Origin: a virus
Strand: one strand, 5' to 3'
DNA length: 41,581 bases
IMG/VR virus record: IMGVR_UViG_3300031987_000002
Span: 1-41,581 of that record
Both the position numbers and the translations under genes were made by a program. The notes beneath the pieces were generated by a model. That model had not been told where the DNA came from, made no database searches, and saw only the letters and a program-made list of their open reading frames with translations. This document shows, in pieces, positions 1-41,581 of the stretch. Within the stretch, counting starts at the first letter, position 1; each line of letters starts with the position of its first letter.

Positions 1-2
1 CC

Positions 3-119
3 AGGTACATGGCCCAGCGGCAGGAAATGATGCAGTGGTACGCGGATTATCTGGATGCACTGAAAGACGGGAGCGCAGAAAGTCGGGCAGACGAATTTAA
101 GCAAAGAGTGTTGTGGTAG
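3..119 (+). CDS. C-terminal end of a P4-type tyrosine integrase (partial)
   Basis: This is the only plus-strand gene fragment. An open frame enters from the left edge and runs 38 codons to a TAG at 117-119. The peptide includes YMAQRQEMMQWYADYLDAL. A helix of the form RxxMMQWWADYLD is the usual extreme C-terminus, beyond the catalytic tyrosine, of P4/CP4-57-type prophage integrases, so I infer an integrase for site-specific recombination. No catalytic residue (R, HxxR, Y) lies in the window, so the call rests on tail similarity alone. The gene ends 6 nt from the stop of the convergent spanin gene, with no obvious terminator between them. Codon use is typical of coding sequence. If correct, the phage is temperate and an att site probably lies just left of the window. 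Confidence 0.6.
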   Translation, partial: RYMAQRQEMMQWYADYLDALKDGSAESRADEFKQRVLW

Positions 120-125
120 CGCCCC

Positions 126-647
126 TCAAGGTGGCACCCTCCTGAGCGTCAGCAGATATGCCCGGCAGGAATTGTAAGCCGCGCTCAACGTCTCTATCTC
201 TGTCAGGGCTTCTCTAAGGCGTCGAGAATTTTCTTCTGGTAGTACCCCGCTGGCCTGGCCGGCGTCTTCTTCACCAGATCCGGTACCGGCGGCGGCGTCA
301 CCTTCGGCGCTTCCACCACATGCCCGGGGCTCGGTGACAACGCGCACCCGTACAGGGCGCTGCTCAAGGCGAGCGGCAAGGCGGCTAATTTCAGATTTGG
401 CTTGCTCATCCAGTTTCTCCCGTTCTTCTGCCAGGCGGTGCAACTCCGCTTCCTTTCGGTCGCGGTCGGCTTTCAGCTTGACCAGCCGCTGCTCGGCCAG
501 TCGGTTGGTCATTTCTACTTGAGCGGCCAGTTTCGCCCACTTCTCAAGTACGGATTCCCGGCCGTTGGCAAACCCATAGAAGAAAATGCCCACGGCCACC
601 AGAACCACCACGGCTGCACCCAGCAACTTGGTACGGACATTAGTCAC
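126..647 (-). CDS. Rz: Rz-like inner-membrane spanin (i-spanin)
   Basis: This is the inner-membrane subunit of the spanin complex, which fuses inner and outer membranes in the last step of lysis. The 173-residue product has one N-terminal membrane segment (about residues 6-25, TKLLGAAVVVLVAVGIFF region) followed by a long charged coiled coil, as expected for Rz. I chose GTG at 647: it follows GGGAGG by 5 nt and overlaps the endolysin stop by 8 nt (GTGACTAA). The upstream in-frame ATG at 680 has no ribosome-binding site. Residues after about 105 become rich in G, A, S, E and D exactly where Rz1 is encoded in the +1 frame, a mark of overprinting. The last gene of the lysis cassette, it ends tail-to-tail with the integrase fragment. 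Confidence 0.85.
   Translation of the reverse strand: MTNVRTKLLGAAVVVLVAVGIFFYGFANGRESVLEKWAKLAAQVEMTNRLAEQRLVKLKADRDRKEAELHRLAEEREKLDEQAKSEISRLAARLEQRPVRVRVVTEPRACGGSAEGDAAAGTGSGEEDAGQASGVLPEENSRRLREALTEIETLSAAYNSCRAYLLTLRRVPP
203..409 (-). CDS. Rz1: Rz1-like outer-membrane spanin lipoprotein, embedded in Rz
   Basis: This 68-residue prolipoprotein lies wholly inside Rz in the +1 frame. It has a basic start (MSKPNLK), a hydrophobic stretch and a lipobox ending LYGC (Cys22), so the mature lipoprotein is about 47 residues. The mature part is proline-rich (VTPPPVPDLVKKTPARP), typical of o-spanins that reach across the periplasm to bind Rz. A GGGAG ribosome-binding site lies 7 nt before the ATG. 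Tyrosine at the -2 position of the lipobox is uncommon but tolerated. The nested arrangement matches that of lambda and many proteobacterial phages, so the call is firm although the protein is short. Confidence 0.85.
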   Translation of the reverse strand: MSKPNLKLAALPLALSSALYGCALSPSPGHVVEAPKVTPPPVPDLVKKTPARPAGYYQKKILDALEKP

Positions 648-1185
648 CTTTGCCTCCCTGAACAGAAATACACTTTTCATGCCGGTCTATTTGGCGCTTC
701 CAGACACCCCAACACCGCTGGTTTGGCTCCCCATTAACGCGGGTTGAACAGTCGTACCCGCCTGCGTATCTCCACATCAGCAGAGCATCACACGCTTTGG
801 CATGATTGCCGGCAAGCAGGTGGCGGCGCATGGATGAGCGCTTCCAGTTGCCAATGCCGTACTGCCCCACAAAATCCAGATACAGGTCATACTCGGTCTG
901 GTGGAGCTTCACGCCCGGAATTGAGGCCTTGAACTTCTGTTCATCGGCTTTGAACAGATTGCGGGCCAATTCCTCGGCCCGCTTCGGAGTGATGGCGGGA
1001 TCATCCAGATTCACCCGGGTACCGTCCTCATACCGCGTACTGCCGTACCCGATAGTGGGCACATCGCCTTCCACCGGGATCACGGGCTTTTCGGTGTAGC
1101 CTTCATAGGCCGCCCAGGACGAGAAGCCGCCCGCACTGAGCGTGAGGGCTCCAACCGCAATTCGTTTACGAAGGGCAGGAATCAT
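640..1185 (-). CDS. SAR-type endolysin, GH24 lysozyme family
   Basis: Muramidase that cuts peptidoglycan at lysis. The 181-residue product starts with a weakly hydrophobic Gly/Ala/Ser-rich segment (residues 9-27) after KRIA, the hallmark of a signal-arrest-release domain that holds the enzyme inactive in the membrane until the holin depolarises it. The glycosidase motif begins at E28 (AAYEGY), with D41 and T44 in GDVPTIGYGST. The Asp lies 13 residues after the Glu rather than the T4-lysozyme spacing of 9, as in a variant set of phage endolysins with an IPVxGD loop. C-terminal parts (GNWKRSSMRRHLLAG, CWGVWKRQ) fit the family. It overlaps the holin 3' end by 20 nt and is preceded by GGAGGGTGGAAG. 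Its stop overlaps the Rz start. Confidence 0.85.
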   Translation of the reverse strand: MIPALRKRIAVGALTLSAGGFSSWAAYEGYTEKPVIPVEGDVPTIGYGSTRYEDGTRVNLDDPAITPKRAEELARNLFKADEQKFKASIPGVKLHQTEYDLYLDFVGQYGIGNWKRSSMRRHLLAGNHAKACDALLMWRYAGGYDCSTRVNGEPNQRCWGVWKRQIDRHEKCISVQGGKGD

Positions 1186-1438
1186 CGTCTTCCACCCTCC
1201 GCTTCAAATCAGCAATGCGCAGTTCGCTCTCTTTCTGCTCCCGCTTGTCCCTCCGGTGTTGGAAGTACACGTTGGCCGCGAAGCCGCACAGACCAATGAG
1301 GACGGCCGACAGACCGATCCAGTTGATTTCTGCCAGCCAACCAAGAAAGCCCGCAAACGCACTACCCATCGTTACCTTATGGGCAACACTTTGAGCCATT
1401 TGGTCGGCGGCCGTGGTATGCCCCAGGTCAAGCGCCAT
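1166..1438 (-). CDS. Holin, two-transmembrane (HP1/class II-like)
   Basis: Small membrane protein of 90 residues with two predicted helices, about residues 22-37 and 40-59 (WIGLSAVLIGLCGFAANVYF). A strongly charged C-terminal tail follows (HRRDKREQKESE, RIADLKRR). Size, topology and tail match class II phage holins of the HP1 type. Its role would be to time lysis and trigger the SAR endolysin next to it. I chose ATG at 1438, preceded by GGCGGGA. The frame is open back to a GTG at 1474, but that codon has no ribosome-binding site. It is the first gene of the lysis unit and lies about 70 nt downstream of a copy of the CCCTGTAGGGTT element. Confidence 0.75.
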   Translation of the reverse strand: MALDLGHTTAADQMAQSVAHKVTMGSAFAGFLGWLAEINWIGLSAVLIGLCGFAANVYFQHRRDKREQKESELRIADLKRRVEDDDSCPS

Positions 1439-1502
1439 GATGTCCCGCCTATCTACCTTTCCATGTGAATTCACGGGTAGATTGGCGAGGATCGTTACTG
1501 AC

Positions 1503-1520
1503 TTCTAACCCTACAGGGAG
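1503..1520 (-). promoter_or_regulatory. Copy D of the conserved CCCTGTAGGGTT element, ahead of the lysis genes
   Basis: On the minus strand the site reads CTCCCTGTAGGGTTAGAAG. It sits 4 nt after the stop of the giant gene and about 70 nt before the holin ATG. The 12-nt core CCCTGTAGGGTT is identical to copies at 15946-15960 and 40481-40495, and all have the same orientation relative to the next gene. CCCT/AGGG is an inverted repeat with a 2-nt spacer, so a dimeric protein could bind. No good sigma70 -10/-35 pair is seen next to it. Promoter, operator or RNA-processing roles are all inference. Confidence 0.5.
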
Positions 1521-1523
1521 TGG

Positions 1524-4500
1524 TCAGTTTCCAGGCAGCTCGTTACGCAGGTAGTTCAGCTTCTTGTCGATCAGAACACCCTCACGCGCTTTGCCCCGGT
1601 TCTCGGCCCGGCGCATCATCGAGCTTTGGATGGTGTCGAACGTGATAGCCACCCTCGGGTTACGGCGGTTGAATTCGCGGATCTTCTGCCGCAGGCGGTC
1701 CCGCATTTCCGTATCACCGGTGCGAGTCGCCACTGCAAAGCGGTTCAGCAGGTTGCGGCGCTCTCCGATAATCCGCTGCTCGGCATTCTTCAGGGCTGAG
1801 TTCCGGTCGTACTTCTCGGCAATGCTGGCCGGCATGAAGCCCATAGACTGCGCTATCACTTCCCAGGCGCTGGCCTTGTCCACCATGGAGTAGCCGTTCA
1901 GAGACTGGACGCCCTCGTTGGAGTACCGCACACCGCGCAGCAGGTCTTTGCCCGCTTTTGGCAGCATGGTCTCAATGCCGCGCGCGATGTGGCCTTCGCC
2001 CATGATGCTGAGACCGGAGAAAACGTTAGCGATAACTGCCGGCGCCGCGCCCAGGGCTTGCTCCATCCAGTAGTAATAAGCATCGCGGCCTTCCAGCTCC
2101 CTATAGGGGGAGAAGAACCACAGGTGCCCCATACCAATCCGCTCGGTAAGACTCAGGTTGGCCAATTCACCCGGCACCCCACGGAAGAAAATGCCGGCGG
2201 CATCTTCACCCAGGGCTTCAGTCACGTACCGCTTGATTTTGTCCTCGGCCGTCCAAGGGTCGTCGTCATCATCCATGAAGTTCAAGACCGTCAGCAGGGC
2301 CTGAGCCCCAGGCACACCCATCATGCCAGCCATCAGGGCAAACATGCCGTAGATGCCGGCAAGGCGGCGCATGGCCTCACGGCGAACTTCCTTGCTTTCA
2401 CCCTTCAATGCCTGACGCATATCAATCGCCAGCCGGGACAGCATGTTGATACTGTGCTGACGGAACACCAGCAGGATCTTGGCGGTATCGCCTTGCATGT
2501 ATCGGGCTCGGTTGCCGCTGGAATAGTCGAAGTGCACCGTCCAGGTCAGCTCGGCGGCCTCCTTGATTGCCTGCTTGTGGTTCAGGCCGGCGTTCCGGCC
2601 CATCCGGTAGGCGGCCAGTGAGGTCACTTCCCGGTTGTACCGCTCGGCATGGTGGAACATGAAACTGATTGCCCCCATAACCTTGTGACGCACCGCGCTG
2701 TATTCCACGCCAGTTTCACCCACACCGGCCAGGTCGTGCGCCTGAGTCTTGTCGATCAGGCCCAGGCGCATGAACTCGTCAAACGCGGCCTTCTCGTCGC
2801 CGGTCAAGTTCTTCTCAACGTGGCCCCGGCCCTTCACGAACTCACCGGATGCTTTCAGCAGTTCAGCCGTGGCCTTGCGCTCACTCTTGAACCGGGTGCC
2901 AAGCACGGGAACGCCCATCATAAAGGTCTGAGTGGTGTTCACGAACGCGGCCGCCGGCGTGATACCCAGCTGGTACGCAAACGCGAATGAGGTAATGTGC
3001 TGAGCCAACTTCCCGCCCTTGGGGTTCATCACCCACTCATGGCGCCGGCGCAGCTCGTTGGCCACGGTCATGGCATCGGCTGAGTCTTCGGCGTCGCTGG
3101 CCTGTTCTTCCACCTGCTCAACCAGCTCGTCCATTTCCAGGTTGTGCTTGAGCCGCGCAATCTGGTGGGATGAGTGGAACATGGTGCTGGCGAACACTCG
3201 CATGGCGTCCTGGTCATACCCCGGAACCTTCTTCCGGTGGATGAAGCTTTTTCGCATGGAGAAATCCGGCAGCGTTTCGAGATACATCTGGTAAATCGCA
3301 TCATTGAGCGATTCATCGTCCACGTTCTCCGACACCAACTCCTGAATGTCGGCCACGAAACCCGGGTCAATGGCTCCCTGGATGTCCTCTTTGTTGGACT
3401 GCCGGCCGGTGGTGACCTCAAGATCCGGGTAATCCTTACCCAGCTGTTCGGCGGCTTCTTCCATATCCGCAGCCTTCTCAAACATGCTGAACGAGCGCAG
3501 GGTACCGTCCTTCTCGCGCAAGGCCACAAAGTAATCACCGAACCGCTTGAGCGGGAAATAGGGCTCATCCACCCGCATCTGCTCAAACTTCTGGCGAAGG
3601 AGCATGGTGCGAGAGGTGCGGCCGTGATCCGCTGACGCTACCCGCTTCTTGTATTTTTCCTCGGCTTCCTCGATGGCCTGGTCCTGCTCAGGGCCGGTCA
3701 ACTCGTCCTTGGCCTTCCGGATCTCCAACTGCAGATCCCGGGCAGCTCGGCGCTTGGCAAATTCGGCGCTCTTGCGGATGTTCTCGGCAATGGCGTCCTC
3801 CATCGCTTTCACTTGATCGCCGTAGGCATCCCGAACGTCCTTGAACAGCTGTTGCTGGGTGGCCGGCAACTTCTCGTACCGCGCCCGCAGGATCTGGTAC
3901 AGCGCCTTGTCAGCGTTCTTCTTTCGGGGCTTGGACGGGTCAATGCCGGCAATGGTGGCATCGTGCATTAGCTTATCCAGGGGCGCTGCATTCTTGTCAC
4001 GCAGGCCAAGCACGGTTTTCACCTTGTCCTTCACAACGCCCTCGCTCATGCGCTCTTTGAGCCAGCGCTGTGCCAACTGGTCGTAGCGGGTGTGCATCTC
4101 GTTCCGGTCGGCGTCCATGGCCCGCTTCTCGTCCAGATAGCGGTCCAGGGCGGTCATGCCCTTGGGCGCGAAGTCGCGCAGGTACATCAGCGGAAGGGCG
4201 CCCAACCCGGCCGGTTTCAGGTCGGCCAGCTTGCCCTTGATTCGGCGGGTCATTTTCTTGCCGAAGGCGGCGGACGCCTGGCCACGCGGGATGGATGATG
4301 GATTGGCCGTGGTCCGGCTGAACGCTGGGATGTCAGCGCCCTTGCCCTGGATGTCGGCGGAAAAATCTCGACGGGGAGCCTCGCGGCCGCGCTCAAATGC
4401 TCGAGCAATCAGATCAATCCGGCTGCGCAGCTCGTTGACGCCAATGCTGTCATTGATCCAGCCAGCTTTCACCAGAAGGCGCTTGACCGCACGGAAGATG

Positions 4501-7500
4501 GTACGCCAGCCCCGTTGCAGCCAGTTAATACGGGTCTGAGCAAGTGAGCCAAGCAATTCCTCGGCGTACAGCCGGTTCGCCTGCTCCTTGTTCAACTTGG
4601 CGGATTTTGCCACGGGTTCATAGTCAGAGACGACCTGATCCCAGAGGGCTTTTACTTCCCGGCTTTCTTGCGTCGCTTGCTGAACATCGCGGTAAAGCTG
4701 GTTGCGGTCTTCAACCTTAAAGAATCCCAGGCCCTTGTGAACCAAGATTTCTTCCTGCAACGCCTCATTGACCGAACGCCGGCTATCAAAAGCTGTTCGG
4801 ACGAGGTGAAGGGTGTCTTCCGTGCTGACGTACTGCCCTGAGATTGCGGCCGCACTGTCTCGGGCCTGGTCGAAGCCGGGAAGGGTTCTGGCTGTATCGT
4901 GAATTTGGACTCGGACATTGGCGGCTCCCGGGTAGCGCTCAAAGAACCGATCCACTGTAGCCTGCACGGCATCCCGTGACAATCCACGGGACACGGCGCC
5001 AGACTGGCGCATGAACGCTGGCGTTTCTTGTTCGCCATCGCCCTCGCCGGATTTCTCGACCACGCCAGGGGCCTCAAACTCACGTTCCTGATAGAGCGTG
5101 AAGCCCTGGCCGTCTTTCACCTCCATGTAGGGGATGGCTACGGTGCCGTTCTTGTCCTCGGCTAGAACATACCAGCCCTGGTCGTTCCAGCGGTGACCGG
5201 TCACGGTGAAAGGCTCGCCGTTCCACAACACTTCGGTCTCCACCGGGGCGCCGGTGCGCAGCCATGCCGGCGGGGCTACCGGGTTGTCCTGCAGGTCTTG
5301 CTCCAAGTCGGCCAGCTGCTTTTCCAGCCGCTTCAACTCGTCGGCCTGCTGGAAGGGCTCTTTGGATACCTTCTCGGCCCGGTCCCGGGAATCCCGGTTT
5401 TCCTGGATCTTGCGGCGCAGGTTTTCCAGACGGTCACCGAAGCCGCGCAAGGTCGCCTCAAAGCTGGCAATGGTCGGCTTGTTGGAAAGAACCTCTACCC
5501 CGTTGCCGTAGTCCGCGTAAAGCTGGGGCTCGGCCGCATTCTCGGCCATGCCGATGGCAAGTTTCAGGTCGCCGTAGGTGCCCACCTCCCGAACCGGGGA
5601 GCCCATACGGATGTTCTTGCTGACATACTGCCCAAGGGCTTCTTGAGCTTTGCCGCGCTCGGTATAGGCCTTCCCGTCAATGGTGGCGGTGAAGTCGTTG
5701 CCAGCATTGGCCTTGAGGGAGCTGGTGGTACGCTGCTCAGCGTTGACTGACTCGTAGCGGTCCACTCGCTCTTGGTCTGAGTTGATGGAGGATGTCAGGT
5801 TGCGGACCTGACGCTTGGCATTGGCGATACCCTGGCTGTGCAACCGCTCCCGCTGCATGACCATGTTGATTTTCTTCTCAATCTTGGCCCGCTGCAAAAC
5901 CCGCGCATCACCAGCCGCTTCCGCGAAGGACTCCAACATATCGTTGTCTTCGTCGGTGGCGCCATCCGCGTCGATAATACGAACGCTGTCATCGGCTTTC
6001 AGGAACTTCTCGATGAATTGCTGCTTCTTCACCAACAGCTGCCAGCGCCGGCCGTCAATGCGGTCGGTCAGGTAGCGATACTCCCGAACCGTGTTCCACT
6101 GGTTGCCCTGGCGCTGGCCGCGCCCATTGCGTTGTTCCAGGTCGCCAGGCATCCAGGGGGCGTCCATGTGGTGCATGGCCCGCAAGTTCTTCTGCATGTT
6201 CACACCCACACCCAGGGACTGAGTGGAGCCGATCACCACGCGAATCTCGGAGCGGTTCATGGCGTCCGCAATCGCGGCCCGCTTATCCTTGCTGGTGGCG
6301 CCGGTCACCAAGGCGATTTGGTGCCGTGGGATGCCCTGCTGAACCATCCGCTCCACCATATCGTGAGCGGTGGAGAAAACCTTTTTGGTCCGCTTTCGCT
6401 TGTTGCCGTTCTCGTCAGTGATTGATTCGGTCGCGCTCTTGCTCAGGCCCAGCTGGGTAAAAATCACCTGAGTAGCACGCTCATCGGAGTTGTAGACCTC
6501 CATCACGTTCTTGATAACGCGGGACGGCTTGCTGTTGGGGTCGTCGGGTACCTTGCCTTCTTCGCCTGCCAATTCCTCGGCATACATGAGACGGGCGTCA
6601 AAGCTGACCTTCGCGGCCAGACCTTCGTAAACAATCGGGGATTGCGGGTCACCACGGCGCATGGCCTTCACCCGCTCTTTCCCGCTCATGGCCCGGAACT
6701 GCTTGGCGTACTCCTGGATCTTTGCGAAATGCGCCCGCTGATCGTCGGTCAGGTCCGCCGTTTCGTTCAGAACCTGCTTGTACGGCCGGTCCTTCGCGCC
6801 TTCGGTACGGCCGTTGAGCAATTCAGCCCGTTCCAGCTCGGTCAGGCTCGGGTCGCTCAGGGTCTTGCCAGACTTGGTTTTCCGGGGCTGCATTTCCGGC
6901 ATATCCTCGGAAAACACAACGTCCATGTACTGGCCAACCATCCGGCGCAATTCCGGCGTGTTCACGAACTTGGACAGGCGGGTGACCGACTCGTATTCAC
7001 CAGCGGCGGTCAGCTCGATGTCCATTTCTTCCTGAGCGAAGGAACCGAACCAGCCGTCCCACTGATCCAGCCCGGCCTCCTGCATCTCTTCCTCCATGAT
7101 GTAGCGCATCTGGTGGAAGGCTTCGGTCATGGAGTTGGTCAGCGGAGTGCCAGAGAAGGTGTGCACGTTGCCGCCACTGTTCATTCCGCGCACGTACTTG
7201 AGCATAAAGCGCAGAGCAATCGACTTGGCGTTCGACTGCGTGTTCATGCCCTTGATACGCATCTTGGTGGCCAGGGGCGGCTTCTTGAACTCGTGCACCT
7301 CATCGACCAGAACCATATCAATGCCCAGGTCTTCAAAGGGAATGGCGCCCTCTTTGCTGGACCGTATGGCCTGCTTCTTGATGCTGGCGATGATGTTGTT
7401 CCGGGCTTTCACCAGCTCCTTGGCGGTCGGTGAACGCAACTTGGCCAGCTCGTCCTTCACTTCCTCGGGATCGCCCAGCATATCCTTGGTGATTTCAACG

Positions 7501-10500
7501 CCATCATCCTTGGCCGCTTCTTCGGCCTCGGCCATCAGCTCGTCAATGTCCTGCTGAGCCATCTGCATCAGCGTTTCTTCTTTGAAGCCGATGTTATTGA
7601 TGAGCGAGTGAGGCAGAACAATGGTGTCCCAATCGTCGTTGGCAATCTGGCGCATTCGGGTCGCAATCTGCTTCTTGTCCAGATTGTCGATGTAGAGGAT
7701 TTTGGCCGCCGGGTACATCTGCTGGATTTCGTTGGCCACGCTCTTGCTGTTGGCGTTATGGGCCAGGAGTAGCGGCTTCTTGGCAATCCCGTAGCGTCGG
7801 GACTCTACCGCGATACCGCCCATGGTGAAGGTCTTGCCGGTACCAACTTCGTGGGCATTGATGGACTTCCGGGTAACCAGCGCCCGCCAGATTGCGTTTT
7901 GCTGGTGTTCCCGAAGGTCGAACGGACCATTGCCCAGGGAGAGCGCCATGCCCTCCATGGCCATGAACGAGCCGTCATAGGTCGGAATGGCGTAGCTGTT
8001 GCGGGTCTCGTTGTATTCGCGCTCAAGGTCTTCTCGGCGCTCGGGGTCGCTCCATACCCATTCCCCGAACTTCATCCGCATTTCAGCAACTTTGCCGTTC
8101 ACCTCGGTGGTGGCGGCGGTATTCACATATTCCTTGCCGTCCGTGTCCTTGCTCTTGATGGTCACGGGGCGGTTGCTGATAGCGGCATTGACCAGCTTGC
8201 TGAACGGGTACTTTTCGGTACCGTAACCGCTGCTGGCTTCCGGCCGGCGGTTAAGGTCGCTGTCCATGCGGATCTTCCACTGGCCAGCCCGGTAGGTCAC
8301 TTCAATGCCGCTGGTGCTACTCAGGCCAAGCATTTCGGCCACAAACTGAGCGTAATACTCCTTCGGTACCCAGGTGGCACCCATCTGGGTTTCGATGTTG
8401 AAGTACGGGATGTCCTTCGGCTTCACCCGCTCCAACGCTTCCACGTTCCGCTTCATGCGGGTGTCGCCGGATTCTAGCGCCGCCTTGGCCTGGCGCAGCT
8501 TCTGGCGCACGTTTCCGGACAGGTAAATGTCAGCGGATTCGATGTCGCCGTTGGGCAGGTCGAAAATCGCGCCCTTCTCGATCAGCTCCTTACGAACCGA
8601 CTGCTCGGATTTCTTGGCAATCCTGGCTATCTCACCCAGGGTCGGGTTTACATACTGGTTCCGGGCAACCACATAGGCCTCGGAAACCGAAGGATTCTTG
8701 ATCTTCTTCGGCTCCCGAATGGTGCTTTTAGTGAGGATGTCTGACGGCTCGTACCCCTCGCCCGCTTTTCGCTCAAGGGCCGCCAGGGCCGGGTAGAACG
8801 GATCTTGAATGCGCTGCAGGTACTTCAGGCCAAAACTGCCGTTCAGCTGGCCATGCTCGTCCACAAACGAATCGTACTGACGCTTCAGCTCCTTTCGCTT
8901 CGCGGTGGCGCTTTCGTCAACATCGCGTTCGGCGTCAATCAGTTCGCCGTAGGCCTTCCGGAGCCCGATCAGGCGGTCAAGCTGATCCTCTCGCGCCTTG
9001 GTGGTCGCCTCGGATTTAACTGCGTACTTGACGACATCCGAAGCGTTGGCAATGTATTCGCCGCGAACCACGCCCAGGGCGCCGTCCTTGTCCCGGACCA
9101 ACGAACCCTCGCGGTCGTCCAGGTGATTCGCCACGTAGCTGATTTGCTTGCTGCCAGAATCCTCTAGGTAGGCGCCGTCTGGCACCTTGGCGGCAATTTC
9201 TTTCAGGCGGTCAGCCACATTATCCGGGCGGTGCACGATCAAGCCGGGGCGGCCGCTGGTGGTGCCGTGGCCAAAGTCTACGGTACCAATCACGTTGTCC
9301 GGGTTGTTGGCGAAATACTCATTAATGAATACTTCCTCACCGCTCGGGGTCTTCACTGGCACAGAATCCAGCCAGCCTGCATCCGTGGGAACCATGCCCA
9401 GCCTTTCCGGACGCTTGCGCAGGATGATGATGTCGGTCACCACTTTGGTACCGGCGTACTCCTGAAATGCTCCGGTCGGGAGACGATACGCGGCCACCAG
9501 CTCACCCTTGCGGGCCAGCTCGTTGCGGATCACCTTGTTCTTTTTGTCCATGCTGCCATGCGTGGTAATGCCCACCACAAGGCCGCCGGGGCGAGTCTGA
9601 TCAAGCCCCTTGAGGAAAAAGTAGTCGTGCAGATTGGGGTTTAACTTCTGGTACCGGCGGTCGGGCACCTCGATATTGGCGAACGGCCAGTTACCAATCA
9701 CCACATCGTAGAAGTTATCTGGGGTCTTCGATTCCTCGTACCCCATGACGTTGATGTTGGCGTCCGGGTACAGCATTTGAGCCATGCCCCCGGTTACCGG
9801 GTCCAGCTCGATACCAGCCAGGTTGCTGCGGGTCTTCAATTCCTCCGGCATCATGCCGAAGAAGTTACCGATACCCATGGATGGCTCAAGAACGCGGCCG
9901 CCCCTGAATCCCATCTTCTTGACCATATCCCACATGGCCATGACGGTGGGTGGATCGGTGTAGTGGGCATTGATGATGGAGCGCTGCATCCCCTCCCATT
10001 CAGACTGCCCCAGCTGGTCACGTAGCCAGGCATCGCGTTCCTCCCAGCCTTTCTTGGGCTTGGGGTTCTTCCAGGTGCCCTGGAAAAGCTCTTGGCCAAA
10101 CGAGCCCCAGCCGGTATAGGCGGCGATTACGCGCTGGTCGTCTTCGGTAATTGAGCGTCCGGTATCGCGGATGTCATTGAATCGCTCAATGGCTGCCTGG
10201 TTCTTCTTGAAGCGCTGAACCTGGCCACCACCAACGATCTCGAGGGGGTTGTCATAATGGAAGTTGCCGGGGCCGGGGGCGGCCTCACTGCGGGGCTCAG
10301 GCGTTACGCCTGTACTGCTTCGTCCTCTTGACTGTTCTCCGGCTCCATCATCAGGTGCATTCTCTCGGCCTGCTCCCGCGCGTCCGTCACCGGGTACCCC
10401 TGATCCATCAGGCTGTCCATTTCCTGCCACATCCGTTCCTGCAGAACGGTCGCCAGCTTGTTTGTCAGCCCGGCCGCCATCAGCCGCTGCCACATCTTCG

Positions 10501-13500
10501 GGCTGTCCTGCTTCCACGCGGCCAGAATCCGCTTGTGCAGATCCTGGTTGTGCAGGAAGTTCTCCTCGTCCGCTGTCAGCTTCCGATACTCCTTCAGTAT
10601 CTGAGCCTTCCAGTTCGGGTCGATTTTGTTGCTGTCCATCACGCGCCTCTGTTTCGGGCTGATTGTCACTGTCTACTTTAGCATCAGTAGCCGTGGTTTT
10701 CTGGTCGATTTCAGGCTCGGCGGCATTAGATTTTTCGGCAATACCATCGCCATAGCCAGCAAGCCAGGCATCGGAAAGCTCATCGTTCATCCAGTCAGGT
10801 GGAGTGCGCTCGTCACCATCGGCGGCGGCCTGCTTTCCGGTATCTCTGGCCTGCTGCAGTTTCTCGGCGCGGCGGGCATCCTCGACTGGCACTGTGTCCG
10901 ACTTCTCCCGCGACTCCGCTGGGGCCTTTTCCTCGGCCTTTTTCTTCTGGGCCTGCTCAATACCCTCTTTGACGCTGGACGGCTTATCGGCGGCATCCTG
11001 ACCGCTTTCAGCGTTCGCCTTCTGGCGTTTGGCCTGCTCTCGTTTGAGCTTCTTGGTTCGCTTATGACCGGCACCGTAATGCTCGATGGCAGCGTCAAGC
11101 TCAGCATCAGACATATCCGGGATCTGCTTGCGAGTAACAGCCGCGATGTCGATTTCGTCCGGTGCACTGTCTGCCTCCTGCTCTACTGCCGGTTCCTCGG
11201 TAACTGGCTGGGCCTCCGGGGCCGGGTCGGCGGGCTCGGTATCACCCTGCTGGGCCGGGTTCTGCTTGTTGTCGATTACTGCATAATGCGTTCCCCAGCC
11301 ATCCTGCCGGGGCTCAACACGGTAGCTTTCCCCTGGATTCTCGCGGGTCAGGCGTTCGGCAATACCCTGAGCCTGTCGCTCAGAACCTGAGCGCTCCACA
11401 ATGCCAGGCTCGGGCGGATTCTCGATGTCCCGCTTACGCTGGTCGGCAGCCCGCTTAACTCGGTCGTAGCCTTCAAGGTGGCCATCCGGATCTTCGCCAT
11501 GCTCGGTCATGATCTGGTCAACGGCTTCCGGAGAGTCGGCCTGCTCAATCTGCCCCAATCGCTGTTCGCTGCGCTGCTGGTAACCCTCGGCACCGGCAAC
11601 GGCCGAGTCGGCGGTAACCTGATCCTGCTCTTGAGCGAGAGCCTCCGAAGCCGGCTTGCTGGTGTCGCCTTCTTTCAGCCAGCCCTTGAACTCGTCAACG
11701 CTCATGGGGCGCACGGGGCCAACCTGCCAATCAGGATCGAAGTTTGACTTGTAGGCCACCACGGCCGCCTGCTGGCTGGGATAGCCCATCATCACCTTAT
11801 GCTCATCAAAGCCGCCGGTTTCCTGGTCCAGCTGATCAATCACGAACACTTGGGAGGCGTCTGACTGAGGGCCAACGTATACGTCCACCTGCTCGGAGTC
11901 GGCCCCCTTGGTGCGCTTGATGTATCCGTAGTGGTCGCTCATTTCATGCTGCCACTCGGTACCGTCAGGGCGTTTACCCTTGCGAACGGAGCCCCGTGGG
12001 TTCTCCACGGCGACATCCATGCCCTGCACGCGAACATGGCCCTTTTTGTAGTTGCCAGCCTCAATCTGAGCCTCGGTCGGCTCAGGCAAGTCATTGGTGG
12101 GGCTGGTTGCCGCCTCACTAGCGGCCTCATCGACGGCCTTGCGCTCAGCGAATCCGGCCAGCTCTTTCAGGGTCCGGTCACGCTCGCCAATCAACCGCTC
12201 ATCCCATCCGGACGCACGGGCCTGTCCGGACAAGGTTTTCAACTTCTCCTGCAGCTGGGCAATCCGAGTGTCGTCGTCCATTTCCTCGGCGGTATCAACG
12301 GCCGCGTCCATGGCGTTTTGTTCGGCAAATGGCTGTGGCTGCGCATCAATCACTTCGCCGGTCTCCCGGTCGATGCTTTCACCTGCAAGGAACGACGCAT
12401 CCCCGGCCTCGGCTGCCTCTTGCTGGGCCTGCTGAGCCATTTGATCGGAAACGCCAGAGTCCACCGCCATCACGGCGGCCTCACTGATCGGCCCCTCGTT
12501 AGGGTCAAGGCCTAACTGCTCGGACGGCAATGTGCGCTCACTCAGCCGTTCAGTGGCGTATTGCGGCGGAACCTGGCCAGGGGATGTCCACTGCTGGCTA
12601 TCTTCGGCGGCCGGCTCCTTCTGTTCGGCGCCCTGAATAGGGGCCTGGGCCCCCATTGGGGTCATTTCCGGAGCGGCGTCAGTCTGCGCTTGTTCTTCCA
12701 GCTGACGCTCTTGCTCCTGTTGGCGCAAGGCCTCCTGCTCAGCCTCAAAACGCTGGCGCTGTCGCTTGCTGGCAAAACCTTCTGCCGCCCCGGTACCGCC
12801 GCCGGCAACACCACCGGCCAGGCCTTCCAGGGTGGCCGAACCAGCCACGCCCTCCCACGTTGGGCGGTCAAAACCTTCATTCTGAACTGCGGTGTTGGAG
12901 GCAAGCTGTTCATGGCCACCCTGCACCGCCTCAAGCGGCGCTTCTTTGGCAAAACCTTTGGCGGTCTCCTTGAGGACGCCAGGCTTTCCGCCGGTACCCG
13001 GGATGCGGCGCCCCATGCGGTTCACTGCCCGCTCTACGCCGGTGGTGCTGGCAACGGTTCCAAGCCCGGCGCCAATGCCAATCTGCCCAAGGTTTTCTCC
13101 GGAGTAGGCTTGCGCCTCCTGGGCGCGGGCCTCGGCTTCTTCCTCGGTCGCGCCGTTGGCCAGGTGTTCGGCCTTCACATCCTCGTAAATGCTGCTCTTG
13201 GTGAAACCGGCGCCCTGAGCCCCGCCCATGGCGCCAGACACCACCTGCCCACCCCGGCCTTTGGTCAGGGCCTGGACCGCAATCTGCGGCGCTGCGGTTC
13301 CGAGTGATTCAATGGTGGTATCAATAGGAGCGTCCGCGAAAGCCTCGCCGTAGGCCTTCATTTCTTCCCATGTGCTGCCGGACTCACGGGCGCGGCGCAT
13401 ATTCGCGGCATTGGCGTCCTGTTCGGCCCGGCGGCCGCCGGACTTCATGCTGTCTAGGTTTTCGTCAATTTCCCGAAGGCTCTTGGCGGTGTCGCTGCCG

Positions 13501-13736
13501 GCATTCACCGCACTGACGAACCCCTCCGCGCCACGGACAAAGCCCTGACCAACGGAAACGGCGGTATCTTTCAGCTCGTCGCCAATGCCGCGCTCTGCCC
13601 CATACTCCGGATCTTCGTATGGATTGCTTGGCTTCTTCGTCGCCGGCCTGGTCTTGGCCTGAGACTGACCGCCATAACCCTCCGGTTTCCGTTCCTCGGC
13701 ACCAAAGTTCGGATCATCGTAAGGATTGCTGGACAT
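1524..13736 (-). CDS. Giant polyvalent (DarB-like) protein: InPase-like, N6-adenine methyltransferase, SNF2 helicase, metallopeptidase-like, PLxRFG domains
   Basis: 4070 residues. Residues 3-14 and 37-48 are near-identical SNPYDDPNFGAE/SNPYEDPEYGAE motifs. A Gly/Ala-rich, possibly membrane-active stretch follows (about 140-320). Residues 553-690 resemble the inorganic-pyrophosphatase-like domain of polyvalent proteins (ENPRGSVRKG, HYGYIKRTKGAD, VDVYVGP, DEHKVMMGYPS). About 960-1000 is weakly RMF-like. 1026-1145 is a low-complexity linker overprinted by another frame. A class-N12-like N6-adenine methyltransferase spans about 1190-1450 (VLEPSMGIGNFFG; motif IV GNWPFA). An SNF2-type helicase spans about 1940-2560 (EVGTGKT about 1965; DEVHEF about 2147; QRNGRGQRQG about 2538). 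EEILVHKGL (about 2996) looks like a degenerate metallopeptidase site. YFPLKRFGDYFV (about 3393) is the PLxRFG motif, followed by amphipathic helices. By family it is probably packaged, injected and anti-restriction. Start: GGAGG and a TGATG overlap with the upstream gene. Confidence 0.88.
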   Translation of the reverse strand: MSSNPYDDPNFGAEERKPEGYGGQSQAKTRPATKKPSNPYEDPEYGAERGIGDELKDTAVSVGQGFVRGAEGFVSAVNAGSDTAKSLREIDENLDSMKSGGRRAEQDANAANMRRARESGSTWEEMKAYGEAFADAPIDTTIESLGTAAPQIAVQALTKGRGGQVVSGAMGGAQGAGFTKSSIYEDVKAEHLANGATEEEAEARAQEAQAYSGENLGQIGIGAGLGTVASTTGVERAVNRMGRRIPGTGGKPGVLKETAKGFAKEAPLEAVQGGHEQLASNTAVQNEGFDRPTWEGVAGSATLEGLAGGVAGGGTGAAEGFASKRQRQRFEAEQEALRQQEQERQLEEQAQTDAAPEMTPMGAQAPIQGAEQKEPAAEDSQQWTSPGQVPPQYATERLSERTLPSEQLGLDPNEGPISEAAVMAVDSGVSDQMAQQAQQEAAEAGDASFLAGESIDRETGEVIDAQPQPFAEQNAMDAAVDTAEEMDDDTRIAQLQEKLKTLSGQARASGWDERLIGERDRTLKELAGFAERKAVDEAASEAATSPTNDLPEPTEAQIEAGNYKKGHVRVQGMDVAVENPRGSVRKGKRPDGTEWQHEMSDHYGYIKRTKGADSEQVDVYVGPQSDASQVFVIDQLDQETGGFDEHKVMMGYPSQQAAVVAYKSNFDPDWQVGPVRPMSVDEFKGWLKEGDTSKPASEALAQEQDQVTADSAVAGAEGYQQRSEQRLGQIEQADSPEAVDQIMTEHGEDPDGHLEGYDRVKRAADQRKRDIENPPEPGIVERSGSERQAQGIAERLTRENPGESYRVEPRQDGWGTHYAVIDNKQNPAQQGDTEPADPAPEAQPVTEEPAVEQEADSAPDEIDIAAVTRKQIPDMSDAELDAAIEHYGAGHKRTKKLKREQAKRQKANAESGQDAADKPSSVKEGIEQAQKKKAEEKAPAESREKSDTVPVEDARRAEKLQQARDTGKQAAADGDERTPPDWMNDELSDAWLAGYGDGIAEKSNAAEPEIDQKTTATDAKVDSDNQPETEARDGQQQNRPELEGSDTEGVSEADSGRGELPAQPGSAQADSGRVEAGQPEDVAAADGGRADKQAGDRSAGTDVAGNGQPDGSGVPGDGRAGAGRENAPDDGAGEQSRGRSSTGVTPEPRSEAAPGPGNFHYDNPLEIVGGGQVQRFKKNQAAIERFNDIRDTGRSITEDDQRVIAAYTGWGSFGQELFQGTWKNPKPKKGWEERDAWLRDQLGQSEWEGMQRSIINAHYTDPPTVMAMWDMVKKMGFRGGRVLEPSMGIGNFFGMMPEELKTRSNLAGIELDPVTGGMAQMLYPDANINVMGYEESKTPDNFYDVVIGNWPFANIEVPDRRYQKLNPNLHDYFFLKGLDQTRPGGLVVGITTHGSMDKKNKVIRNELARKGELVAAYRLPTGAFQEYAGTKVVTDIIILRKRPERLGMVPTDAGWLDSVPVKTPSGEEVFINEYFANNPDNVIGTVDFGHGTTSGRPGLIVHRPDNVADRLKEIAAKVPDGAYLEDSGSKQISYVANHLDDREGSLVRDKDGALGVVRGEYIANASDVVKYAVKSEATTKAREDQLDRLIGLRKAYGELIDAERDVDESATAKRKELKRQYDSFVDEHGQLNGSFGLKYLQRIQDPFYPALAALERKAGEGYEPSDILTKSTIREPKKIKNPSVSEAYVVARNQYVNPTLGEIARIAKKSEQSVRKELIEKGAIFDLPNGDIESADIYLSGNVRQKLRQAKAALESGDTRMKRNVEALERVKPKDIPYFNIETQMGATWVPKEYYAQFVAEMLGLSSTSGIEVTYRAGQWKIRMDSDLNRRPEASSGYGTEKYPFSKLVNAAISNRPVTIKSKDTDGKEYVNTAATTEVNGKVAEMRMKFGEWVWSDPERREDLEREYNETRNSYAIPTYDGSFMAMEGMALSLGNGPFDLREHQQNAIWRALVTRKSINAHEVGTGKTFTMGGIAVESRRYGIAKKPLLLAHNANSKSVANEIQQMYPAAKILYIDNLDKKQIATRMRQIANDDWDTIVLPHSLINNIGFKEETLMQMAQQDIDELMAEAEEAAKDDGVEITKDMLGDPEEVKDELAKLRSPTAKELVKARNNIIASIKKQAIRSSKEGAIPFEDLGIDMVLVDEVHEFKKPPLATKMRIKGMNTQSNAKSIALRFMLKYVRGMNSGGNVHTFSGTPLTNSMTEAFHQMRYIMEEEMQEAGLDQWDGWFGSFAQEEMDIELTAAGEYESVTRLSKFVNTPELRRMVGQYMDVVFSEDMPEMQPRKTKSGKTLSDPSLTELERAELLNGRTEGAKDRPYKQVLNETADLTDDQRAHFAKIQEYAKQFRAMSGKERVKAMRRGDPQSPIVYEGLAAKVSFDARLMYAEELAGEEGKVPDDPNSKPSRVIKNVMEVYNSDERATQVIFTQLGLSKSATESITDENGNKRKRTKKVFSTAHDMVERMVQQGIPRHQIALVTGATSKDKRAAIADAMNRSEIRVVIGSTQSLGVGVNMQKNLRAMHHMDAPWMPGDLEQRNGRGQRQGNQWNTVREYRYLTDRIDGRRWQLLVKKQQFIEKFLKADDSVRIIDADGATDEDNDMLESFAEAAGDARVLQRAKIEKKINMVMQRERLHSQGIANAKRQVRNLTSSINSDQERVDRYESVNAEQRTTSSLKANAGNDFTATIDGKAYTERGKAQEALGQYVSKNIRMGSPVREVGTYGDLKLAIGMAENAAEPQLYADYGNGVEVLSNKPTIASFEATLRGFGDRLENLRRKIQENRDSRDRAEKVSKEPFQQADELKRLEKQLADLEQDLQDNPVAPPAWLRTGAPVETEVLWNGEPFTVTGHRWNDQGWYVLAEDKNGTVAIPYMEVKDGQGFTLYQEREFEAPGVVEKSGEGDGEQETPAFMRQSGAVSRGLSRDAVQATVDRFFERYPGAANVRVQIHDTARTLPGFDQARDSAAAISGQYVSTEDTLHLVRTAFDSRRSVNEALQEEILVHKGLGFFKVEDRNQLYRDVQQATQESREVKALWDQVVSDYEPVAKSAKLNKEQANRLYAEELLGSLAQTRINWLQRGWRTIFRAVKRLLVKAGWINDSIGVNELRSRIDLIARAFERGREAPRRDFSADIQGKGADIPAFSRTTANPSSIPRGQASAAFGKKMTRRIKGKLADLKPAGLGALPLMYLRDFAPKGMTALDRYLDEKRAMDADRNEMHTRYDQLAQRWLKERMSEGVVKDKVKTVLGLRDKNAAPLDKLMHDATIAGIDPSKPRKKNADKALYQILRARYEKLPATQQQLFKDVRDAYGDQVKAMEDAIAENIRKSAEFAKRRAARDLQLEIRKAKDELTGPEQDQAIEEAEEKYKKRVASADHGRTSRTMLLRQKFEQMRVDEPYFPLKRFGDYFVALREKDGTLRSFSMFEKAADMEEAAEQLGKDYPDLEVTTGRQSNKEDIQGAIDPGFVADIQELVSENVDDESLNDAIYQMYLETLPDFSMRKSFIHRKKVPGYDQDAMRVFASTMFHSSHQIARLKHNLEMDELVEQVEEQASDAEDSADAMTVANELRRRHEWVMNPKGGKLAQHITSFAFAYQLGITPAAAFVNTTQTFMMGVPVLGTRFKSERKATAELLKASGEFVKGRGHVEKNLTGDEKAAFDEFMRLGLIDKTQAHDLAGVGETGVEYSAVRHKVMGAISFMFHHAERYNREVTSLAAYRMGRNAGLNHKQAIKEAAELTWTVHFDYSSGNRARYMQGDTAKILLVFRQHSINMLSRLAIDMRQALKGESKEVRREAMRRLAGIYGMFALMAGMMGVPGAQALLTVLNFMDDDDDPWTAEDKIKRYVTEALGEDAAGIFFRGVPGELANLSLTERIGMGHLWFFSPYRELEGRDAYYYWMEQALGAAPAVIANVFSGLSIMGEGHIARGIETMLPKAGKDLLRGVRYSNEGVQSLNGYSMVDKASAWEVIAQSMGFMPASIAEKYDRNSALKNAEQRIIGERRNLLNRFAVATRTGDTEMRDRLRQKIREFNRRNPRVAITFDTIQSSMMRRAENRGKAREGVLIDKKLNYLRNELPGN
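10304..10639 (-). CDS. Candidate overlapping gene nested in the polyvalent gene (+1 frame), helical protein of unknown function
   Basis: A 111-residue frame lies wholly inside codons 1033-1145 of the giant gene. The ATG at 10639 is preceded by AGAGG with a 6-nt spacer, and the frame ends with TAA at 10304. The product looks like a normal soluble helical protein (NWKAQILKEYRKLTADEENF, RILAAWKQDSPKMWQRLMAA). Its codons are the G/C-ending ones favoured in this genome (CTG, AAG, GAC, CAG, GCG). The giant-gene frame over the same bases is low-complexity (Gly, Asp, Ala, Ser, Gln) with many A/T-ending codons such as GGA, CGA, GCA and CCA. The frame offset equals that of Rz1 in Rz. I do not recognise the family. 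Helical segments of this kind occur in other mobile-element polyvalent proteins, so it may be a former domain shifted in frame. An in-frame GTG at 10669 is a less likely start. Confidence 0.6.
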   Translation of the reverse strand: MDSNKIDPNWKAQILKEYRKLTADEENFLHNQDLHKRILAAWKQDSPKMWQRLMAAGLTNKLATVLQERMWQEMDSLMDQGYPVTDAREQAERMHLMMEPENSQEDEAVQA

Positions 13737-15883
13737 CAGTTGCCTCCAAGGTAAAGCTGCGACAGGCCGGGAACGCCGTATTTCTCGTCAAACTGCGCTG
13801 CGGTTTCTGGATTGTTTTGCAGGGCGCGGATATGGTTCGGATTCACCTTCGGGGTGTCCTTGCCCTCAATGGCCGGCCTCATCTGGCCGCTATTCGGGTC
13901 GAACACATAGGGAACCTGGCGGGTGCCCATGGTCGGGTCGCTCGGATCAATGGGCTCCTCAACCAGCTCAACCTTGAACGGCTCACGGTCAGACTTTGAG
14001 CTGCCTTCGCCACTGAGGATTTGCAGCTGCTTGGCAATCTCTCCGCGAACCGCCGGGTCTTCTGCGGCCTGGTACTCCTGGCGAAGTTGCTCAAGACGCT
14101 GGGCTTGCTGGATCTCAAAACCACGGGCCTCCTGTTCTCCGGCCAGGCGGCGTTCATCCAGCGCCAGGCGGGCGCCAGTGCGCTGGTTCTGCCCTTGCTG
14201 GGTCAACTCAGTGCGCTCAAGCATCGCGTCATTGCGGGATTCCTGAATGTCCCGCTGACGGCTGTCCGTCATTTGGTCGCTGGCAATGCCTCTCAGCGTG
14301 TTGAGCTGGTTCGCGGTCAGCTGACCATTCTGCGCCCCTTCATAAGCGGTGCTGGCTGCGTTGAGCGCCTTTCGGGTCGCGTCATCCTGAACACTGCTAT
14401 CCCGACCGATGTAGAAGTTGTCCCGGCGGCTCTTAGCCTGGAAGCCGGCGGCCGGGCCTTCGCCAAACTCAGGGGTCCGGGCGAACAGGTTTTCCACCGC
14501 CTGCTGATTCTGCGGGGAGCGGGGAGCCGTGTTGATATTTTCCTCAAACGGCTTGCCATTGACGGTAAAGCCCTTGCCGATCACCCCGCCTGAAAAGCTA
14601 TTGCCCTGGCGAGTGACGTTGTTCGGCATATCCTGCTGGGCAGGGTCAGGCTGCGGCGGGGCCTGAACGAAACCAACGGCCTGTTCTCGGCGCTGCTGGC
14701 CGGCACCTGCTGGGCTCATATCGGTATCGCTGGCGGCTGCCGGCGCAGTTGATGCTGTCGGCTCGTCATTGGGCGCGGCGGGGGCCTCCGGGCGGCCGAC
14801 ATCACCGCCAATCGCGGCACCGCCGGCCGCACCGACAACAGTCCCTGTTCCTCTAAGTGCTTTCTCGGCCAGGTCGCCCTTATACCGTCCACGGGTCAGG
14901 ACACGGGCGCCAGTGTCCAGCACCTTGCCGGTCATACTGCCGGCCTTGTTGCCGGCAAAGCCGCCGACGACAGCGCCGCCCTGGGTGCCGGCCAGCTCGG
15001 TATCCGTCTCCTGCTTGTCGCGGTAGAGGTTGTCGGCTAGGCCGAAGGTCAGGGCTGAGCCCATATCGGACGCGGCGCCAAGGCCTCGCAGTGCCGCGAA
15101 ATGCAGCATATCCCCAACGGAGCCGTCGCCAGTGGGCTCGGGAAGATTGAACCGCTCTGCGTACCGGGCGGTAGAGTCTTCTTCCATGCCGTCCATGATC
15201 GGCTCAAGAGCCAGGCCAAAAACGCCGGGCTTGCCATGCTTGTTCAGGAATCCACGGGCCTTTGATCCTGCACCACGAACCGCCTGGTCCCGACTCTTTG
15301 AGGGCTGTGAAGGCTTGGATTTGGCATCACGGAATTTCTTGTCCTGCGCTGACCGCTCAGCTTCATACGCGGCTGTATCGGCCATGCGGGATGTCTTGGC
15401 GTTGGCTCGGCCCTGGTGATCCAGCCCGCCGGGCGCCTTGCCCTGAGTCTTTGAAGGCTCGACCGTTGCAGGCAATCCACCCTTCTGCCCTTGAACCGGT
15501 ACCAGCTCCCGGGAACTGGACGGCATAAAGCCACGGCCGGTCTGGCCCTTGGAGTTAGAGTAGAAGTCGGTCGGCCCCTTGGCCTCGGGTGGCGGAAGCG
15601 CCTTCGGCTTCGGATTCCCTGGGAGACCGCCTTTCTGCGGTCTGGTGGTGGCTACATCACGGGAAGACGAAGGCATGGCGCCCCGGGCGGTGGCGCCTTC
15701 CTTGTTGGTGTAAAAGTTATTCGGCTTTGGCTGCTCTGGCTTGCTCTGAACCGCAAGCTGCTTGGAGGGAGAAGGAGAAGCGGCGCCGGCCTGACCGCTG
15801 CCGTTGGCCGGCTTCGGAATGGCTCTGGTTTTACTCTTTCTTTTCTCGTCCTCGCGCTGGGCGCTGATCTGAAATCCTTGCAT
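13736..15883 (-). CDS. Putative internal virion/ejection protein, 715 aa
   Basis: I do not recognise a named family. The first 150 residues are basic, proline-rich and probably disordered. They hold a duplicated block (residues 55-88 and 105-138, period 50) containing FYxNxxGxTxRGxMPSSSR and QKGGLP. Residues about 255-370 are Gly/Ala-rich and weakly hydrophobic (GGAVVGGFAGNKAGS, GTVVGAAGGAAIGGDVG), suggesting membrane insertion. Residues about 540-630 are a charged, Gln/Arg-rich coiled coil. Such layouts are common in internal head proteins that podoviruses eject to bridge the envelope. It is cotranscribed with the giant polyvalent gene (1-nt TGATG overlap), which supports a shared ejection role. 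The ATG at 15883 follows AGGTG by 7 nt and overlaps the 3' end of the membrane-protein gene by 53 nt. Confidence 0.6.
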   Translation of the reverse strand: MQGFQISAQREDEKRKSKTRAIPKPANGSGQAGAASPSPSKQLAVQSKPEQPKPNNFYTNKEGATARGAMPSSSRDVATTRPQKGGLPGNPKPKALPPPEAKGPTDFYSNSKGQTGRGFMPSSSRELVPVQGQKGGLPATVEPSKTQGKAPGGLDHQGRANAKTSRMADTAAYEAERSAQDKKFRDAKSKPSQPSKSRDQAVRGAGSKARGFLNKHGKPGVFGLALEPIMDGMEEDSTARYAERFNLPEPTGDGSVGDMLHFAALRGLGAASDMGSALTFGLADNLYRDKQETDTELAGTQGGAVVGGFAGNKAGSMTGKVLDTGARVLTRGRYKGDLAEKALRGTGTVVGAAGGAAIGGDVGRPEAPAAPNDEPTASTAPAAASDTDMSPAGAGQQRREQAVGFVQAPPQPDPAQQDMPNNVTRQGNSFSGGVIGKGFTVNGKPFEENINTAPRSPQNQQAVENLFARTPEFGEGPAAGFQAKSRRDNFYIGRDSSVQDDATRKALNAASTAYEGAQNGQLTANQLNTLRGIASDQMTDSRQRDIQESRNDAMLERTELTQQGQNQRTGARLALDERRLAGEQEARGFEIQQAQRLEQLRQEYQAAEDPAVRGEIAKQLQILSGEGSSKSDREPFKVELVEEPIDPSDPTMGTRQVPYVFDPNSGQMRPAIEGKDTPKVNPNHIRALQNNPETAAQFDEKYGVPGLSQLYLGGN
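15470..15721 (-). repeat. Two-copy tandem repeat, 150-nt period, within the 715-aa protein
   Basis: Residues 55-88 and 105-138 of the 715-aa protein are similar over 34 positions. Shared points are FY.N..G.T.RG.MPSSSR, then QKGGLP, in a proline-rich spacer. This is an internal duplication in a likely disordered N-terminal region. Sequence recognition by a packaging partner or protease is possible but is inference only. Confidence 0.7.
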
Positions 15884-16334
15884 GAGGTGGCACCTGATTC
15901 GACCGTATCTTTCGGGAATCTTCCCGACACGGCGGATTCAGGGCCAACCCTACAGGGGGCGATGGGAGCGCAAGGCGCTCGGGCATGATTTTCTTGCCTC
16001 CGGCCAGCATGGCCACCGCGAATATCACGGCAAACACCCCGATCACCAGCATGTACGCCAGATAGGTTGGAGCCATTTCACTGGTGGCTGGGCCATGAAA
16101 CAGGAGCGGACCAAGCGATCTGTCCTGACCAATGACGAACACGAAGACAGGTACCGCCCAAATACTCGCAAAGGGCAGTGCAATCCAATGCTTCGGCCAC
16201 TCGTCCTTGAGGCTTTTGCCGGTCACGCGGGCAAGAAACGCCGACAGTCCGAAAAGGACCACGTAGGCAACGAGGACCGTAAAGACGTTGAGCCCCCAAA
16301 TCTCGGGGAAGTCGGATAAGGTGAAAGTAGGCAT
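15831..16334 (-). CDS. Putative three-helix membrane protein, 167 aa
   Basis: Unknown family. Three hydrophobic segments are visible: about residues 15-37 (TVLVAYVVLFGLSAFLA), 50-69 (WIALPFASIWAVPVFVFVIG) and 89-111 (YLAYMLVIGVFAVIFAVAML). The last 50 residues are polar, Pro/Arg-rich and end REKKE. The ATG is preceded by GAGGGAACC and lies 24 nt after the upstream stop. The 3' end runs through a copy of the CCCTGTAGGGTT element and a perfect palindrome, and overlaps the next gene by 53 nt. The distal coding part is therefore probably constrained by regulation, or is a late extension of the gene. A holin-like or ejection-channel role is possible from its place before the ejection genes, but nothing shows it. 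Confidence 0.6.
   Translation of the reverse strand: MPTFTLSDFPEIWGLNVFTVLVAYVVLFGLSAFLARVTGKSLKDEWPKHWIALPFASIWAVPVFVFVIGQDRSLGPLLFHGPATSEMAPTYLAYMLVIGVFAVIFAVAMLAGGKKIMPERLALPSPPVGLALNPPCREDSRKIRSNQVPPHARISDQRPARGREKKE
15912..15927 (-). other. Perfect 16-nt palindromic hairpin ahead of the ejection unit
   Basis: TCGGGAATCTTCCCGA pairs 7 nt on each side around a 2-nt centre (6-bp stem with a 4-nt loop in RNA). It lies between element copy C and the ATG at 15883, inside the 3' end of the membrane-protein gene. No T-run follows on the minus strand, so a simple terminator is unlikely. An operator or a leader-RNA structure would fit. Confidence 0.45.
15946..15960 (-). promoter_or_regulatory. 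Copy C of the conserved CCCTGTAGGGTT element, ahead of the ejection genes
   Basis: The minus-strand reading is GCCCCCTGTAGGGTT, followed by GG. It lies about 63 nt before the ATG of the 715-aa gene and within the 3' part of the membrane-protein gene. It shares 14 nt (CCCCCTGTAGGGTT) with copy A at 40481-40495. See the finding on this element for its placement logic. Confidence 0.5.
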
Positions 16335-16358
16335 GGTTCCCTCATGCTCCTATGCTGG

Positions 16359-18248
16359 TTAGTAATTGTAGTTGTGGCTGGTCGAAGTGCTGGTCGAACG
16401 ACTGTCGCTTGAGCTGGCACTGCCACTACCACTGACACTAGCCGATACATGCGCGGCAGACAACGCGCCGGCGGCAAGTTGAGCGGCGTATTGCCCGGCC
16501 GCCTTGGCCGCTTCTGAGGCAATACGGGCCTGTTCCGCCGAATGCTGCAGCTTGGCCTGGTACTCGCTGATCTGCATTTCCGAGTAGGCAATATTGGTCC
16601 GGGCGGCCATATCGGCATACCGGGACTGCATTTCAGCGTTGGCCACGTTGGCGCTTGACTGCGCCTTGTACCCCTCCACCCTGGCGGTGTAAGCGCTGGT
16701 GGCGTACTCCACTTCCGACAGACTGGATTGAAGCTCGGCCTTGAAGCCGTCGATGTCGGCCAGGTACTTACTGATCTTTGTCCGGGCTGCTTCCATCTTC
16801 AGCTGTGAGCCCTTCACCTTCACATCGGCCTTGCTCGATACCGCCTGAACCGTGGACGCATAGGCGCGGGCCTGGGCGTCCATGATGTCCGTCTTCGCGG
16901 TTTCGGCTTTAACCTGGGAATCGTAGACATCAAATTTCGCCTTTTCGGCGCCAATTTCCTCGGCAAAGGCCTGAATGTCTGAGCGGTAGGCATCAAACTG
17001 GTTTTTAATTACGTCAGCCCGGGTCTGTGCACCGCTCATCAGGGCCTTGTAGACCTCGACGCTGGATTCAACCGATTGCAGCTTGGCCTTGAAGACATCC
17101 ACTTTCTGCTGGTTGATCTGTCCCAGCGCCACCTGGCCATCAATGGCCGCCTTATAGGCTTCCAGCTTAGACAGGGCGCCGTCCAGCTTGGTGCGGTAGA
17201 CCTGGGCCAGCGTTTCAAATGCTGCGTTCTGAGCATTGAACAGACTGACTTGCGCGTTGAACACATTGATCTTCGATTCAGCCTGGAACCGGGCCGCCTC
17301 AAACAACCGCTGTGTCATGTTGGTAAACAAGTTGGTGGTCAACTGTTCCAGGGCAATGCCTTGCTGAACGGCAAAGCGGATATTCTCGATTTCCCACTTG
17401 GCTGCCTCGGTCAGAATGTCGCGGTTCAGCTCGGCCGCCTTCAATCGGCCCTGCTCACGGACCACGTTGGCCTGCTTGGCCAGCATCCCCGGCGGCATAC
17501 TGAAATCGCGGCTGGCCCACGTATCCACGGCCTCCTGAACCGCCCGCTCGGTTTCGGCGCTATCGCGCTCCCGGGCTCTGGAAAACAGGGCGTCTTCCAC
17601 GGCGGCCGGCAATCCGGTACCGCCGGCCATCATGGTGGATACCTTGGCCTGAAGGTCGTCCAGCAACTCGGATTCGTAGGTCGGCTCTGACCAATTTATG
17701 AAAACCTCCGGCACCTGAATCTTGCTCGGGTCGGGCGGTTTGTGGTCAAAGTCCGGCAGCTGCGGAAACTCAAAATCCGGAATGGTGATCTTTTCCAGCT
17801 CATCCATTTCCGGCATTTCAAGATTCGGGGCTTCCGGGATCTCGATATTGGTGTCGATGTCCGGGCGCTGGGGCTTGTCCGGCATGTTCATGGTCGGCGC
17901 ATCGGGCAGGTTAATCTCGATGGCTTCCGGCGCCTCCGGAATATCCAGGTCATCCACATCCAGCCCGCTTAGAAGGCTGTCAATGTCGATGTCGTCCGGC
18001 ATATCCGGAACGGTCATGCCCGGCAAGTTGGGGTCCGGAAGATCCCCAATGCCCGCGTCCGGCGCCTCAAAGCTTGGCACTTCGGGGCGCTGGGGCGCCT
18101 CGACTGGCTCAAACTTGATTTGACCAATGTTCTGAAGCGCAGAGTTAAGCTGGCTCTGATAGCTTTTCGACACCGATTCCAACCGGCTCATCTGGTCGTT
18201 AACAGTGCTTATTGCTGTGCCCAAGATGCTGTCTGGCGCGACTCCCAT
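16359..18248 (-). CDS. Proline-rich plus coiled-coil virion protein, 629 aa
   Basis: Unknown family, clearly structural in style. Residues about 50-190 are acidic and proline-rich, with repeated short units such as DIPEAPEA, NLPDAPTMNMPDKP, EIPEAPNLEMPEM. Residues about 200-590 are almost wholly helical, with Gln/Ala/Lys heptad-like sequence (FRAQVSLFNAQN-type and KAKFDVYDSQVKAETAK). The C-terminus is a Ser/Thr/Gly-rich tail ending HNYNY. This resembles phage proteins that form extended rods or trimeric stalks. I start at ATG 18248, which overlaps the previous stop as TGATG with AAGGAG 6 nt upstream. The GTG one codon earlier is possible but too close to the ribosome-binding site. Confidence 0.6.
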   Translation of the reverse strand: MGVAPDSILGTAISTVNDQMSRLESVSKSYQSQLNSALQNIGQIKFEPVEAPQRPEVPSFEAPDAGIGDLPDPNLPGMTVPDMPDDIDIDSLLSGLDVDDLDIPEAPEAIEINLPDAPTMNMPDKPQRPDIDTNIEIPEAPNLEMPEMDELEKITIPDFEFPQLPDFDHKPPDPSKIQVPEVFINWSEPTYESELLDDLQAKVSTMMAGGTGLPAAVEDALFSRARERDSAETERAVQEAVDTWASRDFSMPPGMLAKQANVVREQGRLKAAELNRDILTEAAKWEIENIRFAVQQGIALEQLTTNLFTNMTQRLFEAARFQAESKINVFNAQVSLFNAQNAAFETLAQVYRTKLDGALSKLEAYKAAIDGQVALGQINQQKVDVFKAKLQSVESSVEVYKALMSGAQTRADVIKNQFDAYRSDIQAFAEEIGAEKAKFDVYDSQVKAETAKTDIMDAQARAYASTVQAVSSKADVKVKGSQLKMEAARTKISKYLADIDGFKAELQSSLSEVEYATSAYTARVEGYKAQSSANVANAEMQSRYADMAARTNIAYSEMQISEYQAKLQHSAEQARIASEAAKAAGQYAAQLAAGALSAAHVSASVSGSGSASSSDSRSTSTSTSHNYNY

Positions 18249-19405
18249 CACACTCTCCTTTTTGACGGCGCCGCTCGGACGCTCAAATCATTGATATGCC
18301 CATGCTTGCCGGTCATGCGAAGGCTGAACCGGAAGTGTCGGCCCCGAAGCCCCTTGCCAAAGCGAATGCGGCCGTTGGTCAGGTCGTCGGCCAACTCGGC
18401 CGGCAAGCGGTAGGTGTACGACTGCTCGAGGCCTCGCTGGGTCGTCACCACATCCATTTCCATCTTTCCGGACAGATCGTACTCGGCATAGGCTTCGGTC
18501 GGGTGAACCAGTTGCCCTTGCCCCAAATCCAGCTTGCCGGTATCAAGTCGGCCGGCAATGTCTTCTGAGCCTCCACGAAGGGCGTAAAGGCCATCACTGG
18601 CCACCCCGTAGGCTACCCCGTCCACCACGGCGATCTGCTGGAAGGTGTACGGCTGATAGCGGCTCATGCCCCACGTTTCAATATTGGCCGTCCAGGCTGC
18701 CCCGGAATCAACCTCTGACGAGGGCATGGTGTCCTCAACCACCGCCGTTTCCGTCACCAGATTCACGGCTCTGAGGGCATCAATCACCCGGTCACTGGCT
18801 TGCGCGGTCTCCACGGTCGGCTTTTGTTGCCCTGTGTGAGTATCCAGTACCGAATCCGCAACTTCCGCAACTTCCGCAATCAGGGCGCTGGCTGACAGGT
18901 TGCCGGTGACAATATCGGACGCTGCGGCGGATTCGCTCACCAGCTCGGCGGCCGCCTGCCAGTGGTGGTCGGTCGCCACTGCCTGCTCGGTTACCAGTGA
19001 AACGGCATACTTGTGGTCAATCACCTGACTGGCCACGGTTGCGCTTTCCACGGTCACGGCGCTGAGATTGTCCATCAGCGTATCGGTCACCCGGGCCTGC
19101 TCAACGGTCAATGAGCCAATCCGGTACCGGAAGCTCTCGGTTACCCGGGCCTGCTCGGTCACCAGCGGCGCCGAATGCTTCTGGTCAAAGACTTCATCCG
19201 ATACCAGCGCGGACTCAACGACTGTGTGGTTGGCCTGGTCAATTACGGTGTCGGTTGCCTGGGCCTGGTCGGAATGAACAACCATCAGGCCGAACAGTGC
19301 GGCGCCTGTGATTTTCGCGGTTTCCTCGACAACGCTGTGAAGGCCAAGCCAGGTGTCGTCACCGGCAATGGCGGTTTCCTGCGTGTCGTCCCTGTAGTTA
19401 CTCAT
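18248..19405 (-). CDS. Repeat-containing virion protein, 385 aa
   Basis: Residues about 25-240 consist of roughly nine to ten degenerate repeats of 18-22 residues of the form ExAxVTDxVxDxxxAxxLVTE (for example VTEQARVTESF, VEQARVTDTLMDN, VETAQASDRVIDALRAV). Residues about 245-385 form a different domain with beta-rich sequence (TWGMSRYQPYTFQQIAVVDG, KMEMDVVTTQRG) and a basic end. I infer a fibrous stalk carrying a C-terminal globular domain. The ATG overlaps the previous stop by 8 nt (ATGAGTAA). No named family recognised. Confidence 0.6.
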   Translation of the reverse strand: MSNYRDDTQETAIAGDDTWLGLHSVVEETAKITGAALFGLMVVHSDQAQATDTVIDQANHTVVESALVSDEVFDQKHSAPLVTEQARVTESFRYRIGSLTVEQARVTDTLMDNLSAVTVESATVASQVIDHKYAVSLVTEQAVATDHHWQAAAELVSESAAASDIVTGNLSASALIAEVAEVADSVLDTHTGQQKPTVETAQASDRVIDALRAVNLVTETAVVEDTMPSSEVDSGAAWTANIETWGMSRYQPYTFQQIAVVDGVAYGVASDGLYALRGGSEDIAGRLDTGKLDLGQGQLVHPTEAYAEYDLSGKMEMDVVTTQRGLEQSYTYRLPAELADDLTNGRIRFGKGLRGRHFRFSLRMTGKHGHINDLSVRAAPSKRRV

Positions 19406-22007
19406 TTATCACCCCGATAAAGTGGTGTGCGGTTCGGTTGTCGGCCAGCTCGGAATAGCCCCATGAATACCGAATACTCCCGGCCTTCTTCTCGTAAACG
19501 CTGGCATAATCCGCCTCGCCAATGGTTATGCGAATGGCATCCCGGTAGAAGTAGAACGGCGGGAAGGTGCCTGGCGCCGGCGAAAACCCGAAGTAGAAGC
19601 TGTGCGGCATATCCTGACTGAACTCCACATTGCCAGGCCCGGCCATGCTCACCCGCGTATTGCCCGACGACTCGCCGCTATAGCTCTTGCTCCACGAATA
19701 AGGCTGAATCCGGGGTGCCTCGCCGCCAATGACTACGCCGTTTCCGTACTTGGTCTTGTTTTCCCGCCGGGTGTACTTGCCAACGGTCCCGGTCACATCC
19801 ATGGGCTGTCCGGAGAAGCCAAACCAGTTGCCGCTGGACGCAAACCCGCTCGGGTCTTCACCAACATTCATTTCATCCAGGTACACCGGGGAGCCGTCTT
19901 TCACCTCCACCCCTGGTGGCGCCTTCCCTGGCGGCCCTAGATAGTGAAAGATCGAATCGTAGGTCCAGAACGAATAGCTGGTTGGGTCGGCAACCGCACC
20001 CTGGCTGGATTCTTCGGACTCGCTTCGGCTCTCGGAGCCCTCCTTGTAGGCGTACATAATCACATCCCGGTTGAACACCGGAACGCACACCGCCGCATCC
20101 ATACCGAAGCCGTTGACCGTCTCGCTATGCTCCACATGCTTGTAGTGCCGGGACCGACTCAACGATCCACGCTTGAAAAACAGCGGCGGTGTACTCCAAC
20201 GCGGGTTGCTGAAACCAAGGTCAGTGCCGGTCAGGGTGGTCGTGGTTTTCGAGTCGGCCACCTCCATGCGGTCGTCCCACGCGGTTGTGTAGAAGTTGCC
20301 AATCAACCCGGAGCTGCCGCTGGTGGTAGTCTTCTGCCACTGACCAACGTACATATAACCGCCCCAATTCCCCTGGGTCTGCCGGTGAAACTCCCGCTCA
20401 TCAATGAAGTATTTAATGACCTGCAGCTGGTCACCGACATAGCAGCCAAACATGATGGTGTCGCACCGCACTGCCGGGCCTCGGTAGTCCGGAGACACGA
20501 ATATGAACGACTTGCAGCCCTCACCACTGAGGGTCGGGAACTTGAGCCGGCCCTGGGATTGCGGGTACATCCAAAGCCCCCAATACACCGGTCCCTTGGC
20601 GGTCTGCGTCACACTGCCGCTGTGGGTGGCTATCGGGTCCATTTCCAGGCCATCCCAATAATCAACGCCCTCACCCGTCTTCGACAGAATTTCCTCAACC
20701 GTGTGCCGGCGCAGCTTGTACTTGATTGCCAGGTCGCGGGGGTCGTTGCCATCCAGCTGCCGGAACAGCTGGGATAGGTAGGCGTCCAGTCGGCGCATCT
20801 GCTCGGCCCGCTCGGCGGTATCCGTTGACAGATCCCATTCTAGTGGAATGCGGCCGGCATTCTTGGCCGCGCCCAACGTCAGCTTCATCTTGTACGCGAA
20901 GCTCTGAATCAACCCGCTCTCGTCGTAGTCCCAACAGGTGTTGAACCCCTCGGTACCACGGGTATTGAATGACCACCCGCCGGCTGTGTAATAGGCCCGG
21001 TGGTCGTAAAAGTCGGCGGTGTCGCAGACCTTGATAATCACCCCGGCCCGGCGCCAGGCCTCAAAGTCGTGCCCCTCGTCCGGAAACGTCTCGCCGCTGG
21101 GCATACCGCCGAAGCGGTCCAGAAGCTTGATAATCTCCTGGTCGTCCACTTCCTCCATGTAGTCGCGGAAGGCCTTTGTGGTAGTCGCCGGTATCAGCGG
21201 CAAAGGCATGGCGTACACGCCCTTTTGGCTGACCTGAATCAACCACGGCTGGTTGTCCTCATCGAACGACACGCCATTGCACTTGCTGAACTTGAAGTCG
21301 CACCGAAACTGCCCTTCGGAATCCGGAAAGCCGGTGTAGCCAGGAAGCCTGACGTTAATCAGTTCTTCCTCAATCTGGCGCATATACGAGGCCGGAACGC
21401 TCATGGTGGACCGCTCAAGCTCGTCCTCGGGCAACTCGGCCAGCTTTTGCTTGCCGTAACCGCCAACCACTTGCATCACCTCGGCCATGGCGCCGCTGTA
21501 CCACGTTGGCCGCTGCCGGTGATACTGCGTGAAGGTGTAAATGCCGGTAATGGGCGGGATGAAATGCTCAAAATCCCGGTGGTACTCAATGGTGAACCGC
21601 TGTAGCTCCACCTTCTTCTTGGGCTTGTCCTTCTCACCGTATCCGGACAGGCGCCGGCGGGCCTGCTCGGTCAGCTTCATGGTGACGCCCTCGCCGTCCT
21701 CCTTCTTGACCATGTACCGGTCAATGACGCCGGAAAACAGCATGGGCACGTTGGTTTGCGCCAAGCCCTCATACAAGAAGCTTTCCGGCTGGCTCTGGTC
21801 GAACACCAGAACCCGGAAAGTGCCCCCGGCATCAATGGCCACGGCTTGCCGGCCGCTCGGCAGATCCCGAACACGCTTGAGCATGTCCAGGCCTGAGAGC
21901 GCCTTGAAGTTGGTGAGGTTTCGCGCCATCGACTCAATGACGCGGTTATCCTCATCCGACAGCTCGATGTCATCGGCAAACCTGCCGTATGGCCGGGGCG
22001 AGTGCAT
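19398..22007 (-). CDS. Large virion structural protein of unknown function, 869 aa
   Basis: No family recognised. It is soluble, aromatic-rich (many Tyr, Trp, Phe) and rich in Gly/Ser, with no signal peptide or membrane segment, as usual for tail or tail-hub proteins. Residues about 55-110 (AIDAGGTFRVLVFDQSQ, MLFSGVIDRYMV) and 520-690 look beta-rich; 390-450 is helical. The C-terminal 150 residues are Gly/Tyr/Phe-rich. The start ATG lies 4 nt after the upstream stop and lacks a clear ribosome-binding site, so translation is probably coupled. Its place between a beta-propeller-like protein and fibre-like repeat proteins suggests a tail-machine part. Confidence 0.55.
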   Translation of the reverse strand: MHSPRPYGRFADDIELSDEDNRVIESMARNLTNFKALSGLDMLKRVRDLPSGRQAVAIDAGGTFRVLVFDQSQPESFLYEGLAQTNVPMLFSGVIDRYMVKKEDGEGVTMKLTEQARRRLSGYGEKDKPKKKVELQRFTIEYHRDFEHFIPPITGIYTFTQYHRQRPTWYSGAMAEVMQVVGGYGKQKLAELPEDELERSTMSVPASYMRQIEEELINVRLPGYTGFPDSEGQFRCDFKFSKCNGVSFDEDNQPWLIQVSQKGVYAMPLPLIPATTTKAFRDYMEEVDDQEIIKLLDRFGGMPSGETFPDEGHDFEAWRRAGVIIKVCDTADFYDHRAYYTAGGWSFNTRGTEGFNTCWDYDESGLIQSFAYKMKLTLGAAKNAGRIPLEWDLSTDTAERAEQMRRLDAYLSQLFRQLDGNDPRDLAIKYKLRRHTVEEILSKTGEGVDYWDGLEMDPIATHSGSVTQTAKGPVYWGLWMYPQSQGRLKFPTLSGEGCKSFIFVSPDYRGPAVRCDTIMFGCYVGDQLQVIKYFIDEREFHRQTQGNWGGYMYVGQWQKTTTSGSSGLIGNFYTTAWDDRMEVADSKTTTTLTGTDLGFSNPRWSTPPLFFKRGSLSRSRHYKHVEHSETVNGFGMDAAVCVPVFNRDVIMYAYKEGSESRSESEESSQGAVADPTSYSFWTYDSIFHYLGPPGKAPPGVEVKDGSPVYLDEMNVGEDPSGFASSGNWFGFSGQPMDVTGTVGKYTRRENKTKYGNGVVIGGEAPRIQPYSWSKSYSGESSGNTRVSMAGPGNVEFSQDMPHSFYFGFSPAPGTFPPFYFYRDAIRITIGEADYASVYEKKAGSIRYSWGYSELADNRTAHHFIGVINE

Positions 22008-22011
22008 GGGT

Positions 22012-22590
22012 TTACACGGTCAGGCTGACGCGGTACCCAACATCGTATGTGTCACCGTCCTGGAACACGCGGGCGGTCGGGTACTTGGTGGCCGATACCA
22101 GAACGCCAGTGGTGCCGCCACGAGTGCTGTTACTGAGCATGGCCGCGCCAGTCACATTCAGCTCGGAGCTGGTGGCAATGGTCAGGCTGGCCACGGCATC
22201 CATGTTGTCGATGGACGGGGTATCGGTCTCGGTCGGGGTCCAGACCGGGCGAGTCGGGTTGCTGTAGCCTTCGGTCAGGCTCACAATTTCGGACGCATTG
22301 GCCGCGAAGCTGGCCGCCGTCCAGTTGGATTGTGGGGAGGCGCTGCCGCTGAACAGGGCCAGGTAATACGCGGCCGGTTTGGCTTTTGGGCCAAGCGCCA
22401 CATTCAGCATGTGTACCAGACCTTCCTCGACAATCAGGTTAGGGGTCCGCTGCCACTCGCCGCCGTTCACGCGGTCGAAGTATTCACCGGCGGCCCGAAC
22501 GCCCTGCTTGGGGAAGTACAAGCCGCCCTCAGTCACATCAAACACCTCGTTGTGAAGCGCCTGGGCCAGCTCTTTGCGCAGATTACTCAT
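22012..22590 (-). CDS. Virion-associated protein of unknown function, 192 aa
   Basis: Starts MSNLRKELAQALHNEVFDV after AGGAGCAATCCC. The rest is mixed, with beta-strand-like segments (PAAYYLALFSGSASP, SLTIATSSELNVTGAAML, VGYRVSLTV). Proteins with a central LxLFSGxxxPxxxWTAAxF segment are frequent among phage tail-region hypotheticals. No catalytic motif seen. It sits in the tail operon, 4 nt before the 869-aa gene. Confidence 0.55.
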   Translation of the reverse strand: MSNLRKELAQALHNEVFDVTEGGLYFPKQGVRAAGEYFDRVNGGEWQRTPNLIVEEGLVHMLNVALGPKAKPAAYYLALFSGSASPQSNWTAASFAANASEIVSLTEGYSNPTRPVWTPTETDTPSIDNMDAVASLTIATSSELNVTGAAMLSNSTRGGTTGVLVSATKYPTARVFQDGDTYDVGYRVSLTV

Positions 22591-22639
22591 TGGGATTGCT
22601 CCTGAATGCTGTCAGTTAAAGCCCCTGGTGGGGATAGCA

Positions 22640-23833
22640 TCAGGTTACTGCCGTCAACAATCGGTCTTCCAACACTACAGAGGTGCCTTTTTCAGCCGTG
22701 ATACCGCCCATGACCTGCCGTTGAGGCTCTACAAGTGCCCCCTGGGCGGTACCCACCACGTAGCCGTTGGCGGCCAGCCACACGGCCGCACCATCACCGC
22801 CCTGGGCCAATTCCGCACCCAAAGCATTCGCATCTGCCAGAATGGCGCTGCCCGGTACCGGCGGTTTCGAGGCCTTGCGCTCCATGGTCAGGCCGTCCGG
22901 AGAGCTGCCCCGGAGAAACGTCACATGGTCCGACTGCCCAACCCATAGCCCGCCGGCAACTGGAATCACGAAGGTAATGCGCTGGGGCATGGCCACAAAG
23001 CCGTGGCGCTCGTCGTGAAGGTGGTACGCCAGGGCTTCGGAGAAGCGCAGAATGTTGGCGGTCGCGGTCACCAGCCGGCCGCGCCAGTACCCCAAATATT
23101 TACCTGTTGGCATTCGTGACAAGTAACGGAATTGCGCGGCCGCACCCAGCCGGGGCTCAACCGGAATGCCAATCGGCCCGCTACCAGCCGGGTAATCCTT
23201 CTCGCGGCGAAGCTCACCGCCATTCGGGGATGTCATGTAAAGTCTGGCGCCGGTAATCGACGGGTCCATGGCCATGGGGAGCGCCACCTGTATCGAACCG
23301 TTCTCCGGAACATCGGCCTGGACCATTTCTGACAGCCCCGACTCCTGCTCACCGCGAAGCCAGGCAACGGCTACCCCGTATTTGCCGGCGGGCAAGGCGC
23401 CATCTGTGCCGGTGGTCAGGAATGGTTGCGCAGGATTATCCACGGCCAGCCGTTCGGCCTGGGCGCCGTTGAAGGTGAACAGCCCGGCCGGCGCCGCGAC
23501 GACCACCATGTTGTTCAGAACGGTGTGCCAGGCGTCACCCTCACCGACGATGGCCAATTCCTCGTAATTCCAGCTGCCCGTATCCACGCGCACCCAGCGG
23601 TTGCCAACGGTGGCGAAGGTGTCTCCGTGAAGCGGGCTCTGCCAGATATTCCGGAACGGGACATCGGATACCTTGAGCGGCGCCGGGCGCAACTCTGCCT
23701 TCCCGCCGCCTGTAATGTTCACATTCACCGCATCACGAAGGTAATGCCGCCGGTTCCGGCCGCCAATCAGCAAGCTGGCGTCCTCGGCCTCGGTATTCAT
23801 CCCGGCGAACGGAATAAGTGAAATGTCGGGCAT
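22640..23833 (-). CDS. Beta-propeller-like tail or DNA-stabilisation protein, 397 aa
   Basis: Opens MPDISLIPFAGMNTEAEDASL, followed by repeating beta-blades with Gly/Trp/Val: WQSPLHGDTFATVGNRWVRV, LNNMVVVAAPAGLFTFNG, GGLWVGQSDHVTFLRG, AVWLAANGYVVG. Opening and blade pattern resemble P22 gp10-type packaged-DNA stabilisation or tail-nozzle proteins, but I have not confirmed the family. Place in a podovirus-like tail operon fits. The start overlaps the previous stop as TGATG behind AGGAGG. Minus-strand bases 22670-22685 near its 3' end loosely match the CCCTGTAGGGTT element. Confidence 0.5.
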   Translation of the reverse strand: MPDISLIPFAGMNTEAEDASLLIGGRNRRHYLRDAVNVNITGGGKAELRPAPLKVSDVPFRNIWQSPLHGDTFATVGNRWVRVDTGSWNYEELAIVGEGDAWHTVLNNMVVVAAPAGLFTFNGAQAERLAVDNPAQPFLTTGTDGALPAGKYGVAVAWLRGEQESGLSEMVQADVPENGSIQVALPMAMDPSITGARLYMTSPNGGELRREKDYPAGSGPIGIPVEPRLGAAAQFRYLSRMPTGKYLGYWRGRLVTATANILRFSEALAYHLHDERHGFVAMPQRITFVIPVAGGLWVGQSDHVTFLRGSSPDGLTMERKASKPPVPGSAILADANALGAELAQGGDGAAVWLAANGYVVGTAQGALVEPQRQVMGGITAEKGTSVVLEDRLLTAVT

Positions 23834-26800
23834 CAGTAGCCTCCTTTCCTGAACTGGTCGGCGTTGCCGTCCGGCTTAATGAAGTGAACCGCTGGCATCA
23901 CATTGGGCACTCCGGTACCAGAAACGTCCATCCCTACAGGCGCCACTTCCTGCTTCGGCAGTGTCGGGACGCAGGCATTTCTCACGGTCATGCGCTTGGC
24001 AAAGGCCATCAGGTCGTATTCGCTGGCGAACGTCTCATAGCCCTGGCACTTCACTTCCCGCACCCTGGGCGCAATCCAGTGTTCCTCGCTGGCCCGGTAG
24101 GCATCAAAGCCCTCGGGGATGGTCGGCATGGGCGGGTGAACAGCGAGGCCTTGATACTGGTACGGCCCGCCATGGCTGCGGCCCATGCGGTCCATCCGGC
24201 TGCCTTTCGGGTAAATCTCACGGTGGAAATGCTCGGCCTTCGGCTTGCCAACATCGTTGCCGCTCACGCTGTCTACGGTCACCCACTGAGGCCCGGTATA
24301 AGGCGGGCGCTTCACCGTGACATCACCGAAGACATCAAATCGACGGCCGCCGAATTGCTCCACTTCCTGACTGCCATCACCCAGCTTTTGCCAGCCGGCC
24401 CGGTAGGAGCGAATGCCCTCCACGGCAATGTACCGCTTCATCAGGGACAGTCGCGGCCGTGGCGGCCTGGGCGGGCTCGGGGTCCAGCGTTGGTAGACCT
24501 CGCCCCGCCAGGTGCTTACCCACGCTCGGCCGAACCGCTCTCCGGGCGGGTAGTGGTTGGTTTTGCCAACCGGCTGCCAAGGGTGTCCGGGCGGGTGGTG
24601 GTTCTCTCTGGCCTGACTGGTTGTTGGCCTGGCCCATATCGTGTGAGGGGATACCACGGGCTTGGACGGCTCCATGATGCCCGGTCCTGCGCCAACTTTG
24701 ACGGTCTGCAACATGCGCCAGACACGGGGCGTACCGTAGCCATCGTGCGGCGGCTCGTCGCCAACGATAATGGCGTTACTCTGAATGAATGGGTCGCCGT
24801 AGGCTTCAGTCTTGAAACCGTAGGCTTTCAGCACATACAGGTTCAGGCTTGGATTTGGTACCTGATCTCGCCAGTTGGGCTCCATAGCCCCATGACCTTT
24901 CAGGTCAATGTGCTGGTCGGTGTACGGGGGCTGGCCGCCCTGGATTACTTCAAGCCGGTCGCCAACCTGTCCGGCCCTGAATCCGCGAACACTCATGCTG
25001 CGATCCCGGTCCGCAATCGCGGCCTCGCCAAACAGTTCGGTACGTGAACCAATGCCGTTGACCTGCCGCCATTCCAGCCGCACATGAGTATCGCCGTAGA
25101 CATCGGACGCGGCGCCGTATATCCCCAGCTCTGGCGTCAGATTGCGCAGCGTAGACCAGCCGAACGCATCCGAATGTGACCAGCGGGTAGTAATCCGGTT
25201 GAACCGGCTTATCAGGTCATGCCAGCCGCTATGCTGGGACAGATCCTCACCGCCGGCCTCGATATACCGGGTGTAAAGATCCACGATATGCAAATTGATT
25301 CTCGGGGCGCCGATGGTGTACCTGGGCTCAATCCACAACTCACGCACCCGGTCTGCAATCATTGGTGTGCCGTATTCAGCTGCGTCAAAGCGCCCAATGC
25401 CCTTGAAGTACCGGCGCAGTGTCTCTGCCTCGGCATCCCCGTAAACGTCACCACGGAAGCCGTCAGGCGCAATCACAAAGGCATCGTTGTAAACCCGGCC
25501 CCAGCCGGAAATGTAAGGCGGCTCCATGCCCTGAATTGGAAGCTCTCGCACCCGGTACCCAATCATGCCGGATTCGTAGAACTCACCGGGATCAGCGGAC
25601 TCGATACCGACTGGCATCAACAGGCGAGCCGCATGTTCCAAGGTCGCAACGCCATGGCGGTCAAAGCGAACGCCACTGGTACCCAGCGTCTTGTTCCGGT
25701 TTTCAATCAGCGTCCAGCGGGCGCCCTCGGGCGGATTCAGGCCGCTTTCGTGGTAGTAATACAGCTCAATGTGCTGGATGGCATTGAAGACATCCCCAAC
25801 GCCCCAGCGGTCAGCGGGTTGCTGGCCCGTAGTAATACCCTTGGGTTCGAGGACCGTAGTCTGGTTGTAAAGCTCTGGCCAGGGGATTTGCTGGCTGAAA
25901 AAGCCCTGCTCAAACTCGATACGGCGCACCGGCGGCACAATCCGGTCACCGAACGCGGTACCGCTGAAACCGAATACCTCAATGACCTGAGTACCACCAA
26001 CCCGGTGAACGACCGCAAATTCCTCAAAGTACCCCTTCGGATAAACCCAGCGGTTCGCGTTTGACAGGCGCGGGCGGCCGTAACGGGTGTGCGCGTCACC
26101 CTGGACCAGCATTTGCCGGTTGCCATGCTCAAGGCGGGGTGTGCCATAGGCCGGACGCACCTTGCCGGCGCCGCCTGCCTGTAGCTTGCGAACGCGGTAC
26201 CAGACAGTCGCATCCCCAACATCCAGCGAGTCGATACCATCCAGCTCGTACCGGCGAGTAGAGCGCCAGACGGTCGGCTTGCCGGCTGCCCCTTCCATCC
26301 CCTTCGGGGCAATCGAAGGCGTCTTGTCCAGCCCGGGGCGGCCAAAGGCCAGGTAATCAACGCCACGGCCGTAAATGTACCGGATGAAGTAGCCAATGCT
26401 GGCCAGGCCAAACTCGGCCAGGTCGGAGCCAATGGGAGCGAACGAGGGCGTCTTGTTGCGGATTCCGGTACCGCCGAAGGCCTGGGCGTCAAAACCCCGG
26501 CCTTCCAGCGCCCGGCGGTTGCTTCGGACTTCCGCGAAGTCGGACGACTCAAAGAAATACTGGCCATCGACGGTGATAACCAGTCGGTTATTCCTCGCCT
26601 GTGTGTCACCAAAGATCCCGGCACCGAGAATCGACGGGGTAAAGATGGTTTGCGCTCGGTCGCGGGGCTCGGGGAAGCCAACGGCCGCTGAATCCCAGCC
26701 TTCCGGATACGTCCACGTTGTCCACTCTCGGATACTGTGCTGACCGATAACCGACGATACCCACCCCTCGGGCATGGGCGGGAATTGGACGGTGGGCTCG

Positions 26801-28725
26801 CCCTGCCCGCTGGCGTCGAAACTTTCAAGGTAAACAAATCGGGGCGAAACAATTACCCCTGAAACCGCCGGCGCCTCGATACCGCGAACGCGAATGCCCT
26901 GGTCAGCGGTCGTGTTGACCACCTCTGGCCTGGGGATGGACGATTCATTGCCGGCGCCCGCATAGACGTACTTCACGCCACCTTGCAGGAACGGGCGGCC
27001 GAACTCGGCAGAGTAGAAGCCATTGGCCCGGCGGATCTGCAACAGGTTCCAGACGTAGGGGCGGCCAAGCGCCATCTGGCTGGCTATGCCGTCCGGGGCG
27101 GTGTGCTTCTCCCAATTCCGAATGCCAGGCTCACCCACGGCGCCGTAGTCGCTGCCAAGGCCTTGCACAAAGCGGGTGAAGTAGCCGGCCGTGGGCCGGC
27201 CGAATCCGGACAGGTCGCTGCCCCAAGTCTTGATTGAGGCGGTGTAGTTGTACGTCTCAGGCTGGCCGAAGGCCTGCGAGGCAAAGCCGCTACCCAGCAG
27301 GAACCGGCGGTTGCTGTAAATCGTGGTCCAGATCGGCACTTCAAGCGCATCGAAGCCTGGTATCGAAACCTCGATACGCTTGTTGTAAAGCAGGGTGTCA
27401 CCGAATACCCCGGTGTCCTTGATTGCCGGTACCGTCACGCCCTGGGCGTAGTTGGCGGCCTCCGTGGCGCCGAAGACAACCGACTCAATGCCGTCCGGAC
27501 GCACCACCCGGTTCAGGTGTTGAACCAGCGGCCCACCAACGGCTCCGGCATCCCAGCCTACGGTTGAGGCTGCGTTTTCCTCCGGAAAGTGAATCTCAAG
27601 TGACGGATCACCGAACAGGCCGGTCAACGCACCACTTGGGCGGATAGTCCTTGGGGAAAGATTCACCCAGCCGAAGGGCGGCGCCGGTATCCCGGTATCC
27701 AGCTCAATGTATTGGTCGGCCTGCGGGTCGTAGACTCGCGGGCGGTTGACGCGCTGGGAATAGAAGCCGGACGGCTTAATTGTGACCTCACCACCCTGAA
27801 CGAAGGTGGAACCCCAGCGGCTTGCGTCGAAATCCCGGCCCCGGATGATTTGCCTCAGATTCCAGACAACCGGCGCATCCTCACCAAAGCCGGTGGCCAC
27901 AAAGCCATCAACGCGGGTGACGATTCGGGCGTTTTCGAGGGTCGGCTGTCCATAGCCAGACTGCTCGGCGCCCTCTGGCCAGGCCTGCTTGGTCAGGTTT
28001 TCAACGGTGGCGTTACCGGCCTGGCTGGCATCGAAGCCGTCCAGATAGTACCGGTGCGCGCCTAGCTCGACGGCCGGCTTGCCGGCACTGCCATGCGCGT
28101 TACCTTCGGGGAAGACATCGAAGAAGGTAGAGCGAAGGAAATGGTCACCAAACCCGGCCGCATTGAACCCGTCTACCGGGTAATAGCGGTTCAGGTTCTT
28201 TATCAGCGCCCCGTTACTGACCGCCAGGTGATCGAAGCCACCCGGGCGGGCAAACGTCCAGTAGTTCCAGGTGTTGTGCCCTGCCCCGAACTTGGTTAAT
28301 ACCTGTCCCTCGGGCTCGATGTATCGGGAGTAAAGATAGGCCTCTGGCTGGCCGAAAACGCTGTCAGGGCCGCCGCCAACCGGGAATACATATTGGTCTT
28401 CGCCGGTGTTGCCGGATTCGGTCGGGGCGAACTCAAGCCCGACATTGGCGCCAAAAGGCGGGGTGTAGTCGCCCTGGGTCAGAGTGACCGAAAACGTCTC
28501 CGGAATGTCGCTATGGCGCTGCTTTTCCAGAATGACCGGCTCGGACAGGTCCGGCGGCTGGTATGCGGGCGAAAAGTTGAGCCCCACCTGATCCCCGACC
28601 GGGCTCTCATACGGCGGGTATTTCCGGAAGCTCAGGGGTACCGCTTCGCCGCTGTGCTGTACCTCTGGACCGGAGAAATTGACCGCAACCTTGTCGCCTT
28701 CGGGCGGATCGTAATAATCACTCAT
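23833..28725 (-). CDS. Giant repeat protein, 1630 aa, probable tail or fibre component
   Basis: Built mostly of a 21-24-residue repeat, roughly GFDaxxFGxPxvxNxxRxixpx (for example GFASQAFGQPETYNYTASIK, GVDYLAFGRPGLDKTPSIA, GIDSLDVGDATVWYRVRKLQ). Several dozen units follow an N-terminal part (about 1-110) with NFSGPE/LNFSPA/LEFAPT motifs. Units are arranged in higher-order super-repeats of about 265 residues, two clear and perhaps a third. Around residues 1330-1420 a Pro/His/Trp-rich insertion breaks the pattern. No signal, membrane or enzymatic motif seen. A long beta-helix or solenoid fibre is the natural inference. Start ATG lies 1 nt after the previous stop. I know no named family for this repeat. 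Confidence 0.65.
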   Translation of the reverse strand: MSDYYDPPEGDKVAVNFSGPEVQHSGEAVPLSFRKYPPYESPVGDQVGLNFSPAYQPPDLSEPVILEKQRHSDIPETFSVTLTQGDYTPPFGANVGLEFAPTESGNTGEDQYVFPVGGGPDSVFGQPEAYLYSRYIEPEGQVLTKFGAGHNTWNYWTFARPGGFDHLAVSNGALIKNLNRYYPVDGFNAAGFGDHFLRSTFFDVFPEGNAHGSAGKPAVELGAHRYYLDGFDASQAGNATVENLTKQAWPEGAEQSGYGQPTLENARIVTRVDGFVATGFGEDAPVVWNLRQIIRGRDFDASRWGSTFVQGGEVTIKPSGFYSQRVNRPRVYDPQADQYIELDTGIPAPPFGWVNLSPRTIRPSGALTGLFGDPSLEIHFPEENAASTVGWDAGAVGGPLVQHLNRVVRPDGIESVVFGATEAANYAQGVTVPAIKDTGVFGDTLLYNKRIEVSIPGFDALEVPIWTTIYSNRRFLLGSGFASQAFGQPETYNYTASIKTWGSDLSGFGRPTAGYFTRFVQGLGSDYGAVGEPGIRNWEKHTAPDGIASQMALGRPYVWNLLQIRRANGFYSAEFGRPFLQGGVKYVYAGAGNESSIPRPEVVNTTADQGIRVRGIEAPAVSGVIVSPRFVYLESFDASGQGEPTVQFPPMPEGWVSSVIGQHSIREWTTWTYPEGWDSAAVGFPEPRDRAQTIFTPSILGAGIFGDTQARNNRLVITVDGQYFFESSDFAEVRSNRRALEGRGFDAQAFGGTGIRNKTPSFAPIGSDLAEFGLASIGYFIRYIYGRGVDYLAFGRPGLDKTPSIAPKGMEGAAGKPTVWRSTRRYELDGIDSLDVGDATVWYRVRKLQAGGAGKVRPAYGTPRLEHGNRQMLVQGDAHTRYGRPRLSNANRWVYPKGYFEEFAVVHRVGGTQVIEVFGFSGTAFGDRIVPPVRRIEFEQGFFSQQIPWPELYNQTTVLEPKGITTGQQPADRWGVGDVFNAIQHIELYYYHESGLNPPEGARWTLIENRNKTLGTSGVRFDRHGVATLEHAARLLMPVGIESADPGEFYESGMIGYRVRELPIQGMEPPYISGWGRVYNDAFVIAPDGFRGDVYGDAEAETLRRYFKGIGRFDAAEYGTPMIADRVRELWIEPRYTIGAPRINLHIVDLYTRYIEAGGEDLSQHSGWHDLISRFNRITTRWSHSDAFGWSTLRNLTPELGIYGAASDVYGDTHVRLEWRQVNGIGSRTELFGEAAIADRDRSMSVRGFRAGQVGDRLEVIQGGQPPYTDQHIDLKGHGAMEPNWRDQVPNPSLNLYVLKAYGFKTEAYGDPFIQSNAIIVGDEPPHDGYGTPRVWRMLQTVKVGAGPGIMEPSKPVVSPHTIWARPTTSQARENHHPPGHPWQPVGKTNHYPPGERFGRAWVSTWRGEVYQRWTPSPPRPPRPRLSLMKRYIAVEGIRSYRAGWQKLGDGSQEVEQFGGRRFDVFGDVTVKRPPYTGPQWVTVDSVSGNDVGKPKAEHFHREIYPKGSRMDRMGRSHGGPYQYQGLAVHPPMPTIPEGFDAYRASEEHWIAPRVREVKCQGYETFASEYDLMAFAKRMTVRNACVPTLPKQEVAPVGMDVSGTGVPNVMPAVHFIKPDGNADQFRKGGY
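26276..27867 (-). repeat. Two tandem super-repeats of about 265 residues in the 1630-aa protein
   Basis: Copy 1 (about 27867-27055) starts at VWNLRQI and copy 2 (about 27054-26276) at VWNLLQI. Matching landmarks are VFGDTLLYNKR/IFGDTQARNNR, YSNRRFLLGSGFASQAFG/RSNRRALEGRGFDAQAFG, GSDLSGFGRPTAGYFTRF/GSDLAEFGLASIGYFIRY and GSDYGAVGEPG/GVDYLAFGRPG. Landmark spacing is 792-813 nt (264-271 codons). Protein similarity is clear, but DNA similarity is only moderate, so the duplication is old. Confidence 0.75.
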
Positions 28726-28726
28726 G

Positions 28727-29563
28727 CTACACGGCTTCCGGTGGCACGATTCGGATATACCCGCCTGCGGTACCGCCTCCGGAATAGGTGGATCTGGCGG
28801 TACCGCTCACCCGGACCTTGGTCACTACGCTCAAATCAACGGAGTAGTGGAAAGACTTGTTGTAGTTGCTGCCACGGGTGTTTTCGTAGTGAATGCCAAG
28901 CTCGTCAAACGTCAGATAGCCCGTGGTGCGCGGGTAACTCCCGTACTGCCCTGCTTTAGTCAAGCTGCTCAGTGACGAGCCATACCAAAGTCCTGAACGG
29001 TAGGTGCCGTCCTTCTCACTCTTGATGGCGGCCATCACGTTGCCGCTATCGTTTAGGAACTCCAATGTCCAGGTATGGGTATCGTCGCCCCATGTGGCAT
29101 TGGTTCCATAAATGAGCATCTGCCAGTCGATGTTGAACTGGTCGATCACCTTGGTTTCGGTCGGTATAGTAATGTCGCTGGCATCACTGCTCAGGTAGTT
29201 CAGCAGGCCCGTGTCCATAACGTGGGAGAAGTATTCGTCCCAAGTCGCGGTGTTAGAGTCTGACTTATCAAGTTCAGGGCTGTATCGACCACCGGACTCA
29301 GCCAGAGCCAACAGGAGGAAGCCAGATGGTATGAAATCGCCATACTTTCCTTCGATGAAGTAAGGCCCGTGGGTAATAGGCTTGCAGCCGGTAGACAGGT
29401 AGGTGACGCCATACTCGCCATTAATGTCCGGCTCAAACGACCATTCGCCGGTTGAATCCGGCGCTATGGTTGCTACCGGCTCGGCGGTATCCCACTCGAA
29501 AACGACAACGAAGCTCACCGGGTCGCCGTCATACCTTCTTGCATTTCCGTTAACGATTGCCAC
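28727..29563 (-). CDS. Putative tail-tip/receptor-binding protein, 278 aa
   Basis: Begins at GTG 29563, preceded by GGAAG with a 7-nt spacer. The N-terminal 65 residues look like a small beta-sandwich (VSFVVVFEWDTAEPVATIAP, GEWSFEPDINGEYGVTYL). The rest resembles a lectin-like or concanavalin-like beta domain (HTWTLEFLNDSGNVMAAI, TGYLTFDELGIHYENTRG) with a Gly-rich end (TYSGGGTAGGYIRIV). No enzymatic motif seen. Its place in a row of variable genes, and base composition lower in G+C than the head genes, suggest a host-recognition protein. Confidence 0.5.
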   Translation of the reverse strand: MAIVNGNARRYDGDPVSFVVVFEWDTAEPVATIAPDSTGEWSFEPDINGEYGVTYLSTGCKPITHGPYFIEGKYGDFIPSGFLLLALAESGGRYSPELDKSDSNTATWDEYFSHVMDTGLLNYLSSDASDITIPTETKVIDQFNIDWQMLIYGTNATWGDDTHTWTLEFLNDSGNVMAAIKSEKDGTYRSGLWYGSSLSSLTKAGQYGSYPRTTGYLTFDELGIHYENTRGSNYNKSFHYSVDLSVVTKVRVSGTARSTYSGGGTAGGYIRIVPPEAV

Positions 29564-29614
29564 GATTTCGCTTCCGTTGCCGGTGAGTTGTGAAGCCCTG
29601 ACCGCCGGAAGCGG

Positions 29615-30928
29615 TTACACCGAAGTCAGGCGGGCCTCGATCTCGATTACATGGTTGCCACCATTTGAGGTGCTGCCATTGGTGACCACCCGGACATAAC
29701 GGGCCGCATCCTTGGTAAACACAAACTCCTTGCCGTCCGCTGTCTCTGCGTAGACTGGATCTACCGTGTCGTCATAGACCGATACCCACTCAATGCCATC
29801 CACGGAATACTGAACCCGCTTGTCGTGGTAAGTGCGGCCATCGCTCCAATAGAACCAAACGTGAATCTGGTTGATGTTGTAGATCGCGCCCAAATCCACG
29901 GACAGCCAGGCCTCGCCGGAGCCATACGAGGTGTAGTTGTTGGTATCGACGTTGCCATTGACCGGGCTGGATGAGCTGTTCTGGAAGGAAATGTCGTTGT
30001 TGGAATCCAGTGACTTGTTCAGCGCCAGGTTGGAGTCGAACGTCTCAATCGGGGTAACCACCTCAACGCTGAAAGCCTGCTCGACGGTGGTGCCGCGAAC
30101 ATCGGTAGCCTGGACCGCAAAGGAGTAGGCGCCCTCGGTCGCGGGATTGCCAGACAGCTCCTTGGTCGCCGGGTCGAAGGCTATTCCATCCGGCAGGGCT
30201 CCCGTGGTACCGAAGGTGTACGGGCCTTCACCACCGCTGGCTGCAAAGGTAATCGGCTGAATGTCGCGGCCAGCCAGGTACATGGTGGGCGGCTCGGCAC
30301 TGGCGGTCATTTCCAGGGCCAGCAAGATCAGCTCGATGAACAGCGTCTTGTCAGTTGAATCCCCGTTTGCGTCCGTGGTCGTGAAGGTCACCGGGTAGTC
30401 GCCGGGGGCGCCGGTCGGCCAGTCGGCGGTCAGCTGGCCGTCAGCATGGGAAATGCCGTCAGGCAGGGCGCCAGCGGTCTTTGTGACCACAACGGGCTCC
30501 ACACCACCAAACGTCCGGAACGTGTGGTCAAGCGGCAGGCCAATGTAGGCCTTCACCCAGCTGTCAAACAGCCGTGGCGGGTTGCTGGGCGCCACGTTGG
30601 CCATAATGACATCGTTGAAGCCCGGCTTGCGGCCGATAACGTCATACCGGAGATTCGGATTGAGGTTATCCACCCGCCAGGTACCGTCATTGCCAGACGC
30701 CACCTCGGCCAGCAACAGGCCATCCAGTGCCGGGTCACCAGAACGCAGAACCACCCGCACCGTGGCCGATACCGGGGCGCCATCGACTGTCGTAATGCCG
30801 TCCGGAAACCTCCCGGCCAGAAATCCGGTACCATAAAGCAATTTAGGATAGTCCGACTTCCTTAGCCTTGGTCGGCTGCCGAACATCCGAATATCTTTAG
30901 CCAATACAGATTCAACATCGACTGCCAT
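29615..30928 (-). CDS. Tail protein with Ig-like domains and C-terminal F5/8C (discoidin) domain, 437 aa
   Basis: Residues about 45-125 form a carboxypeptidase-regulatory-like beta domain (VDGAPVSATVRVVLRSGD, DGTWRVDNLNPNLRYDVIG). Two Ig-like domains follow at about 150-205 and 220-285, each with the putative-Ig signature GALPDGI and a late TDANGD/TDVRGT strand. Residues about 290-437 match an F5/8 type C fold (NLALNKSLDSNN, AWLSVDLGAIYNINQIHVWF, YSVDGIEWVSVYD, RYVRVVTNG), usually a carbohydrate- or lipid-binding module. This suggests cell-surface adsorption. The junction GGAGTAAGGCATGGC at the start is identical to that of the upstream gene. Confidence 0.65.
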   Translation of the reverse strand: MAVDVESVLAKDIRMFGSRPRLRKSDYPKLLYGTGFLAGRFPDGITTVDGAPVSATVRVVLRSGDPALDGLLLAEVASGNDGTWRVDNLNPNLRYDVIGRKPGFNDVIMANVAPSNPPRLFDSWVKAYIGLPLDHTFRTFGGVEPVVVTKTAGALPDGISHADGQLTADWPTGAPGDYPVTFTTTDANGDSTDKTLFIELILLALEMTASAEPPTMYLAGRDIQPITFAASGGEGPYTFGTTGALPDGIAFDPATKELSGNPATEGAYSFAVQATDVRGTTVEQAFSVEVVTPIETFDSNLALNKSLDSNNDISFQNSSSSPVNGNVDTNNYTSYGSGEAWLSVDLGAIYNINQIHVWFYWSDGRTYHDKRVQYSVDGIEWVSVYDDTVDPVYAETADGKEFVFTKDAARYVRVVTNGSTSNGGNHVIEIEARLTSV

Positions 30929-30931
30929 GCC

Positions 30932-31888
30932 TTACTCCCACTCGTAAAGCCAGGCGAGCCCGCCATGATAGGCGGTCATCGCGTTTTCCTTGATAAGCAG
31001 ATAAGGCTTTTCGGTGCCAGTGAAGTCCAAGCCAAGTATGTTGGCATCGCCGCCAATGTCGTGCGGCACGGTAAAAACGCGCTTTAGCTGAAACAGGCTC
31101 CCGTCCGACGTTGGCGCAAATACCGGAGCCACAACTGGCCTGGCTTTTTCTTTGAAGTTTGCTGTACCTCCTGCTCTAGCCTGCAAAGAAGAATTGCTGT
31201 AGATGGATGAGCCTGAGCTGTAATAGACCGTCTGTACTGCTTTACTGTCGCCGGCAGTATGCGAAAGCGCGGCGAAATCATGATCTGTTAGACGCTCAAT
31301 GTGAAGCTGAACAATACCGCGACTGCCAGCATAGTCGTTGTAAACCCCGTTGTGATCCAGAAATATGGTCAGAGAGTCACCGGTGTATCTGACAAAGCTT
31401 CCAAGCCCTGCCTTTGCAGTCAATGCGCAGTAATTACCACTACCAACACTACGTCTTCCGCCAGTGTTGTTCGTATCAAGGGTTGCACCAAGCGGGTTGC
31501 CATTTGCGTCAACGCCCTGAGAGACACGAACGCGAATTGAGTAAGTTGGAAGCGCCCATATATATTGTCCATCAACGTATATGTACTCGTTATCGTAGAA
31601 GTCGCCATAGCCAATCATAAAGCTCACAACAATCGGGCTATCTGACACTCTTTCGTCATTGAACGAAAAGTGCATGTACGGCGACCAATTCCGTACATTT
31701 TTGGCAATCACCTCTTTCGCAGGTACCTGGTCAACAGATCCGGTTTCGCTTGCGTCATAAGCCCCTTCGATATCCAACTCAGTCATGCCAACGGCCAGAA
31801 GGTGCGAACGAAGCTCCTTCATGTACTCGTGCATACCTTCTTGGGTGCGTGGATCTCCAAGATTTGAGTTCGCCTGTGATACCGCCAT
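30932..31888 (-). CDS. Putative receptor-binding tail protein, 318 aa, A+T-rich
   Basis: Unknown family. An N-terminal helical part (MHEYMKELRSHLLAVGMTEL) leads to a beta-rich body with many Tyr, Ser and Gly (YGDFYDNEYIYVDGQYIWAL, TYSIRVRVSQGVDANG, TIFLDHNGVYNDYAGSRG). Bases 31150-31850 are visibly richer in A+T than the flanking genes and use more A/T-ending codons, a mark of recent exchange common in adhesin genes. Start ATG follows AAGGAGTAAGGC, whose TAA is the upstream stop. I infer host recognition from position and composition only. Confidence 0.5.
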   Translation of the reverse strand: MAVSQANSNLGDPRTQEGMHEYMKELRSHLLAVGMTELDIEGAYDASETGSVDQVPAKEVIAKNVRNWSPYMHFSFNDERVSDSPIVVSFMIGYGDFYDNEYIYVDGQYIWALPTYSIRVRVSQGVDANGNPLGATLDTNNTGGRRSVGSGNYCALTAKAGLGSFVRYTGDSLTIFLDHNGVYNDYAGSRGIVQLHIERLTDHDFAALSHTAGDSKAVQTVYYSSGSSIYSNSSLQARAGGTANFKEKARPVVAPVFAPTSDGSLFQLKRVFTVPHDIGGDANILGLDFTGTEKPYLLIKENAMTAYHGGLAWLYEWE

Positions 31889-31891
31889 GCC

Positions 31892-32200
31892 TTACTCCTT
31901 CAACTCACCAAGCGGGGTTTCATTCGGCCAGTAGCCTTTCTGTTCGTGCCAGTCGGCATAGGCCTGAAAAAAGGCCTCATCGCCCTCACTGTTGGCCCGC
32001 GTCACCGCAAACTCATAGGCGAACTGCTCCGGGTCTTGGTCGGAACGGTTCAGGGCGCTCTCATAGGCGAACATCTGAAACGGCGGCAGCTGGGCCACAC
32101 GGCGCCAGTTCACTTGCTTTGGCTGGGGATCGTTCATGGTCACCGGCTTGGCTTCAATGCCCTCGGCGGAAACTTTGATTGGTGGTGGCTTCTGGCTCAT
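31892..32200 (-). CDS. Small tail-fibre-region protein, 102 aa, possible assembly or chaperone role
   Basis: Soluble, acidic, helical, with QVNWRRVAQLPPFQMFAYES and FAYEFAVTRANSEGDEAFFQ. No known domain recognised. Small acidic proteins next to fibre genes are often fibre-assembly factors, but that is only positional. Its ATG overlaps the HNH-gene stop as ATGA, so translation may be coupled to a gene that appears to be an insertion. Confidence 0.5.
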   Translation of the reverse strand: MSQKPPPIKVSAEGIEAKPVTMNDPQPKQVNWRRVAQLPPFQMFAYESALNRSDQDPEQFAYEFAVTRANSEGDEAFFQAYADWHEQKGYWPNETPLGELKE

Positions 32201-33045
32201 TTATCCAGCTCCTTAATGCGTTTCTCGACTTTGCGCCTCTCGGCCGGCGTCAGTGAATCCAGCAGGTCAATCACCTTGTCTACCATTCTGATACCGTGCG
32301 GGTCTTTCTTGCTTGTTCCGGTGCCAGTCCAAAGCTCAAGGTTTTCAGGCCGGTTATCGTATCGCTTGCCGTTTTTGTGGTGGACGCGCTCTGACTTTTT
32401 GAGCGGGCGACCTATAACCTGCTCCATGACAAGGCGGTGTTGAAGCACGTACCCTGAAGCGTCCGCAGCCGGATGACCCGGCTCAAGTTGCTTGATATAG
32501 CCGTCCAGCTTCTTCGTGACGATTTCGCCGCCTTTCCATCGTGCATTGGCCGCTCCAATCTGTCGCTGAGACAGTGAATGGCCAGCACACTCGCGCGAGC
32601 AATGCTTCACGCGAAGCTTGTAGACAGGGAAATCTTTTCCGCAGGACTCGCAATTCGCAATACCCAACGGCAGTCGGCTCTCACTGTTTGCTTGAAGCCT
32701 CATGGGAACCTCGATCCCAAGGTAATTGCACGCGGCTTCAAGATTCTTTTTCCTGGGCAAAGATCCATTTTTGAACCACCGAGAAAGGTTCTGAGGGGTT
32801 ATTCCTATCTCACGAGCTAGCTGAGCCTTAGAAATACCCCGATCTTTCAGTGCAGACTTCATTCTTTCTAAAAGAGCCCGCCCTTCTTTGGCCAAATCAA
32901 TCTCTTCCACTCTGGCCTCGTCAAGCTTATTTCGGTTTCGCTCGCTGTGGCATGAGCGACACCAGTAAGACAGCCGGCCTTTCCCGCCTGATTTTGGAAA
33001 TTCGGTTTTTGCCTTTTCGGCTTTGCACTTTGAACAAGTTTTCAT
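32197..33045 (-). CDS. HNH endonuclease with zinc ribbon and XRE-type helix-turn-helix, probable homing/mobile gene
   Basis: 282 residues. Domains in order: zinc ribbon with C4-x2-C7 and C29-x2-C32; an XRE-like helix-turn-helix at about 58-112 (ISKAQLAREIGITPQNLSRW); a second zinc knuckle C132-x2-C135, C149-x3-C153; and an HNH nuclease core with H203, H222-H223, N225, N231 and E234-N235 ending LELW. Such free-standing HNH genes cut a specific DNA site and spread between phages. I start at ATG 33045, with GGAGG 5 nt before it; a GTG two codons earlier is possible. A+T content is higher than in neighbours and a host-like promoter lies just upstream. It interrupts the tail operon, touching the next gene only by ATGA overlap. 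Confidence 0.8.
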   Translation of the reverse strand: MKTCSKCKAEKAKTEFPKSGGKGRLSYWCRSCHSERNRNKLDEARVEEIDLAKEGRALLERMKSALKDRGISKAQLAREIGITPQNLSRWFKNGSLPRKKNLEAACNYLGIEVPMRLQANSESRLPLGIANCESCGKDFPVYKLRVKHCSRECAGHSLSQRQIGAANARWKGGEIVTKKLDGYIKQLEPGHPAADASGYVLQHRLVMEQVIGRPLKKSERVHHKNGKRYDNRPENLELWTGTGTSKKDPHGIRMVDKVIDLLDSLTPAERRKVEKRIKELDK

Positions 33046-33074
33046 GGCCACCTCCGTTGTTTTACGTGGCGACC

Positions 33075-33103
33075 ATGTTACTATAATATGGGTATAATGT
33101 CAC
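33075..33103 (-). promoter_or_regulatory. Sigma70-like promoter candidate for the HNH gene
   Basis: Minus strand: GTGACA (33103-33098), a 17-nt spacer that is A+T-rich, then TAACAT (33080-33075). This matches TTGACA at 5 of 6 and TATAAT at 4 of 6 positions. The start codon is about 30 nt further on. The -35 overlaps the stop of the preceding structural gene. This A+T island stands out in its surroundings. Confidence 0.4.
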
Positions 33104-33507
33104 ACTTTAAAAATCTTATTCGTGCCATTATCCCATGTAACAATAATATCACCGCCGTTCGGGGTAATCGGAAGACCGGTGGCCGTGTCGATGTAGGCAA
33201 TGAGCGGGCTGGTGCTTTCGGTACCGGTGTCGGCGTAAATCACAATCGCCTCAATGCTGGCGCCGGATACGCCGGTGAAGGTGACATCGGCCGCATCAGC
33301 CGCACCGCCGGTGGTTGCCTTGCTGGTCAGGGTGACCGGGCCGGCAACTCGGGCAGAAGTCGGGATGTCAGACAGGTATTCGTGAACACCAGTCTGCGGA
33401 GTGTAGGCGCCGGTATCCACCAACAGGCACTTGATGGTATCGGTCATCCAGTTAATTTGCGCTTCCAGAAAGCGTTGACGGGCTTTGTCGAAAAGAGTGT
33501 TGGACAT
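33100..33507 (-). CDS. Small virion structural protein, 135 aa
   Basis: Starts MSNTLFDKARQRFLEAQINW after GGAGCCCGAT. The body is beta-rich, with segments typical of a small phage tail-associated protein family (DTIKCLLVDTGAYTPQTGVH, EYLSDIPTSARV, IEAIVIYADTG, SPLIAYIDTATGLPITPNGG). No enzymatic motif. It is the first gene after element copy B and so the first gene of the second tail unit. Confidence 0.55.
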   Translation of the reverse strand: MSNTLFDKARQRFLEAQINWMTDTIKCLLVDTGAYTPQTGVHEYLSDIPTSARVAGPVTLTSKATTGGAADAADVTFTGVSGASIEAIVIYADTGTESTSPLIAYIDTATGLPITPNGGDIIVTWDNGTNKIFKV

Positions 33508-33599
33508 ATCGGGCTCCTGCCGTGGTTCGGTATGAGCGGCCCGGTGGTGGCCAGACCGCGTCTCGATATGCCCGATTGTCCGAAGGTGCGGGGGTTTTC

Positions 33600-33616
33600 C
33601 CTATCTCTACAGGGGG
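33600..33616 (-). promoter_or_regulatory. Copy B (variant) of the conserved element, ahead of the second tail unit
   Basis: The minus-strand reading is CGCCCCCTGTAGAGATA: CCCCCTGTAG is kept and the right half AGGGTT is altered to AGAGAT. It begins right after the stop of the 423-aa gene, in the 111-nt gap before the 135-aa gene, about 95 nt upstream of its ATG. A GGGAAAACCC mini-hairpin follows directly. Orientation and placement match the other copies. Confidence 0.4.
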
Positions 33617-33618
33617 CG

Positions 33619-34890
33619 CTAAATGCCGCCGCTGTTCACGGCCTTGTCAATGGCATCTTGTATCGCGGCCTGAACGGCAGCCGCGTCCGGGTACTTCCCT
33701 GCCACACCATCTATGGTTTCCTGGATTGTGGCGGGCTTGCCCTTGAGATATTGCACCGACTCCAAATCTTCCTTGAGATCCACATCCCAGCTGTACGCAC
33801 CTGTCAGCTCGTCCGTGAGGCACACCAGCGCGTTTGAACCGAAGTACCGGCGAGCTTCCCAGGTTGTGGTGTTAAAGGTCGCTGGCGCCGGCTGAGTGCC
33901 CCTGAACGGCTCAGGCAGCATTACCCGCTTGGTTACAAAGTTCGTATCGCCAGCCAAACCGAAGGAATAGCCGTTCACACCAACAGAATCCAGCCCATGA
34001 ATCATGCCGCCAACCGTGGTGTATAGATTCACTTCCTCGGCCGTTTCAAAAGGGGCGGAAAGCGTGGTATCCAGCGTTCCCTCTGGCGCCTCGGGCATGA
34101 CAGACAGCCCCCACAAGCGCATTCCATCCGGGTTTGCAGCCTTAGTAAGTGTGGCTCGCTCGTGGAAATCCCACTTTGTCGTCGGGCCATTGCTGTCCAT
34201 GCCCCAATTTTCCATCAGGTAGCCATCAGTGCTGTTCCTGGGGAGCGGCAGGTTATCCGGGTTGCCGTTGGTCCAGTTCACATAGCGCCAGTCGTCCGTT
34301 GCCCAATCTGCGGGCAGGTCGTCTACGTGGTCAACCGACACATCCTCCCAAGTCCAGGCATTCGCGCAGTATGGAAGCCCAGCATTGTGGCAGGCGTTGA
34401 CCGCGTTAATCTGGCGCTGGCGAGAGCTGCCGTACTCAAACCCGAACTCATCAATGAAGATCCCGGTCACGCCCAGCGCGTTCCAGTCAGCTACCCGGGT
34501 GGTAATCTCCGATATGGTCAGCCCGTAGCTATTCATGCCAAGCGGGATATAGCCCCACACCTCAACGCCCTGGGCAATCAGCTCTGCAATCACCAGCTGG
34601 GTATCGGCGTAGGATTCGTGGTTCGGGTCTTGGTAGGTGTCACCGCAAATGTATATGTCGTATTTAGACGCTATCTCATTGGCGACTTGCTGGGCGTCCC
34701 ACAAATTCTGATAGGCCACCGGGTACCCGTAGTACACCAGCAACCGCTTGGGTGTGGCCGGGAACTCGTAAGCAGCTGTACTTAGCTTGTCAGAAAGGGC
34801 CGATTCCAAGGCCTGCACACCCGAAACCAGCTCTTTCACATCCTCCCCGATAACTTGAGAAAGCGCCGATATACGGGCGGACAGGCTCAT
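33619..34890 (-). CDS. Tailspike candidate with glycosidase-like TIM-barrel domain, 423 aa
   Basis: Residues 1-40 (SARISALSQVIGEDVKELVS) resemble the start of the neighbouring 165-aa protein and of many phage fibres, a likely virion-anchor helix. Residues about 48-330 look like a TIM barrel of the spherulin-4/GH114-like type: RLLVYYGYPVAY (strand 1), YDIYICGD, VEVWGYIPLGMN, then GVTGIFIDEFGFEYG, where D147, E148 and E152 are the likely catalytic acids. The order Y-W-G-Y-I-P, then a helix, then FIDEFG is characteristic of these hydrolases. The C-terminal 60 residues are helical (AAAVQAAIQDAIDKAV). I infer a cell-surface polysaccharide depolymerase. The fold is seen by motif only and the substrate is unknown. 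It is the last gene of the first unit. Confidence 0.6.
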   Translation of the reverse strand: MSLSARISALSQVIGEDVKELVSGVQALESALSDKLSTAAYEFPATPKRLLVYYGYPVAYQNLWDAQQVANEIASKYDIYICGDTYQDPNHESYADTQLVIAELIAQGVEVWGYIPLGMNSYGLTISEITTRVADWNALGVTGIFIDEFGFEYGSSRQRQINAVNACHNAGLPYCANAWTWEDVSVDHVDDLPADWATDDWRYVNWTNGNPDNLPLPRNSTDGYLMENWGMDSNGPTTKWDFHERATLTKAANPDGMRLWGLSVMPEAPEGTLDTTLSAPFETAEEVNLYTTVGGMIHGLDSVGVNGYSFGLAGDTNFVTKRVMLPEPFRGTQPAPATFNTTTWEARRYFGSNALVCLTDELTGAYSWDVDLKEDLESVQYLKGKPATIQETIDGVAGKYPDAAAVQAAIQDAIDKAVNSGGI

Positions 34891-34902
34891 GGTCAGCGCC
34901 CT

Positions 34903-35400
34903 TTAAACAGCTGTTTTAGCGGCCGTGTAATCGGCGGCAAAGTCGTGGGTCGGGTCGCCAACGCCGATGTTGGTACACGCGATCAACTTCTGTGCGGCCG
35001 TCAGGGTTTGCGACTGGTCAAAGCGCACCCGGTTATTCAGGCCGGTGGCAATGGTTTGAGCAAAGTCAGGGTCATTACCAAGCGCGTCAGCCAGCTCTTT
35101 GAGCGTATCGAGTGCCGCACCGGCGCCGTTGATAAGCTCATCCTTAACCGCGTTCTGTGCGGCCAGCAACTCGCTTTCAATCTTGTCGATGGACCACGTA
35201 ACCACGGTGCCATCGGTGTGGGTACCGGAGTCGTCAATAACATCGGCCGTGGCGGCGGCGTGGATCTCGGTAATCGCATTAACCAGATTGTCCTTGGCCG
35301 TGGTCGGCAACGAGGCCAAGTCACCCTGGTTGGCGGTCAGCAGCTTCACATCGGCGCCAATGGCCTGGGCCAAGGCAATAATCTTCGTTTCCATGCTCAT
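34903..35400 (-). CDS. Short tail-fibre-like protein, 165 aa
   Basis: Begins MSMETKIIALAQAIGADVKL, then LTANQGDLASLPTTAKDNLV, a start shared by many phage fibre proteins. The helical middle has a tail-fibre-like DTLKELADALGNDPDFAQTI segment, and the rest includes LNNRVRFDQSQTLTAAQKLI. The protein stops where longer fibres would continue with a receptor-binding part, so it may be a truncated fibre or an adaptor to which the next protein (with the same N-terminal helix) attaches. Start ATG lies 4 nt after the upstream stop. Confidence 0.65.
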   Translation of the reverse strand: MSMETKIIALAQAIGADVKLLTANQGDLASLPTTAKDNLVNAITEIHAAATADVIDDSGTHTDGTVVTWSIDKIESELLAAQNAVKDELINGAGAALDTLKELADALGNDPDFAQTIATGLNNRVRFDQSQTLTAAQKLIACTNIGVGDPTHDFAADYTAAKTAV

Positions 35401-35404
35401 GGGG

Positions 35405-35779
35405 TCACCCCTTCGCTAAAATGTAATAAGCCAGTGGATCGGGCTTGAGGTCGTCGGAGACGTACAAGCCGTCCTCCTTGCGGGTCAGGCGGTTCTTGTC
35501 CGCCTTGCTCACCTCTGCGGCGTAGCCGGTCGGGCCTCGCGGGCCTTGCGGGCCTTGGCCAACAGGGGTTTCGATAACCTCCGGCTCACATTCTTGAGCC
35601 AGAAGCGTATCGCCTGGGCCGGATTCAATGACCTGCGGCGGGCTGTCTTCCGTGACAAGTAACGACGAATCGCTATCCACTTCCAACAGGTCAATGCGCT
35701 GTTCCTCGGACAACACCACCCGTTCATCGGTGGTTTCCACCAACTCGGTGCGGGTGTTCTCCGGCTCAACACCACTCAC
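35405..35779 (-). CDS. Collagen-like small tail protein, 124 aa
   Basis: An acidic N-terminal 80 residues (VSGVEPENTRTELVETTDE, RIDLLEVDSDSSLLVTEDSP) with a repeating V-[VI]-E-[TS] beta-like pattern is followed by a short GPQGPRGPTG collagen-type stretch and a basic linker. Collagen-like triplets are common in phage fibre and spike proteins, where they form trimeric stalks. It starts with GTG, overlapping the preceding stop by 4 nt (GTGA), which implies translational coupling. Confidence 0.6.
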   Translation of the reverse strand: MSGVEPENTRTELVETTDERVVLSEEQRIDLLEVDSDSSLLVTEDSPPQVIESGPGDTLLAQECEPEVIETPVGQGPQGPRGPTGYAAEVSKADKNRLTRKEDGLYVSDDLKPDPLAYYILAKG

Positions 35780-36123
35780 CGGGTCACTTCTTTGGTCAGG
35801 GTGACATCCCCGGCCAGAATCCGGGTGACATCGCCGTTGGGTGACTGCAACTCAACGTCATACACCGCTGAATCGAAATCCAGCGCGGCCGTATCGGTGG
35901 CCGACATATACAACGTGAACGTGCCAAGGTCCGGGCCGATGATGATGCCGCCGTTGTCGCTGGTCAGTTCGGCAATCACTACCTCGGAGTCGATGGTTTC
36001 CCGAATCTGCATCCGGCCGGTGTAGTCGGTCAGATCTACAGGCTCACCGCCGGCCTTCCATGTGAATGGCTTGCGCAGCGTTGCACCCTGATCGAGCTTG
36101 AGCTTGTACTTCACGGTGGCCAT
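35776..36123 (-). CDS. BppU-N-like small structural protein, 115 aa
   Basis: All-beta: VKYKLKLDQGATLRKPFTWK, VDLTDYTGRMQIRE, GTFTLYMSATDTAALDFDSA, YDVELQSPNGDVTRILAGDV. This pattern (polarisation-to-Y strand, DLTGYTxRMQIR, and a closing VxRILxGxVxLxxEVT) is common in small phage proteins next to tail fibres and resembles the N-terminal domain of baseplate upper proteins. It probably forms a docking collar for the following fibre proteins. Ribosome-binding GGAG lies 10 nt before the ATG. Confidence 0.6.
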   Translation of the reverse strand: MATVKYKLKLDQGATLRKPFTWKAGGEPVDLTDYTGRMQIRETIDSEVVIAELTSDNGGIIIGPDLGTFTLYMSATDTAALDFDSAVYDVELQSPNGDVTRILAGDVTLTKEVTR

Positions 36124-36140
36124 TGGTCGCTGTCTCCATA

Positions 36141-36809
36141 TCAGGGCCAGTACGGTTCAACGTGGTGCTGGACATCCTCACGGGTCATTCGGCGCAAGTC
36201 AGAGTCGGTCTGCTGGCCAAAATACCGGGTAAACAATGCCTCGGCGTTCTGTGCCCGCTGCGGGTCAAAGACTTCCGCATCCGGTACGCTGAATGCCTTG
36301 GACAGAGCCCAATGAACGAGGTGGCGGTGGTGCGCGGCGTTGATTTCAGGCTCGTCACTGCCAGTATCCATCGGTGACAGCGGCAGCCGGTAGCCTTCCA
36401 GGTTCACCACACCGGCATCGGTGGGCCTGGGTACCAGCCGCAACCCCTTGTCGCCCTGAATGGCGTACTCAGGGTCGCCTTCCTCGTTGCGCCAGTCCGG
36501 CATGATGCTGTCCAGCGCCTCTCCGGAGACAAGCTTGAGCGGTTGCACCCGATACAAGCCGTCCCGGTTAAAGGCCAGGTGGTCGATCTCATACAGCGAG
36601 GCATGGAGCGGGTAGGATGCCTTGCCAGCCTTCACCTTGAGGGTGCAAACGGCGGCATTGTCGCTCTCATGAATGAGGCGCCCGCGTATCGCGGCTTCCT
36701 CTTGGGCCTCGTTCAGCCAGTCGGTGATTACCTCGTCTGACCAGAAATAGGGCTCAAAGAGGTCGTCAGCCTCGATCCTCACCCGCTGTATGAGGTCTTC
36801 CAGGGTCAT
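36141..36809 (-). CDS. Head-tail adaptor candidate, 222 aa
   Basis: N-terminus MTLEDLIQRVRIEADDLFEP then WSDEVITDWLNEAQEEAAIR is typical of phage adaptor-like proteins found after capsid genes in short-tailed phages (DUF6682-type). A helical N-terminal third is followed by a beta insertion (VCTLKVKAGKASYPLHASLY, YRVQPLKLVSG) and a C-terminal helix (INAAHHRHLVHWALSKAF). Its role would be to bind below the portal and join head to tail. Its ATG overlaps the upstream stop as ATGA. Confidence 0.65.
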   Translation of the reverse strand: MTLEDLIQRVRIEADDLFEPYFWSDEVITDWLNEAQEEAAIRGRLIHESDNAAVCTLKVKAGKASYPLHASLYEIDHLAFNRDGLYRVQPLKLVSGEALDSIMPDWRNEEGDPEYAIQGDKGLRLVPRPTDAGVVNLEGYRLPLSPMDTGSDEPEINAAHHRHLVHWALSKAFSVPDAEVFDPQRAQNAEALFTRYFGQQTDSDLRRMTREDVQHHVEPYWP

Positions 36810-37399
36810 ACCACACCAAACCGATCAATCATGCCGATTACGTCTTCACGCAGATTCTCAACGCTCTTGCGCTTGTTAATCCGCTGCTCGTACTTGGAGT
36901 AGGCGAAGTTGTCCAGCGCGTCCTTGTCCATGCCTTGAACACGGTCGATAACGTCCTGGCGCTCACGCTCCTGCTCGTCCTTGGCTTCCTGCTCGGCTTT
37001 GGCCTTGTCCAGCAATTCGTCGGTGTTGTCGTCGCCCTTATCCTCGGAATTGTCCTCGGTCTTCTCGCCCTGGTTGCCGGTGTCATCACCGTTATCACCG
37101 GCGTTTTCGGTAGAACCAGTATCGCCGCCGGTGCCCTGCCCCAGGTTGAGCAAATCATCAGGCGCATTCTGACCGTTGTTCTCGCCCTGATTCGGCGCAT
37201 CACCCGGGGTGTTGGCCTCAACGGTGGTGAACAGGTCTTGGTGGCGCAACAGGCGCAGTGCCAGATTGGATGGAACCACCCGCACCTGCCCCTTGTTGAA
37301 CGGGAGCTTGGAGCCATACAGACGGTCAATCCACGGCTCTTTGCGGCCAATGTACTTAACGGCTACCTTCTCGGCAGCCAAGATGGCTTGTCGGTCCAT
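36806..37399 (-). CDS. Small head-associated protein with acidic linker, 197 aa
   Basis: Residues 1-60 form a folded start (MDRQAILAAEKVAVKYIGRK, KGQVRVVPSNLALRLLRHQ). Residues about 65-140 are a Gly/Asn/Asp/Thr-rich disordered acidic linker. The C-terminal 60 residues are charged helix (RERQDVIDRVQGMDKDALD). The first segment resembles small phage proteins that sit between MCP and adaptor genes. Function unknown; head completion is possible. Start follows GGGGAAGGAA. Confidence 0.5.
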   Translation of the reverse strand: MDRQAILAAEKVAVKYIGRKEPWIDRLYGSKLPFNKGQVRVVPSNLALRLLRHQDLFTTVEANTPGDAPNQGENNGQNAPDDLLNLGQGTGGDTGSTENAGDNGDDTGNQGEKTEDNSEDKGDDNTDELLDKAKAEQEAKDEQERERQDVIDRVQGMDKDALDNFAYSKYEQRINKRKSVENLREDVIGMIDRFGVV

Positions 37400-37426
37400 T
37401 TCCTTCCCCTTTCAGGTCAATGGGAA

Positions 37427-37444
37427 GCGGCCCTGTCAGGCCGC
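37427..37444 (-). terminator. Short hairpin after the 158-aa gene, possible attenuator
   Basis: GCGGCC-TGACAG-GGCCGC forms a perfect 6-bp G+C stem with a 6-nt loop on the minus strand, followed by TTCCCATT. It lies in the 59-nt gap between the stop at 37459 and the start at 37399. The T-tract is weak, so partial termination or transcript stabilisation is more likely than full stop. Confidence 0.4.
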
Positions 37445-37458
37445 CTCATGGTTGGGCC

Positions 37459-37935
37459 TTATCGCGGGCCGGTCAGCTCACCGTTGACGACAACGGCTAC
37501 TTCACTGGCCTTGGCGTTGTCAGCACCGGAAATGGTCAGCACCAGTCGGGCCGGCTTCGGCAGGGTCACCAGCTTGGCGCCACTGGCACGGATGCGGGCG
37601 GCCGCGTCCATTGCCATGTTGGAGCCGAAATAGGCGCTATCCTGCGGTACTTCGGTCGAGTCTTCGCCATCCTCGTACACAAAGCCCAGCTTGCCCTTGA
37701 TGGTCGCGCTCATGCCGGTAGTGACAAACACGCTGGCGTCTTCCAGGGAAAAGCCTTCGGGAAGGTGACCAAGGTCCACGACATCACCATTGGCCAGGGG
37801 CGTGGTGGAATCGGATTCTTGCACGGCGCCCAGCGCACCGGTGGCCATTCGGAATTTCAGCGAGGTGACATTGCCGAACGGGGAGAAACCGCCAAACTGA
37901 CGGTTGTTCAGGTTCTTGAGAGTTACTTTAGCCAT
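37459..37935 (-). CDS. Capsid decoration or head protein candidate, 158 aa
   Basis: Small protein directly after the major capsid gene. Starts MAKVTLKNLNNRQFGGFSPF behind AGGAGGCCACA. Body is beta-rich (VVDLGHLPEGFSLEDASVFV, ATIKGKLGFVYEDGEDSTEV, KPARLVLTISGADNAKASEV). Position, size and beta character fit a capsid decoration or minor head protein, as in N4-gp56-type capsids. No named family recognised. Confidence 0.5.
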   Translation of the reverse strand: MAKVTLKNLNNRQFGGFSPFGNVTSLKFRMATGALGAVQESDSTTPLANGDVVDLGHLPEGFSLEDASVFVTTGMSATIKGKLGFVYEDGEDSTEVPQDSAYFGSNMAMDAAARIRASGAKLVTLPKPARLVLTISGADNAKASEVAVVVNGELTGPR

Positions 37936-37970
37936 TGTGGCCTCCTGCTCAACGAATCGGGTTCATGCGA

Positions 37971-37996
37971 AAGGGGCCAGCCGTGGCCAGCCCCTT
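37971..37996 (-). terminator. Hairpin between capsid gene and next gene, likely partial terminator
   Basis: AAGGGGCTGGCCACGGCTGG then CCCCTT folds as outer AAGG/CCTT plus inner GGCCA/TGGCC with a bulge; on the minus strand TTTCGC follows. It sits 6 nt after the capsid stop. A leaky terminator here would give more capsid mRNA than downstream tail mRNA, a common phage strategy. This is inference from structure only. Confidence 0.5.
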
Positions 37997-38001
37997 ATCG
38001 C

Positions 38002-39297
38002 TTACTTGCGGGCGCCGATGATGGGCACGGCGGTGTCGATAGCGGTCACACCGTAGTCGGTGATCTCGTTACCCTCGCCGGTATCCACATCGAAGCGGAT
38101 CTTGGAGACGCCACGGATGGCACCCAGCAACAGCTCTACCTTGTCGCCGTGATCCAGTTCCTTCTCAGACCAGAAGAACGGGATGCTGGACCGCTTGTGC
38201 GCTGCCAGGGCTTCGGCTACCGCCTGACCGCCAAGCAGGATGGCCCGGTCAATGGCGAAGGTGTCACCGAAGGACTCCGGCACGATCACCTCAGACTCGG
38301 CCTCGCTGGTCGCGTCGGCGCAATACTTGATCTTGTCGCCGGCGTAGAAGCGGATCGGCTTCGGCATCTTCACGATGAGTACGCCATTCCAAAGACCGGC
38401 CTCGCCCATGAACAACGGATGCTGGCCGGCCTGGTTGGCGCGGGCCAGGGCAGACGCCTGGATGGAGCGGAAGTTAGGGTCAGTGGAGAAGGAGCTGTAC
38501 TGCGCCGGGGATACCAGCAACACCCGAATCGGGGAGTCGTCGGCGGCCTTGTCGCCCTCAAACTTCACAACGGGCGGCGGCAGTGCGATTTGCTCCATGG
38601 TGGTACGCACACCGTCGATGGTGTCCATGCTCATCAGGTCACCCGTGGTCAGGTCCACCTCACCAGCATTGGTCTTGAACGGCACGATACCGCCGGCATT
38701 GTCGGCAATGTAGTGACGGTTCTTGGTAGGCGCCTTCACGCGGTTCACCATGATGGCCCCGAAATCCTTGTCGGATTCGGTCGGTACCACCCACTCCACG
38801 TTGTTGTGGTAGCCACGGGCGCCGGCCATGTGAACCAACAGGGATTGGTCGATGTAGCGGTCCATCAGGCTTTGCGCCACCGGGCGGCCCAGCGAACGGA
38901 ACTCAACCGGGGAGCGGATGCTGGTCATGGCATCGCCCAGGTCCAGCGGGAAACGGGCCTGATCCACACGAAGCTTGTCTTCGGTGATGCTCAGGCCAGT
39001 ACCACGGCCCTCGGCATAACGGCTGCCCATGATGGGCTTGGCGCCTACCGGGTTAAGCAGGTGGAAAGTCACCTCGTCACCACGGCCCTTGCCAAGATCC
39101 TGACAACGGACAATAGGCATGTGCTGGGTGGTCTGTTTGCGCAGCGTTGAAGTCGCGCCGGCCTGGCCCTTGGGCATCTTGCCGGTCAGCTTGTTCAGCG
39201 TACTGTTACGCTGCATGTGGGTGGCGAACAGGCCTACCGCCTGTTGCACCATGTTCTTCGGGTCGCCGTACTTGGCGTGAGTCTTGTTCGCGGCCAT
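38002..39297 (-). CDS. Major capsid protein, N4-gp56-like family, 431 aa
   Basis: Shell-forming coat protein. Hallmarks of the N4-gp56 family are seen: QAVGLFATHMQRNSTLNKLT near the start, the RCQDLGKGRGDEVTFHLLNP segment (residues about 64-83), RVDQARFPLDLGDAMTSIRS, SLMDRYIDQSLLVHMAGARG, PTKNRHYIADNAGG, QYSSFSTDPNFRSIQASALA and FAIDRAILLGGQAVAEALA. Length is within the family range. Start ATG follows CGGAGGATTCC. Neighbours are scaffold-like upstream and small head proteins downstream, the standard order. Confidence 0.85.
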   Translation of the reverse strand: MAANKTHAKYGDPKNMVQQAVGLFATHMQRNSTLNKLTGKMPKGQAGATSTLRKQTTQHMPIVRCQDLGKGRGDEVTFHLLNPVGAKPIMGSRYAEGRGTGLSITEDKLRVDQARFPLDLGDAMTSIRSPVEFRSLGRPVAQSLMDRYIDQSLLVHMAGARGYHNNVEWVVPTESDKDFGAIMVNRVKAPTKNRHYIADNAGGIVPFKTNAGEVDLTTGDLMSMDTIDGVRTTMEQIALPPPVVKFEGDKAADDSPIRVLLVSPAQYSSFSTDPNFRSIQASALARANQAGQHPLFMGEAGLWNGVLIVKMPKPIRFYAGDKIKYCADATSEAESEVIVPESFGDTFAIDRAILLGGQAVAEALAAHKRSSIPFFWSEKELDHGDKVELLLGAIRGVSKIRFDVDTGEGNEITDYGVTAIDTAVPIIGARK

Positions 39298-39316
39298 GGA
39301 ATCCTCCGATTAACCG

Positions 39317-40354
39317 TCAGATTGATTTGTTCAGGAAGGATTCGATCTTTTCGGGCGACATATCCTCCATGCGCTCAAGTAGATCCTTACCTTCACTCAA
39401 TGACGCCATCTGTTCCTCTGGTGTCGCAGCCCCAGCAGCGCCACCGGGAATGTCCGATAGGCTGGCCGGGGGCTCCGACTCAGTGCTTTCAATGGCTGCC
39501 CGGGCCTTGGCCTTGGCGTCACCACCTTTGGCGTCTGCCTCGTCCTTGGCCTGAGTTACACCTGTCTCCCGCTTGAACGTGTCGAACAGCTCAATGACTT
39601 CCTCTGTGCTGCCCTGGCTCAAGACCACCTCGCACCCCTTGCGAACGTGGGTAGGCTGGGCTTTCAGCCAGTCTCCCAGCTCCTTGCTCTCGGCAATGGA
39701 GTCTGCGTCCGGGTGTGCCTCATAGATGGCGTTGTAGTGGGCCTCGGCGGCGGTTTGCTGCTGCTGCTCCTGTTGCTGTTGCTGCTGACGCTTGTCGCGT
39801 TCGGCCAGCTCCATTTGCACCAGCTTGGCTACACCTTTCGCCAAGTCTTCTTCCGTGAAATCCCCGAACAGGTCCGGGTTAACCCCGTTATCAATGGCTT
39901 CCTGCGCCATTGCGGCGTTCTGGTCGGTCTGCGTGGCGGCTTCACCAGCATCGGCTCGCTCCTGCGCTTCCGCTTTCAAGCGTTCCAGCTCGGCGGCATT
40001 CGCTTCGGCCTGCTGCTTCCAGTGCTTCTCGCCCTCGCGGGCCTCAACCAGCTTGTCGTAAGGGATGGTGTGCTTGCCGTCCTTAGCCAGTAGAACCGGC
40101 TCCTGCTCGGCGTCCGGCTTGGCCTGATCCTGGCCTTCTCCCTTGTCCTGTTCGCGCTGTTCGTTGTTCGCGGTATCGTCGTCAGATTCACCAGCATCAG
40201 ATTCAGTAGAAGCGTCGGGCGTCTCGCTTCCGGTTTCCGGCTCGGTTGTGCCGGTATCGCCCTCCCAACCCATTTCAAGCATCTGGGCTGCCTGCTCTGG
40301 CGTGATGTTGTCTGCGTCTAGCGACTGGTAAAACTCGTCGTGTTCTGTGCTCAT
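39317..40354 (-). CDS. Scaffolding/head-morphogenesis protein, 345 aa
   Basis: Very acidic and Gln/Glu/Ala-rich, almost wholly helical, with Q-rich runs, as usual for scaffolds encoded before the capsid gene. MSTEHDEFYQSLDADNITPE begins the protein. An acidic D/E/S/T block follows (residues about 35-75), then a long coiled coil (HWKQQAEANAAELERLKAEA) and a C-terminal helix (LLERMEDMSPEKIESFLNKS), the usual site for capsid binding. I use the ATG at 40354 (weak GGGGA before it). The frame stays open 24 codons further up, but that part lacks coding character and contains the hairpin. Confidence 0.75.
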   Translation of the reverse strand: MSTEHDEFYQSLDADNITPEQAAQMLEMGWEGDTGTTEPETGSETPDASTESDAGESDDDTANNEQREQDKGEGQDQAKPDAEQEPVLLAKDGKHTIPYDKLVEAREGEKHWKQQAEANAAELERLKAEAQERADAGEAATQTDQNAAMAQEAIDNGVNPDLFGDFTEEDLAKGVAKLVQMELAERDKRQQQQQQEQQQQTAAEAHYNAIYEAHPDADSIAESKELGDWLKAQPTHVRKGCEVVLSQGSTEEVIELFDTFKRETGVTQAKDEADAKGGDAKAKARAAIESTESEPPASLSDIPGGAAGAATPEEQMASLSEGKDLLERMEDMSPEKIESFLNKSI

Positions 40355-40480
40355 GCTTCCCCGCCACATATCGCCGTGGCCGCGTAAGAGGATGTGCAAC
40401 GGGGGGCATAACGCCCCGAACTTCACCCGGCGCTGGGCCTGGGCTTGAGGATGAGGTTATGGATGGTCGCGGGCGGTATC
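40355..40480 (-). other. Leader region of the scaffold-capsid unit
   Basis: This non-coding stretch lies between element copy A and the scaffold ATG. A short G+C hairpin (40403-40417, GGGGC/GCCCC around a 5-nt loop) is the only structure seen. No second gene or sigma70 promoter is convincing. Confidence 0.4.
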
Positions 40481-40497
40481 GAACCCTACAGGGGGTA
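40481..40497 (-). promoter_or_regulatory. Copy A of the conserved CCCTGTAGGGTT element, ahead of scaffold and capsid
   Basis: The minus-strand reading is TACCCCCTGTAGGGTTC. It lies right after the terminator that follows the portal gene and about 127 nt before the scaffold ATG. A terminator followed directly by this element is what a promoter restarting transcription would look like. No clear -10 or -35 is seen within 40 nt. Confidence 0.5.
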
Positions 40498-40540
40498 AGA
40501 AAGCCGGCAGGGAACCGCGTGGTTGCGGGCCTTACCGGCT
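40497..40540 (-). terminator. Intrinsic terminator after the portal gene
   Basis: On the minus strand AGCCGG pairs with CCGGCT 28 nt later, with further pairing inside (AACC/GGTT with a 4-nt loop and a partly paired middle), followed by TTTCTT. It starts 8 nt after the portal stop codon. This ends the portal transcript and precedes element copy A. Confidence 0.6.
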
Positions 40541-40547
40541 GGGCGGG

Positions 40548-41581
40548 TTATGGCAGGTTGTCGTCTACTTCGTCCGTCTCAATACCGTTCATCCCTGATT
40601 GCGGGTCTTGCGGTACCGGCGGGAAGTTGGGGCTGGTGTTCTCCTGTACCCCGGGGATTTCTCCCGGGTCATAGCCTGGCGCTCCCTGCGCTGGCTGCTC
40701 CGGTGGCACCTCTCCCTGCTCCGACGGCACGGCGCCTTGCTCCGGCGGTACCGAGTCGGCCTGTTGAGGCATCGACTGTCCCTGCTGTGCCGCTGCCTGC
40801 TGGGCGGTCGGGAAGTTGGGGTCATGGCCGCCAGGATTCGGCCGCTGGTACCCGGCGCCCTTCATGATGCTGTCCGCAATCGGGGCAATGGCTGGCATTT
40901 GCGCTACCTGCGCACCGCCTTGCATGGCAGAGAACGCGGCCTGTACCCCGATTTGAACGGCCTTGGCGTCCAGGTTCTTAACCTCGCTGTCGGTCTTGCG
41001 CTCTTTCAGGTCAAGCTCTCGCTCTTTGATTGCCCGGTCGGATTCAGCAAGCGCCTTCTTCACGGCCTCCTGCTTCTGCTTCTCGATTTCTTCCGGGCTC
41101 GGGGCGCCTTGCACCTGTCTCACTGCCTCAACGACATCGCGCTTGTACGGTACGTCCATCAGGCTGACCATGAACGGCATAACCGCTGCCTGGTACTCCT
41201 GCGGCAGTGATTTGACCGTCTCGGTCATGGCGGCCAACTGCTGCGCTCGGAAGCTTGAGCTGGTCGGTACGTCTTCCAGTGCTACCTTGAGGCGGGTGCG
41301 CTGTACGTCATTGCTCAGATAGGCCATGCCGGTATCCGGGTCTTTCTCCGGCTGGTTGATACGCACCGTCCGGTCGGCCTTCACCGCGTCACCCTCAATC
41401 ACGATGGTCTGCGGCTTGTCGCCAAGATCCTCGATAATCATGGCCAGCAACAGGTCACCGACACGGGTACGCCCTTCCCTGAAATTGTCCATGATGCGGG
41501 CAAGGCTCTGGTTGCTCTGCTCCACCTGGGTCTGCTCTTGCAGGCCGGATGTCGCATTGCCCTGCTTGCCCATGAACCCGG
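40548..41581 (-). CDS. Portal protein, P22-like, C-terminal part (5' end outside window)
   Basis: The frame enters from the right edge; the sequence around the internal ATG at 41573 is in mid-protein (GFMGKQGNATSGLQEQTQVE). That glycine-rich segment and the following RIMDNFREGRTRVGDLLLAM helix are typical of the P22-type portal core. ALEDVPTSSSFRAQQLAAMT and QEYQAAVMPFMVSLMDVPYK continue it. A long charged helix (residues 150-190 of the visible part) leads to a Pro/Gln-rich tail with VPPEQG/VPSEQG/VPPEQP repeats. Portals form the dodecameric DNA gate of the head. The 341 residues from the internal Met are about half of a normal portal. Confidence 0.85.
   Translation of the reverse strand, partial: GFMGKQGNATSGLQEQTQVEQSNQSLARIMDNFREGRTRVGDLLLAMIIEDLGDKPQTIVIEGDAVKADRTVRINQPEKDPDTGMAYLSNDVQRTRLKVALEDVPTSSSFRAQQLAAMTETVKSLPQEYQAAVMPFMVSLMDVPYKRDVVEAVRQVQGAPSPEEIEKQKQEAVKKALAESDRAIKERELDLKERKTDSEVKNLDAKAVQIGVQAAFSAMQGGAQVAQMPAIAPIADSIMKGAGYQRPNPGGHDPNFPTAQQAAAQQGQSMPQQADSVPPEQGAVPSEQGEVPPEQPAQGAPGYDPGEIPGVQENTSPNFPPVPQDPQSGMNGIETDEVDDNLP

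Follow-up and report, generated by a model that had tools for sequence, protein, structure and literature searches.

Overlapping genes are a known kind of genetic arrangement, and phage spanin loci provide a long-recognised case in Rz1, a lipoprotein of known role encoded by a small +1 gene that lies inside Rz and has its own start. Few phage proteins match the polyvalent proteins in size, and these are believed to pass into the host cell along with the DNA. They have been described as early-phase conflict proteins, and the DarB-like proteins are counted among them (PMC5512222). As regards overlaps that link protein modules, the spacer of the hepadnavirus polymerase has been proposed to have arisen over gene S, thereby linking two modules (PMC8227390). 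Another relevant system is TnpV (PF14198), a small protein of Tn4451 and of Firmicutes elements, for which a function in excision was postulated in Tn4451 on the basis of its similarity to lambda Xis (PMC3158075).

Here, we analysed a 41,581-nucleotide stretch of viral DNA (IMG/VR record IMGVR_UViG_3300031987_000002, hereafter the window), which contains the following features:

1524..13736, minus strand: host gene, encoding a 4,070-aa polyvalent (DarB-like) protein with InPase, methylase, SNF2-type helicase and LPD39 domains
10290..10710, minus strand: low-complexity host-frame linker over the nested gene, the only place where the host coding signal is lost
10304..10639, minus strand: overlapping gene of 111 aa and a stop codon, nested within the giant gene in its +1 frame
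10646..10650, minus strand: Shine-Dalgarno motif AGAGG, 6 nt 5' of the nested ATG
10673..10675, minus strand: TAG closing the nested frame upstream of the ATG
9711..10280, minus strand: start of the conserved methylase-helicase module (APGPGNFHYDNPLEIVGGGQVQRF...), which comes after the nested gene in almost every relative
126-680, minus strand: Rz-like spanin (Rz by PHROG) with an Rz1-type +1 frame

The host gene belongs among the DarB-like polyvalent genes, since its product is very large and combines InPase, methylase, helicase and LPD domains. Pfam searches supported InPase (1.2e-53), LPD39 (1.6e-42) and Helicase_C (5.3e-10), with only a weak match of the Eco57I model to the methylase domain (0.0066), and many of the records matched by the host protein in tblastn were annotated as DNA methylase or DarB-like. 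Its neighbours are endolysin and spanin genes after it, and head-closure and other late-region proteins before it. An earlier note, made from the sequence of the window alone, had compared the nested frame with an Rz1 frame lying inside Rz at the same +1 offset, and this spanin pair was indeed found; its Rz1-type frame is an 89-residue stop-to-stop stretch with a lipobox-like segment (...LPLALSSALYGCALSPSP). Both cases consist of a small +1 gene with its own start inside another gene of the same window, although Rz1 is a lipoprotein and unrelated to the nested product.

The nested ORF runs from 10639 down to 10304 (ATG...TAA), and its product begins with MDSNKIDPNWKAQILKEYRKL and ends with EPENSQEDEAVQA. 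The earlier note's description of a 111-codon frame in the +1 register, preceded at 6 nt by AGAGG (10650-10646), proved accurate, as did its account of a Gly/Asp/Ala/Gln-rich, low-complexity host frame over the same bases; the antisense frame, said to be rich in His/Val/Leu/Gln, was likewise seen to be Leu/Val/His/Gln-rich. The product is acidic (net charge -6) and predicted to be all-alpha, with helices at residues 8-23, 32-45, 47-55, 59-79 and 84-96 and a disordered acidic tail, so that structure prediction points to a roughly four-helix protein.

The length of the ORF was rejected as evidence, because the giant gene holds longer +1 stop-to-stop stretches that arise by chance (189 and 154 aa). 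Codon statistics were more informative. When the 17 main genes of the window were scanned in 60-codon windows, a non-annotated frame outscored the annotated one only at 10706 to 10227, where the +1 frame reached up to 0.58 and the host frame scored between -0.23 and -0.02. Over the whole ORF, the score was 0.51 for the nested frame and -0.20 for the host frame, ordinary host stretches lying mostly at 0.35-0.6. The synonymous-codon index over the overlap was 0.755 in the nested frame versus 0.380 in the host frame, which bears out the previous claim that genome-typical codons are used in the former and poorly used ones in the latter.

Homologues were found by tblastn in Pseudomonas phages USP_18 and USP_25 (51% identity), and in USP_25 a 14.7-kb CDS contains the relative, again nested in the +1 register. 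USP_25 and the loci retrieved in two IMG/VR scans were grouped as branch A (19 loci on 18 distinct contigs). All 19 loci carry an ORF in the +1 register of a host frame that is open for more than 1,500 codons, immediately before the methylase-helicase module as in the window, with identities to the window protein of about 26-72%, 26% being the lowest over the alignment. None of the deposited public records inspected contained a CDS for the nested gene, the feature reported under the nested matches being the host gene or, in phage PBC5, orf33. The search of the product against databases that the earlier note had proposed thus returned homologues, yet no PHROG, NCBIfam or PDB family fits it: searches of Pfam, PHROGs and NCBIfam, for which the window protein and 18 relatives served as queries, yielded no consistent match in branch A, and Foldseek comparison of models of both branches (branch B is described below) with the PDB gave no match at E<=0.001.

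In order to compare substitutions in both frames, as had also been proposed, it has to be considered that host position 1 corresponds to nested position 3 in this register. Within the branch A overlap, substitutions were concentrated at host position 1; between the window and locus L009, 41, 20 and 17 substitutions were counted at host positions 1, 2 and 3, whereas the downstream host codons displayed the usual position-3 excess (19, 13 and 82, respectively). The comparison therefore revealed constraint on the nested frame, with changes accumulating at its third position. Nested identity exceeded host identity in all 190 branch A pairs and in all 364 branch B pairs. When the host proteins were held and codons were randomised, the observed nested identity was far above expectation (median z 6.9), whereas with the nested proteins held host identity was near expectation (median z 2.0), which indicates that the host linker is largely a shadow of the nested gene. 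Nevertheless, all observed sequences keep the host frame open, which happened in only 0-40% of the trials with randomised nested codons. Sequence pairs are related and not independent, and these z values are descriptive only.

Start signals were conserved as well. The nested starts are conserved as ATG or GTG, and AGGA, GGAG or GAGG precedes 51 of 56 of them, compared with 9% of the other ATGs in the same loci; at nine loci, an in-frame nested stop lies 0-2 codons before the start. A nested frame broken in relatives while the linker stays open would have refuted the earlier proposal, and no such case occurred among the 56 alignable members. The ORF hence has what is expected of a functional overlapping gene, that is, purifying selection across divergent relatives and start signals of its own. 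Of the two alternatives raised initially, the first, an independently translated product, is supported by the conserved frame, start and Shine-Dalgarno motif and by selection on the nested frame. We conclude that 10639..10304 on the minus strand is almost certainly a real, conserved and translated overlapping gene, its translation being inferred without transcript, ribosome-profiling or mass-spectrometry evidence.

The family extends beyond branch A. A set of 22 loci was chosen by the methylase domain alone, without reference to the nested ORF, and these phages gave weak profile matches to the nested family at the same place. A scan with an alignment of these relatives yielded 55 viral loci, referred to as branch B, which include phages of Klebsiella, Erwinia, Vibrio, Pseudomonas and Agrobacterium but are not all independent genomes, as some contigs are IMG/VR copies of deposited phages. 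The ORF is nested in the +1 register in 52 of the 55; the remainder are L083, likewise nested but incomplete at the end of its contig, L059, a truncated copy, and L073, which is PBC5. Both branches are alike in predicted helices and were joined by profile comparison (hhalign, 96% probability, E 2e-9). When the combined profile was compared with all six frames of the methylase-selected loci, the next best matches were precisely the +1 ORFs of loci that had diverged further, L048, L007, L006 and L041, and that of L050 also matched, below threshold.

With regard to the methylase-selected set itself, a +1 ORF was present at the site in 19 of 22 loci, 17 of which displayed the flip in coding signal (the exceptions being L007 and L048). 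Two of the 22, Streptococcus phage L039 and faecal contig L042, have methylase loci without a nested gene, and consequently the methylase-helicase module can exist alone; the third locus lacking the +1 ORF (L044) is again PBC5. Adjacency is not strict either, since in Agrobacterium phage Atu_ph08 the nested gene lies 605 nt upstream of the methylase. In phages 8P (L038, 2654-2923) and Y7 (L040, 2642-2932), +1 ORFs with coding signal occupy the same place without detectable sequence similarity to the nested family; these may be fast-diverged relatives or independent overprints, and they were counted as candidates only.

In the single genome of Sinorhizobium phage PBC5 (L044/L073), the giant gene is split: orf33, the upstream half, extends without a change of frame into the small protein, and an ORF of its own encodes the methylase half. 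The PBC5-type small-protein tail is also carried by PHROG_938 (profile positions 2084-2185). The split may be genuine, or it may reflect an indel error in old sequencing. This arrangement bears on the second alternative of the earlier note, a former domain shifted out of frame, which is not supported: no intact giant carries the small protein as an in-frame domain, the lone in-frame case has a split giant gene, and the opposite course is suggested by codon usage and by the phylogenetic distribution. Codons in the nested frame resemble those of the genome, its phylogenetic spread is wide and its remote relatives occur as separate genes (TnpV), whereas none of this applies to the host linker. 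Judged by the criteria of codon usage and distribution that PMC8227390 reviews, it is a supported inference that the small gene is the older one and that the host linker is an overprinted newcomer.

Moreover, host sequence upstream of the overlap was homologous in only 57 of 171 branch A pairs, in contrast to the downstream module (171 of 171), which makes the nested gene the left boundary of a cassette to which shuffled upstream domains have been joined. On this basis, the host-frame linker would have arisen by out-of-frame overprinting of the small gene, and this overprinting would have fused variable upstream modules to the methylase-helicase module. The hepadnavirus polymerase spacer over the surface gene is similar in that a spacer frame over a small gene links two modules of a multidomain protein, although the virus and the proteins are unrelated and the window comes from a tailed dsDNA phage. 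As for expression, we infer that ribosomes would start within the giant mRNA, at the nested Shine-Dalgarno motif, and would produce the small helical protein alongside the giant one. Taken as a whole, this explanation of the locus, in which a linker was overprinted on an older gene that is read from an internal start, is considered very probable, the proposed partnership with the module being much less secure. A broader formulation, in which an ancient and widespread small-protein family has stayed unannotated because of the overlap, giants were built by overprinting and the small protein is an obligate partner of the methylase-helicase module, is put forward only tentatively.

The function of the small protein is the least secure part of this explanation. 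It could be a partner of the methylase-helicase module, either as an assembly or packaging chaperone or as a modulator that would regulate what the module does until the next cell is entered. This role is inferred from linkage only, namely from the fact that the nested gene is inherited together with the methylase-helicase module rather than with the shuffled domains upstream, and we regard it as the likeliest of the roles considered, though as possible rather than probable. The same linkage weighs against an effector that acts on its own, such as an anti-restriction protein or another protein directed at the host, and that merely has its location and its transcript in common with the giant gene. 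Such an effector would suit a product that is small, acidic and endowed with its own start signals, encoded within a gene for an early-phase conflict protein (PMC5512222). Nevertheless, no copies outside polyvalent genes were found in the phages or plasmids searched (the plasmid searches for the family were empty), and about 1,150 proteobacterial genomes returned only the seed genome and one marginal match (E 6.5e-4), although this sample was thin and part of it lacked a positive control. We consider an effector rather unlikely, without dismissing it.

Less still speaks for a TnpV-type accessory factor for recombination or excision (Xis-like), retained from a transposon ancestor, a reading that we judge improbable. 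It draws on the distant similarity to Pfam TnpV of 30 of 39 branch B members at E<=0.1 (best 3.6e-5), on a gut-contig nested ORF above the cut-off and on the excision role postulated for Tn4451 TnpV (PMC3158075). By sequence profiles, the nested family thus appears remotely linked to TnpV via branch B, to which branch A is joined by the hhalign match, and the TnpV core motif Trp/Leu-x4-Pro-x5-Leu-x3-Gly-x-Leu ... ARE can be aligned to the nested family by eye. However, the window protein has no TnpV match, the branch B scores shown (20.9, 18 and 20.7 bits) do not meet the curated cut-off of 27 bits, which among the scores shown only gut contigs L007/L008 pass, and even for TnpV the role is no more than postulated. 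The window gene is also not transposon-borne beside a recombinase but lies inside a late-region phage gene next to lysis genes, unlike the TnpV of a Streptococcus element, a separate gene adjoining serine recombinases without polyvalent overlap.

The contigs L007/L008 hold, at 4648-4920, a +1 nested ORF (TnpV, 4.7e-8) that represents a direct TnpV-type member inside a polyvalent gene. The Streptococcus element (L106, phage phi-SgaBSJ31_rum) is an integrated element within the phage, whose TnpV gene is full-length and separate and is flanked on one side by serine-recombinase-like ORFs and on the other by a translation-factor-like ORF that resembles tetracycline ribosomal-protection proteins. 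TnpV relatives in viral contigs comprised near-identical copies only.

A programmed +1 frameshift out of the host frame, by which the N-terminal half would acquire a different C-terminus, would accommodate PBC5, where the small protein is in frame with the upstream part of the giant and the methylase half stands apart in its own ORF. PBC5 is one genome, though, and may hold a sequencing or real indel, and the conserved ATG/GTG and Shine-Dalgarno signals, together with the nine loci with in-frame stops 0-2 codons before the nested start, render this reading very improbable. In the window, the TAG at 10673..10675 means that a fused product could come only from a frameshift within the few codons between this TAG and the ATG. 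Translation was not observed, but given the 51 of 56 Shine-Dalgarno motifs and these nine loci, internal initiation is far likelier than frameshifting. Finally, a chance open frame or compositional shadow of the biased linker is refuted by the substitution pattern and retains a negligible likelihood, for even though long +1 stop-free stretches do arise by chance in this GC-rich gene, selection, common Shine-Dalgarno motifs, a register kept over dozens of genomes and homologous divergent copies are not explained by it.

The founding paper on polyvalent proteins contains neither 'overlapping' nor 'TnpV' in its text (PMC5512222), and full-text literature searches, restricted to open-licence papers, revealed no description of an overlap in polyvalent genes. 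What is new here is a deeply conserved overlap inside polyvalent genes, apparently at a seam of the giant protein. A conserved second product of a polyvalent gene has accordingly been missed in every annotated record inspected, and this product offers a direct handle on the assembly or control of giant polyvalent proteins. The locus also provides a tailed-phage example of a multidomain giant apparently joined by a linker overprinted on an older gene, and it warns that conserved nested genes in long ORFs are hidden by standard gene callers. In the Pseudomonas phage Itty13 (L033, MW460249.1), hypothetical genes have been deposited on the strand opposite to the giant gene at this place, which is probably a misannotation.
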